From positions 1 to 64,000 of the forward strand of contig NZ_JAJJOE010000003.1 in the NCBI RefSeq assembly GCF_020907405.1: a stretch of 64,000 nt of DNA, written 5' to 3'. Below are positions 1 to 64,000 of this stretch, in pieces. The notes under the pieces are model-generated. The model saw nothing but the letters and a program-made list of their open reading frames with translations, searched no databases and was not told the DNA's origin. The DNA is from Arthrobacter sp. zg-Y769. Its GTDB lineage: Bacteria > Actinomycetota > Actinomycetes > Actinomycetales > Micrococcaceae. How positions within the stretch are numbered: position 1 is the first letter of the stretch; the number at the start of each line of letters is the position of its first letter. A program made the translations under genes and the position numbers.

Positions 1-26
1 GATATAACTTTGTGGTTCTCGGCTGC

Positions 27-65
27 GGGGGGGGGGGCCCCCCCCCCCCCCCGGGCCCCCCCCCC
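27..65. repeat. G/C homopolymer block between atpA and the expected atpG
   Basis: The sequence is eleven G, fifteen C, three G and ten C in a row, with nothing else. On the coding (minus) strand it lies just downstream of the atpA stop, where atpG would be expected. Runs this long and pure are unusual in a high-GC housekeeping operon. It may be an assembly or sequencing artefact near a contig edge. It could instead be a real G-run able to form a hairpin or G-quadruplex. Only 26 bases lie beyond it, so atpG itself cannot be judged. Confidence 0.6.
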
Positions 66-80
66 GCAACTCCCTAACCG

Positions 81-1718
81 CTAGCGCTTCTGCTTGACGA
101 TCTTTTCCTGGTCTACGGCTTCTTCGTCCAAGGCCGAGGTAGCTTCGTTTCCGGCTGCGACCATGCGGTCGTCACCTTCGCCGAAGAAACCCTGCTTGAA
201 GTTGGTGATGAGGTTCTTCATCTCATCAACCGTGGAATCCTCGAGCTTGTTCGTCTCGGCCAGGACGGTCATGACGGACGAGGAGCGGCGAACGTGTTCC
301 AGGAACTCGCTCTCGAAGCGGCGCACATCCTCAACGGGAACGTCATCGAGGTAGCCGTTGGTGCCCATCCAGATGGACACAACCTGGTCCTCCACCGGGT
401 ACGGCGCGTACTGGCCCTGCTTCAGCAGTTCCATGAGGCGTGCACCGCGGGTCAGCTGCTGGCGGGAAGCGGCGTCAAGGTCCGAGGCAAACATGGCGAA
501 TGCCTGCATGTCGCGGTACTGGGCCAGTTCCAGCTTCAACGTACCGGAGACCTTCTTCATGGCCTTCTGCTGTGCGGCACCACCGACGCGCGAGACGGAG
601 ATACCGACGTCGACGGCGGGGCGCTGGTTGGCGTTGAAGAGGTCCGACTGCAGGAAGATCTGGCCGTCGGTGATGGAGATGACGTTGGTCGGGATGTAGG
701 CCGAGACGTCGTTTGCCTTGGTTTCGATGATCGGCAGGCCGGTCATCGAGCCGGCACCGAGCTCGTCGGAGAGCTTGGCGCAGCGTTCCAGCAGGCGGGA
801 GTGCAAGTAGAAGACGTCGCCCGGGTAGGCTTCGCGTCCCGGCGGACGGCGCAGCAGCAGCGACACGGCACGGTAGGCTTCGGCCTGCTTCGACAGATCA
901 TCAAAGATGATCAGGACGTGCTTGCCGCCGTACATCCAGTGCTGGCCGATGGCCGAGCCGGCGTACGGTGCCAGGTACTTGAAGCCGGCGGGGTCGGATG
1001 CCGGGGAGGCCACGATGGTGGTGTACTCCATGGCGCCCTTGTCTTCCAGCGTCCGCTTGATTTCAGCGATCGTGGAAGCCTTCTGGCCGATGGCTACGTA
1101 GATGCAGCGAACCTGCTTCTGGACGTCACCGGAATCCCAGTTGGCCTTCTGGTTCAGGATGGTGTCAACGGCAATGGCGGTCTTACCCGTCTTGCGGTCA
1201 CCAATGATCAGCTGGCGCTGGCCGCGGCCGATCGGGATCATGGCGTCGATTGCCTTGAGGCCGGTCTGGAGCGGCTCGTGGACCGACTTGCGCTGGGTAA
1301 CGCCCGGTGCCTGGAGTTCCAGTGCACGGCGTGCCTCTGCGGCGATCGGGCCCATGTCATCCATGGGCTCGCCCAGCGGGTCGACTACGCGGCCCAGGAA
1401 GGCGTCGCCTACGGGTACGGACAGGACTTCACCTGTGCGGTGTACTTCCTGGCCTTCTTCGATACCGGCGAAATCGCCAAGTACAACGACACCGATTTCA
1501 CGGGTGTCAAGGTTCTGGGCGAGGCCCAGCGTGCCGTCCTCAAACCGAAGCAGCTCATTCGCCATAACGGAGGGCAGGCCCTCCACACGGGCAATGCCGT
1601 CGCTGGCGGTTGTTACGCGGCCAACTTCAACGCGCTCTGCGTTTCCGGGTTCGTAGGACGCCGCGAATTCATTCAACGCATTACGGACGTCGTCGGCGTT
1701 GATGGTCAATTCGGCCAT
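81..1718 (-). CDS. atpA: F0F1 ATP synthase subunit alpha
   Basis: This is the non-catalytic nucleotide-binding subunit of the F1 head, which alternates with beta subunits around gamma. The 545-residue product has the usual family length. The P-loop GDRKTGKT is at residues 173-180, and the beta-barrel, nucleotide-binding and C-terminal helical parts are all present. The start is placed at the ATG before [10 protein letters not shown]. The frame is open 22 codons further upstream, but that extension does not resemble the family, and an AGGAGAG ribosome-binding site lies about 12 bases before this ATG. The gene is the last complete member of the atp operon in the window; atpG, atpD and atpC should lie beyond position 1. 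Confidence 0.97.
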
Positions 1719-1818
1719 CTGCAGTCCCTGCTCTCCTATGTTGTGATCATCGCTTAATAGCCGATGACCGTGATTGGTTCTCAAATGTTCTGAAGGCCGG
1801 TTAGGGCCGTCAAGGTGA

Positions 1819-2633
1819 CTAGACAGCGAGCTTTCGGCGAAGTTCAGTCAGGCGCGTCGTAACGGTGGAATCAACTACTTCATCCCCCACTGTGACACGA
1901 ATGCCGCCGAGAATCGCCGGGTCCACATTGACGTTGATCTTCAGCTCGCGGCCATACAGTCCGTTGAGAGAGGACTGCAGACGCTTTTGCTGTTCCTGCG
2001 TCAGCGGACGGCTGGACTGCACTTCTGCAATCCACCGCTGCTGGCGGCCGGCTACCAGTTCCGCGAAGCGGGCTACCAGTGCTGCGGGACGCAGACCGCG
2101 CGGGGCGGTTACTGCCTGCGTGACCAGCACCTTTGCTTCGGCTCCCATACCGGGCACGATTTTCTGTGCCAGTGTGGCCTTCGCCGAGGCGGAGGCCTGC
2201 GGTTCCTGCAGCGCACGCTGCACCTCGTGGTTGGCTGCAACGGCCTGGTTGAAACGGAACAAATCGTTTTCCAGGGCTTCAAGGCCGGCCAGGCCGGGAC
2301 CCTTGTTTTCCGCGACAGCGGAAACAACCGTTGCACCCAGGGTTTCCAGGGCATCGCCGAGGTCACGCGAAGTGCGCCACCGGGACTCAACCAGAGAAGC
2401 AACCAGCTGCTCGGCATCGGTCGAAACCTTGCCGCCGACCAGCTTGGAGACCAGGGCTGCCTTGGCCGAGGCTTCACGAGCCGGATCCGTCAGGGCACGC
2501 AGCAGGCCAGCATCGCTGTCCAGCAGGCCCAGAATTCCAAAGAGTTCCTCGGCCAGGGACAGGGTTGCGCCGGGAAGCTTGGCTTCCAGCTTCTCCTGCG
2601 CCGCGGCCAGCGACTCGCTCGATATACCTGCCA

Positions 2634-2634
<1 letters not shown>
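1819..2634 (-). CDS. atpH: F0F1 ATP synthase subunit delta
   Basis: Delta is the stalk subunit that links the F1 head to the b-subunit stator. The 271-residue product is of the long actinobacterial type (enteric delta is about 177 residues) and ends in the conserved region around [16 protein letters not shown]. Its ATG overlaps the atpF stop by one base (TAATG), which indicates translational coupling. A gap of about 100 bases separates it from atpA. The identification rests on C-terminal similarity and on its place between atpF and atpA. Confidence 0.95.
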
Positions 2635-3197
<563 letters not shown>

Positions 3198-3226
3198 CTA
3201 CTTGGTTAGGAAAATACGCGCTGAAG

Positions 3227-3448
3227 TTAGAGAACGAACGCGAAAACCAGACCAAGGATAGCCAGTGCTTCAGTCAGTGCCAGGCCCAGGAAGGCGATGG
3301 GCTGCAGGACGCGCTGGGCTTCCGGCTGGCGGGCAACGCCGTTGATGTAGGCCGCGAAGACCAGGCCAACGCCGATGGCGCCGCCGATAGCCGACAGGCC
3401 GTAGCCGACGAGGTTGATGTTGCCTTCGATATCCAAAACACCAGTCAT
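3227..3448 (-). CDS. atpE: F0F1 ATP synthase subunit c
   Basis: This is the proteolipid of the proton-driven c-ring. The 73-residue hairpin has two hydrophobic helices joined by the polar loop RQPEAQ (residues 40-45). The ion-carrying carboxylate is Glu60 in LALTEALAI. The first helix carries the small-residue [11 protein letters not shown] packing motif. No extra polar residues typical of a sodium site are obvious, so a proton-type ring is inferred. The gene lies between atpB and atpF. Confidence 0.97.
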
Positions 3449-3521
3449 TTGGTTTTGTTCCTTTCAAGATGCCCGTTGGGCAGGTTGCATGGTTCAGGGG
3501 GTTCCCCGGGAGAGGGGAGGT

Positions 3522-4325
3522 TTAGTGTTCCTCGGCCAGGGAGCCTTGGATGTAGATCGCGGTCAGCAGGGTAAAGACGTAGGCCTGCAGGACCTGGATC
3601 AAAACTTCGAACAGGAACATGGCGACGCCGCCTACCAGGGTGAGCGCACCCAGCGGCTTCAACAGTCCTTCAGCCTCGAGCAGCAGGAACGCGGTTCCGC
3701 TGCCGGCAAGCATGATGATGAGGTGGCCCGACAGCATGGTCGCGAAGAGTCGCAGGCTGTGCGTGATCGGACGGACCAGGAAGGTGGAGATGATTTCGAT
3801 CAGTACCACGAGGGGCAGGATGGCCATCGGCACGCCGGACGGGACGGTGGCGAACTTGAAGTAACCCAGGCCGTGCTTCCGGATCCCGACGATAATCCAG
3901 GTGAAGTAGACAATCGCGGCCAGTGCATAGGCCGTGCCCACGTGGGACGTGGTCGGCAGCTGGGCCAGCGGGATGGTGCCCCACAGGTTGTTGATCAGGA
4001 TGAAGAAGAACAGCGCGAACAGCAGCGGAGTGAAGGACCGGAAGTCCTTTTCACCGATGATGTCCCGGCCGATCGAGTTGCGGACGAAGTTGTAGCTCCA
4101 TTCGCCCAGGAACTGCAGCCGGCCCGGGACCATCTGGCCCTTGCGGGCTGCGGCTACGAAGAACCACCCGATAAGGATGACGGAAAGGAGGATAAGCAGC
4201 ATCTGCTTTCCGAATCCTTCACCGCTTTCGGCGCCCCAGGGAAGGATCTCAGGGAGGTGCATGTCTTCGAGGGTAGGTGCGACGAATCCCTCGTCATTGG
4301 AGGCGGGAAGCGCAAGCGCGATCAA
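3522..4325 (-). CDS. atpB: F0F1 ATP synthase subunit a
   Basis: Subunit a forms the two proton half-channels next to the c-ring. The 267-residue polytopic protein contains the helix with the essential arginine (SLRLFATMLSGH) and a C-terminal helix rich in Gln/Tyr/Val (LIQVLQAYVFTLL). It is the first core F0 gene of the operon. It follows the small atpI/atpZ-like genes after an 85-base gap that probably holds its ribosome-binding site. Confidence 0.97.
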   Translation of the reverse strand: MIALALPASNDEGFVAPTLEDMHLPEILPWGAESGEGFGKQMLLILLSVILIGWFFVAAARKGQMVPGRLQFLGEWSYNFVRNSIGRDIIGEKDFRSFTPLLFALFFFILINNLWGTIPLAQLPTTSHVGTAYALAAIVYFTWIIVGIRKHGLGYFKFATVPSGVPMAILPLVVLIEIISTFLVRPITHSLRLFATMLSGHLIIMLAGSGTAFLLLEAEGLLKPLGALTLVGGVAMFLFEVLIQVLQAYVFTLLTAIYIQGSLAEEH

Positions 4326-4410
4326 CGCGTTTCCTCTCTGCTGTGTCCATCGTTGGGCATATCATTGGTGGGCACGCATGATGTGCGCCCATTAGTTCGG
4401 TTTTGTGAAA

Positions 4411-4686
4411 TCAATTCGATTTATCCGTATCCGGCTGTTTTCCGCCCGTGACGGGTCGGTTCGCACCCGAGGTGCGCCTGTGTGCGGAGGCCACATAGTA
4501 GCCACTGACCGCGCCCAGAACGATACCGGCCGGTAAAATCCAGCGAGTTCCCAGGAGACTATCCAGGCTCCACCCTATCAAACCCAGGGCGATGATTCCC
4601 GCAAGGACATACTGCAGCAGAGCGCGCCGCCTGGAGGGCGGTTCCTGGAAGGCCGCAGGGCCGGACGAGGGCCGATTCTTAGGCAT
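4411..4686 (-). CDS. AtpZ-like two-helix membrane protein
   Basis: This is a 91-residue protein with a charged N-terminus and two transmembrane segments (about residues 23-44 and 50-67). The Gly/Asp pattern LIGWSLDSLLGTRW followed by GIVLGAVSGYYVA matches the AtpZ/ATPase gene 1 family, whose members act with AtpI in c-ring assembly or ion supply. Its ATG overlaps the end of atpI by 8 bases and atpB follows, so it belongs to the operon. The family call comes from pattern recognition, so I give no symbol. Confidence 0.7.
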   Translation of the reverse strand: MPKNRPSSGPAAFQEPPSRRRALLQYVLAGIIALGLIGWSLDSLLGTRWILPAGIVLGAVSGYYVASAHRRTSGANRPVTGGKQPDTDKSN

Positions 4687-5161
4687 ATCCGCCTCCTTTT
4701 GAGCCTGCCTCGGCAGGGTCGCTGAAAATCAGGTGGCGGGTCCTCGAGAAGGCGCGTATTTCGGCAACCTGCCAAAGGACCACCGCGCCGACGGCGGTCA
4801 GGGCAAACCATTCCCGGTGCAGCCAATCAGGTGTTCCCAGCCCGAAAAGAATGACGGCGAACCCGACAACCTTAATGACATAGGTAACCATGAACATTCC
4901 GATCGCACCGGACGGATTGCGGCGCCCTACAAGGTGGCCGACTAACAGGCTGATTCCAAAGAATGCGGCTATCAGGAGCCAGCCCAGCAGCGAACTCGCC
5001 GCAGCACTGAGGCCCGCAGTGAGTCCCGCAGCAACCGCCGCCAGGACGGCTGCGGTACCGGTCACGGCAAGGGCCGTCCCGAGAATCCCAAGCCAGGGGG
5101 CCGTCGTTGGCCCCGAGGGGGTCAGGAACCCGCCGGGGCGGGGACCGTCTGCGGATCTCAT
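4679..5161 (-). CDS. atpI: ATP synthase protein I (AtpI-like)
   Basis: This 160-residue protein has four hydrophobic segments and lies at the head of the atp genes, where actinobacteria usually carry atpI. AtpI proteins help assemble the c-ring. The start is the ATG before RSADGPRPGG, with AAGGAAG about 11 bases upstream. An in-frame GTG 16 codons further upstream is possible but less convincing. The sequence itself is weakly conserved, so the name rests mainly on position, size and topology. Confidence 0.75.
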   Translation of the reverse strand: MRSADGPRPGGFLTPSGPTTAPWLGILGTALAVTGTAAVLAAVAAGLTAGLSAAASSLLGWLLIAAFFGISLLVGHLVGRRNPSGAIGMFMVTYVIKVVGFAVILFGLGTPDWLHREWFALTAVGAVVLWQVAEIRAFSRTRHLIFSDPAEAGSKGGGYA

Positions 5162-5285
5162 GGTGTGGCAGTCTTCCTTGCTGTTTTCATCGTGAGCCGG
5201 AGGCTTCACGAGGACGCGGGCTACCGCGACCCTTGAATTCTACAGTACATAGAAGATGCCCCCTGCAAGCCCTGGCCAAGCCTGG

Positions 5286-6281
5286 CTAGGCCACGGTGCG
5301 CCGGGCAAACAGGCGCGGCGAGGCGAGGTAGAAAGCCAGCACTGCAACGGCAAAGAGGACTCCCGCCGCCGTCGCTCCGGCTCCGGCACCGGCGGTCAGC
5401 AGACCTGTGACTCCGACGGCGAGGGTGCAGCCGGTGACAATCAGGGACACCTCAACGTGGCCCAGGCCGGTATCGGTCAGCCGCTGGTAGACGTGCTGGC
5501 GGTGTGCCGAGTACCACCGCTCGCCGCGACGCATACGCCGCAGCAGCGTGGTGAAGGTGTCGGCCAGATAGATCAGGATCGGGAACAGGAGGTATTCCAC
5601 GTAGACACCGGCCAGGAACGCGGCAACGGCAATACCGGCAATTGAGGACCCAAGCAGGTAGCTGCCCACATCCCCCAGGAAGACCTGTCCCCTGCCCAGG
5701 TTCCAGGGCAGGAAGGCGGCAAATGCCGCAGCGACCACCGCACCGGTAACCGTGAGCCAGACGTGGTCCGACAGCACGCCGCTGACGGAATACAGGGCAC
5801 CCACGACCAGTCCGTGCAGGCCGGAGATTCCGTTGATGCCGTCCATGAAGTTGGCGACATTGATGTACGCCGCTATTGCCAGGCCGCCCACGGGGACCCA
5901 CCACCAGCTCTGCTCCATGGTCCAGGCCAGGCCGGCGGTTCCGGCCAGGCCGATGGCCAGTTGCGTAGCTGCCCGTGTACGGACGGAGACTCCCCGCCAG
6001 TCCTCGATCCAGCCCAGCAGCGAGGCTGCACCGATCATGGCAACCAGGATGGCGAGCACGGAACGGTCAACGGCAACCAGTCCGGTCAGCAGCGCCAGCA
6101 GGAGACCGGCCAGAACGCCGGCTGCGGTCGTCACGCCCACCCCGCGGATGACCGCCCTGGTGTGCGAGGACCGCTCGTTGGGGATGTCCAGGACACCCAG
6201 CCGGCGCAGCAGCGGGATAAAGAGGAAGGGCAGCAGCAGGCTCGCCAGGAAGGCCGCGCCAACGCAGAGCGCCAGCAGCAT
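5286..6281 (-). CDS. WbpL/WecA-like polyprenyl-phosphate sugar-1-phosphate transferase
   Basis: This is a polytopic MraY/WecA-superfamily enzyme (331 residues) that would transfer a sugar-1-phosphate from a UDP-sugar to a polyprenyl phosphate and so start a surface glycan. Hallmarks are DIPNERSSHT after the first helix, NFMDGINGISG in the middle and FLGDVGSYLLG further on. The PNxRSSH pattern is more like WbpL/WbcO initiators of QuiNAc- or FucNAc-containing glycans than the longer Rfe usually found next to atpI. Its ATG overlaps the stop of the WbpM-like gene (TGATG), so the two are coupled. Pairing with a 4,6-dehydratase fits a deoxy-amino sugar as the first residue. Confidence 0.85.
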   Translation of the reverse strand: MLLALCVGAAFLASLLLPFLFIPLLRRLGVLDIPNERSSHTRAVIRGVGVTTAAGVLAGLLLALLTGLVAVDRSVLAILVAMIGAASLLGWIEDWRGVSVRTRAATQLAIGLAGTAGLAWTMEQSWWWVPVGGLAIAAYINVANFMDGINGISGLHGLVVGALYSVSGVLSDHVWLTVTGAVVAAAFAAFLPWNLGRGQVFLGDVGSYLLGSSIAGIAVAAFLAGVYVEYLLFPILIYLADTFTTLLRRMRRGERWYSAHRQHVYQRLTDTGLGHVEVSLIVTGCTLAVGVTGLLTAGAGAGATAAGVLFAVAVLAFYLASPRLFARRTVA

Positions 6282-8209
6282 CAGCCGGTCCGCCGTTCGC
6301 TATAGGGTTCCGGCTCATTCGCGGCGTCACCGGGGGCACCCGGACGGCGGGCACCGGGCATACGCACAATCTCACCGGCGTCTGTCGCTGCCCCGTCCGT
6401 CGGGACGCTGCCGGGTTCGATCCCGCAGCGCCGCAGCCAGTCGGTAAGGTCCAGCTCTTCGGGATCCAGCACGGCCACGGAGGCGTGGGAGATCTTCGGA
6501 TGCAGGGGGCGGGAATCCTCTTCTCCGGTGCCAACGAGGATCTCGTGCAGCTTTTCACCCTGGCGCAGTCCGGTGAAGACAATTTCGATGTCCTTGCCGG
6601 ACATCGCGATCATGCGGCGGGCGACGTCGAGGATCTTCACGGGCTCGCCCATGTCCAGGATCATCACCTCTCCCCCGCGGCCGATCGCACCGGCCTGGAT
6701 CACCAGCTGGCAGGCCTCGGGGATCGTCATGAAGAAGCGGGTGACCTCGGGGTCCGTCACAGTGACGGGCCCGCCCTGGCGGATCTGTTCGCTGAAGAGC
6801 GGAAGCATCGAACCCCGGCTGCCGATCACGTTGCCGAACCGCACGGAGACATACTGCTCTCCGGTGGCACGCGCCATCCAGGCGGTCAGCTTTTCCGCGA
6901 CGCGCTTGGAATGGCCGAGCACGGTGGTCGGGTTGGCGGCCTTGTCGGTGGAGATGTTCACGAAGTGGCGCACGTTCGCCTTGCGGGCCGCGGCCAGCAC
7001 ATTCGCGGTGCCGATGATATTGGTCTTCCACGCTTCCTGCGGGTACTGCTCCAACAGGGAAACATGCTTCAGCGCTGCGGCATGGAAAACGACGTCGGGG
7101 CGGCGTTCCCGGAAAATGCGCTCCAGCGCCTCCGGGTCGCGGATGTCGGCCAGCACGGTGTCCGGGCCGTCCAGCAGGCCGCGGCCGGTGATCGAGAGCT
7201 GGGTGAGCTGCAGGCCGGTCTCATCCCGGTCCACCATGATCAGCTCGCCGGGGTTGAAGGCGGTGATCTGGCGGCACAGTTCGGAGCCGATGGAGCCGCC
7301 GGCACCGGTGACAAGCACCTTCTTGCCGGACAGGTAGCCGGCCACCTCGTCAACGTGGATGTCCACCGGCCTGCGGCCGATGAGGTCTTCAACCGCTACG
7401 TCGCGGAAGTCGCCCAGGCCGGCGCCGTCACCCTTGGAGAGCATGTCCTTGAGCGGCGGAAGCACCAGCACGCGCAGGTCCAGGCCTTCGGCAAGGTCGG
7501 AAACCTCGCGCACCTGCTTCGCTTCCACATCGGCAATGGCGACGATCAGCACGGTAGCGCGGGTGCGGTGCACCAGTTCGGGGAGGTCCACGAGCTTGCC
7601 CAGGACCGGAACGGTAGCGAGCCTCAGGTGCTTCTTGGCCGGGTCATCGTCAACGAGGCCTACGGGGTAGTACGGAGATTCCGGGTCCTTCATCATCCGC
7701 GAGACCAGGGATCCGCCGAGGAAGCCGGCTCCGTACACGAGGGTGCGCTGGGCTTCCTCGCCCGGGCGCGCCTTGCTCTCCACGTACATCCGCTTGAGGT
7801 ACCGGATGGCCGCCATAAACAGGCAGGCAAAGGGGAAGGCGATCATGCCTGTGCTGCGCGGAATGTCGATCACGAGGCCGAAGAGGGCGCTGGCGAGGAC
7901 CAGGATGGCGGAGACAATCAGGGTCACCACGGCGAGCAGGCGCATTTCGTGGAAACTGCCGAAGCTGTAGCGTCCGCGGTACAGGGCGAACGAATAGCCA
8001 ACGATCAGCTGCGTCAGGACGGCCACGCCGCAGAAGACGGCGAGCCCCCCGGGGTTGATCTGCTCAACGGTCAGTTCATAGCGGAGCACCAGCGCAAGGC
8101 AGATGGACACGATCCAGGCCAGGGAGTCCAGCATGTACTGCGACCAGAGCCACAGGACGGGCTTTTCCTCCCGGGGAAGGTGACGGTTGTCCGTAGGTTT
8201 TTGCCTCAT
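6281..8209 (-). CDS. WbpM/CapD-like membrane NDP-sugar 4,6-dehydratase/epimerase
   Basis: The product is about 642 residues. Four N-terminal membrane helices (about residues 20-130) and a CoA-binding-like Rossmann domain precede a C-terminal SDR domain with the cofactor loop VTGAGGSIGSEL. The family converts UDP-GlcNAc to 4-keto-6-deoxy sugars for QuiNAc, FucNAc or bacillosamine. The usual catalytic Tyr/Met of the YxxxK-type motif is a Leu here (NPTTVLGHSK). The start is taken at an ATG; a TTG three codons upstream is also possible. The gene is divergent from the GT2 genes and coupled to the downstream WbpL-like gene. Confidence 0.87.
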   Translation of the reverse strand: MRQKPTDNRHLPREEKPVLWLWSQYMLDSLAWIVSICLALVLRYELTVEQINPGGLAVFCGVAVLTQLIVGYSFALYRGRYSFGSFHEMRLLAVVTLIVSAILVLASALFGLVIDIPRSTGMIAFPFACLFMAAIRYLKRMYVESKARPGEEAQRTLVYGAGFLGGSLVSRMMKDPESPYYPVGLVDDDPAKKHLRLATVPVLGKLVDLPELVHRTRATVLIVAIADVEAKQVREVSDLAEGLDLRVLVLPPLKDMLSKGDGAGLGDFRDVAVEDLIGRRPVDIHVDEVAGYLSGKKVLVTGAGGSIGSELCRQITAFNPGELIMVDRDETGLQLTQLSITGRGLLDGPDTVLADIRDPEALERIFRERRPDVVFHAAALKHVSLLEQYPQEAWKTNIIGTANVLAAARKANVRHFVNISTDKAANPTTVLGHSKRVAEKLTAWMARATGEQYVSVRFGNVIGSRGSMLPLFSEQIRQGGPVTVTDPEVTRFFMTIPEACQLVIQAGAIGRGGEVMILDMGEPVKILDVARRMIAMSGKDIEIVFTGLRQGEKLHEILVGTGEEDSRPLHPKISHASVAVLDPEELDLTDWLRRCGIEPGSVPTDGAATDAGEIVRMPGARRPGAPGDAANEPEPYSERRTG

Positions 8210-8366
8210 GGTCCTCAACGGGTAGGTACCCGGCTCTCTTCTCGGTAGTGCGAAGAACAGGTGGAAGAATCCGGTGTAATAGACTGGAATCTATTCAGCA
8301 TACTAACTGCATACCCACTCCGGTTTCGGTTTAAGCCGATCCCCCGGGTTGCCCGAAAGGACCATC
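8210..8366. promoter_or_regulatory. Divergent promoter region of the glycan block
   Basis: These 157 bases separate the WbpM-like gene (minus) from the first GT2 gene (plus) and must hold both promoters. An AT-richer island at 8275-8315 contains a 6-base inverted repeat, AATAGA-N6-TCTATT (8278-8295), a possible operator or -10 zone. A ribosome-binding site GAAAGGA (8355-8361) lies 5 bases before the TTG start of the GT2 gene. No promoter hexamers can be assigned with confidence. Confidence 0.4.
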
Positions 8367-9266
8367 TTGCCGGACTCCGTGGCCGTAGCAGCAGTGACCT
8401 TCGACCGTCCCGACGACGTCAAGACGCTCCTGGAGGCATTGGCCGCGCAGAGCGGCAACATCACGTCCGTGGCGCTCGTGGACTCCGGGAAGAACCCGGT
8501 TTCGGATATCGCTGAAAACTCATCGGCACCGGTGAACTACATCCGGTCCAACACCAACCTCGGCGGCGCAGGCGGATTCTCGCTGGCGATTCTATCCGCC
8601 CTGGCCTCAGGTGCCGAATGGATCTGGATCATGGACGACGACGCCCATCCCGAGGATCCCGAATGCGTTGCCACCCTGCTGGCCGCGGCGAAGGAACGCG
8701 GGCTCGACGTCGTCCTGCCGCTCGTGGTTGCCCCCGGAGCGCCGGACACGCTGTCCTTCCATTTCCGCCTGGACGGAAAGCTCACCCATGACCGCGCCGA
8801 AGTTGCTGCCCGCGGCTTCCTGCCCAATGTGGGCCACTTCTTCAACGGGGCCCTGATCCGCGCCGATGTGTTCTACCGCGTGGGCCTGCCGGACCTGCGG
8901 CTGTTCATCCGCGGCGACGAGACGGATTTCATGATCCGGCTGCGCAGGGCGGGCATTGAGTTCGGCACTGTGACCACGGTGGCCCTGACGCACCCGGCCG
9001 CCTGGGCCGAAGTGCAGCCCGTCCTCGGTGACCGGCTGCATGTCCTGGTCCCCGAGACGCCGTTCAAGCAGTTCTACTTCTACCGCAACCGCGGCTTCCT
9101 CACCCGCCGTTACGGACGGGTGAAGTCCTTCGTGGCTGACGCCGTCGGATACCCGGTCCACTTCGCTCGAACCCGCGATCCCCGCGGCTTCGCGAACTGG
9201 CTGCGCGCATACGCGGCCGGCCTGGGCGGGCGCCGCTTCGGACCGCCGTCGGACTTCGGGTTCTAA
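8367..9266 (+). CDS. GT2 glycosyltransferase, GlfT/rhamnosyl-type
   Basis: This 299-residue GT-A fold glycosyltransferase has the metal-binding stretch IWIMDDDAHPED and the motif NTNLGGAGGFS typical of galactofuranosyl- and rhamnosyl-transferase-like GT2 enzymes. It has no membrane helix. The start is taken at TTG 8367 because GAAAGGA lies 5 bases upstream; another TTG at 8349 has no such site. The second GT2 gene begins one base after its stop, so the two are cotranscribed. The donor sugar cannot be read from the sequence. Confidence 0.85.
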   Translation: MPDSVAVAAVTFDRPDDVKTLLEALAAQSGNITSVALVDSGKNPVSDIAENSSAPVNYIRSNTNLGGAGGFSLAILSALASGAEWIWIMDDDAHPEDPECVATLLAAAKERGLDVVLPLVVAPGAPDTLSFHFRLDGKLTHDRAEVAARGFLPNVGHFFNGALIRADVFYRVGLPDLRLFIRGDETDFMIRLRRAGIEFGTVTTVALTHPAAWAEVQPVLGDRLHVLVPETPFKQFYFYRNRGFLTRRYGRVKSFVADAVGYPVHFARTRDPRGFANWLRAYAAGLGGRRFGPPSDFGF

Positions 9267-9267
9267 C

Positions 9268-10251
9268 GTGCCTGCTGCATCACCCGACGCCGCGCTGACG
9301 ATCGTCATCACCACGTTCAACCGCTCCGGGTACCTCTCCGGGCTGCTGGACAGCGTCAAGGCACTCGACCCGGCCCCTGCGGCCGTGGTTGTGGTGGACA
9401 ACGCCAGCACCGACGCGACACCGCAGGTCCTGGCAGCAGCCCGGGCCGGTTTCCCGGTTCCGCTCAGCGTCCTGCGGCTGGAGGAAAACACCGGCGGTGC
9501 CGGCGGTTTCGCCGCCGGCGTCGAAGCCGCCCTCGCCTCCGGTGCGCAGTGGCTGTGGCTGATGGACGACGACGTCGAGGTCCTCCCGGGCGCCGTCGCG
9601 GCACTGCGCAAGTGGACCGGCAGCTATGACTGCATCCACGGCCGGCGGTTCGACGCCGGCGGGGCACCGTTCTTCTGGCAGCACCGTTTCGTCCCCTTCC
9701 TGGGGCTGCACCTGCCGGTGCGGGGCAATGTCTTCCGCGACTCCCCCGTCTTCGATACCAATGTGGGCTGCTTCGAGGGAATGCTGATCAGCGCCGCCCA
9801 GGTCCGCCGGATCGGCCTGCCGGATGCCCGCTACTTCATCAACGGCGACGATGTCGTCTACGGCTGGCTCGCCTCCCTGGACCGGCCCGTGGCCTACGTC
9901 AATGATTTTGTGATCCGCAAGGTCCGGGTGCAGCGACAGATCGACCTCGGCATCCGGCACCTGAACGATTCCAGCGATCTGGGCCGCTTCACCGCGATGC
10001 GGAACCGCGGCTACACCGCACGGTACCTGCAGGTCCATGGGCAGTACCGCCGGTACGGCTTCGCCCTGGGCACTTTCCTCACTGCCGGAAAGGAACTGCT
10101 CCGCCTGGTCGCCGTGGAGCGGACCCTGCGGGGTGCCGGCCGCCTCTGGGCCGGCTGGCGCGGTGCCCGCCGCATCCTCCGCGACCCGTCCTGGTTCCCG
10201 ATGCCGCAGCTGGCGCCCGGGGAACCCGCACCACGAAAGCAGCAGGTTTGA
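9268..10251 (+). CDS. GT2 glycosyltransferase, GlfT-like
   Basis: This second GT2 enzyme (327 residues, GTG start) is related to its upstream neighbour. It has TIVITTFNRSGYL at the N-terminus, NTGGAGGFAAG for nucleotide binding, LWLMDDDVEV for metal binding and INGDDVVYGW as the probable acceptor/catalytic-base region. This architecture is that of galactofuranosyltransferase-like enzymes that build cell-envelope polysaccharides. The stop overlaps the TTG of the epimerase gene, giving a tight three-gene unit. The substrate is unknown. Confidence 0.85.
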   Translation: MPAASPDAALTIVITTFNRSGYLSGLLDSVKALDPAPAAVVVVDNASTDATPQVLAAARAGFPVPLSVLRLEENTGGAGGFAAGVEAALASGAQWLWLMDDDVEVLPGAVAALRKWTGSYDCIHGRRFDAGGAPFFWQHRFVPFLGLHLPVRGNVFRDSPVFDTNVGCFEGMLISAAQVRRIGLPDARYFINGDDVVYGWLASLDRPVAYVNDFVIRKVRVQRQIDLGIRHLNDSSDLGRFTAMRNRGYTARYLQVHGQYRRYGFALGTFLTAGKELLRLVAVERTLRGAGRLWAGWRGARRILRDPSWFPMPQLAPGEPAPRKQQV

Positions 10252-11228
10252 GCACTTCCTCCGCCACGCAGCCCTCCGTCCCCTCCTCCGGCCAGGCCCC
10301 GGTGTGGGTAGTCCTGGGCGCCTCCGGGTTCATCGGTTCGGCCGTCCGTTCCGCCCTCGCGGCACACGGCATTGAGGTCCGGGCAGTGTCCGCTCCCCGG
10401 CTGGGCGCCGCGGGCACCGACGCAGCGGCCCTGCTTGCAGAGGCAGCGGCCCTGGACACGGAGCGGAGTCGGCTGGCGGCGGCCTTCGCGGGTGCCGACG
10501 TGGTGGTTAATGCTGCCGGACTGGCGACTCCCGGAGCTTTGGACTCGCCCGGGCTCCGGGGCGCCAACTCGCTGCTGCCCGCGCTGGTCGCCGACGCAGC
10601 CGACGCTGCCGGGGTCCGCCGGTTCGTGCACCTGAGCAGTGCAGCGGTCCAGGGGCACCGGGCCTTTCTGGACGAGAGTCTCCAGGTAGAGCCGTTCTCG
10701 GCCTACTCCCGTTCAAAGGCACTCGGCGAGCAGGTCCTCACGGCCCGGACCGGCGGGACCTGCAGCGTTGCCACGGTCCGGGCCACTTCGGTCCAGGGAC
10801 CGGGCCGGGCGACGACGGCGAAACTTGCCCGGCTCGCGGCCTCGCCGCTGGCATCGGTCGCCGGGCCGGGAACGGCACCCAGCCCCGTGAGCTCGGTTCA
10901 TTCGCTGGTCGACTTTGTCCTGCGGGTCGGCCTCCACCAGGGTCCGGTGCCGCCGGTGGTGCTCCAGCCGTGGGAGCAGGCTTCGGTGTCCACCGTTCTT
11001 GAAGCCGCCGGCGGCCGGCGCCCGGCACACCTGCCTGCCTGGTTCTGCCGCGCGGTGCTGCGCTCGGGCTATGCCGTCTCTTCGCTTGCCGGAGAGCGGC
11101 TGCACGGAGCTCTGCGCCGGGTGGAAATGATGTGGTTCGGACAGCGCCAGGAGCCCGGCTGGGCCGAGTCCACGGGCAATGTCCCGGAACCCCGCGTCCG
11201 GGAAGTCCTGGAGGCTTCCCGGAACTGA
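10248..11228 (+). CDS. NAD-dependent epimerase/dehydratase (extended SDR)
   Basis: This 326-residue extended short-chain dehydrogenase has the cofactor loop VLGASGFIGSAV near the N-terminus and the catalytic YSRSK motif after a Ser-rich strand (HLSSAAVQG). Such enzymes make or modify NDP-sugars. It starts with TTG inside the stop of the preceding GT2 gene (TTGA overlap). Its product may therefore feed the two transferases. Fifteen bases separate it from the convergent sua5 gene, with no room for a large terminator. Confidence 0.8.
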   Translation: MSTSSATQPSVPSSGQAPVWVVLGASGFIGSAVRSALAAHGIEVRAVSAPRLGAAGTDAAALLAEAAALDTERSRLAAAFAGADVVVNAAGLATPGALDSPGLRGANSLLPALVADAADAAGVRRFVHLSSAAVQGHRAFLDESLQVEPFSAYSRSKALGEQVLTARTGGTCSVATVRATSVQGPGRATTAKLARLAASPLASVAGPGTAPSPVSSVHSLVDFVLRVGLHQGPVPPVVLQPWEQASVSTVLEAAGGRRPAHLPAWFCRAVLRSGYAVSSLAGERLHGALRRVEMMWFGQRQEPGWAESTGNVPEPRVREVLEASRN

Positions 11229-11243
11229 ACGGTTCCGAGTCTT

Positions 11244-11948
11244 TTAGTCCTTGGCCAGGGAGGGTGCAGTACCGCCTGCTGCCGGTTCTTCGCCCAGGTC
11301 CAGGATCCCGGGCACCACTTCGCGCAGGGCGGCAATACTGACCGCGCCGCTGCGCACCACGCGCATCGGTTCGCTGGTGGCATCCACAATGGTGGAGGGG
11401 ACCCCGTCGCTGCCCGCCACGGGACGGTGCCCGGCTTCCAGATAGACCTCAACGGATTCGCCCAGCTGTTCGCGTGCCTGCGCCGCGGTCTGCCCGGCAG
11501 GCGATCCGGTCCGGTTGGCCGAGGACACGGCCAGCGGTCCGGTGACGGCCAGCAGGTCCAGGGCGACGGCGTCGTCCGGCATCCGCAGCGCAACGGTGCC
11601 CAGTGTGTCGCCCAGGTCCCAGCTCAGGGACGGCTGGGCATGGAAAATCAGGGTCAGCCCGCCCGGCCAGAAGGTTCGCGCCAGGCTGCGGGCGTCCTCG
11701 GAAATGTCCATGGCGAGTCCGTCCATGGTCTGCACGCGCGGGATCAGCACGGGCGGGGGCATACTCCGGCCGCGGCCCTTGGCCGCGAGCAGGGTCGCCA
11801 CGCCCTGCGGCGAAAAGGCGTCCGCACCAATTCCGTACACGGTGTCAGTGGGAAGCACCACGCAGGATTTCGCTGCTACGGCGCGCTGGGCCGCAGCAAG
11901 GCCCTCGCTCAGTTCCTCGGGGTTACTGCAGTCATAAGTGGTGCTCAC
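11244..11948 (-). CDS. L-threonylcarbamoyladenylate synthase (Sua5/YrdC/TsaC)
   Basis: The enzyme makes threonylcarbamoyl-AMP from threonine, bicarbonate and ATP, the first step of the t6A37 tRNA modification. The 234-residue product has the YrdC signature PTDTVYGIGADAF, the GLTLIFHA core strand and VSSANRTGSPAG. It lacks a clear full-length Sua5 C-terminal domain and so is close to the short TsaC form. It begins with a GTG that overlaps the prmC stop (GTGA). This arrangement in the prfA-prmC-sua5 cluster is common in actinobacteria. Confidence 0.93.
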   Translation of the reverse strand: MSTTYDCSNPEELSEGLAAAQRAVAAKSCVVLPTDTVYGIGADAFSPQGVATLLAAKGRGRSMPPPVLIPRVQTMDGLAMDISEDARSLARTFWPGGLTLIFHAQPSLSWDLGDTLGTVALRMPDDAVALDLLAVTGPLAVSSANRTGSPAGQTAAQAREQLGESVEVYLEAGHRPVAGSDGVPSTIVDATSEPMRVVRSGAVSIAALREVVPGILDLGEEPAAGGTAPSLAKD

Positions 11949-12841
11949 GGCAACATTCTTTCACTAGTGGATGCCATTGGTTCGTTCCGCCGGACGGCCG
12001 ACGTCGCGCGCGGGCGGTCGTTGAGGTCGCGGTGGGATTCGACGTCGGTCCACGCCGGATCGGCGGCGAGCAGCCGGGCAATGGCGGAAGCCTGCACCTC
12101 GGCGTGTTCCATCACGAAGTAACCGCCGGGGGAAAGCAGGCGTGCAGCGGTCCGGGCCGCGGCCATCGGCAGTTCCAAGCCGTCCGCTCCCCCGCCGTAC
12201 AGGGCCATGGCCGGATCGTGTTCAGCGGCCTCGGGTTCGTTCGGGACGGCTTCCGCGGGGATATACGGCGGGTTCGACACCACTACATCGAAGCTGGAGC
12301 CGTGATCCGCCAGCGCGGTGCGCAGATCTTCCAGGACCAGGTGCACGCCCAGCGGAGCCAGATTCCGTTCCGCCCAGGCATAGGCGAGCGGACTAAGCTC
12401 CACGGCAAACACGTCGGCTGCGGGAACCTCCGAGGCCACCGCGGCCGCAATGGCTCCGGAGCCCGTGCCCAGGTCCACCACCTTCGCCGAACCCACCCGG
12501 CGCGCGGCGTCAATGGCCAGCTGCGCCACGGTCTCGGTTTCCGGCCGCGGGACAAAGACCCCGGGACCCACGGCAAGTTCGAGGTACCGGAAATGCGCCT
12601 TTCCCGTCAGGTGCTGCAGCGGTACCCGCGCAGCCCGCTCGGACACCAGTGCGTCGTAACCCATTGGTGCCGGCACGTCGGTGAACGCCAGCGCACGGAC
12701 CCGGCCGGGGTTCTCCCCCAGCAGGTGCGCGGCCAGCAGTTCGGCGTCCACCCGCGGAGAGGGAACCCCCGCGGCGGCGAGTTCCGCCGTCGCCCGCCGC
12801 AGCGCTTCCGCAAGAGTGCCGGCGCTATTAGCTTTCGTCAC
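11945..12841 (-). CDS. prmC: Peptide chain release factor N5-glutamine methyltransferase
   Basis: PrmC methylates the GGQ glutamine of release factors using S-adenosylmethionine. The 298-residue product has an N-terminal helical domain, the SAM site [12 protein letters not shown] (about residues 121-132) and the amide-binding NPPY at 190-193. It starts with GTG inside the end of prfA (14-base overlap) and overlaps sua5 by 4 bases. Its substrate gene is thus its immediate upstream neighbour. Confidence 0.95.
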
Positions 12842-13907
12842 CGATGGCGTCCAGCCGTGCCTGCTCGTCCATTTCGATGGCTGCCTGCACCACTGCCTCC
12901 AGCTCGCCGTTCAGGACGGTGTCCAGGTTGTAGGCCTTGTAACCGGTGCGGTGGTCCACAATCCGGTTTTCGGGGTAGTTGTAGGTCCGGATGCGCTCGG
13001 AACGGTCCATGGTGCGGATCTGCGACTTGCGGATATCCGAGTTCGCGGCGTCGATCTTCTCCTGCTCGTGGGCGAGGATGCGGGAGCGCAGCACGCGCAT
13101 GGCCGCTTCGCGGTTCTGCAGCTGCGACTTTTCGTTCTGCATGGCCACGACAATGCCGGTGGGCAGGTGGGTGATGCGCACGGCCGAGTCGGTGGTGTTC
13201 ACCGACTGTCCGCCGGGGCCGGAGGAACGGTAGACGTCGATCTTCAGGTCATTCTGGCTGATCGCGACCTCTTCCGGCTCGTCCACTTCGGGCAGCACCA
13301 GGACGCCGGCGGCCGAGGTATGGATCCGGCCCTGGGACTCGGTGACGGGAACGCGCTGCACGCGGTGCACGCCGCCTTCGTACTTCAGGCGGGCGTAAAC
13401 GCCCTCGGCCGGATCGTTGGAGTTGCCCTTAATGGCCATGGCCACGTCCTTGTAGCCGCCCAGGTCCGACTCGGTGGCGGAGATGATTTCCGTCCGCCAG
13501 CCCCGCTGCTCGGCGTAGCGGGTGTACATACGAAGAAGGTCGCCGGCAAACAGGGCGGCTTCGTCGCCGCCTTCGCCGCCCTTGACCTCGATGATCACGT
13601 CGCGGCCGTCATTGGGGTCGCGCGGAATCAGCAGGCGGCGCAGCTTCTCCTGGGCGTCATCCAGCTGCTCCTTGAGCACGGGTACCTCAGCTGCGAATTC
13701 GGGATCCTCGTCAGCCATTTCCACGGCGGCGGCGAGGTCATCCTCGAGTCCGTGCCAGCGGTTGTAGGCGTCCACAATCCGGCTGAGTTCGGCGTAACGC
13801 CGTCCGAGCCGCCGGGCCAGGCCCTGGTCCGCGTGCACTGCCGGGTCGGACAGGCGCAGCTGAAGTTCAGCGTGCTCATCCAACAGGCCCTGAATGGACT
13901 CAAACAT
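12828..13907 (-). CDS. prfA: Peptide chain release factor 1
   Basis: RF1 reads UAA and UAG and triggers peptide release at the ribosome. The 359-residue product has the codon-recognition PVT motif at residues 187-189 (RVPVTES) and the catalytic GGQ at 232-234. The PxT motif distinguishes it from RF2, which has SPF. AGAGGAA lies about 8 bases before the ATG. It lies downstream of rho and is coupled to prmC. There is no rpmE gene between rho and prfA here, unlike in many other actinobacteria. Confidence 0.97.
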
Positions 13908-13990
13908 GTTTTAGATTCCTCTTTCGGCTGGGTTTCCCACAAGCAGTTTATCGGTTCGTCACGGCACCTTCGGTCCGGCGCGTTAACGCA

Positions 13991-14045
13991 CGAGCCGCCC
14001 AGGCCCCCTGCCCGCTGATTCGCGGGAGGGAGCATGAGCGGCTCG
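13991..14045 (-). terminator. Hairpin downstream of rho
   Basis: Nested inverted repeats lie 9 bases beyond the rho stop. The outer arms are CGAGCCGC and GCGGCTCG (13991-13998 and 14038-14045), around an inner GC-rich hairpin with arms near 14005-14014 and 14021-14030. There is no U-tract, which is common for actinobacterial terminators. It could end rho transcripts or attenuate read-through into prfA. Confidence 0.6.
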
Positions 14046-14053
14046 TAGGGCAG

Positions 14054-16306
14054 CTAGTTGTCCTTGGTGCCCAGGGTCGTCTGCTGGACCTGCATCAGGA
14101 ACTCGACGTTGGACTGCGTCTCCCGGATCTTGCCGGTGAGCAGCTCGAGTGCCTGCTGGGTGTCCAGGCCGGACAGGACCCGGCGCAGCTTCCACATGAT
14201 CTTGACTTCATCCGGGGAGAGCAGGTTCTCTTCGCGGCGGGTACCCGACGCGTTGACATCCACGGCCGGGAAGATGCGCTTGTCCGCAAGGTTGCGGGAC
14301 AGTCGCAGTTCCATGTTGCCGGTGCCCTTGAATTCCTCGAAGATGACCTCGTCCATCTTGGATCCGGTCTCCACCAGGGCCGTAGCCAGGATGGTGAGCG
14401 AACCACCGTTTTCGATGTTGCGGGCAGCACCGAAGAAACGCTTGGGCGGGTACAGTGCCGAGGAGTCGACACCGCCGGAGAGGATACGGCCCGACGCCGG
14501 AGCGGCCAGGTTGTAGGCACGTCCCAGGCGGGTCATCGAGTCAAGCAGCACCACGACGTCGTTACCCATTTCCACCAGGCGCTTGGCGCGCTCGATGGCG
14601 AGTTCGGCAACCGTGGTGTGGTCATCGGCGGGGCGGTCGAAGGTGGAGGCAATAACCTCGCCCTTCACCGTGCGCTGCATGTCCGTGACTTCCTCGGGAC
14701 GCTCGTCCACGAGGACCATCATGAGGTGGACCTCGGGATTGTTGATCGTGATGGCGTTGGCAATTGCCTGCAGGATCAGCGTCTTGCCGGCCTTCGGCGG
14801 GGAGACGATCAGGCCGCGCTGGCCCTTGCCGATCGGAGCCACGAGGTCAATGACACGCGGGCCGATTACCTTGGCCGAGGTCTCCAGGCGCAGGCGCTCG
14901 GAGGGGTACAGCGGAACCAGCTTGGAGAACTCCACGCGGTCCTTGTTGTCCTCGGCCGGCTTGCCGTTGACGGTGGTGAGGCGGACCAGTGCGTTGAACT
15001 TCTGGCGCTGGTTTCCACCCTGGTTCTCACCTTCGCGGGGTGCACGGATGGCGCCGACGACGGCGTCGCCCTTGCGCAGGTTGTACTTCTTTACCTGGGC
15101 GAGGGAAACGTAGACATCGTTCGGGCCCGGCAGGTAACCGGAGGTCCGGACAAAGGCATAGTTTTCCAGGACGTCGAGGATGCCCGCTACGGGCAGCAGG
15201 ACGTCATCTTCGGTGACCTCGACGTCGTCGACCTCGGGGTTCTGGTTCCGGTTGCGGCGGCGCTCGTTACGGTCGCGGAAACGGTCGTTCCGGTCTCCGC
15301 GGTCGTTGCGGTCATTGCGCTCGTTGCGGTTCCGGTTGCGGCGGTTACGCCCGCGCCCGTTCTCGTCGCTGTCATCGCGGTTGTTGTCGCGGTCGCGGCC
15401 GTTCTCGCGGTTGCTGTCGCGGTTGTTGTCGCGGTCGCGGTTGCTGTCGCGGTTGCTGTCGCGGTTGTTGTCGCGGTCGCGGTTGCCATCGCGGCTGTTC
15501 TCGCGGCTGCCGCCGTTTTCGCGGTTGTTGTCGCGGTCGCGGTTGTTGTCGCGGTTGTTGTCGCGGTCCGAGCGGCTGCGGCGCTCACGGCGTTCGCCGC
15601 GCTCGTCGTCGCCCTGGGTCCGGTTCTCGGAACCGTTGGCTGCGGTGTTGTTCGAAGCGGCTCCGTTGCTGGAGGCGGCAGCGTTGTTGGAAGCACCGTT
15701 GCCGGAGCCGTCCTCTGCGGGTGCTTCGACGGCTGCGTTGGCGGCAGCGCCGTTGGACTCGCTGGAGTCTGCGCGGCGGTTGCGGCTGCGGCGGTTGCCG
15801 CGCTCGCGCTGGCCCTCTTCGCGTCCGTTGTCTTCGCGTGCCTCGCGGTTCCGGGCCGGGGCCTCAGTGGTTTCCGCTTCGGGCGACGCGGCGGCGGCCG
15901 GTGCCTCTACTGCTTCCGCCGGGGCGGAAGTGACGACGCCGTCACTGGCTGCACGCCGGTTGCGGTTGCGGGTACGCGTCGGGCGGGTTGTCTCGGCCGA
16001 CTGCTCCGCGGGTGCTGCCGCCTTCTCAGGCGCGGAAGCGCCCTTGGCTGCGTCATCACCGGCATCGCTGCGGGAGCCGCGGACCGGGCGGTCCGCTACT
16101 GCGCCGCCGCGCTGGTGGTTGGAGATGGCCGTAACCAGGTCTCCCTTACGCATGCGGGAGCCCCCGGTGATGCCGAGCTGGCCGGCAAGCGCCTGGAGCT
16201 GCGCGAGCTTAAGGCCTGCAAGGCCTGCGCTCTTGGATGTGTTCTCGCCGGTTGAACCGGCGGATGCTGAATCCACGCCTGCAGTCAGGCTAGTGGTATC
16301 TGTCAC
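14054..16306 (-). CDS. rho: Transcription termination factor Rho with long Arg/Asn/Asp insert
   Basis: Rho is the hexameric RNA helicase that ends transcripts. The 750-residue product has a short Rho N-terminal domain (about residues 28-70) and a long disordered insertion rich in Ala/Glu and then Arg/Asn/Asp (about 75-365). Next come the RNA-binding cold-shock-like domain (GYLPGPNDVYVS region) and the ATPase domain with P-loop SPPKAGKT. The insertion type is known from Micrococcus and other actinobacterial Rho proteins and increases RNA binding. The start is GTG, with GGAAGGA 6 bases upstream. A 393-base leader separates it from thrB. Confidence 0.96.
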   Translation of the reverse strand: MTDTTSLTAGVDSASAGSTGENTSKSAGLAGLKLAQLQALAGQLGITGGSRMRKGDLVTAISNHQRGGAVADRPVRGSRSDAGDDAAKGASAPEKAAAPAEQSAETTRPTRTRNRNRRAASDGVVTSAPAEAVEAPAAAASPEAETTEAPARNREAREDNGREEGQRERGNRRSRNRRADSSESNGAAANAAVEAPAEDGSGNGASNNAAASSNGAASNNTAANGSENRTQGDDERGERRERRSRSDRDNNRDNNRDRDNNRENGGSRENSRDGNRDRDNNRDSNRDSNRDRDNNRDSNRENGRDRDNNRDDSDENGRGRNRRNRNRNERNDRNDRGDRNDRFRDRNERRRNRNQNPEVDDVEVTEDDVLLPVAGILDVLENYAFVRTSGYLPGPNDVYVSLAQVKKYNLRKGDAVVGAIRAPREGENQGGNQRQKFNALVRLTTVNGKPAEDNKDRVEFSKLVPLYPSERLRLETSAKVIGPRVIDLVAPIGKGQRGLIVSPPKAGKTLILQAIANAITINNPEVHLMMVLVDERPEEVTDMQRTVKGEVIASTFDRPADDHTTVAELAIERAKRLVEMGNDVVVLLDSMTRLGRAYNLAAPASGRILSGGVDSSALYPPKRFFGAARNIENGGSLTILATALVETGSKMDEVIFEEFKGTGNMELRLSRNLADKRIFPAVDVNASGTRREENLLSPDEVKIMWKLRRVLSGLDTQQALELLTGKIRETQSNVEFLMQVQQTTLGTKDN
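15230..15580 (-). repeat. Degenerate tandem repeats encoding the RDNN/RNRN tract of Rho
   Basis: Short units, mainly 12 bases long and reading Arg-Asp-Asn-Asn or Arg-Asp-Ser-Asn on the coding strand, are repeated with small changes. They grade into Arg-Asn-Arg-Asn and Asn-Asp-Arg units. They encode the disordered Arg/Asn/Asp part of the Rho insertion (about residues 242-359). Such slippage-prone repeats should vary in number between strains. Confidence 0.85.
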
Positions 16307-16699
16307 GAAGGATCCTTCCCCCTCGTCGGGCGGTCCGGCGCAATGCCGGCCGCGGTGATTGGCCCTGGTCCCAAAGATCAGACATTGGGTCAGGGTTCGC
16401 CTACTGCCGGCCCGATGGCCGGAGAAAGGCGAATCTGCTGGGTGCCTTAGTTAAGAAGAATCCACGCAGAGTCTGGTCAGCTTCGCTGCCGAACACGCGG
16501 CATTCAAGTGGGACACGCCGCTTCTTGGCGGTTCCTTTGAAGGCTACACCGGAGACTGTGCCTCCGCGGGTGGGCGATTGAATCAACGGGAATCACCGCA
16601 AGACGGGTGTAATCACACCTGACGGCGGCAAAGTGTTTTCAACGAAAGCCCGGGGCGGCCCGAAATGGACGGCTACCTGCGAGAGCACAGGACGGAAAA
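16307..16699 (-). other. Leader region of rho; no gene seen
   Basis: This 393-base stretch lies between thrB and the rho start, both on the minus strand. A 61-codon open frame inside it has no protein-like features and I reject it. A GCCGGC...GCCGG hairpin sits near 16410-16424. The ribosome-binding site of rho lies within GAAGGATCCTTC just before the GTG. A leader this long before rho suggests that the gene has its own promoter and possibly autoregulation by premature termination, which is an inference. Confidence 0.45.
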
Positions 16700-17692
16700 T
16701 TACCGCTGGTGCCCTTCCACTCTAGCACCATCTCGCTCCACGCCAAGCCGCAAAACACGCCAATTCGCGCCGGATTCGGCTGCCTGCAGATGTTTGGTCA
16801 TGGCGTGCTCTGCCTCCAGTGCGGCGGTCTCGCCGTTGGCCAGGCACATTACGGTTGGACCGGCGCCGGAAATCACGGCAGCGAATCCCGCCGAACGCAG
16901 CGACTGCAGGAGCCGGGCGCTGTCCGGCATTGCGGGGGCACGGAAATCCTGGTGCAGTGCGTCGTGCGTTCCCTCAAGCAGCAGCGAAGGATCAACGGTC
17001 AGCGCGTGGATCAGCAGGGCAGCACGCCCGGCGTTGGCGGCGGCGGTCCGGTGTGCCACGGTGGCCGGCAGCAGCCCGCGGGCACTCTCGGTGGACAGTT
17101 CGACGTCGGGAATGGCGACGACGGGAACCACGGCGGGGTGCACGGCGGACCGTACGGAACGGAAAACGCCGTCGGTCTCCCATGAAATGGCGAGGTCTCC
17201 CGCGAGTGCGGGAGCCACATTGTCCGGGTGGCCCTCTAATGCCGAGCAGCTGTGCAGCAGTCCGGCGGCGTCGAGCCGGGCCTCGGCAGGAAGCAGGGAA
17301 TTCGCTGCAAGGACGCCCGAGACAATCGCGGAGGCCGAAGAGCCCAGCCCGCGGCCGTGCGGGATGGCGTTATCGGCACTCAGGTGCAGGCCCTGGACTT
17401 CGTATCCGGCGGCCGCGACGGTGGCGAGCAGGGCGCGGACCACCAGGTGGGAGGAATCCAGCGGAACGTTTCCGGCCCCCTCCCCCGCAACCTCCACGAA
17501 AATGCCTTCGTTTTCGGACGTGCGTACCCGAACCGTGTCGTACAGCGTCAGGGCAAGGCCGAGGGAATCAAACCCGGGGCCGAGGTTGGCACTGGTCGCC
17601 GGCACGGACACTCTCACGTCCTGGCCCGGTGCCAGGGCACGGGGGCCGGTGCGGGAGACAGAGCGCGGTTCGCGGGGAAGGTCCACGTGCAT
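16700..17692 (-). CDS. thrB: Homoserine kinase
   Basis: This GHMP-superfamily kinase phosphorylates homoserine with ATP as the fourth step toward threonine. The 330-residue product has the N-terminal substrate region VSVPATSANLGPGFDSLG and the phosphate-binding loop GRGLGSSASA. The C-terminal GHMP motif SGAGPTVMCLA is also present. It follows thrC by 9 bases and ends the lysA-hom-thrC-thrB run. Confidence 0.96.
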   Translation of the reverse strand: MHVDLPREPRSVSRTGPRALAPGQDVRVSVPATSANLGPGFDSLGLALTLYDTVRVRTSENEGIFVEVAGEGAGNVPLDSSHLVVRALLATVAAAGYEVQGLHLSADNAIPHGRGLGSSASAIVSGVLAANSLLPAEARLDAAGLLHSCSALEGHPDNVAPALAGDLAISWETDGVFRSVRSAVHPAVVPVVAIPDVELSTESARGLLPATVAHRTAAANAGRAALLIHALTVDPSLLLEGTHDALHQDFRAPAMPDSARLLQSLRSAGFAAVISGAGPTVMCLANGETAALEAEHAMTKHLQAAESGANWRVLRLGVERDGARVEGHQR

Positions 17693-17701
17693 GCTGCTGC
17701 C

Positions 17702-18829
17702 CTACTCGCCGGATCCGGTGGTTGGTGCCGCTTCCAGGCCCAGTGCTGCTGCCACGCTGACGACGTCGAAGTCCACCTTGGTGGGTTCGACGTCCGAGCC
17801 GTCAGCCGTGCGCAGCGCCCACTGCGGGTCCTTGAGGCCGTGTCCGGTGACCGTGATGACGATGGTTTTCCCGGCGGGGACTTCACCGGCGGCATGCTTC
17901 TTGAGCAGTCCTGCCACGCCTGCCGCGGAAGCCGGCTCCACGAATACGCCTTCACGGGAGGAAAGCCAGCGGTGCGCGTCGAGGATTTCAGTGTCCGTAA
18001 CCGCTTCGATCAGGCCGCCGGATTCATCACGGGCTGCGATGGCCTGGTCCCAGGAAGCCGGATTGCCGATGCGGATGGCGGTGGCAATGGTGTCCGGATC
18101 GGTGACCGGGTGTCCCTTCACCAGCGGCGAGGCGCCTTCGGCCTGGAAGCCCCACATGTGCGGGGTCTTGGTGGCCACCGGCGCCAGTTCCTCCCCGGCC
18201 ACGTTGGTCCAGGGCTGAGCGTATTCGGAGTAGCCCTTCCAGTAGGCGGTGATGTTCCCTGCGTTGCCTACGGGCAGCAGGTGGTAGTCGGGCGCGTCGC
18301 CGAGGTAGTCCACCACTTCGAAGGACGCCGTCTTCTGGCCTTCAATGCGTGCCGGGTTCACGGAGTTCACCAGGAACACCGGGTAGGCCTCGGCGAGTTT
18401 GCGGGCCACCTCCAGGCAGTTGTCGAAGTTGCCGCGCACCTGAAGCAGCTGGGCGCCGTGCGCAATGGCCTGGCTGAGCTTGCCCATGGAGATCTTGCCG
18501 TCCGGCACCAGCACGGCACAGGTAATGCCCGCCTGCGTGGCGTAGGCGGCCGCCGAGGCGCTGGTGTTTCCGGTGGAGGCACACACCACGGCCTTGGCGC
18601 CGGATTCGACGGCGGCAGTCATGGCCATGGTCATCCCGCGGTCCTTGAAGGATCCGGTGGGGTTCATGCCTTCGACCTTGAGGTAGACCTCGCAGCCGGT
18701 CAGTTCGGACAGCGCCTTGGCGCGGACCAGCGGCGTGCCGCCCTCGCCGAGGGTGATGACCTCGGTGCTCTCGGTGACCGGAAGACGGTCGGCATACTCG
18801 CGGATAACGCCGCGCCATTGGTGAGCCAC
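17702..18829 (-). CDS. thrC: Threonine synthase
   Basis: This PLP enzyme converts O-phosphohomoserine to threonine. The 375-residue product is of the shorter bacterial/actinobacterial class. The Schiff-base lysine is Lys62 in [11 protein letters not shown]. The Gly-rich phosphate-binding loop is [14 protein letters not shown]. Hom ends 3 bases upstream and thrB starts 9 bases downstream, so the three genes are certainly cotranscribed. Confidence 0.96.
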
Positions 18830-18832
18830 GGC

Positions 18833-20128
18833 TCAGACTCCTTCTACCCGCAGGACGGATTTGACGTTCTTGATGACGTCCAGGCCCTTGATGGCCTCGA
18901 CGGTTGCTGCGAGGGCAGCCTCGGGTGCACGGTGCGTGACGAAGCGCAGTTCGGCGCTGGCGCCTTCACCGTGAATGGTCTGGCGCATGGTTTCGATGGA
19001 GACACCGTGTTCGGAGAACACCCGGGCGACGGCGGCCAGGACGCCGGGCTGGTCGGCCACATCCAGGCCGATCGAATAACTGGTGGTGACCTTTTCCAGC
19101 GGCAGGGCCGGCAGCTGTCCGCTCGGCCGGCCGGCGGGAACCGGGCCGCCGAGGACCAGCCTGCGGGCAGCGGTAACCACGTCGCCCATCACGGCCGACG
19201 CAGTAGGCGCTCCCCCGGCACCCTGGCCGTAGAACATCAGTTCTCCCGCGTTTTCCGCCTCGACGAACACGGCGTTGAACGCCCCGTGCACGGCGGCCAG
19301 CGGATGCAGGCGCGGCAGCAGGGTGGGATGCACCCGCACGCTGACGCCTTCGGCGCCGTCGGTGTCCGTGAACTTCTCGGCGATGGCCAGCAGCTTGATA
19401 ACGAACCCGGCTTCCCGGGCGGCGCTGATGTCCTCGGCGGTAACGGAGCTGATGCCTTCGCAGGAGACGTCCGAGAGGGCGAAACCGGTGTGGAACGCCA
19501 GGGAGGCAAGGATGGCCCCCTTTGCGGCGGCGTCGTGCCCCTCGACGTCGGCGGTGGGGTCCGCCTCGGCGTAGCCGAGCCGCTGGGCCTCGGCCAGGGC
19601 ATCGGCGAACTGGGCTCCGGTGGAGTCCATGGCATCGAGGATGTAGTTGGTGGTGCCGTTGACGATGCCCATCACCTTGGTGATCCGGTCACCGGAAAGG
19701 CTGTCCCGGATGGGGCGCAGGATGGGGATGGCACCGGCCACGGCGGCTTCGTAGGAGAGCTGGACCCCCGCGGCGTCGGCCTTTTCGTACAGGCTCGCAC
19801 CGTCTGCGGCGAGCAGCGCCTTGTTGCCGGTGACGACGGCGGCGCCCGAGCCCAGCGCGTGCAGGATCAGGCTGCGGGCCGGCTCAATGCCGCCCATCAG
19901 CTCGATCACGATGTCCGCGTCGCGGACCAGCGCCTCGGCGTCGGTGGTGAACAGTTCCGCCGGAAGCTCCACGTCCCGCGGCGCGTCCACGTTGCGCACT
20001 GCGATGCCGGACAGCTCCAGCCGCGCACCGAGGCGGGAGGCGAGGCCCTCGGCGTCGTCAATGAGGATCCGGGCAACCTGCGAACCTACGTTTCCGCACC
20101 CCAGCAGGGCTACTTTCAGGGTCTTCAT
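18833..20128 (-). CDS. hom: Homoserine dehydrogenase
   Basis: The enzyme reduces aspartate semialdehyde to homoserine. The 431-residue product has the Rossmann loop LLGCGNVGSQVA and the catalytic/substrate region GIVNGTTNYILDAM. A C-terminal ACT domain (about residues 350-425, DVADQPGVLAAVARVFSEHG) points to feedback control by threonine, as in corynebacterial Hom. It is not fused to aspartokinase. LysA lies 25 bases upstream. Confidence 0.96.
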   Translation of the reverse strand: MKTLKVALLGCGNVGSQVARILIDDAEGLASRLGARLELSGIAVRNVDAPRDVELPAELFTTDAEALVRDADIVIELMGGIEPARSLILHALGSGAAVVTGNKALLAADGASLYEKADAAGVQLSYEAAVAGAIPILRPIRDSLSGDRITKVMGIVNGTTNYILDAMDSTGAQFADALAEAQRLGYAEADPTADVEGHDAAAKGAILASLAFHTGFALSDVSCEGISSVTAEDISAAREAGFVIKLLAIAEKFTDTDGAEGVSVRVHPTLLPRLHPLAAVHGAFNAVFVEAENAGELMFYGQGAGGAPTASAVMGDVVTAARRLVLGGPVPAGRPSGQLPALPLEKVTTSYSIGLDVADQPGVLAAVARVFSEHGVSIETMRQTIHGEGASAELRFVTHRAPEAALAATVEAIKGLDVIKNVKSVLRVEGV

Positions 20129-20153
20129 TTACTGTGCCAACTCCTTGCAGAGG

Positions 20154-21578
20154 TTAGGAAACGTCGCGTGCCAACAGGTCGTCTTCGGTCTCGCCGCGCA
20201 CGATCAGCCGTGCGGCGCCGTCCCGTACAGCCACGACGGGCGGCCGGGTGAGGTAGTTGTAGTTGCTGGACAGGACCCAGCAGTAGGCGCCGGTGCCCGG
20301 AACAGCCAGCAGGTCCGACGCCGTGACATCACCGGGCAGGTAGGCGTCCCTCACCACGATGTCGCCGCTCTCGCAGTGTTTGCCGACGACGCGTGAAAGG
20401 ACCGCGTCAGCTTCGGATGTCCGCGAGGCCAGCACTGCGGAGTAGTCCGCGCCGTACAGCACGGGCCGGGCGTTGTCGCTCATCCCGCCGTCCACGCTGA
20501 CGTAGCGCCGCGGCGAGGTGCCGCCGTCGGGCGTGTCCACCCGGACCGTCTTGGTGGTGCCGGCGCGGTAGAGCGTAAAGGTGCTCGGACCCACGATGGC
20601 GCGTCCCGGTTCAATGGAGATCCGCGGAACGGCCAGTCCGAGCTCGCTGCAGGTGCTGCCGACGACGGCGGCCATCGCGTTGGCGATTTCGGCTGCCGGG
20701 CGCGGGGCGTCGGCCTCGGTGTAGGCGATGCCGTAGCCGCCGCCCAGGTCCAGTTCGGCCAGTTCGACGCCGTAGTCCTGCTTCACTTCTGCGAGGAAAC
20801 CGAGCAGCCGCCGCGCAGCCAGTTCAAAGCCGGCCGATTCGAAGATCTGCGAGCCGATGTGGCAGTGCACGCCCACCAGGTTCACGCCGTCGTGCTTGAG
20901 CGCCGTTTCCACGGCGGCCATGGCCGGGGACATTCCGTCCAGGTCCGGATCCGCGACCATGGAGAGGCCGAACTTCTGGTCCTCGTGGGCGGTGGCAATG
21001 AACTCGTGCGTGGAGGCATGGACGCCCGGGGTCAGGCGCAGCATCACGTTGGCGCGCTCCCCGCGGGAGGACGCCAGGTTCCCCAGCATTTCCAGCTCAC
21101 CGAGGCTGTCCACCACAATCCGGCCCAGCTCCATGTCGAGGGCACGGGTCAATTCAGCCAGGGACTTGTTGTTGCCGTGCAGTCCGAGCTGGCTGCCGTG
21201 GAGCCCGGCACGCCGGGCGACGGCCAGTTCGCCGCCGGAGCACGTGTCCAGGCGCAGTCCCTCGGAGGAGACCCAGCGCGCCACTTCGGTGCAGAGGAAG
21301 GACTTGCCCGCGTAGTAGACGTCCGCTCCCCCGCACAGCCCGGCGAACGCGGCGTCGAAAGAGTCCTTGAAGTCCCGGGCGCGGGCCCGGAAGTCCGCCT
21401 CGGACATCACGAACACGGGCGTGCCGAATTCCTCGGCGATCCGGGACACGGGGATGCCGGAGATTTCCAGCTCGCCGCCGGCACCGCGCGCCACGTCCTG
21501 CGCCCACAGCTGCGGGCGCAGGGCATTCGTGTCCTCGGGCTGGCTCAGCCACTGCGGAGCCAGGGGTGAAGCAGTCAT
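20154..21578 (-). CDS. lysA: Diaminopimelate decarboxylase
   Basis: This fold-type III PLP enzyme decarboxylates meso-diaminopimelate to lysine. The PLP lysine is Lys92 in VYYAGKSFLC, the Gly-rich phosphate loop is LDLGGGYGIAY, and CESGDIV belongs to the second active-site half. The 474-residue length fits actinobacterial LysA. It starts 3 bases after the argS stop, and this argS-lysA-hom order is widespread in actinobacteria. Confidence 0.96.
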   Translation of the reverse strand: MTASPLAPQWLSQPEDTNALRPQLWAQDVARGAGGELEISGIPVSRIAEEFGTPVFVMSEADFRARARDFKDSFDAAFAGLCGGADVYYAGKSFLCTEVARWVSSEGLRLDTCSGGELAVARRAGLHGSQLGLHGNNKSLAELTRALDMELGRIVVDSLGELEMLGNLASSRGERANVMLRLTPGVHASTHEFIATAHEDQKFGLSMVADPDLDGMSPAMAAVETALKHDGVNLVGVHCHIGSQIFESAGFELAARRLLGFLAEVKQDYGVELAELDLGGGYGIAYTEADAPRPAAEIANAMAAVVGSTCSELGLAVPRISIEPGRAIVGPSTFTLYRAGTTKTVRVDTPDGGTSPRRYVSVDGGMSDNARPVLYGADYSAVLASRTSEADAVLSRVVGKHCESGDIVVRDAYLPGDVTASDLLAVPGTGAYCWVLSSNYNYLTRPPVVAVRDGAARLIVRGETEDDLLARDVS

Positions 21579-21581
21579 AAC

Positions 21582-23231
21582 TTACATCCGTTCGGGTGCG
21601 GAGACTCCCAGCAGACCCAGGCCGTTGGCCAGGACCTGGCGTGCGGCGAGGTTCAGCCACAGGCGGGTGCGGTTGGTGTCAGTGATTTCCTCATCGCCCT
21701 GCGGAGCAATGCGGCAGGCGTCGTACCAGCGGTGGTAGGTGCCTGCAATGACCTCGAGGTGGCGGGCCACGCGGTGCGGTTCGCGGAAGGCACTGGCCTG
21801 CGCGACGACGCCGGGGTACTGCCCCAGGGCGGCCAGCAGGGCGCTCTCGGTGGGATGGCTCAGCAGCGAGGCGTCGAAGGCGGAATCGTCGACGCCGGCT
21901 GCCTCGGCGTTGCGGGCCAGGGCATGGGTGCGGGCGTGGGCGTACTGGACGTAGAACACGGGGTTCTCGTTGCTGCGCTTGGTCAGCAGGTCCAGGTCCA
22001 CGTCGATGTTGGAATCCGCGGAGAAACGGGCCAGCGTGTAGCGGGCAGCATCCACGCCCACCGCGTCCACCAGATCCTCGAGGGTGACCACGGTGCCGGC
22101 ACGCTTGGACATGCGCACGGGCTTGCCGTCCTTGACCAGGTTCACCATCTGGCCGATCAGCACCTCGACACATTCCGGGTCGTGGCCCAGTGCTGCGGCT
22201 GCGGCCTTCAGGCGGGCCACGTAGCCGTGGTGGTCAGCGCCCAGCATGTAGACGTTCAGGTCGAAGCCGCGCTCGCGCTTGTTGTGGATGTACGCAATGT
22301 CGCCGGCAATGTAGGCGGCGTTGCCGTCCGACTTAATGACCACGCGGTCCTTGTCGTCGCCGAACGCGGTGGAGTTCAGCCACCAGGCGCCGTCCTTCTC
22401 GTACAGGTTCTCGGAGCCCTTGAGCTGCTCGAGCAGTTTGGCCACCTGGCCGTTTTCGTGCAGCGAATCCTCGTGGAAGAAGACGTCGAAGTCCACGCCG
22501 AAGTTGTGCAGGGATTCCTTGATGTCGCCGAACATGAAGTCAACGCCGACCGCGCGGAAACGTTCCTGTGCCTCGGCGTCGGGCAGTTCGGTGATGTTCG
22601 GCTCGGCGGCCAGCACGCGGTTGGCAATGTCGACGATGTACTCGCCGGCGTAGCCGTCTTCCGGCGCAGGCTCGCCCTTGGCCGAGGCAAGCAGTGAGCG
22701 GGCAAAGCGGTCAATCTGCGCACCGTGGTCATTGAAGTAGTACTCGCGGGTGACCTCGGCGCCCTGGGACTGGAAGACCCGGGCCAGGGCATCACCGACG
22801 GCGGCCCAGCGGGTGCCGCCCAGGTGGATGGGGCCGGTGGGGTTGGCGGAAACGAACTCCAGGTTGATCCGGGTGCCCTTGAGGATTTCCGAGGTGCCGT
22901 AGGCGGGCCCGGCCTCGACAATGGCCTTGGCCAGTTCGCCGGCCGCACCGGCGTCGAGGGTGATATTCAGGAAGCCCGGGCCGGCAATGTCGACCTTCGC
23001 CACACCGGCGATCTTTTCCAGCCGGCCCTTGAGGATCTCTGCGAACTGGCGGGGGTTCATCCCTGCCTGCTTTGACAGCTGCAGGGCGATGTTGGTGGCC
23101 CAGTCACCGTGGTCACGGTTCTTCGGGCGCTCCACGCGCACCTCCCCGGGCAGCTCGACGCTGAAGTCACCGGCGTCGATGGCGTCTTGGAGGCAGGCAG
23201 TTACGGCAGAGGAAAGTTCTTCAGGAGTCAC
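21582..23231 (-). CDS. argS: Arginine-tRNA ligase
   Basis: This class I aminoacyl-tRNA synthetase charges tRNA-Arg. The 549-residue product has an N-terminal additional domain. The HIGH-type motif appears as HLGGTRWA, the variant usual in actinobacterial ArgRS. The KMSKS-type motif is VRMSKRAG, and a helical anticodon-binding domain forms the C-terminus. It heads the argS-lysA-hom-thrC-thrB operon; its promoter should lie in 23232-23392, shared with the divergent lipoprotein gene. Confidence 0.96.
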
Positions 23232-23392
23232 CGGTTAAGCATAGCCGGGTGCAGCGCGGGTCCGGTTTTGTATGACGGGCCTTACGCTGTGCGGATCCGG
23301 CACCGGCACTAATGATGCGATGTAATGGGAGAGAAGACCCCGGGCCGGTCAACGGCCCCGGGCGCAAAGCGACCCCCACTCCAAGGAGAACC

Positions 23393-23881
23393 GTGAACCG
23401 AGCGAGCAAGTCCCTGCTCTGTGCCGCCGCCGGCCTGTCCCTGCTCTCGGCCGCCGGGTGTGCCGCAGGCGAAGAACCCGCCGAGGCAGGTGCCGCCCCT
23501 GCCGAATCCCCCGCTGAGTCCGCTCCCGCATCCGCTCCTGCATCTTCCGGCGCGGCCTCCCCCGATGCTGCCGGTTCCGGCAGCTACACCGACGGCGAGT
23601 ACTCCGGCACCGGAAGCTACATCCCGCCGTCGGGCACCTCCGAGGACGTGGACGTGACCCTGCACCTCGAAGGCAGCGTGGTGACCGAGCTTGAGGTGGA
23701 GACTTCGCAGAAGAACCCGACGTCCAAGCAGTACCAGCGCGAATTCACTTCCAACGTGAAGGAGCAGGTGGTGGGGAAAAACCTGGACGAGCTGGACGTG
23801 GACAAAGTGGCCGGCTCCTCGCTGACCAGCGAGGGCTTCAATCGGGCCCTGGACGCCATCCGCTCCGAAGCTGCCTCCTAG
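23393..23881 (+). CDS. FMN-binding-domain lipoprotein
   Basis: This 162-residue exported lipoprotein has an N-terminal signal ending at a lipobox-like SAAGC (Cys23). An Ala/Pro/Ser-rich linker follows (about 24-60). The C-terminal domain resembles NqrC/RnfG-type FMN-binding domains and carries the flavin-attachment-like motif DKVAGSSLTSEGF. Compared with the common DxxSGATxTS, the acceptor would be a Ser. The GTG start is fixed by AAGGAGAA ending 2 bases before it. ApbE follows directly, which strongly suggests covalent FMN attachment to this protein. Confidence 0.85.
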   Translation: MNRASKSLLCAAAGLSLLSAAGCAAGEEPAEAGAAPAESPAESAPASAPASSGAASPDAAGSGSYTDGEYSGTGSYIPPSGTSEDVDVTLHLEGSVVTELEVETSQKNPTSKQYQREFTSNVKEQVVGKNLDELDVDKVAGSSLTSEGFNRALDAIRSEAAS

Positions 23882-23891
23882 TACAGCACCC

Positions 23892-24761
23892 GTGCATACC
23901 CTGGGGTTTGAGGCGATCGGCACGCAGTGGACCCTGTCCACCGCCGTGCCGCTCGATCCCGCCACGCAGGCTGCCGTCGCGGAGGTGGTCGGCAGCTATG
24001 ACCGGACCTATTCGCGTTTCCGGTCCGATTCCACCGTGGCACGGATGGCCGAAGCAGCAGGAAACTTCGTCCTCCCGGCGTCGGCCGCGCCCCTGCTGAC
24101 CCTCTTCGATACCCTGCAGCGGCTCACGGGCGGTGCGGTGAACCCGCTGGTGGGCCGCTCGCTGGAGGTGTTGGGGTACGACGCCGGGTACAGCTTCCTG
24201 CCCTCCGGTTCGCCCGTGCCCGCTGCGGCCTGGGCGGAAACCGTCTCCTGGACCACCGACGGGAGTGCCACCACGCTGACCATCTCCGCTCCGGTGACCT
24301 TCGATATCGGAGCCGCCGGGAAGGGCCAGCTGGTGGACCTGGTCAGCGCGGTCCTGGCAGAGGCCGGCCACCGGGAGTATGTGGTCGATGCCGGTTCCGA
24401 CCTGCGTTCTGCCGGCGCCGCTGAGCTGCGGGTAGCGCTGGAGCATCCGTATGACACCACCCGGGCCATCGGAGTGCTGACCCTCGCGGACCGTGCGCTG
24501 TGCGCCTCGGCCGTCAACCGCCGTCAGTGGGGCGACGGCCTGCACCATGTGCTCGATGCCCGCACCGGAGCCCCGGTGGACACGGTGGCGGCCACCTGGG
24601 CGCTGGCGGCCGACGCCATGACTGCCGACGGGCTGGCCACTGCCCTGTTCTTTGCCGAGCCGGACGAGTTGGCCCGTGAGTTCTCCTTCGACTATGTCCG
24701 GATGTTCACTGACGGCCGGGCCGACTATTCCCCTGCAATGGCTGGAGTCCTGTTCCCATGA
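23892..24761 (+). CDS. apbE: ApbE-type FAD:protein FMN transferase
   Basis: ApbE splits FAD and links FMN by a phosphoester to Thr/Ser of FMN-binding domains. The 289-residue product has the family core (DRTYSRFRSDSTV), the ISAPVTFDIGAAGKGQLVD region and a C-terminal Thr/Asp-rich metal/FAD site (AATWALAADAMTADGLATAL). The start is GTG, 10 bases after the lipoprotein stop, and the end overlaps the next gene by 4 bases. No signal peptide or lipobox is visible, although the presumed target is outside the membrane. Confidence 0.92.
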   Translation: MHTLGFEAIGTQWTLSTAVPLDPATQAAVAEVVGSYDRTYSRFRSDSTVARMAEAAGNFVLPASAAPLLTLFDTLQRLTGGAVNPLVGRSLEVLGYDAGYSFLPSGSPVPAAAWAETVSWTTDGSATTLTISAPVTFDIGAAGKGQLVDLVSAVLAEAGHREYVVDAGSDLRSAGAAELRVALEHPYDTTRAIGVLTLADRALCASAVNRRQWGDGLHHVLDARTGAPVDTVAATWALAADAMTADGLATALFFAEPDELAREFSFDYVRMFTDGRADYSPAMAGVLFP

Positions 24762-26275
24762 GTATTTCCGCCCCCACTGCGCCGCGCACCCTGAACACCT
24801 TCCTGGGACGTTGGACCATGTACCGGCTGAGTGTCTGGCTGCTGCTGGCAGTTGCCGCCTGGGCCTTTGTCCTTTCCTTCGCGGGGGTGCTGTTCTACAG
24901 CCCGGCTGAGCTGGGTGCGACGGCGGTGACGGCGGTGGCTTCCACCATGATTACCAGCCGCGTGGCCGGCCTGCTGCTGCGCACCCGTCCGCAGACCGAT
25001 TCCTCCCTGATTACCGGGCTGCTCCTGTTTTTCCTGTTCTGGCCCAGCACCGACGGCGCGCAGCTGGCTACCGTGGCCCTCGCCGGGGCCGTGGCTACGG
25101 CGTCGAAATATCTCCTGGCGTTCCGACGCCGGCACATCTTCAACCCCGCTGCCGTGGGCGCGTTCGTGGTGGCCGTGACCGGACTGGGCGGTGCGGTCTG
25201 GTGGGTGGCAACTCCCGGCATGCTCGTCGCCGTTCTTCCGGCAGCGGTCCTGATGCTCTACCGGAACCGGCTGCTCCCGATGGCGGGGGTCTTTGTCCTG
25301 ACCGCTGTGATTGTGACCCTGGCCCGTTTCCTTGCTGCCGGCGAGTCCCTTCCCGGCGCCCTGACAACCATTGCCGTGTCTTATCCCCTGGTGTTCCTGG
25401 CCGGCTTTATGCTCACGGAGCCTCTGACCCTGCCGCCGCTTCGCATCCAGCGCCTGCTGGAGGCCGCCGTCGTCGGCGTGCTCTTCTCCGTGCCGCTGTC
25501 CCTGGGTCCGGTGATGATGTCTCCGGAACTGGCGTTGCTGGCGGGGAACGCACTGGCTTTCGCGATGGGCCAGCGCGGAGCTGTCCGGCTGCGGCTGCGG
25601 GAAATCCGGGAACTGACTCCTACTGCCCGTGAGCTGGTGTTTGAGCCGATACGTCCTGTCCGTTTCCGTGCCGGCCAGTACATGGAACTGGCCGTGCCGC
25701 ATTTTGAGCCGGACTCCCGGGGAACGCGGCGTATTTTCAGCATCACTACTGCGCCTTCGGAGCCGGGCACAGTGGCTGTGGGGCTGCGGGTGGCCGAACC
25801 GGGCAGCAGCTTCAAGACCGCTCTGCTGCGGCTGCGGCCCGGAGCCGAAGTGGGTGCCACTGCAGTTGCCGGTGACTTCCTGCTGCCGCGGGATCCGCGT
25901 ACCGGGATCCTTCTGATTGCTTCCGGCATCGGCATCACTCCGTTTATCAGCCAGATCCGGCAGGTCCGGGGCGAGGACCGGGACATTGTGCTGGTGTATG
26001 CGGCCTCCTCGGTCGACGAGCTGGCCTATGCCGGGGAACTGCAGGAACCGGGGGTTCGGGTGCTGGTCTGCACACCGTCGGATCCCGGGATCCCGGGCTG
26101 GGCCTGGCTGGGTCCGGGTCTCCCTGGCGCGGAAGTCCTGCGTGCGGAGGTTCCCGACATCAGCGGACGGGCCATCTACGTTTCCGGCTCGCCACAGGCG
26201 GTGACTGCTGCCCGCAAGGCCGTCCGCGGCGCCGGAGGCCGGCGGATCCGTACCGACCCGTTCCTGGGGTACTAG
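24758..26275 (+). CDS. RnfD/NqrB-like membrane domain fused to ferredoxin-NADP reductase-type domain
   Basis: The 505-residue protein has an N-terminal RnfD/NqrB-like region with about nine membrane helices (residues 20-270). Family marks there are SSLITGLLL, RRHIFNPAAVG and FMLTEPLTLPP. A cytosolic FAD/NAD(P) reductase module (about 275-505) has RFRAGQYMELAVPH for FAD and IASGIGITPFISQI for NAD(P). No SGAT-type flavinylation site is obvious in the membrane part. It probably takes electrons from NAD(P)H via FAD across the membrane to the FMN lipoprotein encoded two genes upstream. Confidence 0.85.
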   Translation: MSISAPTAPRTLNTFLGRWTMYRLSVWLLLAVAAWAFVLSFAGVLFYSPAELGATAVTAVASTMITSRVAGLLLRTRPQTDSSLITGLLLFFLFWPSTDGAQLATVALAGAVATASKYLLAFRRRHIFNPAAVGAFVVAVTGLGGAVWWVATPGMLVAVLPAAVLMLYRNRLLPMAGVFVLTAVIVTLARFLAAGESLPGALTTIAVSYPLVFLAGFMLTEPLTLPPLRIQRLLEAAVVGVLFSVPLSLGPVMMSPELALLAGNALAFAMGQRGAVRLRLREIRELTPTARELVFEPIRPVRFRAGQYMELAVPHFEPDSRGTRRIFSITTAPSEPGTVAVGLRVAEPGSSFKTALLRLRPGAEVGATAVAGDFLLPRDPRTGILLIASGIGITPFISQIRQVRGEDRDIVLVYAASSVDELAYAGELQEPGVRVLVCTPSDPGIPGWAWLGPGLPGAEVLRAEVPDISGRAIYVSGSPQAVTAARKAVRGAGGRRIRTDPFLGY

Positions 26276-26286
26276 GCCGACGCCGC

Positions 26287-28030
26287 TCAGAACGGCGGCA
26301 CCTGTTCCGGTTCCGTCTGCGCAGGGTCCGTTCGTGCGTGGTCCTTCCGCATATGATCCGTCTGCCTGTGATCGGTCTGCCCATGTTCCTTCCGCGGATC
26401 CCCGTGCAGTGTCCGGTCCGAGTTCCAGGAACGGCTCGGTCCGGTAGACGCGTCCGGTCGGCGAAGTCCACTCGATCACCCCGGGTGAGGGCTGGCACGC
26501 TTTCCAGTAACCGAGGGTCTTGTACCGGTGATGCCGCTTGCAGAGATGCTCCAGGTTTCCGTGGTCCGTGGGACCGCCGCGTGCCCAGTCGGTGGTGTGG
26601 TCGATGTCCGAGTTTGCGGTGTTGACCCGGCACCCGGGGAATCGACAGGTTCCGTCGCGGGCACGGAGCCAGCGGCGGAGCCCGGCCGGGACTTTTCGCC
26701 GCCTTCCCACCCCAAGAATTTCACCTGTCTGTGGGTCCTGCACGAGTCCGGTCCAGCCGAGCGCGTTACGGGCCAGCCTGCGGGCTGCTTCGGCGCTGAT
26801 GGGTCCGTAACCGTGCAGTTCTGCTGGCCGATCGTCGGCCCCGAAAAGGGTCTCAGCGTTGATCAGGACCATGATTTCCGCCTTCGGGATGATCCCTTCG
26901 TCCGGTCCTGCCTCGGCATCGGTTCCACTCTCACCGATTGCCCCGCCGGTTTCCGTGGCACGGGTTGAGCCGACACCACCCATCAGCAACTGAGCCAGAA
27001 TGTCCGCACGCAGCTGATCCGTGGACCTGGAATCCCCGGCCGTCTGTTCTCCCCGCGCCGCAGTACTCAGGGTCGTGTAGATCTGCTGTGCTTCCGCCGC
27101 CCGGAGATGGGCGGAGAGGCAGGACATCCCGTCTTCTTCCCGGTCCAGGGTGACCTTGCGCTGCTCGAAGGCGGTCAGATGCCGTTTGGTAATGGTGTCC
27201 GGATACTTTTTCTCCCGCAGCCGCCGGGCTTTGCAGGCGAACTGGGCCCGGGTCTGACCCTCCGCTGCCGCCAGTAGGTCGGCTTCGAACCCGGGGAGGT
27301 GGTCGGCCGGCACGTTTTGGCACTGGTCCAGGACCACCTGCGCGTGCTGGTAGGACAGCTGCCCTTCTTCCAGTCGGGTCAGGGTGGCGGTATGGGTACT
27401 GCATAGGTTGAGTGCTTCGAACATCATCTGCTGGGCGGTGACCTGCGGGACATTCAGGATGGCAGCACATTCTGACGCTGCCAGGCTGAACGCCATCCCG
27501 GGTTCGAGCCGCCCCGAAGCCGCGTGGTAGCTGTCCCGGAAGATCTCCTGCATCCGGACCATGAGACGTGCTTCCTGCGCCTGCACCCAGGACATCAAAT
27601 GCGCCATCCGGGACAGGGCATCGCCGACCGTGTGCTCGTCAAAGGCTTCAAGGTTCTGCAGGGCCAGTACGCCGGTAAACCCGTCCGGATAGCTGCCGGC
27701 AGGACTCCCGGCTTCGAAGGTACCGGGATCGGCGGTTCCGGCGTCAGCGGTTCCGGCGTCAGGATCGGGAATGAAGGCCGAAGCTCCGGGATGATCGGCG
27801 TCGGCGGGCCCGGCAGGGGCGGGACCCTCATCAGGGACAGGATGCTCAGCTGGCTCGGTGCCGGACTCGGCCTCAGCGTCCACGGAAGGCCCGGCAGCCA
27901 GTTCAGCCCGATACACCGACAAAGTGCAGGCCGCGTGCAGCGCATCCGCTTCACCCGCCACGCCTTCCGGCTGGGGGTCTTCGCTGTCTGGTTCTTCGGT
28001 TGTCCGTCCGGTGTTCCCGAGCTGATCCAT
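26287..28030 (-). pseudogene. DUF222/HNH endonuclease-domain protein with a probable one-base frameshift near its 3' end
   Basis: The ATG is at 28030. After an acidic Pro/Ala-rich N-terminus (residues 1-120) comes a DUF222 domain (about 125-440) and an HNH nuclease domain with CRFPGC, SDIDHTTDWARGG and LCKRHH. In the raw sequence the frame never stops at a natural end and runs antisense through the whole neighbouring reductase gene. Removing one base from the CCCC run at 26400-26403 changes the tail to end in TEPEQVPPF at a TGA (26287-26289). A short Pro-Pro-Phe tail is typical of this family. This gives about 580 residues and a neat convergent end 11 bases from its neighbour. It may be a sequencing error rather than true decay. 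Confidence 0.8.
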
Positions 28031-28310
28031 GCCCTCAGGATTTCACCCGGCACTGACATTTCCGGACCAAAAACAGCCCCAAAACGTCCCCTCGGGAAAC
28101 CACAAATACCTGTCTTTCAAAGGCCACTACCTACCCCAGAAACGTACTCACACGGCCGGTTGTCAGGCGACGCAGTTAAAGCCTCCGGGACGACTCGCCG
28201 AAACGCACAGGCATCCAGCCCAGCGGCGGTAGCAGCAGGTTTTCCCCGCCCGGCCGAAACCTGCTAAGCTTCTTGAGTCCCACAGGACCTGCCGGTTTAC
28301 CGGAGTCCTT

Positions 28311-28383
28311 GCCCTCGTAGCTCAGGGGATAGAGCGGTTGCCTCCGGAGCAACAGGCCGTAGGTTCGAATCCTATCGAGGGCA
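28311..28383 (+). tRNA. tRNA-Arg (anticodon CCG)
   Basis: The sequence folds into a full cloverleaf. The acceptor arms are GCCCTCG and CGAGGGC with discriminator A. The D arm is GCTC...GAGC, the anticodon stem is GTTGC/GCAAC with loop CTCCGGA (anticodon CCG), and the T arm is GTAGG TTCGAAT CCTAT. The 3' CCA is not encoded. A strong intrinsic terminator follows 15 bases later. There is no sign of an integrated element at its 3' end. Confidence 0.97.
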
Positions 28384-28397
28384 CGTCGAGACGCCTT

Positions 28398-28439
28398 AAG
28401 AACCCCGCACCGATTCGTCGGCACGGGGTTCTTTTGTTT
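28398..28439 (+). terminator. Intrinsic terminator of tRNA-Arg
   Basis: The arms AAGAACCCCG and CGGGGTTCTT form a stem around a 16-base loop that can itself pair (CCGA/TCGG). The stem runs into a T-rich tail ending in TTTTGTTT. Its position 15 bases after the tRNA makes the role clear. Confidence 0.9.
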
Positions 28440-28525
28440 AACGCCTTGTTTTACCGCACGCCCCAGCCCGTGCCCCAGCCGCACGCCCTTACCCCGCGCC
28501 GGAGCCCGCGGCAGCACCGCCCGTC

Positions 28526-28975
28526 CTAGTCCGCAGCAGAACCAGCCTGCTCGACGGCGGCACGCACCGCCGGAGGGCAAAGGAAGAACCGCGGCTGGAG
28601 CTCTTCCCATCCCGGATGCTTGGTTTTCTTGCCGTATTCCAAATGCGCCTGGTCCAACGGGTTGTCGGGAACGAGTCCGGGGCTGGCATCCCCCATCAGC
28701 TGGAAGTGGTACATCCACCAGGATCCGTCCGCCTCCTGATTCAGGAACGTGGCTTCCAAGGCCATGAGCTCCCTGCCCAGGGTTGCCAGGCATTCGTCGT
28801 AGCGGTCGTGGAGCATGGTCATCCAATCGTCAAACGATGACTCCTTCGCCTCCAGCAGCCGGGCCCTGCTCAGCTCCATCCGCATGCCGGGAGGCACCGA
28901 CGCCGGCATCGGCCAGCCGGGAAAATCCGGAGCAGCGGGAGCGAACGGGAGAGGCGGGTACTCGGATCTGCTCAT
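28526..28975 (-). CDS. DUF6176-like protein
   Basis: This 149-residue soluble protein has no signal or membrane segment. The core from RMELSRARLLEAKE through WMTMLHDRYDECLATLGREL to EADGSWWMYHFQ resembles DUF6176, a small family of unknown function common in actinobacteria. The start is the ATG before SRSEYPPLPF; the open frame continues 38 codons upstream but overlaps the tetR promoter. It is divergent from tetR, 167 bases apart, with the ACCnACCGGTnGGT palindrome between them, so TetR could affect it. Function unknown. Confidence 0.75.
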   Translation of the reverse strand: MSRSEYPPLPFAPAAPDFPGWPMPASVPPGMRMELSRARLLEAKESSFDDWMTMLHDRYDECLATLGRELMALEATFLNQEADGSWWMYHFQLMGDASPGLVPDNPLDQAHLEYGKKTKHPGWEELQPRFFLCPPAVRAAVEQAGSAAD

Positions 28976-29084
28976 GCCCAAGACTGTAGGGGACCCAAAG
29001 AAGGCGGCAGGAGTGCCCCGCCGGAATTCTTTCGGCAAAACCCTTGCGCCGGCTGCCCCCTCCGGGGTTATGGTGTTCGCACAT

Positions 29085-29098
29085 ACCAACCGGTCGGT
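29085..29098. promoter_or_regulatory. Candidate TetR operator 1 (tetR promoter)
   Basis: ACCAACCGGTCGGT is centred on ACCGGT, with ACC/GGT outer half-sites. It matches the pattern ACCnACCGGwCGGw also found at 29879 and 36027. It lies 45 bases upstream of the tetR ATG and in the divergent region shared with the DUF6176 gene, where autorepression would be expected. Confidence 0.7.
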
Positions 29099-29142
29099 TC
29101 CGACTGCCGGACCGCACCGCGAGAAACCCGGATACCCGCCGC

Positions 29143-29721
29143 ATGAAGACCCTGAACATCAAAGAAGAGCTCGCACGGACCTCCGTGGAGCTTTTCGCGC
29201 GGCACGGGTACGCAAAAACGAGCGTCCAGCAGATCGTGGACGCGGCAGGGGTGACGAAGGGGGCGCTCTATCACTACTTCAATTCCAAGGATGACCTGCT
29301 CTTCGATATTTATGACCGCATCCTGACCCTCCAGCGCGAGCACCTGACGGAGATCATCGGCCGCGAACTGCCGGCAGTCGAGACCATGCGCCTGGTCTGC
29401 GAGGACGTGATCATGACGTCGATTGACTGGATCCGGGAAGGAGCGGTGTTCTTCCGTTCCCAGCACATGCTCAGCGAGGACCGGCAGGAGGAAGTGAAGC
29501 GCAGGCGCCGTGAATACAACGAGGCGTTCACGGCCCTCCTGGTCCGGGGCCAGGCCGACGGCGTCTTCCGGACTGATATTCCGAAACAGGTGCTCGCAGC
29601 CAATTTCTTCTCCGACCCGCACTATCTCTCGTACTGGTACTCCCCCGGCGGGGCCATCAGCCGTGAACAGGCAGCAGCCCAGCTGACCGAGCTTTACCTG
29701 GCCGGGCTGCAGGCAAAGTAG
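29143..29721 (+). CDS. TetR/AcrR-family regulator
   Basis: This 192-residue regulator has an N-terminal helix-turn-helix (KEELARTSVELFARHGY, TSVQQIVDAAGVTKGALYHYF) and a ligand-binding C-terminal domain of the type seen in regulators of acyl-CoA-related genes. The start is the ATG before KTLNIKEE; 33 upstream codons of open frame cover the palindrome and are unlikely to be translated. It is followed, on the same strand, by the Liv-type transporter. It probably represses itself, the transporter and the maoC-SDR pair; the inducer is unknown. Confidence 0.9.
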   Translation: MKTLNIKEELARTSVELFARHGYAKTSVQQIVDAAGVTKGALYHYFNSKDDLLFDIYDRILTLQREHLTEIIGRELPAVETMRLVCEDVIMTSIDWIREGAVFFRSQHMLSEDRQEEVKRRRREYNEAFTALLVRGQADGVFRTDIPKQVLAANFFSDPHYLSYWYSPGGAISREQAAAQLTELYLAGLQAK

Positions 29722-29729
29722 CCAATTCC

Positions 29730-29800
29730 GCACCTCCGCAATACGGCACCACCGCACCACCGCACAAGACAGCACCTCCGCAATACGGCACCACCGCACC
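29730..29800. repeat. Two 29-base direct repeats between tetR and the ABC operon
   Basis: A 29-base block that begins GCACCTCCGCAATACGGCAC occurs at 29730-29758 and again, identically, at 29772-29800, separated by 13 bases. Smaller CACCACCGCACC pieces flank the copies. It fills most of the 142-base gap and lies upstream of the transporter promoter. It may be a recent duplication or a set of regulatory sites. Confidence 0.8.
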
Positions 29801-29863
29801 TCCCGCACCACCTTCACTACAGCACCCTGTACGCAAGGTAAGAGCAGAGACGATGGAGTACTC

Positions 29864-30649
29864 ATGCAGGAGCAACGTACCGACCGGTCGGAACCGCCGC
29901 GGCTTCGCCTGGACGGCATCACGGTCCGGTTCGGCGGTCTCACCGCGCTGGACTCGGTGTCCCTGGACATCCCGGCAGGCCGGATCCTTGGGGTCATGGG
30001 CCCCAACGGGGCGGGAAAGACCACCCTGTTCAACGTAATCTGCGGGGTTTTCCCGCCCACGGAGGGCAGCCTGGAACTGGACGGACGGAGTTTCACTCCT
30101 AAGCCCCACCGCCTCACCCGCTCCGGAGTGGCGCGCACCCTTCAGGGGCTGGGCCTGTTCCCCGGCCTGACCGTACTGCAGAACGTCACGGCAGGCCTGG
30201 CGGCAGGCTCGCGCAGAGGGCTCGATCTCCTGGCCCTGCCCGGGTCCGTCCGACGCGAAACCCTGCTTGCCGAACGGGCGATGGAAGCACTGGATACCCT
30301 CGGCGTCGCCGGCTACGCCGCAGCCCTCCCGGACACCCTGCCCTACGGCATCCGCAAGAAGGTGGCACTGGCCCGTGCCCTGGTGAGCGAACCGCGGCTG
30401 CTGCTGCTGGATGAACCGGCCGGCGGACTCAGCCACGAGGACATCGGTGAACTGGCTGACATCATCCGCACCGTGCCCGGCGACGGATGCTCGGTGGTGC
30501 TCGTGGAACACCATGTGGACCTGGTCATGGAGGTCTGCGACCGCATAGCCGTCCTGGACTTCGGCCGCCTGATCGCCGAAGGAACACCCGCGGAAATCAG
30601 TGCTGATCCTGCCGTTGCGGATGCCTATCTGGGAGTTGAGGCGGCATGA
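29864..30649 (+). CDS. Branched-chain-type ABC transporter ATPase (LivG-like)
   Basis: This 261-residue ABC ATPase has Walker A GPNGAGKTT (residues 47-55), the signature region as LPYGIRKKVALARAL and Walker B LLLLDEPAGG. The PYG-type signature is characteristic of LivG, although the Gln usually next to it is an Ile here. It powers import with the LivF-like partner. It ends in an ATGA overlap with the next gene. The five-gene unit is one operon. Confidence 0.92.
   Translation: MQEQRTDRSEPPRLRLDGITVRFGGLTALDSVSLDIPAGRILGVMGPNGAGKTTLFNVICGVFPPTEGSLELDGRSFTPKPHRLTRSGVARTLQGLGLFPGLTVLQNVTAGLAAGSRRGLDLLALPGSVRRETLLAERAMEALDTLGVAGYAAALPDTLPYGIRKKVALARALVSEPRLLLLDEPAGGLSHEDIGELADIIRTVPGDGCSVVLVEHHVDLVMEVCDRIAVLDFGRLIAEGTPAEISADPAVADAYLGVEAA
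29879..29892. promoter_or_regulatory. Candidate TetR operator 2 (start of the first ATPase gene)
   Basis: ACCGACCGGTCGGA contains a perfect 12-base palindrome, CCGACCGGTCGG. It lies 15 bases inside the ATPase coding region and encodes part of the N-terminal Thr-Asp-Arg-Ser. A repressor bound here would block transcription through the start of the operon. It shares the motif of operators 1 and 3. Confidence 0.7.
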
Positions 30650-31365
30650 CCGGCGGACTGGTACTGGACGGCGTCAGCGCCGGGTACGGAGCCGTCCAGG
30701 TGCTGCACAATATCGACCTCACCGTGGCGGAAGGCTCTATCACCGCCGTCGTGGGAGCAAACGGGGCGGGTAAGACCACCCTTCTGCGCACCATCACCGG
30801 CCAGCTCCGGCCAAGCGCCGGCAGCATCCGGATCAAAGACGGCAGGGATCTGACCCGGGTGCCGGTCGAGGAGATGGTGCGTCACGGCGTCGCCCTCGTG
30901 CCCGAACGCCGCGGCGTGATCACCGAACTGACGGTGGAGGAAAACCTGCGCCTGGGCGGACTGTGGCGGAAGGACCGCAGGGCAGCGGATGAAGTGCTGG
31001 CGCAGATGTACGAACTCTTCGAGCCGCTGGCCCGGCGCCGGAAGGCCGCCGGACACCAGCTTTCCGGCGGCGAGCGCCAGATGCTTGCGCTCGGGCGGGC
31101 CCTGATGGCCGCACCGGAGAACCTCCTGCTGGACGAGCCCTCCCTCGGGCTGGCCCCCAAAGTGAGCGCGCAGATCCTGGGCATGCTGCGCCGCCTCCGT
31201 GACGACACCGGACTGACCGTACTGCTGATCGAACAGAACGTCCGGAGCGCACTCGCGGTCGCGGACCACGGCGTCGTCCTCAACCTGGGCCGGATTGTCG
31301 CCTCGCGTCCGGCGGCCGAACTGGCCGAAGACACCGACCTCCGCCACACCTACCTGGGGTTCTAA
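30646..31365 (+). CDS. Branched-chain-type ABC transporter ATPase (LivF-like)
   Basis: This is the second ATPase of the transporter (239 residues), with Walker A GANGAGKTT near residue 41, signature LSGGERQM and Walker B NLLLDEPSLGLAP. The LGLAP ending of Walker B is a LivF hallmark. It overlaps both neighbours by a few bases (ATGA and TAATG). Both ATPases being present implies a heterodimeric motor. Confidence 0.93.
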   Translation: MTGGLVLDGVSAGYGAVQVLHNIDLTVAEGSITAVVGANGAGKTTLLRTITGQLRPSAGSIRIKDGRDLTRVPVEEMVRHGVALVPERRGVITELTVEENLRLGGLWRKDRRAADEVLAQMYELFEPLARRRKAAGHQLSGGERQMLALGRALMAAPENLLLDEPSLGLAPKVSAQILGMLRRLRDDTGLTVLLIEQNVRSALAVADHGVVLNLGRIVASRPAAELAEDTDLRHTYLGF

Positions 31366-32243
31366 TGGACAGATTCCTTTTCCTCACCTTTGACGGCCTC
31401 GCCCGCGGCGCCGTCCTCGCCGCCTTCGCGCTCTCGCTGGTCCTGATCTGGCGTGCAGCGCGGATCGTGAACTTTGCGCAGGGGGCCATGGCGGTGGCGG
31501 CCACCTACATCGCCTTCACCGTCACCGCGCTTACCGGCAGCTACTGGGCAGGACTCGCCGCTGCCCTTGTTGCAGGTTTCCTCATCGGTGCCGTGGTGGA
31601 GCGCGGCGTCATGCGCTTCGTGGGCAACAGCTCCGCGTTGAACCCGGTTATCGCCGGGCTGGGACTGCTGATGCTGATCCAGGCCGTCCTGGGCATGCTG
31701 TTCGGGAACAGCTACCGGACCATGGTGACGCCGTTCAGCTCAAACCCGGTGGAGATCTTCGGCATTACCGTCTTCTCCTCCTATGACCTCTTTGTGTTCG
31801 CCTGCATAGCCGTCCTGGTAGGAGGGCTGGTCCTGTTGTTCACCAGGACACCCCTTGGACTGAGGCTGCGGGCCTCCGCCTTTGCCCCGGACCTGGCCCG
31901 GCTCCTCGGCGTGCGGACCTCGCGGATGCTGACCCTCGGCTGGGCCATGTCCTCCGCACTGGGTGCGCTCGCCGCCCTGCTGGTGATCCCCACCGAGCTA
32001 GGGCTCAATCCACATGCCGCCGACGCGGTCTTCGTCTACGCGTTCACCGTTGCCGTCATCGGCGGGCTGGACTCCCCTGCCGGCGCCGTCCTGGGCGGGC
32101 TGGCGGTAGGCGTGCTGCTCAGCTGGGTAAGCGGCTACTGGGGCGCCACCCTTGCTCCAATCGCCATCCTGGTGCTGCTGCTGGCCGTACTGCTCATCCG
32201 CCCGGGCGGAATCTTCTCAATGACCAAGGAGCGAACGGTATGA
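31365..32243 (+). CDS. Branched-chain-type ABC transporter permease (LivH-like)
   Basis: This 292-residue polytopic permease has about eight helices. The LivH region IVNFAQGAMA lies near residue 43, and the coupling region RASAFAPDLARLLGV is followed by VAVIGGLDSPAGAVLGGL. It starts inside the stop of the LivF-like gene and overlaps the LivM-like gene (ATGA). It forms half of the translocation path. Confidence 0.92.
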   Translation: MDRFLFLTFDGLARGAVLAAFALSLVLIWRAARIVNFAQGAMAVAATYIAFTVTALTGSYWAGLAAALVAGFLIGAVVERGVMRFVGNSSALNPVIAGLGLLMLIQAVLGMLFGNSYRTMVTPFSSNPVEIFGITVFSSYDLFVFACIAVLVGGLVLLFTRTPLGLRLRASAFAPDLARLLGVRTSRMLTLGWAMSSALGALAALLVIPTELGLNPHAADAVFVYAFTVAVIGGLDSPAGAVLGGLAVGVLLSWVSGYWGATLAPIAILVLLLAVLLIRPGGIFSMTKERTV

Positions 32244-33391
32244 GCGTCACCAAGCGGTATGCCTTTGCCGCGGCAGCAGCCGTCCTCCTGATCGGGCTCA
32301 CGTTCGTTATCCCGTCTTTCGCCTCGTATCAGCTGGCCACCGTCTGCGCCTACCTGTGCGGCATCGCCGGGCTGACCCTGCTGACGGGCGCCGGCGGCCA
32401 GCTGTCGCTCGGGCAGGCGGCCCTGATGGCCGCGGGCGCGTACAGCTACGCGCTGACCGCCAACACCATGGCCGACGCCGGCACGGAAGGTCCGCTGCTG
32501 CTCCTGGTGCCGCTGGCTGCAGCGGTAACCGGCGCAGCCGTCCTCGGGCTGGTGATCGGGCTGGCTGCCGGCCGGCTCCACGGACCCTACCTGGCCGGTT
32601 TCACCATGGCCCTGGTGGTGGCCCTGCCCGCGGTGACCAGCACCTTTTCGTCGGTGCTCGGCGGGGACCAGGGGCTGTGGATCACCGTGGAAAAACGTCC
32701 CGCTTCGCTGCGCGGCACCGTGTCCACGGAGGCCTGGCAGGCGTGGCTCGCCGTCGTCTGCTCCGTGCTTGTCCTGACCCTGCTGGCGAACCTGCTGCAC
32801 GGACGCTTCGGCCGCCACCTGCGCGCGGTGCGGGACAACCCCGTGGCGGCAGCACTGGCCGGTATCGACCCCGCCCGCACCAAGGTCACGGCCTTCTTCA
32901 TCAGCTCGGCCGCTGCGGGCATGGGCGGCGGACTGCTGGCCTACACCACGCAGAGTGCCAGCCCCGGAGCGTATTCCCTGGTGTTCTCGCTGTTCCTGCT
33001 GATGGCCGCCGTCGTGGGCGGCATCGGCTCCCTGGCCGGAGCGGTCTGGGGCGCCGTGCTCCTGGTTGCCCTGCCGCACCTGATCAGCACGGCCACTTCC
33101 CGGCTGGAACTGTCCGCCGATCTGGCCCAGCGGCTGGACGGCAACTTGGCGGTGGCCGTTTTCGGCCTGGTCCTGATCGTCGTGGTGCTGCTGGCGCCGC
33201 AGGGCATCCAGGGCCTGCTGGACCGGATCGGCCGCAGGTTGGGGCCGACCCGTTCGGTTTCCGTTCCGCCGAAGTCCCCGACGTCCCCGGATTCCCCCGA
33301 TTCCGCACCATCACCAGCATCCAGTACACCAACCCGGTTATCCGCCCGGCATGAGCCCGAGCAGCTACCGGCAACCCCGAAAGGTCAATGA
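32240..33391 (+). CDS. Branched-chain-type ABC transporter permease (LivM-like)
   Basis: The 383-residue protein has about nine helices. The LivM core is seen in AGGQLSLGQAALMAAGAY and in the coupling loop AVRDNPVAAALAGIDPARTK. A Pro/Ser-rich cytosolic tail (about residues 335-383) has no domain. It overlaps the binding-protein gene by 4 bases. Confidence 0.92.
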   Translation: MSVTKRYAFAAAAAVLLIGLTFVIPSFASYQLATVCAYLCGIAGLTLLTGAGGQLSLGQAALMAAGAYSYALTANTMADAGTEGPLLLLVPLAAAVTGAAVLGLVIGLAAGRLHGPYLAGFTMALVVALPAVTSTFSSVLGGDQGLWITVEKRPASLRGTVSTEAWQAWLAVVCSVLVLTLLANLLHGRFGRHLRAVRDNPVAAALAGIDPARTKVTAFFISSAAAGMGGGLLAYTTQSASPGAYSLVFSLFLLMAAVVGGIGSLAGAVWGAVLLVALPHLISTATSRLELSADLAQRLDGNLAVAVFGLVLIVVVLLAPQGIQGLLDRIGRRLGPTRSVSVPPKSPTSPDSPDSAPSPASSTPTRLSARHEPEQLPATPKGQ

Positions 33392-34668
33392 TGATCCGTT
33401 CCAAGCTCCGACTGGGTACCGCCGTCCTTGCTGCCGCCACCCTCGGCCTGGCCTCATGCGCTTCCCCTGATGAAGGGGGCGAGGCAGCTGCCGAAGACGT
33501 TCCCGGGATCACCGACACCACCGTCACCGTCGGCACGCACCAGCCGCTGACCGGACCGGCAGCCGCCGGCTATTCCACGATTTCACCTGCCACAAAGGCC
33601 TACTTTGACTACGTCAACGACAACGGCGGAGTCAACGGCCGCACCATCGAGTACATCGTGAAGGATGACGGCTACAACCCCGCCAACACCCAGACGGCGG
33701 TACGCGAGATGGTGCTGCAGGACGAGGTCTTTGCCCTGGTGGGCGGACTCGGCACGCCGCCGCACAGCGCGGTCCTGGACTTCGTCAACGACAACGAGGT
33801 GCCTGATCTCTTTGTGGCGTCCGGCAGCCCCACCTGGAACCAGCCCGAGGATTACCCCTACACGTACGGCTTCATGGTGGACTACCCCACCGAATCGCGG
33901 ATCCTGGCCACATACGCGCAGGAAGAGTTCCCCGACAAGACCTACTGCTTCTTCGGCCAGGACGACGACTTCGGCGAAGAATTCCAGGGCGGACTGGAAG
34001 CGGTGCTCGGGGAGGACGGATTGGCCGATGTGCAGGTCTATTCCACCGCGAACACCGACATTGCCGCGCAGATCAGTTCCATGAAAGAAGCCGGCTGCGA
34101 AGTGAACTTCCTAGCCACGATCAACGGTTTCAGTGCCCAGGCAGTAGGGACGGCCGCGAAGCTCGGTTACTTCCCGCAGTGGATGGCTTCCTCGGCCGGC
34201 GGCGACTTCAACACCCTTTCCGGTTACTTGGGCGAGAACACCAACAAGCTCCTGCAGGGCTTCGTCAGCGCCAACTACCTCCCCGGATACTCGGACACGG
34301 AGGACGAATGGACGGCAAAGTTTTCCGAGATCAATGAGGAATACAACGCCGGAGCTCCCTTTGACGGGAACACCATCTTCGGAATGTCCATCGGCTACCT
34401 CTTCGTCGAGGCTTTGAAGGAAGCCGGGGAGACCCCCACCAGGGAGTCGCTGCTGGAGGCACTCGAATCCGGCAACGTCACCGGCAACGGCCATGCACCG
34501 CTGGGCTTCGGCGACGACAGCCACCGGGGATACACCGGCGCGATGCTGACCCGGGTCGACAATGGTGTGCAGTCCTACTTCGGGACCCCGTACGTGGTTT
34601 CCGGAGACGAGGTGCAGGAATACACCGAGGAACGGCCGGCCATGCCTGCCGACGGCCTGCCGGAGTAA
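33388..34668 (+). CDS. Liv-type ABC substrate-binding lipoprotein
   Basis: This 426-residue Leu/Ile/Val-binding-fold protein has a lipoprotein signal ending in GLASC (about residue 24). Family stretches are TVGTHQPLTGPAAAGY, YFDYVNDNGGVNGRTIEY and YCFFGQDDDFGEEF. Two ATGs are adjacent; the second has better spacing from GAAAGG. The ligand need not be an amino acid: such systems also take up aromatic, short-chain or other organic acids, and the adjacent MaoC/SDR genes favour a carboxylic acid, which is an inference. Confidence 0.9.
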   Translation: MMIRSKLRLGTAVLAAATLGLASCASPDEGGEAAAEDVPGITDTTVTVGTHQPLTGPAAAGYSTISPATKAYFDYVNDNGGVNGRTIEYIVKDDGYNPANTQTAVREMVLQDEVFALVGGLGTPPHSAVLDFVNDNEVPDLFVASGSPTWNQPEDYPYTYGFMVDYPTESRILATYAQEEFPDKTYCFFGQDDDFGEEFQGGLEAVLGEDGLADVQVYSTANTDIAAQISSMKEAGCEVNFLATINGFSAQAVGTAAKLGYFPQWMASSAGGDFNTLSGYLGENTNKLLQGFVSANYLPGYSDTEDEWTAKFSEINEEYNAGAPFDGNTIFGMSIGYLFVEALKEAGETPTRESLLEALESGNVTGNGHAPLGFGDDSHRGYTGAMLTRVDNGVQSYFGTPYVVSGDEVQEYTEERPAMPADGLPE

Positions 34669-34686
34669 CCGGAGCAGCCGCGAATC

Positions 34687-34726
34687 AATCACAAGGGCCC
34701 GTCCCGCCGGACGGGCCCTTGTGATT
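34687..34726. terminator. Bidirectional terminator between the ABC operon and maoC
   Basis: A perfect 18-base-pair stem (arms starting AATCACAAGGGCCCGTCC) closes a CGCC loop. It sits 18 bases after the binding-protein stop and 11 bases before the end of the convergent maoC gene, so it serves both. The U-tracts are short. Confidence 0.88.
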
Positions 34727-34737
34727 TCCAGGCTCCG

Positions 34738-35190
34738 CTAGCCGAGCACGTAGAGCGAAATGGACTCAGCCACGCAGGCAGGTTTGTCCACACCCTCAAT
34801 CTCAATGGTGACCAGGAGCTTGACCCGTACGCCCTGCGCCGTGGTTTCCACCGAGGCAAGCTCGGACCGGGCACGGACACGGCTGCCCACCGGCACCGGA
34901 TGCGGGAAGCGCACCCGGTCCAACCCGTAATTGACACCCATCACCGTTCCGTCCACCCGGAACCGGCCGGAGGCGAGCGCCGGCAGCAGGGCCAGGCTCA
35001 GGTAGCCGTGCGCAATGGTGCCCCCGAAGGGTCCCTTGGCAGCCCTCTCGGGATCCACATGGATCCACTGGTGGTCATCAGTGGCATCGGCGAACCGGTT
35101 GACGCGGTCCTGGTCAATGAGCACCCACTCGCTGGTCTCCGCCTGCCCCACCGCCGCCTCGAGTTCCTGCACGGACCCGAAATGCGCCAC
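34738..35190 (-). CDS. MaoC-family (R)-enoyl-CoA hydratase-like protein
   Basis: The 150-residue hot-dog-fold protein has the hydratase motif ATDDHQWIHVDPERA followed by GPFGGTIAHGYL, with the catalytic Asp/His pair. Such enzymes hydrate trans-2-enoyl-CoA or act on related thioesters. It starts 2 bases after the SDR stop, so the SDR product and this one could act in consecutive steps (3-hydroxyacyl and enoyl). Three palindromes tie the pair to the TetR-Liv genes. Confidence 0.9.
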   Translation of the reverse strand: MAHFGSVQELEAAVGQAETSEWVLIDQDRVNRFADATDDHQWIHVDPERAAKGPFGGTIAHGYLSLALLPALASGRFRVDGTVMGVNYGLDRVRFPHPVPVGSRVRARSELASVETTAQGVRVKLLVTIEIEGVDKPACVAESISLYVLG

Positions 35191-35192
35191 CG

Positions 35193-35966
35193 CTAGGCCT
35201 TCGGTCCGCCGGCAACATAGAGCACCTGTCCGGAAACGAACGAGGCCTCCTCACGGGCAAAGAAGGACGCCGCCGCAGCGATGTCCTCCGGGTTCCCGGC
35301 CCGGCCCACCGGAATCTCCTTCACCGCATGCGCCACGAAGTCTTCGAACGGCACCCCGACACGTTCCGCCGTCGCCCGGGTCATGTCGGTCTGGATAAAG
35401 CCGGGGGCAATCGCGTTGACCGTGACGTTGTAACGGCCCAGTTCGATGGCCAGCGTCTTGGTGAAACCCTGGATTCCGGCCTTGGCGGCGGCATAGTTGG
35501 CCTGGCCCCGGTTGCCGAGGGCGGAGGTGCTGGACAGGTTGATGATGCGCCCCCACTTCTGCTGCACCTGGTGGGCCTGCACTGCACGGCTCATCAGGAA
35601 CGCCCCGCGCAGGTGCACTCCCATCACTGCGTCCCAGTCCGTGTCGGTCATCTTGAACAGCAGGTTGTCCCGGAGGATGCCGGCATTGTTGACCAGGATG
35701 GTGGGTGCGCCCAACTCCTCCGCGATACGGCCCACCGCCTGTTCGACGGCGGCGGCATCGGCGACGTCGGCGCCTACGCCCACCGCCTTGCCTCCCGAAT
35801 TGTTGATGGCCTCCACGGTTGCGGCAGTGTCTTCCTCCCGCAGGTCAAGGACAGCCACGCGGTGCCCGTCCGCCGCGAGCCGCTTGGCGACCGCTGCACC
35901 GATCCCGCGGCCTGCTCCGGTGACGACGGCGGTGCGCTGGTCAAAGGGGGCTGGTAGCTCTGTCAT
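35193..35966 (-). CDS. SDR-family 3-oxoacyl-(ACP/CoA) reductase-like enzyme
   Basis: This 257-residue FabG-like reductase has the cofactor loop TGAGRGIG (residues 16-23), NNAG, the catalytic Ser in LSSTSAL and YAAAK. The start is the ATG before TELPAPFDQ, with AGGAG 4 bases upstream. The long open frame running further upstream is built from a pseudogene and does not belong to it. It is the first gene of the SDR-maoC unit, with a TetR-type palindrome 61-75 bases upstream. Confidence 0.92.
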   Translation of the reverse strand: MTELPAPFDQRTAVVTGAGRGIGAAVAKRLAADGHRVAVLDLREEDTAATVEAINNSGGKAVGVGADVADAAAVEQAVGRIAEELGAPTILVNNAGILRDNLLFKMTDTDWDAVMGVHLRGAFLMSRAVQAHQVQQKWGRIINLSSTSALGNRGQANYAAAKAGIQGFTKTLAIELGRYNVTVNAIAPGFIQTDMTRATAERVGVPFEDFVAHAVKEIPVGRAGNPEDIAAAASFFAREEASFVSGQVLYVAGGPKA

Positions 35967-36026
35967 GTCTCTCCTGCCGGTGGCGGCAGCCCACGGACTG
36001 TGTGCTGCGTCTCTTCCGCCGAGGGT

Positions 36027-36040
36027 ACCGACCGGACGGT
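36027..36040. promoter_or_regulatory. Candidate TetR operator 3 (SDR-maoC promoter)
   Basis: ACCGACCGGACGGT differs from the ideal palindrome ACCGACCGGTCGGT at one base and is flanked by GT and AC, extending the symmetry. It lies about 60 bases upstream of the SDR start. Sharing this motif with the tetR promoter and the ATPase start links the two operons. Confidence 0.68.
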
Positions 36041-36075
36041 ACGGACGCAACGGGAGGAAGCGGAGCGGGAACGCC

Positions 36076-36433
36076 TCAGCGCAGCTGCCGTGCGGCGCCG
36101 CCGCGGAAGGTCCTGCGGTAGGCGGCCGGGCTTGCTCCCACATCCCGGTGGAAGTGATGACGCAGCAGTTCCGCCTGTACTGCGCCTGTCCCCCGTCCCG
36201 GTGGGGAGGGACCACCATGTCGCGGGCAATGGCCGCGGCGGTCTTTGCCCCGCATTCAATGCGGACCAGATGCAGCGCCGCATCAATGCCTGCGGCGGTG
36301 CCTGCACTGGTGATGATGTTCCCGTCCCGGACGTACAGCACATCCGCATCCACCCGGACCGCCGGGTAACGGGCTGCCAGGTCCGCCGAGTACATCCAGT
36401 GCGTGATGCCCCGCCGGCCGTCCAGCAGCCGAG
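36076..36433 (-). pseudogene. Remnant of a GlxA-type (DJ-1/PfpI + AraC) regulator
   Basis: Reading the minus strand from 36433, one frame gives ARLLDGRRGITHW, then YPAVRVDADVLYVRDG, TSAGTAAGIDAALHLVR and VVPPHRDGGQAQY. These are the conserved end of the DJ-1 domain of GlxA-family regulators. At about 36176 the frame changes, and another frame gives HHFHRDVGASPAAYRRTF and a stop at 36076, the end of an AraC DNA-binding domain. The N-terminal half and about 75-80 codons between these parts are missing. The gene is clearly dead. Confidence 0.85.
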
Positions 36434-36712
36434 CAGATGCCCCAACCGCCAGGCGATAGTGATGACCGGCGCCGGAACTGGCTCGGGGTACACGAAGTCG
36501 ATGACGTACGGGCCGGAGCCGACGCCTACCAGCGATGGCGCACGCGGCCGCTCGTTCCAGCACCCGTGCACGGGTTCCCAGAAGTACTCCCCGTCGCCCA
36601 GGCCCTCCAGACGGGGCCGCGCCTGATTCTCCCAATGCCACTGAAGCTGCCCTGCCAGCTTGGCAGGGACATCCAGCTCGCTGACTGGTTACAGGGGTCC
36701 TCTGCGTGCCAT
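36434..36712 (-). pseudogene. Truncated DinB-family gene with a stop at codon 8
   Basis: A perfect ribosome-binding site (AAGGAGG, 5 bases) precedes an ATG at 36712. The frame reads MARRGPL, then TAA, then continues as LQWHWENQARPRLEGL, EYFWEPVHGCWNERPR and VITIAWRLGHLL. That is the N-terminal half of a DinB-family (mycothiol/metal-dependent) protein. It ends abruptly where the GlxA remnant begins. DinB genes are often found next to WYL regulators, and one starts 101 bases away in the opposite direction here. Confidence 0.85.
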
Positions 36713-36813
36713 ATCTGCCTCCTTGGTCGGTTCCGCCGTCGGTGTCGGCCTGCGGCCAGATTAGTTCCGCTTCAGGACAGCTTTCGACCGCATTGGCGCG
36801 TAGTTTTGATTCC

Positions 36814-37812
36814 ATGTTGGAGACTTCGGCACGGCTCCTGCAGCTGCTTTCGCTGCTGCAGCTGCGGCGCGAGTGGACCGGCGCGGCGCTCGCAGAGCGG
36901 CTGTCCATCACTGAACGTACGGTGCGCCGGGATATCGGCAAGCTGCGCACCCTCGGCTATCCCATCTCGGCGTCCCCGGGCAGCGCCGGCGGCTACCAGC
37001 TCGGTGCAGGCGCGCAGCTTCCGCCGCTGCTGCTCGACGACGACGAAGCCCTCGCCGTCGCCCTCGGCCTCGCCGCAGTGGCCACGGGACCGGTGACCGG
37101 AATGGGAGACGCTTCGGTGCGGGCCCTGGCCAAGCTGGAACAGGTCCTGCCGGGACGCCTCCGTCCCAAGTTTTCCGCCCTGCGGCATTCGGTTTCCACA
37201 CTGTCCGGGCCGCCCGGAGGGGTGGATCCGGAGGTCCTCACCGCGTTTTCCGCCGGCATCACCGAGCATCGGATCCTGAGCTTCCGGTACACCTCGGCCG
37301 ACGGCGGCTCCGCACGCCGGATGGTGGAGCCCTATCGGCTGGTGGGCACCGGGCGGCGCTGGTACGCCGTCGCCTGGGATCTGGACCGCGGTGATTGGCG
37401 GACCTTCCGGGTGGACCGCTGCACCAGCACCCCCGCTCCGCGCGAGCGGTTCACGCTCCGGCCGCTGCCGGCCCGGGACCTGGCCGCCTATGTCCAGGAG
37501 TCCATTACCCGCAATCCCTACCGCTATTCCGTGGTGGTGCGGCTGGCCGCACCACTGGCGGCGGTGGCCGAGCGGGTCCCCCCGGACGTGGCCAGCGTCG
37601 AAGCGGACGGCCCGGGGCACACCATCGTGCGCGGCGGCTGGGATTCCCTGGACCTGCCGCTGATCAACCTGACCACCTGGGGCGTTCCCTTCGAGATCCT
37701 CGATCCGCCGGAGATGCGCGAGCGGGCTCGTCGCGCGGCCTCCCTGCTGCAGCGCGCCGTCGAAATCCCGCCCACGGCGGAATCCGGAAAGAGCGTCCGG
37801 TCAAGCCACTAG
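36814..37812 (+). CDS. WYL-domain transcriptional regulator (YafY-like)
   Basis: This 332-residue regulator has an N-terminal DeoR-type helix-turn-helix (RLLQLLSLLQLRREWTGAAL, ITERTVRRDIGKL) and a central WYL domain. The usual W-Y-L patch appears as RRWYAVAWDLDRGDWRTFRVDR. A WCX C-terminal part is also present. The start is the ATG before LETSARLL; the longer open frame upstream covers the divergent promoter. It probably once controlled the now broken DinB gene. HrpA begins 13 bases after its stop. Confidence 0.9.
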   Translation: MLETSARLLQLLSLLQLRREWTGAALAERLSITERTVRRDIGKLRTLGYPISASPGSAGGYQLGAGAQLPPLLLDDDEALAVALGLAAVATGPVTGMGDASVRALAKLEQVLPGRLRPKFSALRHSVSTLSGPPGGVDPEVLTAFSAGITEHRILSFRYTSADGGSARRMVEPYRLVGTGRRWYAVAWDLDRGDWRTFRVDRCTSTPAPRERFTLRPLPARDLAAYVQESITRNPYRYSVVVRLAAPLAAVAERVPPDVASVEADGPGHTIVRGGWDSLDLPLINLTTWGVPFEILDPPEMRERARRAASLLQRAVEIPPTAESGKSVRSSH

Positions 37813-37825
37813 ACTGGTGGCAATC

Positions 37826-40800
37826 ATGGCACTGACAATTTCCTATCCCGAACAGCTGCCCGTTTCCGAGCGCCGCGAAGACATCATGGCTGCGATTGCT
37901 GCCAACCAGGTCATCGTCATCGCCGGTGAAACCGGGTCCGGAAAAACCACGCAGATTCCGAAAATGTGCCTGGAACTGGGCCTTGCCGAAAACGGCCTGA
38001 TCGGGCACACCCAGCCCCGCCGCCTTGCCGCGCGCACCGTGGCCGAGCGGATCGCGTCCGAGCTCGACGTCGAGCTCGGCGAGGAAGTGGGCTTCCAGGT
38101 CCGCTTCACCGGAGAGACCGGCCGGAAGACCAAGGTCAAGCTGATGACCGACGGCATCCTGCTGGCCGAGATCCGGCACGATCCGAAGCTGAAGAAATAC
38201 AGCACCATCATCATTGACGAGGCCCACGAGCGCAGCCTCAACATCGACTTCATCCTCGGCTACCTGCGCCGCCTGCTGCCCGAACGCCCGGACCTGAAGG
38301 TCATCATCACTTCGGCCACCATCGATCCGCAGCGGTTTGCCGAGCACTTCGCCCTCAACGGCACCCCGGCACCCATCATCGAGGTTTCCGGCCGGACCTT
38401 CCCCGTGGAGATCCGCTACCGCCCGCTGAACCAGCCGGCCGACGGCGGCAGCGACGAAGAGGGCATCGAGGACGAGCTCGAAGAGGACCGGGACCCGGTC
38501 GACGCCGTCTGCGACGCCGTCGACGAGCTCTCCCGCGAGGCACCCGGCGACGTCCTCGTGTTCTTCTCCGGCGAGCGGGAGATCCGCGACGCCGCAGACG
38601 CGCTGCGCTCCTCCGTTTCCCGGAACCCGCGGCTGGCGAACACCGAGATCCTGCCGCTGTTCGCGCGGCTCTCCCTGGCCGAGCAGCACAAGGTCTTTTC
38701 CCCGGGCCGGAACCGGCGGATTGTCCTGGCCACCAACGTGGCCGAAACCTCCCTGACGGTCCCCGGCATCAAGTACGTCATCGACACGGGCACGGCCCGC
38801 ATCTCGCGCTACTCCCACCGCACCAAGGTCCAGCGCCTGCCGATCGAACGGATCTCGCAGGCCTCCGCCAACCAGCGTTCGGGACGCTGTGGCCGTGTCT
38901 CCGACGGCATCGCCATCCGGCTGTATTCGGAGGAGGACTTCGAGGCCCGGCCGGCATTCACCGACCCCGAAATCCTGCGCACCAACCTCGCTGCCGTGAT
39001 CCTGCAGATGGCGGCCATGGGCGTGGCCAAGGGGCCCAAGGACGTTGCCGACTTCCCGTTCGTCCAGCCTCCGGATTCCAAGGCAATCAACGACGGCGCC
39101 GTGCTGCTGCGCGAACTCGGGGCACTGCACCCCCAGGGCGGCATCACCGAGGTGGGCCGCAAGCTGTCGCAGCTGCCGGTGGACCCCCGGCTGGGCCGGA
39201 TGATTGTCGAGGCCGGCGGCCGCGGCTGCACCAGGGAAGTCATGGTGCTCACGGCGGCGCTGACCATCCAGGATCCGCGTGAGCGTCCCTCCAAGGACGA
39301 CCCTGCCCGGGCCCAGAAGGCCGCGGAAATGCACAAGCGGTTCGTGGATGAGAACTCCGATTTCACCGGATACCTCAACCTGTGGCGCTATGTGGAGGAA
39401 AAGCAGAAGGAGCTCTCCTCCTCGGCCTTCCGCCGGCTGTGCAAAAACGAGTTCCTGAACTTCCTGCGCATCCGCGAATGGCAGGACCTCTTTGCGCAGC
39501 TGCGCCAGCTGGCGAAGCCGCTGGGCATTACGCTTTCCCCCGAGCCGGTGGACCCGGTGGGCAAGTACCGGGAAATCCACATGTCGCTGCTGGCCGGCCT
39601 GCTCAGCCACATCGGCCTCTATGACCAGCGCAAGCGCGAATACACCGGTGCCCGCGGTACACGCTTCGCGGTCTTCCCAGGCTCCGCCCTGTTCAAGAAG
39701 TCCCCGGACTGGGTGATGGCTGCCGAACTGGTGGAGACCTCGCGCCTGTGGGCGCGGGTGGCGGCGAAGTTCGATCCGCTCTGGGTCGAGGACGTTGCCG
39801 GCCACCTGGTCAAGCGCAGCTACAGCGAACCGCACTGGTCCAAGAGCCGCGGAGCCGTGATGGCCTATGAGAAGGTCACGCTCTACGGTGTGCCGGTGGT
39901 GCCGCAGCGCAGCATCAACTACGGCCGCATCGACCCCGTGCTGTCGCGCGAAATGTTCATCCGCCACGCTTTGGTCGAGGGCGACTGGCGTACCCACCAT
40001 AAGTTCTTCCACCGTAACCAGGCCCTGCTGGCCGAGGTGGAGGAGCTCGAGAACCGGGTTCGCCGCCGCGGACTGCGCGTGGACGACGAAACCCTCTTTG
40101 AGTTCTATGACGAGCGGGTGGGCGCCGACGTCGTGTCCGAAAGGCACTTCGACAAGTGGTGGAAACACGCTCGCCACGAGGACCCGACGCTGCTGGACTT
40201 CGATCCGGATGCGCTGCGCACCGACGACGCCGAGGGACTCGACGAGAACGACTTCCCGAAGTCCTTCTTCTACGGTTCCTTCGAACTCCCCCTCTCCTAC
40301 GAATTCACCCCCGGTGTGCCCTCCGCCAATGACGGCGTCACCGTGGAGGTGCCGGTCCTGTTCCTGAACCAGCTCACCCCCGGACCGTTCACCTGGCAGA
40401 TCCCGGGCCTGCGAGCCGAACTTATTACGGCCCTGATCAAGTCCCTGCCCAAGGCGGTGCGGAAGAACTTCGTTCCGGCGCCCGACGTCGCCCGTTCGGC
40501 TGCCGCTGCGCTGGCTGCGGATTTCGACCCGGCCTCGGATGAGCTGGAGCCGTCCCTGGAACTGGTGCTGCGCCGGCTGAAGGGATCGATTATTCCGCCC
40601 GGTTCCTGGAACTGGGATGCGGTCCCCGACCACCTGCGGATGACCTTCACGGTGGTGGATTCCGCCGGGAAGGTGCTGGACGAGGGCAAGGACCTCGCCG
40701 CACTGCAGGAATCCCTGGCGCCGGCCACCCGCCGGGCCATCGCCGAATCCCTCGGCGCCACGCCGTCGGCCGTTCAGCCACGGGGCCCGAAGGGAGCCAA

Positions 40801-41731
40801 GGCTCCTGCACCGGCAGCGAACGGTTCACCCTCCAACGGCGCAGGGACCGGCTCTTCCGTGGCGGAACAGACCGGCCTGACCGAGTGGAGCGTGGGCACG
40901 CTGGAAAAGCAGGTCCAGCGGCTGGTCGCGGGCCATACGGTCACCGGCTACCCCGCACTGGTGGACGAGGGCAGCACGGCGGGCGTGCGGATCTTCCAAA
41001 GCGCCGGCGAGCAGCAGGCCGCCATGCGTGCCGGCGTCATCCGGCTGCTGGTGCTGCGCGTGCCCAGCCCGGCCAAGTATGTGCTGGAGCATCTGAGCAA
41101 CACCGAGAAGCTGACCTTCAGCCAGAACCCGCACGGCAGTGTGGCCGCGCTGATCGAGGACTGCACCCTGGCTGCGGTGGACAAGCTCACACCGGAGAAG
41201 CTCCCATGGACGCGGGCCGAGTTCGACGCCCTGTATGAAACCGTGCGGGCCGAACTGATCGACACCGTCTTCGGCGTCACCGCGATTGTGGAGAAGATCC
41301 TGGCCAGCACCCGGCGGATCACCAAGGCCCTGAAGGGCACCACCTCCCTGGCCCTGATCAGTGCGCTGAATGACATCAGGGCACAGCTTGATGCCCTCGT
41401 ATACCCCGGTTTCGTGGCCCGCACCGGCTACGCGCAGCTGATGCATCTGCCCCGGTACCTGGCGGGTATTGAACGGCGGCTGGAGAAACTGCCGGGCAAC
41501 GTGCAGCGGGACGGACTGTCCATGGCCGTGATCCACCGCCTCGAGGACGACTATGACGACGCCGTGGCGGCGCTGGCGCCCGGCCGTGGCACTCCCCCGG
41601 AACTGACGGAGGTCCGCTGGATGATCGAGGAGCTGCGGATCAGTTTCTTTGCCCAGGAACTGGGAACGGCTCGGAGCGTTTCGGAGAAACGGATTCGGAC
41701 CGCCCTGAACTCGGCGCTCACCCCGGCCTAG
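37826..41731 (+). CDS. hrpA: ATP-dependent RNA helicase HrpA
   Basis: This DEAH-box helicase of 1301 residues, the usual length for HrpA, has Walker A GETGSGKT (34-41), DEAH at 131-134 and SAT in motif III. Motif VI (QRSGRCGR) is near residue 355, followed by the HA2/OB region and a long DUF3418 C-terminus. HrpA unwinds RNA and rescues stalled ribosomes in other bacteria. ATG 37826 is preferred over an in-frame GTG three codons upstream. It lies in a likely operon with the WYL regulator. Confidence 0.95.
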   Translation: MALTISYPEQLPVSERREDIMAAIAANQVIVIAGETGSGKTTQIPKMCLELGLAENGLIGHTQPRRLAARTVAERIASELDVELGEEVGFQVRFTGETGRKTKVKLMTDGILLAEIRHDPKLKKYSTIIIDEAHERSLNIDFILGYLRRLLPERPDLKVIITSATIDPQRFAEHFALNGTPAPIIEVSGRTFPVEIRYRPLNQPADGGSDEEGIEDELEEDRDPVDAVCDAVDELSREAPGDVLVFFSGEREIRDAADALRSSVSRNPRLANTEILPLFARLSLAEQHKVFSPGRNRRIVLATNVAETSLTVPGIKYVIDTGTARISRYSHRTKVQRLPIERISQASANQRSGRCGRVSDGIAIRLYSEEDFEARPAFTDPEILRTNLAAVILQMAAMGVAKGPKDVADFPFVQPPDSKAINDGAVLLRELGALHPQGGITEVGRKLSQLPVDPRLGRMIVEAGGRGCTREVMVLTAALTIQDPRERPSKDDPARAQKAAEMHKRFVDENSDFTGYLNLWRYVEEKQKELSSSAFRRLCKNEFLNFLRIREWQDLFAQLRQLAKPLGITLSPEPVDPVGKYREIHMSLLAGLLSHIGLYDQRKREYTGARGTRFAVFPGSALFKKSPDWVMAAELVETSRLWARVAAKFDPLWVEDVAGHLVKRSYSEPHWSKSRGAVMAYEKVTLYGVPVVPQRSINYGRIDPVLSREMFIRHALVEGDWRTHHKFFHRNQALLAEVEELENRVRRRGLRVDDETLFEFYDERVGADVVSERHFDKWWKHARHEDPTLLDFDPDALRTDDAEGLDENDFPKSFFYGSFELPLSYEFTPGVPSANDGVTVEVPVLFLNQLTPGPFTWQIPGLRAELITALIKSLPKAVRKNFVPAPDVARSAAAALAADFDPASDELEPSLELVLRRLKGSIIPPGSWNWDAVPDHLRMTFTVVDSAGKVLDEGKDLAALQESLAPATRRAIAESLGATPSAVQPRGPKGAKAPAPAANGSPSNGAGTGSSVAEQTGLTEWSVGTLEKQVQRLVAGHTVTGYPALVDEGSTAGVRIFQSAGEQQAAMRAGVIRLLVLRVPSPAKYVLEHLSNTEKLTFSQNPHGSVAALIEDCTLAAVDKLTPEKLPWTRAEFDALYETVRAELIDTVFGVTAIVEKILASTRRITKALKGTTSLALISALNDIRAQLDALVYPGFVARTGYAQLMHLPRYLAGIERRLEKLPGNVQRDGLSMAVIHRLEDDYDDAVAALAPGRGTPPELTEVRWMIEELRISFFAQELGTARSVSEKRIRTALNSALTPA

Positions 41732-41826
41732 GCATCCCCGATGCCACCGCCAACCTCCGCGGTCTTCACCGACTCCCCATGAAACTGGCGTCCTGCCCCT
41801 GTACGCCTAGGTACCCTAGACAGCGC

Positions 41827-41862
41827 AACGGCAGTTCCACCCCGGCGGGTGGAACTGCCGTT
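41827..41862. terminator. Hairpin terminator after hrpA
   Basis: A perfect 15-base-pair stem (AACGGCAGTTCCACC and its complement) surrounds a CCGGCG loop. It lies 95 bases after hrpA in the convergent gap 41732-42028, which holds no gene. There is no U-tract. Confidence 0.8.
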
Positions 41863-41972
41863 CAGCCTATTGATTCAGGTAAGGCCCGCGTTTCGGGTGG
41901 ACTTTCCGACTTGGCCCGGCTCCACCGTTAGCTCGCGGAAGCCGGATCTCGAGGGTGTATTCCCAAAGCCTT

Positions 41973-42018
41973 TTGGTGGTGTCCCCGGCGCCCTAGTGTT
42001 CGCGGGGGACACCACCAA
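41973..42018. terminator. Hairpin terminator after the repeat-protein gene
   Basis: A 14-base-pair perfect stem (TTGGTGGTGTCCCC and complement) closes an 18-base loop, 10 bases beyond the stop of the (TDP)n gene on its strand. Together with the hairpin at 41827 it insulates the two convergent genes. Confidence 0.75.
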
Positions 42019-42028
42019 TTTCATCTGC

Positions 42029-44731
42029 TCAGCCCTGCCTGCGGCGAGACACCGATACCACCAGTGCGCCTAGGACGAGGACAAGAGAACCGGCAGCGGC
42101 AGACCAGATTCCTGCCGCACCGGTGTTGGCCAGGCCGGAGGCCGGAATCCGTGGGGACGGGTTCGACGCGACCTCCACCTTTGGGCCGGGGCTGACATCT
42201 CCGGAGCGGATAGTGACTGCGACTGCTGCTGGCCCCTCTTGGTCCTCTATAACGATTGCCGCAGGCGAACCTGACGGGTCGTCAACCGAGGGGTTATCCG
42301 TTGGGTCCGTGGGAGGTGTCAGATCGGTCAGATCAGTCGAATCAGACGGATCGGTCGGATCAGACGGACCCCCAGGTTCGACCGGGTCCGTCGGATCAAC
42401 CGGATCCGTCGGATCAACCGGGTCCGTCGGGTCCGTCGGGTCCGTCGGATCAACCGGGTCCGTCGGGTCGGTCGGGTCGGTCGGATCAACCGGGTCCGTC
42501 GGGTCCGTCGGATCGGTCGGATCAACCGGGTCCGTCGGATCAACCGGGTCCGTCGGGTCCGTCGGATCAACCGGGTCCGTCGGGTCCGTCGGATCAACCG
42601 GGTCGGTCGGGTCGGTCGGGTCCGTCGGATCGACCGGGTCGGTCGGGTCCGTCGGATCGACCGGGTCGGTCGGATCAACCGGGTCCGTCGGATCGACCGG
42701 GTCGGTCGGATCAACCGGGTCCGTCGGGTCCGTCGGGTCCGTGGGATCAACCGGGTCGGTCGGGTCCGTGGGATCAACCGGGTCGGTCGGGTCCGTGGGA
42801 TCAACCGGGTCGGTCGGGTCCGTCGGATCAACCGGGTCGGTCGGGTCCGTGGGATCGGTCGGATCAACCGGGTCCGTCGGGTCCGTCGGATCAACCGGGT
42901 CGGTCGGGTCGGTCGGGTCCGTCGGGTCGGTGGGATCGGTCGGATCAACCGGGTCCGTCGGGTCCGTCGGATCAACCGGGTCGGTCGGGTCGGTCGGATC
43001 AACCGGGTCCGTCGGGTCCGTCGGATCAACCGGGTCCGTCGGGTCCGTCGGGTCCGTCGGATCAACCGGGTCCGTCGGGTCCGTCGGATCAACCGGGTCC
43101 GTCGGGTCCGTCGGATCAACCGGGTCCGTCGGATCGGTGGGATCGGTCGGATCAACCGGGTCCGTCGGATCCACCGGGTCGGTCGGGTCCGTGGGATCGG
43201 TCGGATCAACCGGGTCCGTGGGATCCGTCGGATCCGTCGGGTCCGTGGGATCAGTCGGATCAACCGGGTCCGTGGGATCCGTCGGATCCGTCGGGTCGGT
43301 CGGGTCCGTGGGATCAGTCGGATCCGTCGGGTCCGTCGGGTCCGTCGGGTCCGTGGGATCAGTCGGATCCGTCGGGTCCGTCGGGTCCGTGGGATCCGTG
43401 GGATCAACCGGGTCCGTCGGATCGGTCGGATCAACCGGGTCCGTCGGATCCGTGGGATCGGTCGGGTCCGTGGGATCGGTCGGATCAACCGGGTCCGTGG
43501 GATCGGTCGGATCAACCGGGTCCGTGGGATCAGTCGGATCAACCGGGTCCGTGGGATCAGTCGGATCCGTCGGGTCCGTGGGATCAGTCGGATCCGTCGG
43601 GTCCGTGGGATCAGTCGGATCCGTCGGGTCCGTGGGATCAGTCGGATCCGTCGGGTCCGTGGGATCGGTCGGATCCGTCGGATCGGTCGGGTCCGTCGGG
43701 TCCGTGGGATCGGTCGGGTCCGTCGGGTCCGTGGGATCGGTCGGGTCCGTCGGATCGGTCGGGTCCGTGGGATCGGTCGGGTCCGTCGGATCGGTCGGGT
43801 CCGTGGGATCGGTCGGATCAACCGGGTCCGTGGGGTCCGTGGGATCAGTCGGATCCGTCGGGTCCGTCGGGTCCGTGGGATCAGTCGGATCGGTCGGATC
43901 AACCGGGTCCGTCGGGTCGGTCGGATCAGTCGGATCGGTCGGATCAACCGGGTCCGTGGGATCAGTCGGATCGGTCGGATCAACCGGGTCCGTGGGATCC
44001 GTGGGATCAGTCGGGTCCGTCGGATCAGTCGGATCAGTGGGATCAGTCGGATCAGTCGGATCAGTCGGATCAGTCGGATCGGTGGGATCAGTCGGGTCCG
44101 TCGGATCGGTCGGATCAGTCGGGTCCGCCGGATCGGTCGGATCAGTCGGGTCCGTCGGATCGGTCGGATCGGTGGGATCCGTGGGATCAGTCGGGTCCGT
44201 CGGGTCCGTCGGGTCCGTCGGCGGACAGTCCGGAATATCCCAGTAGTCATCGACACTATGGAAGTAGGTATCTAGGACTTCAATGCCTTCCGGCCAATTC
44301 GGGTAGGTGATGGTCTCCGGCGCCCAGGTATACGGGTCGGAATATTGGACGATGAGCTCCGCAAGTCCCCAACCTGGCCCGCAAAGTTCAGGGGGGAGGC
44401 GATCGCCAACGAAGGCAAACCATAAATAACCCTCTTGTTGGGCAAGGAGGGTCTGCGTGCCGGAATTACTCCAGGCTGCCGGAAGGTCCGGATCCAATTT
44501 CCGGTAAATGTAAAGTCCCCCTGCCATATGCTTGGCAAAGTCGTACTCCACCTCCTGGAGCTCATAAGCGACGACTGTGTCGCCGGGGGCCGCGGCCGCC
44601 GGGCTGCCGGCTGCGACCGACCAGCCAGCCATGACGGCAACACCGGTCACCAAGGCTGTTTTGTGTCTTCGGCGCCGTTTTTTGCGCATTTCGCGCGTTG
44701 TCCTGTGTTCTTCGTTTTCGAGGTTCCGCAC
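42029..44731 (-). CDS. Cell-wall-anchored protein with 205 Thr/Val-Asp-Pro repeats
   Basis: The 900-residue product begins with a basic stretch and a hydrophobic signal peptide (about residues 15-48, ending SPAAAAPG). A unique domain (about 50-170) is rich in Tyr/Trp and has two Cys. Residues 172-786 are 205 consecutive tripeptides, mostly Thr-Asp-Pro or Val-Asp-Pro. The C-terminus has the sortase-type signal GLANTG, a hydrophobic segment and RRRQG. LAxTG signals are used by class E sortases of high-GC Gram-positives. It starts with GTG; an ATG at residue 15 is a good alternative. The repeat array probably forms a stiff acidic stalk; no function is known to me. Confidence 0.85.
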   Translation of the reverse strand: MRNLENEEHRTTREMRKKRRRRHKTALVTGVAVMAGWSVAAGSPAAAAPGDTVVAYELQEVEYDFAKHMAGGLYIYRKLDPDLPAAWSNSGTQTLLAQQEGYLWFAFVGDRLPPELCGPGWGLAELIVQYSDPYTWAPETITYPNWPEGIEVLDTYFHSVDDYWDIPDCPPTDPTDPTDPTDPTDPTDPTDPTDPTDPTDPADPTDPTDPTDPTDPTDPTDPTDPTDPTDPTDPTDPTDPTDPTDPTDPVDPTDPTDPTDPVDPTDPTDPTDPTDPVDPTDPTDPTDPTDPTDPTDPTDPTDPVDPTDPTDPTDPTDPTDPTDPTDPTDPTDPTDPTDPTDPTDPTDPTDPTDPTDPTDPTDPTDPTDPTDPTDPTDPTDPTDPTDPTDPTDPTDPVDPTDPTDPVDPTDPTDPVDPTDPTDPTDPTDPTDPVDPTDPTDPVDPTDPTDPTDPTDPTDPTDPTDPTDPTDPTDPTDPTDPTDPTDPTDPVDPTDPTDPTDPTDPTDPVDPTDPTDPTDPVDPTDPVDPTDPTDPTDPVDPTDPTDPVDPTDPTDPVDPTDPTDPTDPVDPTDPTDPVDPTDPTDPVDPTDPTDPVDPTDPTDPTDPTDPTDPVDPTDPTDPVDPTDPTDPTDPVDPTDPTDPVDPTDPTDPVDPTDPTDPVDPTDPTDPTDPVDPTDPVDPTDPVDPTDPVDPTDPTDPVDPTDPTDPTDPVDPTDPTDPVDPTDPTDPVDPTDPVDPTDPTDPTDPVDPTDPTDPTDPVDPTDPTDPTDPVDPTDPVDPTDPVEPGGPSDPTDPSDSTDLTDLTPPTDPTDNPSVDDPSGSPAAIVIEDQEGPAAVAVTIRSGDVSPGPKVEVASNPSPRIPASGLANTGAAGIWSAAAGSLVLVLGALVVSVSRRRQG
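42374..44218 (-). repeat. 205 tandem 9-base units
   Basis: The 1845 bases divide exactly into 205 nine-base units, (A/G)(C/T)(C/G)GA(C/T)CC(N) with silent and Thr/Val variation. The variant units are scattered rather than homogenised, apart from local runs. Because the unit lacks stops in most frames, long false frames (Gly-Ser-Val, Arg-Thr-Arg) occur on both strands. Copy number is expected to vary, and short-read assembly may misjudge it. Confidence 0.95.
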
Positions 44732-44809
44732 TATCCTTCTCCCTCATTCGATAACGCCAGCAGGCGCCATCTTTGATGAGTGAGTACAGACAGACCACAG
44801 TAACTAAAT

Positions 44810-44834
44810 ACCCGAACCCACTACCTGTTCGGGT
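44810..44834. promoter_or_regulatory. Inverted repeat upstream of the repeat-protein gene
   Basis: ACCCGAAC and GTTCGGGT form an 8-base inverted repeat with a 9-base spacer, about 80 bases upstream of the GTG start. It lies in the intergenic stretch between this gene and the HIT gene terminator. It could be an operator or overlap the promoter. Confidence 0.4.
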
Positions 44835-44895
44835 AACACAGTGATTCCGTCGCTTGCGATACAGGACAGGACTAAGGAGTCGGAAACCCGAAATC

Positions 44896-44929
44896 GGCCC
44901 GGGTTCGTTTCGGGAAACGAACCCGGGCC
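44896..44929. terminator. Terminator of the HIT gene
   Basis: A perfect 15-base-pair stem (GGCCCGGGTTCGTTT and complement) surrounds a CGGG/CCCG tetraloop. It lies 28 bases after the HIT stop on the minus strand. Confidence 0.85.
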
Positions 44930-44957
44930 GTGCCGGATGTTGCCGTTGGACCGGGCC

Positions 44958-45386
44958 CTAGGCCTCGGGGACGAACTCCCCGTGGCCGGCGTCGCGCAGC
45001 CCCTGCCGGAGCTTCTCCGCGTTGGCCTCCATCCGCTCCTGGTCCGGATTGGCCCCGGCCCGGCCGAAGTCGAAGTCCTCCATCGAGTTCGCGGGCCAGA
45101 CGTGCAGGTGCAGGTGCTCCACCTCGAAACCGGCAATCGTCAGGCCGGCACGCTCGGATCCGAAGACCTCCACCTGCGCCTGGCCGATGGCCTGGGCAAC
45201 TGTCACCAGCTTCTGCATCAGGTCCGCCGGCGCGTCCGTCCACTTGTTGATCTCCGCGCGCGGCACCACCAGGGTGTGGCCGTCGCTGAGCGGACCGATG
45301 CTAAGGAACGCGACGACGTCGTCGTCCTTCCACACGAAGCGGCCGGGAATCTCGCCGTTGATGATCCGGGTAAACAGGGTGGGCAT
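44958..45386 (-). CDS. HIT-family nucleotide hydrolase/transferase
   Basis: This 142-residue protein has the HIT triad EHLHLHVWP (His91, His93, His95), plus the N-terminal LFTRIINGEIPGRFVW typical of HinT-like purine nucleoside phosphoramidases. The start is the ATG before PTLFTR, with AAGGAG 5 bases upstream; a 28-codon upstream extension is rejected. It is the last gene before the repeat-protein promoter. Confidence 0.93.
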   Translation of the reverse strand: MPTLFTRIINGEIPGRFVWKDDDVVAFLSIGPLSDGHTLVVPRAEINKWTDAPADLMQKLVTVAQAIGQAQVEVFGSERAGLTIAGFEVEHLHLHVWPANSMEDFDFGRAGANPDQERMEANAEKLRQGLRDAGHGEFVPEA

Positions 45387-45479
45387 GGGTGCTCCTTCGG
45401 GTTGTTTCAATGCGGCGGCGGAAGGCAGTGGTGCCCGCAGCGGCGGAGGAACTGGTCGGCCGGTAAACATGATTCGACG

Positions 45480-46346
45480 CTACCCCTTTTCCGAAAGGTT
45501 TTCGGCCCGGCCCGGATCCGAGCCCACGGCTGCCGGAGTACCGGGCGTGTTGGACCACTGCGACCAGGAGCCCGGATACAGCGCGGCGGAAATGCCCGCC
45601 TGAGCCAGGGCTGCCACCTCGTGGGCGGCAAAGATGCCCGATCCGCAGTAGGCAGCGACGGGTCGGTCCGGCCGCACCCCGAGGGCCTCGAAGGTGCGGC
45701 CCAGTTCCTCCGGCGTGCGGAAGGTACCGTCCGGGGCGAGGTTGTCGGTGGAGGGCCGGTTGACGGCCCCCGGAATATGACCCGCACGGGGGTCCACCGG
45801 TTCGGTGTCTCCCCGGTAGCGTTCCGGTGCCCGTGCGTCGATAAGCGTTCCTTCCGCTGCCACCCGGGCCGCGCCCGGCAGGCCGACCACGGGCATGGCT
45901 CCCCAGGACAGGTGTGCCGTTCCGGGCTTCGGCGTTACCGGGCCGCTTTCCAGCGGCAGTCCTGCCCCGCGCCAGGCTCCGAGGCCGCCGTCGAGCAGGC
46001 GCACGTCCTCCCAGCCGGCGTGCCGGAGCAGCCACCAGGCACGGGCCGCGGACGTGCCGGCGGCGTCGTCGTAAACCACCACCGTGTCGCCGTCGTTCAG
46101 GCCCCAGCTGCGGGCCGCCCGGGCGAATGCCTGCGGGTCCGGCAGCGGATGCCGCCCTTCCGAAGGAACCGCAGGTGCCGAGAGCTCGGAGTCCAGGTCC
46201 ACGTAGACCGCTCCTGGCATGTGTCCGTGGAGGTACTTTTCCCTGCCGTCAGCGGCGCCCAGAGTCCAGCGCACATCCAACAGCACGGGCGGCCGCGGGG
46301 AATCGAGACGCTCGGACAGCTGCCGTGAAGAGATCAGGACGTCCAT
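45480..46346 (-). CDS. Two-domain rhodanese-type sulfurtransferase
   Basis: The 288-residue enzyme has two rhodanese domains. The N-terminal one is inactive (Asp in the VVYDDAAG loop), and the C-terminal one carries the catalytic Cys234 in AYCGSGIFA. The loop fits thiosulfate or 3-mercaptopyruvate sulfurtransferases; the donor cannot be decided. Its ATG overlaps the metallo-hydrolase stop by one base (TAATG). Confidence 0.9.
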   Translation of the reverse strand: MDVLISSRQLSERLDSPRPPVLLDVRWTLGAADGREKYLHGHMPGAVYVDLDSELSAPAVPSEGRHPLPDPQAFARAARSWGLNDGDTVVVYDDAAGTSAARAWWLLRHAGWEDVRLLDGGLGAWRGAGLPLESGPVTPKPGTAHLSWGAMPVVGLPGAARVAAEGTLIDARAPERYRGDTEPVDPRAGHIPGAVNRPSTDNLAPDGTFRTPEELGRTFEALGVRPDRPVAAYCGSGIFAAHEVAALAQAGISAALYPGSWSQWSNTPGTPAAVGSDPGRAENLSEKG

Positions 46347-47005
46347 TACAGGTCCACGGTTTCCCCGGCGTCCAAGTGCCGGAACTCGGTGCCGTAAACC
46401 TTGCCGAACCGGGTCACATGCCCCTCGACCATCCCCACCCCCCGCTCATTCAAGAGCGCGTCGTGGATGGGATAGGCCCGCTCGGCCCCGGTGGCGATGA
46501 CGAAATCGATGACCTCCCCCGCCTTGGACCAGGGTGCGTGGATCGGCACCAGCACGGTCCGCGGCCGCAGACCGTTGGGCACCACGAAGGAATCCCCCGG
46601 GTGGTAGACCCGGCCCTCCACGAGGTAGCCGATGTTGGCAACCAGGGGAATCAGCGGATGGATCAGGGCGTGCTGGCCGCCGAATGACTGGATGCCGAAA
46701 CCCGCAACGGTGAAGCTGGTGTTGGGTTCGACGTCGTGGATGCGGCCCGCCAGGTCCGGTCCGGCTTCGGTACGCAGGAGTGCAGCGAGGGACGCCGGAG
46801 CATGAAGCTCCAGCAACGGCTGCTCCTGCATCGCAGCAAGCACCCGCGGGCGGTCCAGATGGTCCGCGTGCTCGTGGGTCACCAGGATGGCATGGGCATC
46901 CTGAAGCGCCGTTTCAACTTCGGAAAAGGTGCCGGGATCCAGCACCAGGACTTTCCCGCCCTGTTCGAAGCGGACACAGGAATGCGTGAACTTCGTCATT
47001 TTCAT
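46346..47005 (-). CDS. MBL-fold metallo-hydrolase (UlaG-like)
   Basis: The 219-residue protein has the metal-binding motif THEHADHLD and further ligands (HPGDSF, DALLNERGV). The short form with THSC near the N-terminus resembles UlaG/beta-lactamase-like proteins of unknown substrate. It is coupled to the rhodanese gene, so a sulfur-related role is possible but unproven. It is divergent from zur, 110 bases apart. Confidence 0.87.
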   Translation of the reverse strand: MKMTKFTHSCVRFEQGGKVLVLDPGTFSEVETALQDAHAILVTHEHADHLDRPRVLAAMQEQPLLELHAPASLAALLRTEAGPDLAGRIHDVEPNTSFTVAGFGIQSFGGQHALIHPLIPLVANIGYLVEGRVYHPGDSFVVPNGLRPRTVLVPIHAPWSKAGEVIDFVIATGAERAYPIHDALLNERGVGMVEGHVTRFGKVYGTEFRHLDAGETVDL

Positions 47006-47115
47006 AGCGCCACCCTACTCCGGGGGCGTCCGGCCGTGCAGGACGGGCGTACGGTGCTGCTGATAATCTTAGGGTTCCATTCATCCTGCCCGTCCCACCC
47101 GCTGGAGGAACATCC

Positions 47116-47547
47116 GTGTCATCCGAGACATCCCGGACGTCCAGGCGAGGACCCGAGCAGCGCGTGACCCGGCAACGCCTGGCCGTGGGCCGCACCCTGG
47201 ATGAACTCGATGACTTCGTCAGCACCCAGGACCTCTTCCGGCTGCTGCAGGACCGCGGCGAGCGGGTCTCCCTGGCCACCACCTACCGGGTCCTGCAGTC
47301 CATGGCGGACGAAAACCTCGTGGACGTGCTGCGGGGCGGCGACGGCGAGGCGCTTTACCGGCGGTGCGCCGTCGGGCATCACCACCATCACCTGGTCTGC
47401 CGGGAATGCGGCAAGGCCGTGGAAGTGGAGGCACCCGCGGTGGAGAGCTGGGCCGCCGGCCTCGGGGCCAGGCACGGCTTCACCGAGGTGGCGCACACCG
47501 TTGAGGTCTTCGGCCTCTGCCCGGAGTGCAGTGCCCGTAAAGGCTAG
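47116..47547 (+). CDS. zur: Fur-family zinc uptake regulator
   Basis: The 143-residue Fur-fold protein has an N-terminal winged helix (TTYRVLQSMADENLVD). The metal site is HHHHHLVCRECG, with a second CxxC (CPECSA) near the end for structural zinc. GGAGGAA precedes the GTG start by 5-6 bases. Its 3' end overlaps the convergent znuB by 4 bases, and the adjacent znuCA genes make zinc (Zur) rather than iron the likely metal. Confidence 0.9.
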   Translation: MSSETSRTSRRGPEQRVTRQRLAVGRTLDELDDFVSTQDLFRLLQDRGERVSLATTYRVLQSMADENLVDVLRGGDGEALYRRCAVGHHHHHLVCRECGKAVEVEAPAVESWAAGLGARHGFTEVAHTVEVFGLCPECSARKG

Positions 47548-48431
47548 GCGGCAGCCGTAGCCGTGTTTGCGCTCAGCCCCCGGCGCCGGTGCCCGCCGCG
47601 CATGCGCCGGATGATCCGGCAAACCAGATAGATCGCAAAGGACACCGTAGTGACGTACGGGCTGATCGGAATCCGGCCGCCCAGCGCCAGCAGGATGCCG
47701 CCCACCGAGGAGGCCAGCGCGAAGGCCACGCTCAGGAACACCACCAGGCGCGGCGAGGAGGTCACGAGCAGGGCTGCTGCCGCCGGAGTGATCAGCAGCG
47801 AGAGCACCAGCAGCGCTCCCACCACCTGGATGGACAGGGCAACGGCAAGGCCCAGCAGGAACATAAAGACAATGGACAGCATCCGTACCGGCACGCCGCG
47901 TGCCTCGGCCAGGTCCGGGTCGGCACTGGCGAAGGTCAGCGGACGCCAGATGAACAGCAGGGCCGCGACGACGACGGCGGCCACGCCGGCAAGCAGGTTC
48001 AGCTGCACGGTGTCCACCGCGACGATCTGGCCGGTCAGCAGCCCGAACTTGTTGGCGGAGCGCCCCTCGTAGAGGCCGAGGAACAGAATGCCAAGGCCCA
48101 GCCCGAAGGGCATGATGACGCCGATGATCGAGTTCCGGTCCCGGGCCCGCAGGCCCATCACCGCCAGCAGGACGGCCGCCGCCACTGATCCGGCCAGAGA
48201 CCCGACCACTACGTTCACGCCGATGAGCAGGGCGAAGGACGCCCCGGCGAAGGAAAGCTCGGCGATGCCGTGCACGGCGAAGGCCAGGTCCCGCATCAGC
48301 ACGAAGGTGCCGATCAGCCCGCCGACCAGCCCAAGGATGGCGGCGGCCCAGATGGAATTGCTGACCAGCGGAAGCAGTTCGCCGTAGTCGCTGAAATCAA
48401 AAACCGCATCGAAGAAACTACGCAGGTCCAA
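47544..48431 (-). CDS. znuB: Zinc ABC transporter permease
   Basis: The 295-residue ABC-3 family permease has about eight helices and the family stretch LMRDLAFAVHGIAELSFAG. It overlaps the ATPase gene by 14 bases. With znuC and znuA it forms a complete high-affinity Zn (possibly Mn) importer; the metal is inferred from the neighbouring zur. Confidence 0.9.
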   Translation of the reverse strand: MDLRSFFDAVFDFSDYGELLPLVSNSIWAAAILGLVGGLIGTFVLMRDLAFAVHGIAELSFAGASFALLIGVNVVVGSLAGSVAAAVLLAVMGLRARDRNSIIGVIMPFGLGLGILFLGLYEGRSANKFGLLTGQIVAVDTVQLNLLAGVAAVVVAALLFIWRPLTFASADPDLAEARGVPVRMLSIVFMFLLGLAVALSIQVVGALLVLSLLITPAAAALLVTSSPRLVVFLSVAFALASSVGGILLALGGRIPISPYVTTVSFAIYLVCRIIRRMRGGHRRRGLSANTATAAA

Positions 48432-49248
48432 GGTCCCCCTCGCTTTCTCCGTGGTGGTGGGTGGTGGCGTCCGGAATGCCCAGGACCACTATCCGGCCGT
48501 GGCTGCGCAGGACTTCCACGCGGCTGCCGTACATTTCCGAGAGCACATCGCTGCGCAGGACTTCGGCGGGGGTGCCGGTGCGGAACTGCCCGCCGGCCAG
48601 GTACAGCACGCGGTCCACATACTCGATGACCGGATTGATTTCGTGGGTCACGAAGACGACGGCGGCGCCGTCGTCGTGGCAGCGCCGCTCGATCAGGGAA
48701 CTGATGGCCTGTTGATGGTGCAGGTCCAGGGACAGCAGCGGCTCGTCGCAGAGCAGCAGGTCCGGATTGGTGGCCAGTGCCTGGGCCGCACGCAGGCGCT
48801 GCAGCTCGCCGCCGGAAAGCCGGCCCACGGGTTCATCCGCGTAGGAGGTGGCGCCCACCTGCTCAAGCAGCCGGTCCACGCGGCGGCGCACCGGCTTTGA
48901 CCGCAGGCGAAGGCCCCAGCGGTCGCCGTCGACGCCGAGCCCCACCAGGTCCCGGCCGCGCAGCGGCGTGCCGGGACTGAACGATTTCTGCTGCGGAATG
49001 TAGCCGATGTCCTTGCTGCCCCGCTGCACGTTGCGGCCGTTGATGGTCACGGTGCCCCCGCTGAGCGGCTGCAGTCCCAGCAGGACTTTCAGGAAACTTG
49101 TTTTGCCGGACCCGTTGGGGCCAAGCACGGCGAGGAATTCGCCGGCATTAATGTCCAGGTCCAGGTTCTTCCACAGGGTGCGGTCCCCGAAGGACAGGCC
49201 TGCATCGCGCAGCCGCACTACCGGAGTGGGCGGTCCGGAAGGGTTCAC
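48418..49248 (-). CDS. znuC: Zinc ABC transporter ATPase
   Basis: This 276-residue ABC ATPase has Walker A GPNGSGKT (43-50), signature LSGGELQRL and Walker B LLLCDEPLLSLDLH. A short His-rich tail (TTHHHGES) may sense or hold metal. The GTG start overlaps the znuA stop (GTGA), and an ATG 14 codons upstream lies inside znuA and is less likely. Confidence 0.92.
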   Translation of the reverse strand: MNPSGPPTPVVRLRDAGLSFGDRTLWKNLDLDINAGEFLAVLGPNGSGKTSFLKVLLGLQPLSGGTVTINGRNVQRGSKDIGYIPQQKSFSPGTPLRGRDLVGLGVDGDRWGLRLRSKPVRRRVDRLLEQVGATSYADEPVGRLSGGELQRLRAAQALATNPDLLLCDEPLLSLDLHHQQAISSLIERRCHDDGAAVVFVTHEINPVIEYVDRVLYLAGGQFRTGTPAEVLRSDVLSEMYGSRVEVLRSHGRIVVLGIPDATTHHHGESEGDLGPA

Positions 49249-50216
49249 TGCAGCACGCTTTCCATGTTCGCCGTGTTTTGTGCCATCCACTGCAGGTAGT
49301 CCTGCCCCTCGGGCAGGGTTTCGGAGAAGTCCACCACGGGGACATCCGCGGCCAGGGCGGCCTCGCGCACTGCCTCCGTCTGGGAGGTGGAGGTTTGTTC
49401 GTTGTAGCCGAGGAAGGCGATGGAGCCGTCCGACACCAGATCCTCCATGTCCTTCAGGACCTGCGGCGGAACATCCGCCCCTTCCTCCACAGCCTCGGTG
49501 AAGTCTGCGGGCGTGGCGTTGTGCAGCCCCGCCGCTTCCACCAGGTAATCCGGCACCGGTTCGGTCAGGGCCACGTCGCGTCCTCCGGCGGTTTCCCGGA
49601 GGGCGGCCAGGGAAGCATTGATCTCTGCGATGCCCGCATTGAAGTCCGCCGCGTTGCTGCGGAACGTGCCGGCGGCACCGGCATCCAGTTCACCGAGCCG
49701 GTCGGCGGCGGCGTCAGCCAGGCGGCCCATCGCCTCGGGGCTGTACCAGACGTGCTCATTCAGGGACCCGTGGCTGTGGCCGTGATGGTCTTCCCCGGCG
49801 TCGTGGCTGTCTTCCGGTTCCGCGTGGTCCTCAAGCCCGGAGATCTCCACCGCGTTGAGGATGTCCTCGGCCGGAATGCCTTCATCGTCCGCCAGCTTCT
49901 CCAGGAAGGAGTCATAGCCGCCGCCGTTGAGCACCACGAGGTCCGCCTTGGAAACTGCCAGCCGGTCCCGTGCCGTTGCCTCGTAGGAGTGGGGATCCTG
50001 GCTGGGCCGGTCGATTAACGCCGTCACCTCGACATTGTCGCCGCCGATTCCGGCAAGGATGCTGCCGTAGACGTCGGTGGATGCCACCACGCGAACGACG
50101 CCGTCGCTGCTCTCGGCTGCACCGCCGCCGCCCCCGTCGCCGGTGCAGCCGGTCAGCGCAAGCACTGCTGCTGCTGCGAGGAAGGTTCCGGCCAGGCGGA
50201 CGGGCAAGCGGTGCAT
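49245..50216 (-). CDS. znuA: Zinc ABC transporter substrate-binding lipoprotein
   Basis: The 323-residue cluster A-I binding protein has a lipoprotein signal ending in ALTGC. A His/Asp/Glu-rich loop (about residues 150-175, DHHGHSHGSLNEH) is typical of zinc-binding members. Further metal ligands are in DPHSYEAT, EHVWYSPEAM and FLGYNEQTS. It is the first gene of znuACB. A short inverted repeat upstream may bind Zur. Confidence 0.93.
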   Translation of the reverse strand: MHRLPVRLAGTFLAAAAVLALTGCTGDGGGGGAAESSDGVVRVVASTDVYGSILAGIGGDNVEVTALIDRPSQDPHSYEATARDRLAVSKADLVVLNGGGYDSFLEKLADDEGIPAEDILNAVEISGLEDHAEPEDSHDAGEDHHGHSHGSLNEHVWYSPEAMGRLADAAADRLGELDAGAAGTFRSNAADFNAGIAEINASLAALRETAGGRDVALTEPVPDYLVEAAGLHNATPADFTEAVEEGADVPPQVLKDMEDLVSDGSIAFLGYNEQTSTSQTEAVREAALAADVPVVDFSETLPEGQDYLQWMAQNTANMESVLQ

Positions 50217-50297
50217 AAGGTTCGATGTCCCTGGTTAGGCGTGTGCAGCGATGGATAGGGGCCCCGGCACCGCCGAAGCTTTTTCAGCATAACCTAA

Positions 50298-50315
50298 ACG
50301 CGAATCGTTCGCATG
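50298..50315. promoter_or_regulatory. Candidate Zur site upstream of znuA
   Basis: GCGAATCGTTCGC (50300-50312) is a palindrome with an odd centre, 84 bases before the znuA ATG. Read on the minus strand, TGCGAACGATTCGCG matches the actinobacterial Zur consensus TGAAAATGATTTTCA at about 9 of 15 positions. It is plausible because zur is next door, but the match is weak. Confidence 0.45.
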
Positions 50316-50321
50316 TAGGAG

Positions 50322-51389
50322 CTAGAGGCTTTCACCCGTCCGGCGGATACCCTGGGCCTGGGTGGCGTCCCTGATCTCACCGACGAGCTGTTCGATGATG
50401 TCTTCCAGGAAGAGTACGCCGCGGGTGGTTCCGTCCGGACCCAGCACACGGGCCAGGTGGGAACCCGTCCGCTGCATCACGGCCAGGGCATCCTCGATTT
50501 CGTCATCGAGGCGCAGGTTGGCGAGCGTGCGGACCTTGTTCTCCGTAATGGGCCGCTCATAGGCTTCCAGCGGGATGGACATCACGTCCTTCAGGTGCAT
50601 GTATCCCGTGAGGTTCCCGGCGTCGTCCACTAGGACAAACCGGGAGAAACCGGTCCGGCCCACCGCGCGCTCGAATTCCGCCGGGGTGCAGTCCGTCCCC
50701 AGGCTCACGAGCTCTTCCAAGGGCACCATTACGGTTCCCGCTGTCTGTCCGGAGAACTCAAGGGCGCCCGAGATCAGGCCGGAATCGTCAGCCACGGTCC
50801 CGTGCTTCGTGGACTCCTCCACGATGGACTGCATCTCCTCCAGCGTGAACGCAGAGGCGACTTCGTCCTTGGGGGTAATCCCCATCAGGCGCAGGGCATG
50901 GTTGGCCATCCAGTTGAGCGATCCGATGACCGGGCGTACCAGGCGGGAGATGAAAACCAGCGGCGGGGCGAGCAGCAGCACTGCGCGGTCCGCCACGGAC
51001 ACCGAAATGTTCTTCGGCACCATTTCGCCGATGGTTACGTGCAGGAAGGTCACCAGCAGCAACGCCACCAGGAACCCGGCGCCGTCAGCTATTTCGACGG
51101 GAAGGCCCACGGCCTTCAGCGGAACCGAAAGCAGGTGGTGGATTGCCGGTTCGGCCACCGAGAGGATCAGCAGGGAGCAGACCGTAATACCCAGCTGCGC
51201 ACACGCGAGCATCAGGGAAACATGCTCCATGGCCCACAGGGTGGTCTTGGCCCGCTTCGATCCTGCCTCGGCATAGGGCTCGATCTGGCTGCGCCGCGCG
51301 GACATCACGGCAAATTCGCTGCCGACAAAGAACGCGTTGCCCAGCAGCAGGACAACCAGCCAGAAAATTCCCGCAAGGTCGCTGCTCAT
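50322..51389 (-). CDS. CNNM/CorC-type transporter protein (DUF21 + CBS)
   Basis: The 355-residue protein has a DUF21 membrane domain (helices about 5-150, with NAFFVGSEFAVMSARRS and GEMVPKNISVS) and a CBS pair (about 205-330). It lacks a full C-terminal CorC/HlyC domain. Family members are linked to magnesium export or homeostasis, despite the old label hemolysin. Its ATG overlaps the stop of the longer paralogue, so the two are cotranscribed and may form a heteromer. Confidence 0.88.
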   Translation of the reverse strand: MSSDLAGIFWLVVLLLGNAFFVGSEFAVMSARRSQIEPYAEAGSKRAKTTLWAMEHVSLMLACAQLGITVCSLLILSVAEPAIHHLLSVPLKAVGLPVEIADGAGFLVALLLVTFLHVTIGEMVPKNISVSVADRAVLLLAPPLVFISRLVRPVIGSLNWMANHALRLMGITPKDEVASAFTLEEMQSIVEESTKHGTVADDSGLISGALEFSGQTAGTVMVPLEELVSLGTDCTPAEFERAVGRTGFSRFVLVDDAGNLTGYMHLKDVMSIPLEAYERPITENKVRTLANLRLDDEIEDALAVMQRTGSHLARVLGPDGTTRGVLFLEDIIEQLVGEIRDATQAQGIRRTGESL

Positions 51390-52774
51390 CGGATGCCTTC
51401 CCTGCGTGCCTGGCCCTGCGTGCTCCGGCCGGAACTGTCCTCGTCTTCAATGTGTTCTGTCCGATCGGCACCGGCGCCGTCCTCGGCGGGGAAGAAGCTG
51501 ACACGGTCAATGCGCCGCCCGTCCATCCGCTCCACCTCCAGCACGCCGCCGGGAACTGCCACCCGGTCGCCCGCCTCGGCGATCCGCCCCAGTTCCGCCA
51601 TGATGTAACCGCCGACGGTTTCGTAGCCGGCTTCGTCGGGCATCCGCAGCAGCGGAACCAGTGCGCTGACCTCGTCCGGGCGCATGATGCCCGGGAAGTA
51701 CCAGGCACCGGATGCGCTTTGCAGCACGCCGGGCTTGGCCTTGTCATGCTCGTCGGAAACTTCGCCGACGATTTCCTCCACCAGGTCCTCCAGGGTGGCG
51801 ACGCCGGCGGTTCCGCCGTATTCATCGAGGACGACGGCGAGCTGCAGGTTGGCATTGCGCAGCTCGGAAAGCAGCGAATCCAGGTGGACCGTTTCCGGCA
51901 CCCGAAGGATTTCGCTCATGATCGCGGCAGCGGGCAGCGTTGCCCGCCTGCTGCGGGGTACCGCTACGGCCTTCTTGACGTGGACGACGCCGCGGATATC
52001 GTCCGGCGAGTCCCCGAGAACGGGGAAGCGGGAGTACCCGGTGCGCCGTGCGGCCTCGATGACGTCGGCCACCGGCTGCTCGGCGTCGATGGTTTCGAGC
52101 CGGATGCGCGGAGTCATGACATCGGCGGCGGTCCGCCCCGCAAAGGAGAAGGTGCGGGACAGGAAGTCCGCTGTGCCCTTGTCCAGGGTGCCCATCTCCG
52201 CGGACCGGCGTGCCATGGAGGAAAGCTCGGACGGGGTACGCGCTCCGCTGACCTCTTCCTTGGCCTCGAGGCCGAAGAGGTGCAGGATCCGGTTGGCAAA
52301 ACCGTTCAGCAGGAGCACGGCGGGCTTGAAGACCACGGTAAAGGCGAGCTGCGGCCTGGACAGTGCCTTGCCGATGCGGAACGGCATGGCGATGGACATG
52401 TTCTTGGGGATCAGTTCGCCCAGCAGCATGGACAGGAACGTTGCCAGGATCATGGCCACGGTCACCGAGACCGAGTCCACTGCCACGGGCGGCAGGCCCA
52501 GTGATGCCAGCGGACCCTCCAGCAGGCGCCCTACGGAGGGCTCCATAACGAAGCCGGTCAGCAGGGTGGTCAGGGTGATGCCCAGCTGGCAGCTGGAAAG
52601 CTGGGTGGAGAGGGTGGTCAGGCAGCGCAGCAGCGGTTCGGCCGCTTTGTCGCCGTCATCCACCGCCCGGCGGACGGACGGCTGGTCCAGTGCCACCAGG
52701 GCAAACTCCACGGCAACGAAGAATCCGGTGCCGAGAATCAGCAGCAGGCCAAAGAGGAGGTACAGCCACTCCAT
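51386..52774 (-). CDS. CNNM/CorC-type transporter protein (DUF21 + CBS + CorC_HlyC)
   Basis: The 462-residue protein has a DUF21 domain (FFVAVEFALVALDQPS, GELIPKNMSIA), a CBS pair (about 215-340, VVLDEYGGTAGVATLEDLVEEIVGE) and a C-terminal transporter-associated CorC_HlyC domain (about 350-440). Likely a Mg2+ transporter or its regulator. Its ATG lies 1 base after the stop of a small Pro-rich open frame. Confidence 0.9.
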   Translation of the reverse strand: MEWLYLLFGLLLILGTGFFVAVEFALVALDQPSVRRAVDDGDKAAEPLLRCLTTLSTQLSSCQLGITLTTLLTGFVMEPSVGRLLEGPLASLGLPPVAVDSVSVTVAMILATFLSMLLGELIPKNMSIAMPFRIGKALSRPQLAFTVVFKPAVLLLNGFANRILHLFGLEAKEEVSGARTPSELSSMARRSAEMGTLDKGTADFLSRTFSFAGRTAADVMTPRIRLETIDAEQPVADVIEAARRTGYSRFPVLGDSPDDIRGVVHVKKAVAVPRSRRATLPAAAIMSEILRVPETVHLDSLLSELRNANLQLAVVLDEYGGTAGVATLEDLVEEIVGEVSDEHDKAKPGVLQSASGAWYFPGIMRPDEVSALVPLLRMPDEAGYETVGGYIMAELGRIAEAGDRVAVPGGVLEVERMDGRRIDRVSFFPAEDGAGADRTEHIEDEDSSGRSTQGQARREGIR

Positions 52775-52775
52775 G

Positions 52776-53003
52776 TCAGCACTCCCCTGCCGCGGGCACG
52801 GAAAACTGCGCTACATAAAGCGGACGGGACGCCGTGCGAATACGTTCAGACGGAGGGTGGTCGGCTGCAGCCGGACTGGAAGGCTCCGATGAAGCGGCAG
52901 GCGGATGCTGGGCGGCAGGTGTGCGGGCGTTGCCGGCTCGGGGCGCCGGAGCTGCGGCAACCGCAGTCCGTGACGCAGGCCGGCGCCTAGAGAAACTGTC
53001 CAT
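52776..53003 (-). CDS. Possible 75-codon Pro/Ala-rich leader ORF upstream of the CNNM operon
   Basis: An ATG at 53003 is preceded by GGAG with 5-base spacing. The frame runs 75 codons and stops one base before the CNNM ATG (TGACATG), so translation would be coupled. The product is Ala/Pro/Ser/Arg-rich (13 Pro) with no domain. Pro-rich leader peptides control Mg2+ transporter genes in enteric bacteria, so a regulatory role is possible. It may also be a chance frame. Confidence 0.3.
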   Translation of the reverse strand: MDSFSRRRPASRTAVAAAPAPRAGNARTPAAQHPPAASSEPSSPAAADHPPSERIRTASRPLYVAQFSVPAAGEC

Positions 53004-53294
53004 AGAAACTCCAGTTTACAGGTTTGGTCCCGGCCCGCCACAGGCCCGGCGCCGGGCCGACCGGGCCACCCTGCGCCCCCGCACTGCCGCCCGCACTGCC
53101 GCCGCCCTACCGCCGCCCTTCCGCCGTCGAAACTTCATCAAGTGATGCGGGATTGGCCACATCTTCGACTATGTCACTAGACTGGCATGAAGTCTCGGTC
53201 ACTGCGCACCGGGCCGCACCAGTACTTGAAGCGGAAGCGTCAGAACATGGTGCCATCAGGGCAAACGGCAACTCATGGAAGAGGCGTATATCTA
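53004..53294. other. Divergent promoter region between the CNNM operon and kgd
   Basis: This 291-base gap is GC-rich and holds the promoters of both directions. A CCGCCG/GCC repeat-rich patch lies near 53060-53135, and an AT-richer stretch with TTCATCAAGTGATG near 53132-53150. Open frames here do not look like proteins. No promoter hexamers are assigned. Confidence 0.35.
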
Positions 53295-56200
53295 GTGCCA
53301 GACCAATCCAACCACCGCCTGCCGGAGGAATTCGGCGGCAACGAGTGGCTTGTCGATGAACTGTACGAGCAGTATTTGTCGAATAAGGACTCCGTTGACA
53401 AAAAGTGGTGGAGCATCTTCGAATCCTTCAAGGCTGAAGACTCCCAGTCCGGCAACGGCTCCAACGGAAAAGCCGCAGGCTCCTCCGATGACGCCCAGCC
53501 CGCCACGCGCGAGCTGCCGGTGGTGAAAGCCGAAACCACCGCGCCGAATGCACCCAAGGCATCAGGCGAATCGCCCGCTGCAACGCAGCAGTCGGGCAAG
53601 CCTCCGGTAGCCAAGGAACCGGCGAAGGCCGAGGCTCCGAAAAGCGAAGCCAAGGCCGAGCCCAAGGCGGCCCCCATTCCCGCACAGCTGCCCAGGACCC
53701 AGCCCAGCGATGCGGCTGCGGAAGAGGACAAGGTCACCGTCCTGCGCGGTCCGGCCAAGGCCATTGCCACGAACATGGACCTCAGCCTGAGCGTCCCCAC
53801 GGCAACCACCGTGCGCGCAATCCCGGCCAAGCTGCTGATCGACAACCGGATTGTCATCAACAGCCACTTGGAGCGTGCCCGCGGCGGCAAGATTTCCTTC
53901 ACCCATCTGCTGGGCTACGCCATCATCCGCGCCGCTGCCCAGTTCCCGTCGATGAACGTGCATTACGACGAAGTGGACGGCAAGCCCGTTGCCGTCCAGC
54001 CCGCACACGTGAACTTTGGCCTGGCAATTGATATGCCCAAGCCGGACGGCACCCGCCTGCTGGTGGTGCCGAACATCAAGAAGGCCGAAACGCTGAACTT
54101 CTCGGAGTTCTGGCACGCCTACGAAGACCTGGTCAAGCGTGCCCGCAACGGCAAGCTCGGCGCGGACGACTACCGCGGCACCACCATCTCCCTGACGAAC
54201 CCCGGCGGCATCGGCACCGTACACTCGGTGCCCCGCCTCTCCAAGGGCCAGGCCGCCATCATCGGCGCCGGTGCCCTCGAGTACCCGGCCGAATTCCAGG
54301 GTGCCAACGAGAAGATCCTGGCCCAAAACGCCATCAGCAAGATCATCACCCTGACCTCCACTTATGACCACCGTGTCATCCAGGGTGCCGGCAGCGGCGA
54401 GTTCCTGCGCATCATCCACCAGCTGCTGCTGGGTGAGCAGAACTTCTACGACGAGATCTTCGAATCCCTGCGCATCCCGTACGAGCCTGTCCGCTGGAGC
54501 CCGGACATCCAGGTCAACCCGGATGAGCAGATCAACAAGGTTGCCCGCATCCAGCAGCTGATCCACGCGTACCGGGTCCGCGGCCACCTGATGGCGGACA
54601 CGAATCCGCTGGAATACGTGCAGCGCCGGCATGCCGACCTGGACATCCTCAACCACGGCCTGACGCTGTGGGACCTGGACCGGGAGTGGCCCACGGGCGG
54701 CTTCGGCGGCAAGCCGATGCTCAAGCTCCGCAAAATCCTCGGGGTGCTGCGGGACGCGTACTGCCGCACCGCGGGTATTGAGTACATGCACATCCAGGAT
54801 CCGGAAGAGCGCCATTGGTTCCAGGACCGCCTGGAAACGAAGTACACCAAGCCCACCCGCGAGGAACAGCTGCGCATCCTCAGCAAGCTCAACGCTGCCG
54901 AGGCCTTCGAGACGTTCCTCCAGACGAAGTTCGTCGGGCAGAAGCGCTTCTCCCTCGAGGGCGGGGAATCCCTGATTCCGCTGCTGGACGCCGTGATTTC
55001 CGGAGCCGCCGAAGACGGCCTCGAGGAAGTCGGCATCGGCATGGCCCACCGCGGCCGCCTCAACGTCCTGACGAACATTGCCGGCAAGACCTATGCCCAG
55101 GTCTTCCGCGAATTCGAAGGCACCCAGGACCCGCGCAGCGTGCAGGGCTCCGGCGACGTGAAGTACCACCTCGGCACCGAAGGGACCTTCACGTCGGACA
55201 ACGGGAAGCAGACCAAGGTCTACCTTGCGGCGAACCCGTCCCACCTCGAAGCCGGCGACTCCGTGCTGGAAGGCATTGTCCGCGCCAAGCAGGACCGCCT
55301 GGACAAGGGTGATGAGTTCCCGGTGCTGCCGATCCTCGTGCACGGCGATGCCGCGTTTGCCGGCCAGGGCGTGGTTGCGGAAACGCTCAACCTCTCCCAG
55401 CTGCGCGGCTACCGCACCGGCGGCACCATCCACATAGTGGTCAACAACCAGGTGGGCTTCACGACATCGCCCACGTCCTCGCGTTCCTCGGTTTATTCCA
55501 CCGACGTCGCGAAGATGGTCCAGGCACCTATCTTCCATGTCAACGGAGACGATCCCGAAGCAGTTGTACGCGTTGGCCAGCTGGCCTACGAGTACCGTCA
55601 GCGCTTCCACAAGGACGTTGTCATCGACATGGTCTGCTACCGCCGCCGCGGCCACAACGAAGGCGATGACCCTTCGATGACCCAGCCGATGATGTACAGC
55701 CTGATCGAAGCCAAGCGCTCCGTCCGCAAGCTGTACACCGAGTCCCTGATCGGACGCGGCGACATCAGCCAGGATGAGGCGGAGCAGGCGCTGCGCGACT
55801 ACCAGGGCCGCCTCGAGCGGGTCTTCGCCGAGACGCACGCCGCCCAGACCTCGCCCATCCCGGTGATCACCAAGGATTCCGAAGCGGTTTCCGATCTGGA
55901 ACGTCCTGCTGCCCAGCAGGAAGGCACCACGATCATCAAGCCGGCAAGCACTGCGGTTTCCGCCGAGGTCCTGGCGCACATCGGCAAGGCCCATGTGGCC
56001 GTTCCCGAGGGCTTCACGGTCCATCCGAAGCTGAAGTCCCTGCTGGAAAAGCGGGACCAGATGTCCCGTGAAGGCAACATCGACTGGGGCTTTGCCGAAA
56101 TCGCCGCCTTCGGTTCGCTGGTGATGGAAGGCGTCCCCGTACGCCTCGCCGGTCAGGATTCCCGCCGTGGAACGTTCACCCAGCGCCATGCGGTCTTCCA

Positions 56201-57101
56201 CGACCGTGCGACGGGCGAAGAGTGGATGCCGCTGGCGGAACTTGACCCGAACCAGGCAAAGCTGTGGATCTATGATTCCCTGCTCTCCGAATTCGCGGCC
56301 ATGGGCTTCGAATACGGCTACTCGGTGGAACGCCCGGACGCCCTCGTGCTTTGGGAAGCCCAGTTCGGCGACTTCGTCAACGGTGCCCAGACCATCATTG
56401 ACGAGTTCATCTCTTCGGCCGAGCAGAAGTGGGGCCAGCGTTCCTCGCTGGTGCTGATGCTTCCGCACGGCTACGAGGGCCAGGGGCCGGACCACTCCTC
56501 GGCACGGATCGAGCGCTTCCTGCAGATGTGTGCCGAGGACAACATGATTGTTGCCAACCCGACCACGGGTGCCTCGCACTTCCACCTGCTGCGGCGCCAG
56601 GCGTACAGCCGTCCGCGCAAGCCGCTGGTGGTCTTCACTCCGAAGCAGCTGCTGCGCCTGAAGGCAGCGGCAACCTCGGTGGAGGAGTTCACGCACGGCG
56701 AATTCCAGCCGGTCATCGGCGAACACGCCGAACTGGATGCGAACGCCGTCGAGCGTGTACTGCTGGTGTCGGGCCGCCTGTACTACGATCTGCTGGCCAA
56801 CCGCCAGAAGACCGGCGACGACAAGACGGCCATCGTCCGCGTGGAGCAGCTCTACCCGCTTCCCGTCGAGGAGATCCGTGCCGCCGTGGGCAAGTACCCC
56901 AATGCGGACCTTGTCTGGGCCCAGGACGAGCCGGCGAACCAGGGACCGTGGCCCTTCATCGGCCTTAACCTGCCCCAGTACCTGGACAGCCGCCTGCGCC
57001 TGGTCTCACGCCCGGCGTCGGCCTCCACCGCTACGGGCTCTGCCAAGCGCCACGCAGTGGAGCAGGACATCCTTGTGAAGAAGGCCTTCGAACGTCAGTA
57101 G
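53295..57101 (+). CDS. kgd: Multifunctional 2-oxoglutarate dehydrogenase (Kgd/OdhA type)
   Basis: This TCA-cycle enzyme combines E1 and a truncated E2. The 1268-residue product begins with the E1 N-terminal segment ([20 protein letters not shown]). A Pro/Ala/Lys-rich linker (about 60-150) leads to an E2 acyltransferase domain ending in the catalytic [13 protein letters not shown]. The ThDP-dependent E1 domains follow ([26 protein letters not shown], transketolase C-terminal). It has no lipoyl domain, so it depends on the lipoylated E2 of pyruvate dehydrogenase encoded elsewhere. The start is taken at GTG 53295, which fits the family N-terminus; 36 upstream codons are open. Confidence 0.95.
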
Positions 57102-57111
57102 GCTAGGTTTG

Positions 57112-57146
57112 GGGTGGGGCGCTTCGGCGTCCCACCCTGTTTTTTT
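57112..57146 (+). terminator. Intrinsic terminator of kgd
   Basis: The stem GGGTGGGGCGC/GCGTCCCACCC with a TTCG loop is followed by seven T. It lies 10 bases after the kgd stop and just before the SGNH-like gene, whose promoter must lie within or before it. Confidence 0.88.
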
Positions 57147-57164
57147 GATTCGAGAAGGTGACTA

Positions 57165-57764
57165 GTGGAACAACGCAGAATTCGGCTTGCTGCTGTAGGT
57201 GATGAGCTGCTCGCCGGACACGGGGATCCGCGCGCACTCGGCTGGCTGGGACGCGTCCTGGCCCGGACATCGCCCGAGAACGTCAACCTCCAGGCGTACA
57301 GCCTGGCCGCACCCAACGAGGGCACCGAGGCGCTGGCCAACCGGTGGCTTCCGGAAGCCGGACGCCGGTTCGAAGACGGATGCGAGAACCGTCTGGTGAT
57401 CGGACTGTCGGACCGGGACCTTGACCTGGAACTGACGACGGCGCGAAGCCGCCTGAACCTGGCGAATATCCTCGACGGCGCCGCGCAGATGAGCATCAAG
57501 GTCTTTGTGGTGGGTCCCCCTCCCGGGCTCGACCCGGAACGGAACCGGAAGCTCGCGGATCTCTCCGCTGCCTTCGGGGACGTGACCACACGGCGCAAGC
57601 ACGTGTACGTGGATACCCTCAATCCGCTGCTGAACCACGAACAGTGGCGCACGGACCTGGCCGCCAACGGCGGAACGCCGGGCCAGGCCGGCTACGGCCT
57701 GATGGCCTGGCTGGTGCTGCACCGCGGCTGGTACCAGTGGCTCGACCTGCCCGATATGAACTGA
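57165..57764 (+). CDS. SGNH/GDSL-hydrolase-like protein lacking the catalytic triad
   Basis: The 199-residue protein keeps the SGNH fold landmarks: AVGDELLAGHGDPRALGW at the start, NLQAYSLAAPNEGT and a C-terminal GTPGQAGYGLMAW helix. The nucleophile position of GDS is Glu14 (GDE). The block that normally carries DxxH has neither Asp nor His. I recall GDE-type relatives in other Arthrobacter-like genomes, so the change may be ancestral and the protein may be a binding or non-hydrolytic protein. The start codon is GTG with GAGAAGG upstream. Confidence 0.75.
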   Translation: MEQRRIRLAAVGDELLAGHGDPRALGWLGRVLARTSPENVNLQAYSLAAPNEGTEALANRWLPEAGRRFEDGCENRLVIGLSDRDLDLELTTARSRLNLANILDGAAQMSIKVFVVGPPPGLDPERNRKLADLSAAFGDVTTRRKHVYVDTLNPLLNHEQWRTDLAANGGTPGQAGYGLMAWLVLHRGWYQWLDLPDMN

Positions 57765-57788
57765 AACCTCCGTAATAAACGGACGTTT

Positions 57789-57825
57789 GCAAAAACCCTC
57801 CCGGCATTGCCGGGAGGGTTTTTGC
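57789..57825. terminator. Intrinsic terminator after the SGNH-like gene
   Basis: A 17-base-pair perfect stem (GCAAAAACCCTCCCGGC and complement) with an ATT loop has A- and T-tracts on both sides, so it can work in either direction. Confidence 0.92.
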
Positions 57826-58012
57826 GTGTGCCTGCACGGATTTCCGCGGAAAAACAACGTGGCGGTCATAACGATCGGTTAACGACGTGTAACTTGTCTC
57901 ACAGTGGAAACAATTTCTGGTTAGTGTTTCTCCACATGCGGCGGCCGTCACGGCCGCTTTGGGGGGCCATCATTGGTGGTTCCTGACTCCTCATCACCAG
58001 TTAGGACTACAG

Positions 58013-59773
58013 ATGCGTACTAAGCGCACGGCAGCTCTTGCCGCACTCTCCGTGGGGGCCCTGTTCCTGGGCGCCTGCGGCTCCGCCGGGGGCGGAAACG
58101 AAAGCGAAGAGACCTCGGAGGCAACTACCGAGAACATCGCTTCCACCATCAACATCGCCATCAGCCAGGCACCCGACGCCTACAACTCGAGCACCGCCAA
58201 CACCAACAGCTCGTTCAACAGCTACGTGGACAACCTGGTGCACAGCAACTTTGTTGAGTACAGCCCCAACGGTGTCATCCACGATGAAGAGTTCGGAACC
58301 TTCGAAAAGACCAGCGATGATCCGCTGACAGTGCACTACGAGATCAATGAGGACGCCAAGTGGTCCGACGGCACCCCCATTGACTTCGATGACGTGCTGC
58401 TCAACTGGGCGGCCTTCTCCGGCCAGGTAGGACCCTCCGAGGACGAGAACATCTTCCAGCCGTCCTCCACCAACGGTTTCTCGCAGACCAAGATGATTGA
58501 GGGCGAAGCCGGCGACAAGGAGTTCGACATTGTCTTCGAGACTCCGTACGCGGACTGGGAAGCCATGATGATCGGCCCGATCATGCCTGCCCACGTTGCT
58601 GCCGAACAGGGCGGCATGAGCACCGAAAACAACGGTGAAGAACTGATCAAGGCCATCCAGGCCAAGGACATTGCGGCGCTGACGCCGATGGCCGAATTCT
58701 GGAACACCGGGTGGAACTACGAGGCCGGCCTCACCACCCTCCCGGATGCGGCATTGATCCCGTCCTCGGGCCCGTACGTGCTCGACAACGCCACCGACGG
58801 CTCCCTGACCCTCAAGCGCAACGAGAACTACTGGGGCGAAGAGCGTAAGGGAAAGACGGAAACCATCGTCTTCAAGGCCATCGAAGACACCGAAGCTGTC
58901 CAGGCCCTGGAGAACGGCGAGGTCGATATCATCGAGCCCTCCGGCCCCACGGTTGACACCAAGACAGCCATCCAGAACATCGGCGAATCCGTCGAAATGC
59001 TCACCGGCCCGGAACTGACCTTCAGCCACATTGACCTGGACCAGTCCGAGAGCGGCGTGTTCAAGGAACTGGAAGTACGCCAGGCCTTCGCCAAGTGCGT
59101 ACCCCGCGAGGACATTGTCGAGAAGTTCGCCAAGCCCATCGACGAGAACGCCACCGTGGACAACCTGCGCGAATACCAGCCCGGCCAGGAAGACTACGAA
59201 GAGGTCCTCAAGGGCGCACCGTCCGCCAGCGACTACGACGAAGTGGACATCGAGGGCGCCAAGAAGCTGCTCGCCGATGCCGGCAAGACCGAACCCGTAT
59301 CGGTCCGCCTGATGTTCGCGTCCACGAGCCAGCTGCGCGCCGACATCGTCACCCTGATCAAGACCTCCTGCGACCAGGCCGGCTTCAACATTGTTCCCAC
59401 CCCGGACCCCAAGTGGAGCGCCAAGCTCGCTGAGCCCGGAGCCTGGGACGCCATCCTGTTCGCCTGGGCCGGTTCCGGCCTGGCCGCCAGCGCACAGTCC
59501 ATCTACGTCTCGGACGGCGAGCAGAACTACGGCAAGTTCGCCAACGCGGAACTCGACGAAATCTGGGAGAAGATTGCGAGCTCCACTGACGAAGAAGAGG
59601 TCAAGGAACTGAAGACCAAGGCAGAGGAAATCCTTGCCGCCGAGGTCTACAACGTGGTTCTCTACGCCAACTCCGGTGTGGTTGCACACTCCTCCAAGCT
59701 GGAGAACGTGGAATTGAACCCGAGCCAGAACGGCATCACCTGGAATGCCTACAAGTGGACAAAGCAGCTCTAG
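58013..59773 (+). CDS. Peptide/nickel-type ABC transporter substrate-binding lipoprotein
   Basis: The 586-residue family 5 solute-binding protein has a lipoprotein signal ending in FLGAC (about residue 23) and the family signature region YEINEDAKWSDGTPIDFDDV. The start is the ATG before RTKRT, with AGGA 6 bases upstream. The gap before it has a GCGGCCG-TCA-CGGCCGC hairpin at 57941-57957, possibly part of leader control. Permeases and a double ATPase follow, so this is a complete oligopeptide/dipeptide-type importer; the substrate is unknown. Confidence 0.92.
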   Translation: MRTKRTAALAALSVGALFLGACGSAGGGNESEETSEATTENIASTINIAISQAPDAYNSSTANTNSSFNSYVDNLVHSNFVEYSPNGVIHDEEFGTFEKTSDDPLTVHYEINEDAKWSDGTPIDFDDVLLNWAAFSGQVGPSEDENIFQPSSTNGFSQTKMIEGEAGDKEFDIVFETPYADWEAMMIGPIMPAHVAAEQGGMSTENNGEELIKAIQAKDIAALTPMAEFWNTGWNYEAGLTTLPDAALIPSSGPYVLDNATDGSLTLKRNENYWGEERKGKTETIVFKAIEDTEAVQALENGEVDIIEPSGPTVDTKTAIQNIGESVEMLTGPELTFSHIDLDQSESGVFKELEVRQAFAKCVPREDIVEKFAKPIDENATVDNLREYQPGQEDYEEVLKGAPSASDYDEVDIEGAKKLLADAGKTEPVSVRLMFASTSQLRADIVTLIKTSCDQAGFNIVPTPDPKWSAKLAEPGAWDAILFAWAGSGLAASAQSIYVSDGEQNYGKFANAELDEIWEKIASSTDEEEVKELKTKAEEILAAEVYNVVLYANSGVVAHSSKLENVELNPSQNGITWNAYKWTKQL

Positions 59774-59803
59774 CCGCAGCACCACGCTAGCCGCAGCCTA
59801 AGC

Positions 59804-59836
59804 GGGGATGGGCAGACACAAAGTCTGCCCATCCCC
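59804..59836. terminator. Hairpin between binding-protein and permease genes
   Basis: A perfect 14-base-pair stem (GGGGATGGGCAGAC and complement) has an ACAAA loop and no U-tract. In Dpp/Opp-type operons such a hairpin often lowers transcription of the permeases relative to the binding protein or stabilises the upstream mRNA. Confidence 0.75.
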
Positions 59837-59884
59837 CTGCTTATGTCCGCGGCGTTCTTTAGTCCCACCCCAAGGAGCCCCACG

Positions 59885-61417
59885 GTGTTCTACTTCATCC
59901 TCAAAAGAGCGGTCTCTTCGTTCTTTATCCTCCTGGCCGCCACGGCACTCATGTTTGTCCTGGCCGTCAATTCCGGCGATCCCTTCCATGACCTCGCGGA
60001 ACTGCGGACCGAAGACAAGGAATCCCGCATAGCCGCCCGTACCGAGGCCCTGCACCTGGACGAGCCGATCTACGTCCGTTACCTGCTCTGGCTGCAGGAA
60101 ATCGGCCGCTGCATCATCCCCGGCGGCGCACAGTGCACCCTGGGCCTGGACCGCGCGGGCAGCCCCGTGATCATCCAGTTGGAATCCGCCGTCGGTTCAA
60201 CCTTCCGCCTCGTGGTCGTAGCAACGGTGCTCGCGATCATCCTGGGCGTGCTCGTCGGCGTGGTTACCGCGCTGCGGCAGTACAGCGTCTTCGACTACTC
60301 GATCACTTTCGTTGCCTTCCTCCTCTTTTCCATGCCGCTGTTCTGGCTCTCCACACTCCTCAAGCAGTACCTCGCCATCAGCCTCAACACCTGGCTGGGG
60401 AATCCAACCATGTCCTATCTGGGCATAGTCCTGCTGGGATTGGTGGCCGGGTTGATCTGGATGGTTATTATCGGCGGCGACCGCCGCCGCCGGCTCCAGG
60501 TCTTCGCAGTGGCAGCCGTGGCGACCTCGGCAACGATGCTGCTCCTGCTGCTGAACAACTGGTTCAAGACCCCGGGCTTCGGTCCCGTCGGCATCCTGGT
60601 CAGCGCCTTCGCCATCGCGCTCGGAGCCACCGCCCTGTTTGCCGGGTTCCGGCGCCGGCGGATTGTCTACGCGGCCCTCGCCACCGCTGCCGCCGGTTTC
60701 GTCGGCTACCTGGTCACCAAGGGCATCATGGCAGACCCCGACTGGCTGACCATCGCAGGCCTGGCGCTGGTGACGGTTGCGGTATCGGCTGCCATCGGGC
60801 ACTTCGTAGGCGGGCCGTATGCCAAGCAGACCCGCCAGCTAACCGCCGTCGTCGGCCTGCTGATCGGTTTCATCGTGTTCCTGGACTCGCTCCTGAACGC
60901 CTACCCGTCGCTTTCCCGCAAGACCGGGGGCCGGCCGATTCCCACCACCGGTTCGTCCACCCCCAACCTGGAGGGAACCTTCTGGGAAGTCAACCTCGAC
61001 TACGCGCTGTACCTGGTGCTCCCCACCATCGCCATCATGCTGATTTCGTTTGCCACGTACACCCGTTACACCCGGGCCAGCCAGCTGGATGTCATGACCC
61101 AGGATTACATCCGCACCGCACGGGCCAAGGGCCTGAGCGAGCGGACCGTCGTGGTCAAGCACGCGTTCCGCAACGCCATGATCCCGATCACCACGCTGAT
61201 GGCCTTCGATTTCGCCGGAGTGCTCGGCGGAGCGGTGGTCACGGAATCGGTGTTCGGCTGGAACGGCATGGGCAAAATGTTCACCGACGGCCTGGACTCC
61301 GTGGACCCCAACGTCATCATGGCGTTCTTCCTTGTCACGGGCGTGGCCGCGGTGACCTTCAACATGCTGGCTGACATCGCGTATGCGTTCCTCGACCCGC
61401 GCATCAGCCTGAACTGA
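59885..61417 (+). CDS. DppB-type ABC permease with extra membrane insertion
   Basis: The 510-residue permease is much longer than the usual 310-340. The standard parts are the N-terminal helix and GAQCTLGLDRAG region, the helices around 105-160, and the C-terminal coupling segment (DYIRTARAKGLSERTVVVKHAFRNAMIPI). In between, residues about 170-345 add roughly six hydrophobic helices. The GTG start is chosen because AAGGAG lies 7 bases upstream; 14 upstream codons are open. It pairs with the DppC-type gene, 11 bases away. Confidence 0.88.
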   Translation: MFYFILKRAVSSFFILLAATALMFVLAVNSGDPFHDLAELRTEDKESRIAARTEALHLDEPIYVRYLLWLQEIGRCIIPGGAQCTLGLDRAGSPVIIQLESAVGSTFRLVVVATVLAIILGVLVGVVTALRQYSVFDYSITFVAFLLFSMPLFWLSTLLKQYLAISLNTWLGNPTMSYLGIVLLGLVAGLIWMVIIGGDRRRRLQVFAVAAVATSATMLLLLLNNWFKTPGFGPVGILVSAFAIALGATALFAGFRRRRIVYAALATAAAGFVGYLVTKGIMADPDWLTIAGLALVTVAVSAAIGHFVGGPYAKQTRQLTAVVGLLIGFIVFLDSLLNAYPSLSRKTGGRPIPTTGSSTPNLEGTFWEVNLDYALYLVLPTIAIMLISFATYTRYTRASQLDVMTQDYIRTARAKGLSERTVVVKHAFRNAMIPITTLMAFDFAGVLGGAVVTESVFGWNGMGKMFTDGLDSVDPNVIMAFFLVTGVAAVTFNMLADIAYAFLDPRISLN

Positions 61418-61428
61418 TTGGTAGAGCA

Positions 61429-62472
61429 ATGACTGATAACAAGATTTCCGCGGACGGGCCCAAGGAAAGCAGCCCTGAGCTGACGGCCATGACGCTGGAG
61501 AGCCAGCGCACCGTCACCGCGGACGCCCCCGCATCCAGGGGCATCGTGGCTGAACCGAAAATCACCGAGGCCAAGAGCCAGTCCCAGCTGGTCCGCGAAC
61601 GCTTCTTCCGGCATAAAGGCGCGATGGGCGGATTGTTCAGCCTGCTGTTCATCGTGGTGCTGGCGTTCTCCTCGATCGGCTTCAACATCGGTCCGGTGCA
61701 CATTCCGGGGTGGTGGCAGCACACCTTCTACGAGGTGCAGGATACCGCCGACGGCGGTAAGCCCACCCTGTCCTGGACCGGACTGGGCGACCACCCGTTC
61801 GGCCAGGATGCCCTGGGCCGGGACTACTTCGCCATGACGATGCGCGGGGCACAGATCTCCCTGATCATCGCCTTCATCGTCGGCATTGTAGGCACCGTCA
61901 TCGGCACCGTGGTCGGCGCCCTGGCCGGGTATTACCGCGGCCGGGTCGAAGCCGTCCTGATGCGCTTCACCGATGTCATCATCACCATCCCCCTGCTGGT
62001 GGTCGCAGCCGTGCTGGCCACCATCGTGGCAGACTTCGGAATCGTGGTCTTCGCGGCCTTCCTGGGCATGCTCACCTGGACCAACCTCGCCCGGATTGTC
62101 CGTGGCGAGTTCCTTTCCCTCCGGGAAAAGGAGTTCGTGGAGGCGGCGAAGTCCGTGGGCGCCAGCTCCTCGCGGATCATCTTCAAGCACATCCTGCCCA
62201 ACACCGTGGGCGTCATCATCGTCTCGGCCACGCTCGCCATCTCCGGCGCCATCCTGCTCGAAACCGCGCTCGGCTTCCTGGGCCTGGGCGTGCAGGAGCC
62301 GGACACCTCGCTGGGCAAGCTGATCAATGAAAACCGGTCAGCCATGACCGTGCGCCCCTGGGTCTTCCTCTGGCCCGGCGTGTTTATCGTGGCCATTGCC
62401 CTCGCCGTCAACTTCATCGGCGACGGGCTCCGGGATGCGTTTGATCCCCGACAGACAAGGAACAAGCAATGA
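61429..62472 (+). CDS. DppC-type ABC permease
   Basis: The 347-residue permease has an N-terminal cytosolic tail of about 60 residues, the usual DppC extracytoplasmic region (HPFGQDALGRDYFAMTMRGA) and the coupling segment EFVEAAKSVGASSSRIIFKH. It overlaps the ATPase gene by 4 bases (ATGA). It forms the heterodimeric channel with the long DppB-type partner. Confidence 0.93.
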   Translation: MTDNKISADGPKESSPELTAMTLESQRTVTADAPASRGIVAEPKITEAKSQSQLVRERFFRHKGAMGGLFSLLFIVVLAFSSIGFNIGPVHIPGWWQHTFYEVQDTADGGKPTLSWTGLGDHPFGQDALGRDYFAMTMRGAQISLIIAFIVGIVGTVIGTVVGALAGYYRGRVEAVLMRFTDVIITIPLLVVAAVLATIVADFGIVVFAAFLGMLTWTNLARIVRGEFLSLREKEFVEAAKSVGASSSRIIFKHILPNTVGVIIVSATLAISGAILLETALGFLGLGVQEPDTSLGKLINENRSAMTVRPWVFLWPGVFIVAIALAVNFIGDGLRDAFDPRQTRNKQ

Positions 62473-64000
62473 CCTCCACACCGGTATACAGCGACACCCC
62501 GGCAACGGAAACCGGTTCCCCCATCCTTGAGGTCTCCGGGCTCGGCGTCGATTTCAACGTCGACAACGAATGGGTCATGGCCGCCGAAGACGTGAACTAC
62601 AAGGTTTATCCCGGGGAGATCCTGGCAATCGTCGGCGAGTCCGGCTCCGGCAAGAGCATGTCCTCCATGGCGCTGCTCGGCCTGCTGCCCGGCAACGGGC
62701 GGTCCACCGGCAGTGCGAAGCTGCACGGCAAGGAACTCATCGGCGCCCCGCAGTCGGCGCTGCGGAAGATCCGCGGCAATGACATCGCCATGATCTTCCA
62801 GGAACCCATGACGGCCCTGAACCCTGTGCTCACGGTGGGTGAACAGGTGAAGGAAATCATCGAACAGCACTCCGATGCCTCACCTGCCGAGGCCAAGGCA
62901 AGGGCCATCGAGCTGCTGCGCATGGTGGAGATTCCGGACCCGGAGACCCGCTACGGCAGCTACCCGCACCAGTTCTCCGGCGGGCAGCGCCAGCGGGCCA
63001 TGATCGCCATTGCCATCGCCAATGATCCGATCCTGCTCATCGCCGACGAACCCACCACCGCCCTGGACGTCACCGTGCAGGCGGAAGTGCTCGAGCTGCT
63101 GCGCAAGCTCAACAAGCGCCTGAACAGTGCCATCCTGCTCATCACCCATGACATGGGCGTGGTGGCGGACCTGGCCGACAACGTGGTGGTTATGCAGAAC
63201 GGCCGGATTGTCGAAGCCGCCGCCGTGGTGGATCTCTTCGGTGCCCCGCAGCAGGACTACACGCGGGCACTGCTCGACGCCGTACCCCACCTGGGTTCAA
63301 AGGTGGGCGGAGTGCTTGCCGCGGTCGAGGTGGAGGACGACGGCTCACTGCAGATCACCGAGGCGCCCCGGGCGATCATGGAGGCCTCGGAGGAAGTAGC
63401 CGAGCCGACGTCGTCGCAGACGCCCGCCCTGCAGCTGGAGAACGTGGCCATCGAGTATCCGGGACGGTTCCGCCAGCCGGCATTCCGTGCCGTCTCCGAT
63501 GTATCGTTCACCATCATGCCCGGCGAGGTCATGGGGCTGGTAGGTGAATCCGGCTCCGGCAAGTCCACCATCGGGCGGGCGGTCACCGGCCTGCTGCCGG
63601 TGGCCGAGGGCAGCGTCCGGATCAACGGGACCGACATTGCCGGCCTGTCACCGAAGAAGATGCGCCCGCTGCGGCGGAAGTTCGCCATTGTTTTCCAGGA
63701 CCCGGCGGCGTCGCTGAATCCGCGTATGTCCATCGGTGAAAGCATCGGCGAACCGCTGTTCCTGCACGAGAAGCTGTCCAAGGCCGAACTGGATAACCGG
63801 GTGGCCGGCCTGCTGGACGACGTCCAGCTGCCCAAGAGCTTCCGCAACCGGTATCCGCACGAGCTCTCCGGCGGCCAGCGCCAGCGTGTGGGCATTGCCC
63901 GGGCGCTCTCGCTGCGGCCGTCCCTGCTTGTGGCGGATGAGCCGACCTCGGCCCTGGACGTGTCTGTCCAGGCGCGCGTCCTGGCACTGCTGCAGGACCT
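62469..64000 (+). CDS. Double ABC ATPase of the dipeptide-type transporter (3' end outside the window)
   Basis: The frame is open from ATG 62469 to the window end, at least 510 codons. It carries two ABC ATPase domains in one chain. The first has Walker A GESGSGKS (56-63), FSGGQRQR and [13 protein letters not shown]. The second has GESGSGKST near residue 360, LSGGQRQR and [13 protein letters not shown]. Thus DppD and DppF functions are fused, common in actinobacteria. The C-terminal part of the second domain is cut off. Confidence 0.93.

Follow-up and report, generated by a model that had tools for sequence, protein, structure and literature searches.

RESULTS

A lipoprotein, ApbE and a membrane reductase are encoded in close succession

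Three genes follow one another on the plus strand of the window (the whole 64,000-nucleotide stretch of DNA that was analyzed), which is carried by a 3.4-Mb genome. The first (23393..23881) encodes a lipoprotein of 162 aa that holds an FMN_bind domain and is predicted to be exported, and its GTG start at 23393 is preceded by a Shine-Dalgarno-like AAGGAGA (23383..23389, plus strand). The second (23892-24761) encodes ApbE, an FAD:protein FMN transferase of 289 aa, and the third (24758-26275) a fusion protein of 505 aa in which an NqrB/RnfD-like membrane domain is joined to an FAD/NAD(P)-binding reductase, the closest named relatives of which come from Arthrobacter species. The lipoprotein and ApbE genes are separated by 10 bases, and the ApbE and fusion genes overlap by 4 bases. 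The coordinates, strand, spacing (10, -4), and gene kinds given in an earlier sequence-only reading of this DNA all held when the sequence was re-read. A profile search of the genome returned a single ApbE match (E 0.001) and a single FMN_bind match (E 1), both within the trio.

The trio is frequent in one part of the order and rare outside it

The three genes are adjacent in 30 of the 30 nearest loci, the present one included. Of 80 named loci, 78 carry all three on one strand and in this order. An ApbE match adjoins the fusion in every one of the 80, two of them cut by contig ends, and in the two loci without the lipoprotein the contig stops too early to include it, with the fusion lying 198 and 702 bases from the end. 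In a survey of 295 genomes of the family, the fusion query found a match of some kind in 239 at E 0.001; the fusion itself was called at E 2.2e-83 or better, which yielded 86 genomes, the weaker matches listed being matches to the reductase part or pieces of split copies. Three of the 86 are incomplete or split (G114, G144, and G285); in G285, where the fusion is split over contigs, ApbE lies beside the front piece. Among the matches listed, an ApbE is found within 400 bases upstream of the fusion in 84 of the 86. The only clear exception of the 86 is G028, where the fusion (L182) was found with neither apbE nor the lipoprotein alongside. The lipoprotein subtype, called at E 5.2e-44 or better, occurs in 85 of the 86 genomes with the fusion versus none of the 209 others (best E 2.5e-26), and other FMN_bind-like proteins are more widespread, with some match at E 0.001 in 116 of the 295 genomes. 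This distribution bears out the link that had been drawn among the three genes, and the concern raised alongside it, that homologues might rarely be neighbors in other genomes, is clearly dispelled by the 78 of 80 loci and the 84 of 86 genomes with ApbE.

Within the genus, the fusion is present in all 24 genomes searched, and across the phylum, it is near full length in 8 of 396 (the present genome included; one copy has a stop codon). One of these eight, from another family (L116), has ApbE beside the fusion, and the lipoprotein was not found in the 4.6 kb fetched. Thirteen further genomes of the phylum match the fusion in the reductase part only. These stand-alone FNR genes (L122-L134) were considered as a split form of the system and rejected, as profile searches of up to 1.5 kb on each side found no NqrB-like or lipoprotein gene and, for ApbE, a single match with an E-value of 0.91. 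A trio that matches Arthrobacter also stands on a contig titled Vibrio cholerae strain 35D (L056), a record that looks contaminated.

A fourth member was sought by comparing the flanks of the trio (up to 8 kb per side) in the 80 named loci, with the longest non-overlapping frames taken as rough genes, an approach by which small genes may be missed. No constant partner gene was found: the commonest clusters outside the trio occur in 39, 38, 27, 22, 19, and 18 of the 80 loci. Those at 39, 27, and 22 are lysA-, argS-, and hom-like genes, names that we presume, and lie upstream and divergent, as they do in the window (18833-23231, minus strand), and their recurrence points to a shared gene order; the remaining clusters lie at varied distances.

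The membrane half of the fusion belongs to the NqrB/RnfD type but lacks the covalent flavin loop

The membrane domain of the fusion spans residues 11-272 (24788..25573, plus strand) and the FNR-type FAD and NAD(P) domain residues 273-505 (25574..26272, plus strand). PF00175 matches the window fusion at 22.0 bits (cut-off 22) and all 30 members of set A1 (E up to 1). PF03116 (NqrB/RnfD) gave no match to the window fusion up to E 1 as protein or E 10 in the genome and matches 2 of 30 near relatives (E up to 1), so that a search based on PF03116 would miss 28 of the 30 near relatives tested. A profile comparison of the membrane half with a single E. coli protein, RsxD, was weak (probability 9.5 and 12); the identity of this half was settled by structure. 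Because a model of the whole fusion (pLDDT 78.7) left the membrane half barely tested, this half was folded alone. The RnfD/NqrB assignment made by eye in the sequence-only reading proved right, both by predicted structure and by the relatives that do match PF03116, and the predicted folds of the two halves agree with the anatomy proposed there, an RnfD/NqrB-like domain fused to an FNR domain.

The covalent flavin loop of NqrB/RnfD is absent from the membrane half. Nothing in it corresponds to the RsxD segment that contains DGISQATPL, which we take to be the site of the flavin Thr, and [ST]GA[ST] occurs in only 1 of 43 fusion membrane domains, at a different place. No conserved Cys was found in the membrane half. 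The absence of the loop agrees with the published loss of the NqrB/RnfD flavin site, as described in the part of that report available to us (PMC10979944).

The lipoprotein carries an unusual candidate motif for flavin attachment

The lipoprotein matches PF04205 (FMN_bind) at 20.9 bits as a protein and at 22.1 bits in the genome search, around the cut-off of 22. Its signal peptide, called by hydropathy and by eye, runs to a lipobox Cys23 in AAGC (23393..23461, plus strand; hydropathy peak at residues 8-26), in agreement with the lipobox noted in the sequence-only reading, and a lipobox-like Cys follows a hydrophobic core in 74 of 78 relatives. Export of a folded flavoprotein through the Tat system was considered and is not the rule, since RR-x-phi-phi was seen in just 7 of the 74 relatives with a located lipobox (78 looked at), several of the 7 having an uncertain start, and the signal in the window has no RR.

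The presumed flavin-acceptor region is D137-K-V-A-G-S-S143-L-T-S146 (23801..23830, plus strand), placed by alignment with E. coli RsxG (FTGATITP) and with two deep relatives that have the full fusion, L120 (VSGATNTS) and L119 (VTGATNTS). In this alignment, Ser143 (23819-23821) falls on the Thr of SGAT/TGAT, making it the most likely acceptor residue on sequence grounds. Thr145 was considered as an alternative and rejected, as it aligns with the second Thr of SGATxT and is lost in two control proteins (L166 and L170) in which the SS pair stays. According to the available part of a review, the ApbE substrate motif is D-x-x-[S/T]-G-A-[S/T] (PMC12052999); since this form allows [S/T], serine as an acceptor has precedent. 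The window protein, with D-K-V-A-G-S-S, departs from it at two positions (A140 for S/T and S142 for A). Its relatives keep SS-L-[T/S]-S-x-G-F without exception (30 of 30 and 78 of 78) and nearly always the Gly before SS (75 of 78), with the motif Asp in only 31 of 78 and SGSS in 11 of 78, and none of the 78 has [ST]GA[ST] in its last 60 residues. Controls from the same family were 20 hand-picked regions, 2 of which lack an FMN_bind match; 16 of the other 18 have [SA]G[AGS][TS], mostly SGAT or SGGT, and the remaining two, L166 and L170, have AGSS without the LTS after it. In L170 (G287), ApbE and the AGSS-type lipoprotein stand in reversed gene order (2754-4164) with no fusion found beside them, and a second, divergent FMN_bind-like protein is encoded at 7257-7685.

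ApbE forms its own clade and seems to lie on the opposite side of the membrane from its substrate

The ApbE gene is well supported (PF02424, E 3e-38), and the active-site Ser, His, and Asp, read by eye in an alignment with 6nxi, are kept. By simple hydropathy, the protein shows no hydrophobic segment and no visible N-terminal export signal; thus, neither feature that marks an extracytosolic ApbE, a signal peptide or a lipid anchor, is seen. Among the relatives, 77 of the 80 named loci were evaluated (3 were not), and in none does the stretch before the domain hold a 12-aa window with a mean hydropathy of at least 1.8; five reach 1.2, and the highest value, 1.74, comes from a 13-residue segment that extends into the domain. 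As a control, among 78 lipoproteins the segment before the Cys reaches 1.8 in 61 and 1.2 in 76, so that with the stricter threshold some genuine signals escape the test. Twenty ApbEs from other clusters in the family and the ApbE of L120 also have no signal by eye, so a signal-less ApbE is not unique to the trio.

ApbE and its lipoprotein substrate therefore seem to be on opposite sides of the membrane. Given no visible export signal on ApbE, flavinylation outside the cell is doubtful, and, as far as the sequences go, the simplest reading is that FMN is most likely attached in the cytosol before the lipoprotein is exported. The available part of the review names ApbEs that are cytosolic, but their targets are soluble or intracellular proteins (PMC12052999), and no statement on FMN attachment before export was found in the portion of the literature seen, which is no proof that none exists.

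In a tree of 55 ApbE sequences, hand-picked from the fetched loci, all 18 with an AGSS-type partner, including that of the fusion-less L170, fall in one clade (support 100/100), separate from the ApbEs beside SGAT proteins, among which is that of L120. Such a clade would fit an enzyme matched to its substrate; shared descent alone could also explain it.

A further observation concerns other ApbE loci of the family. In 15 of 20 that were picked (L135, L137-L141, L143-L148, L151, L153, and L154; also L150), a small protein is encoded directly upstream of apbE. Most of these proteins measure some 80-120 aa, more if translation is read from the first start codon, and by eye each begins with a hydrophobic segment near the N-terminus, continues with a region rich in Ser and Gly, and has S[S/A]GS at the extreme C-terminus. 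In those loci, 16 of 727 reading frames of at least 60 aa end in S[SA]G[ST]. The FMN_bind profile gave no match to the small proteins better than E 0.018. They could represent a new minimal ApbE substrate, a flavin tail; in the accessible part of the literature on ApbE, flavinylation, and a C-terminal tail, only work on complex II was found.

DISCUSSION

The trio is real and well conserved, and it belongs to an already described type of system. Na+-NQR and RNF share with it the NqrB/RnfD fold, an NqrF-like reductase domain, and an NqrC/RnfG-type FMN domain. They differ in that the genome gives no match above cut-off for PF03116, PF02508 (RnfA/E, NqrD/E; best 17.4 bits, cut-off 23.8), or PF13375 (RnfC_N; best 20.9 bits, cut-off 25.6) and in that the membrane half of the trio has no conserved Cys. 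The earlier proposal that the module works without the rest of Rnf/Nqr thus holds for the three families searched. Clusters of another kind occur in the same family (L155-L172), and their membrane part is presumably of the MsrQ/ferric-reductase type. With the MsrQ-like type of Meheust et al. (2021), as far as that source was seen, the trio has in common ApbE, an FMN protein, and a membrane protein with an FNR domain at its end, whereas the MsrQ-like-looking clusters of the family have a membrane part unmatched by the NqrB-like profile, and the motif is [SA]G[AGS][TS] in 16 of the 18 control loci with an FMN_bind match.

The closest likeness is to the NQR/RNF-like system of Meheust et al. (2021, PMC8238504), defined by an N-terminal NqrB/RnfD (PF03116) and a C-terminal PF00175 in a flavinylation cluster, in which an ApbE or FMN_bind gene has a signal peptide or a lipid site. 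That study counts 127 such clusters, chiefly in Actinobacteria and the candidate phyla radiation, and proposes that electrons run one way, from NAD(P)H to an FMN domain on the outside. A pair from Ktedonobacter racemifer has since been modelled, with the FMN protein and the membrane protein in a tight complex and the NqrB/RnfD flavin site reported as non-conserved (Huang et al. 2024, PMC10979944), and in the publications as seen, the type is known only from bioinformatics and an AlphaFold model. The present locus shares an NqrC/RnfG-like FMN protein and an NqrB/RnfD-like-PF00175 fusion in a flavinylation cluster, here an AAGC lipoprotein (by hydropathy and eye) beside ApbE, together with the lost NqrB/RnfD flavin site; PF00175 matches the window fusion and PF03116 does not. 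It differs in a membrane half below PF03116 detection, a motif of the form [AGS][GS]SS, and an ApbE without a visible export signal. The available parts of both papers (PMC8238504 and PMC10979944) hold no mention of the motif or of an ApbE without an export signal. New here are the AGSS-type motif, to which a separate ApbE clade belongs, and the apparent inside location of ApbE; the electron path that had been suggested for this locus equals the published one, to the extent that those papers were accessible (PMC8238504; PMC10979944).

We consider it probable, at roughly three chances in four, that the trio is a self-contained NQR/RNF-like electron exporter. NAD(P)H would reduce the FAD held by the FNR half of the fusion on the cytosolic side, and electrons would then cross the membrane through a non-covalently held flavin in the NqrB/RnfD-like half and reduce FMN on the membrane-anchored lipoprotein, which may pass them to a small diffusible acceptor outside. 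The neighboring ApbE would supply the lipoprotein with its FMN, with Ser143 as the most likely site and the cytosol, before export, as the most likely place. With no constant fourth gene found, an acceptor that is small or produced elsewhere seems likely. Ferric iron would be a first guess, helped only by six clusters with VIT1, as given in the part of Meheust et al. available (PMC8238504).

Several observations count against the exporter. The motif departs from the published form, and ApbE and its substrate seem to be on opposite membrane sides; in addition, the G028 fusion was found without partners and L116 without the lipoprotein in 4.6 kb. The first two would suit a reading in which the lipoprotein holds no covalent FMN, its motif having decayed, FMN being loose or absent, and ApbE modifying some other protein, as [AGS][GS]SS replaces [S/T]GA[S/T] and ApbE has no visible export signal. 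We regard this as unlikely, given that the genome has no other FMN_bind match, that ApbE is listed adjacent in 84 of 86 genomes, that the window ApbE keeps its active-site Ser, His, and Asp (by eye), that the 18 sampled AGSS-paired ApbEs form one clade at 100/100, the fusion-less L170 included, and that the SS pair is kept in L166 and L170, where LTS is lost. Slightly less likely still, the fusion might feed menaquinone or pump ions as a shortened NQR, with the lipoprotein as a side branch, against which stand the NqrD/E- and RnfC-type families, below cut-off in the genome, and a lipoprotein as constant as the fusion.

Outward flow through the NqrB/RnfD-like half is itself an assumption, because NqrB in NQR is usually placed on the inward branch. 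There, NqrB/RnfD carries electrons inward from a periplasmic FMN, and FNR-type enzymes are able to work in both directions, which would favor the trio running inward, from an external reductant through the lipoprotein FMN to the fusion and on to NAD(P)+. We nonetheless find this the least probable of the alternatives, as no constant donor gene lies beside the trio in the 80 loci and the published proposal, in the part seen, is for outward flow (PMC10979944).

Returning to the electron exporter, the pairing of motif and enzyme allows a more specific proposal, which we put forward tentatively and which may well prove wrong: that a distinct, cytosolic ApbE lineage recognizes [AGS]-[GS]-S-S rather than [S/T]GA[S/T] and attaches FMN to one of its serines while the lipoprotein is still a precursor awaiting export, such that a Gram-positive cell would need no outside FAD for an electron-exporting envelope flavoprotein. 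As the trio is compact, present in 24 of 24 genomes of the genus, and has Arthrobacter as its nearest named relatives, its flavin binding, direction, and acceptor are directly testable. Should an ApbE inside the cell indeed join FMN to a serine that lies within an unusual motif, then both the rule by which ApbE substrates are searched for and the belief in flavinylation outside the cell would need widening.
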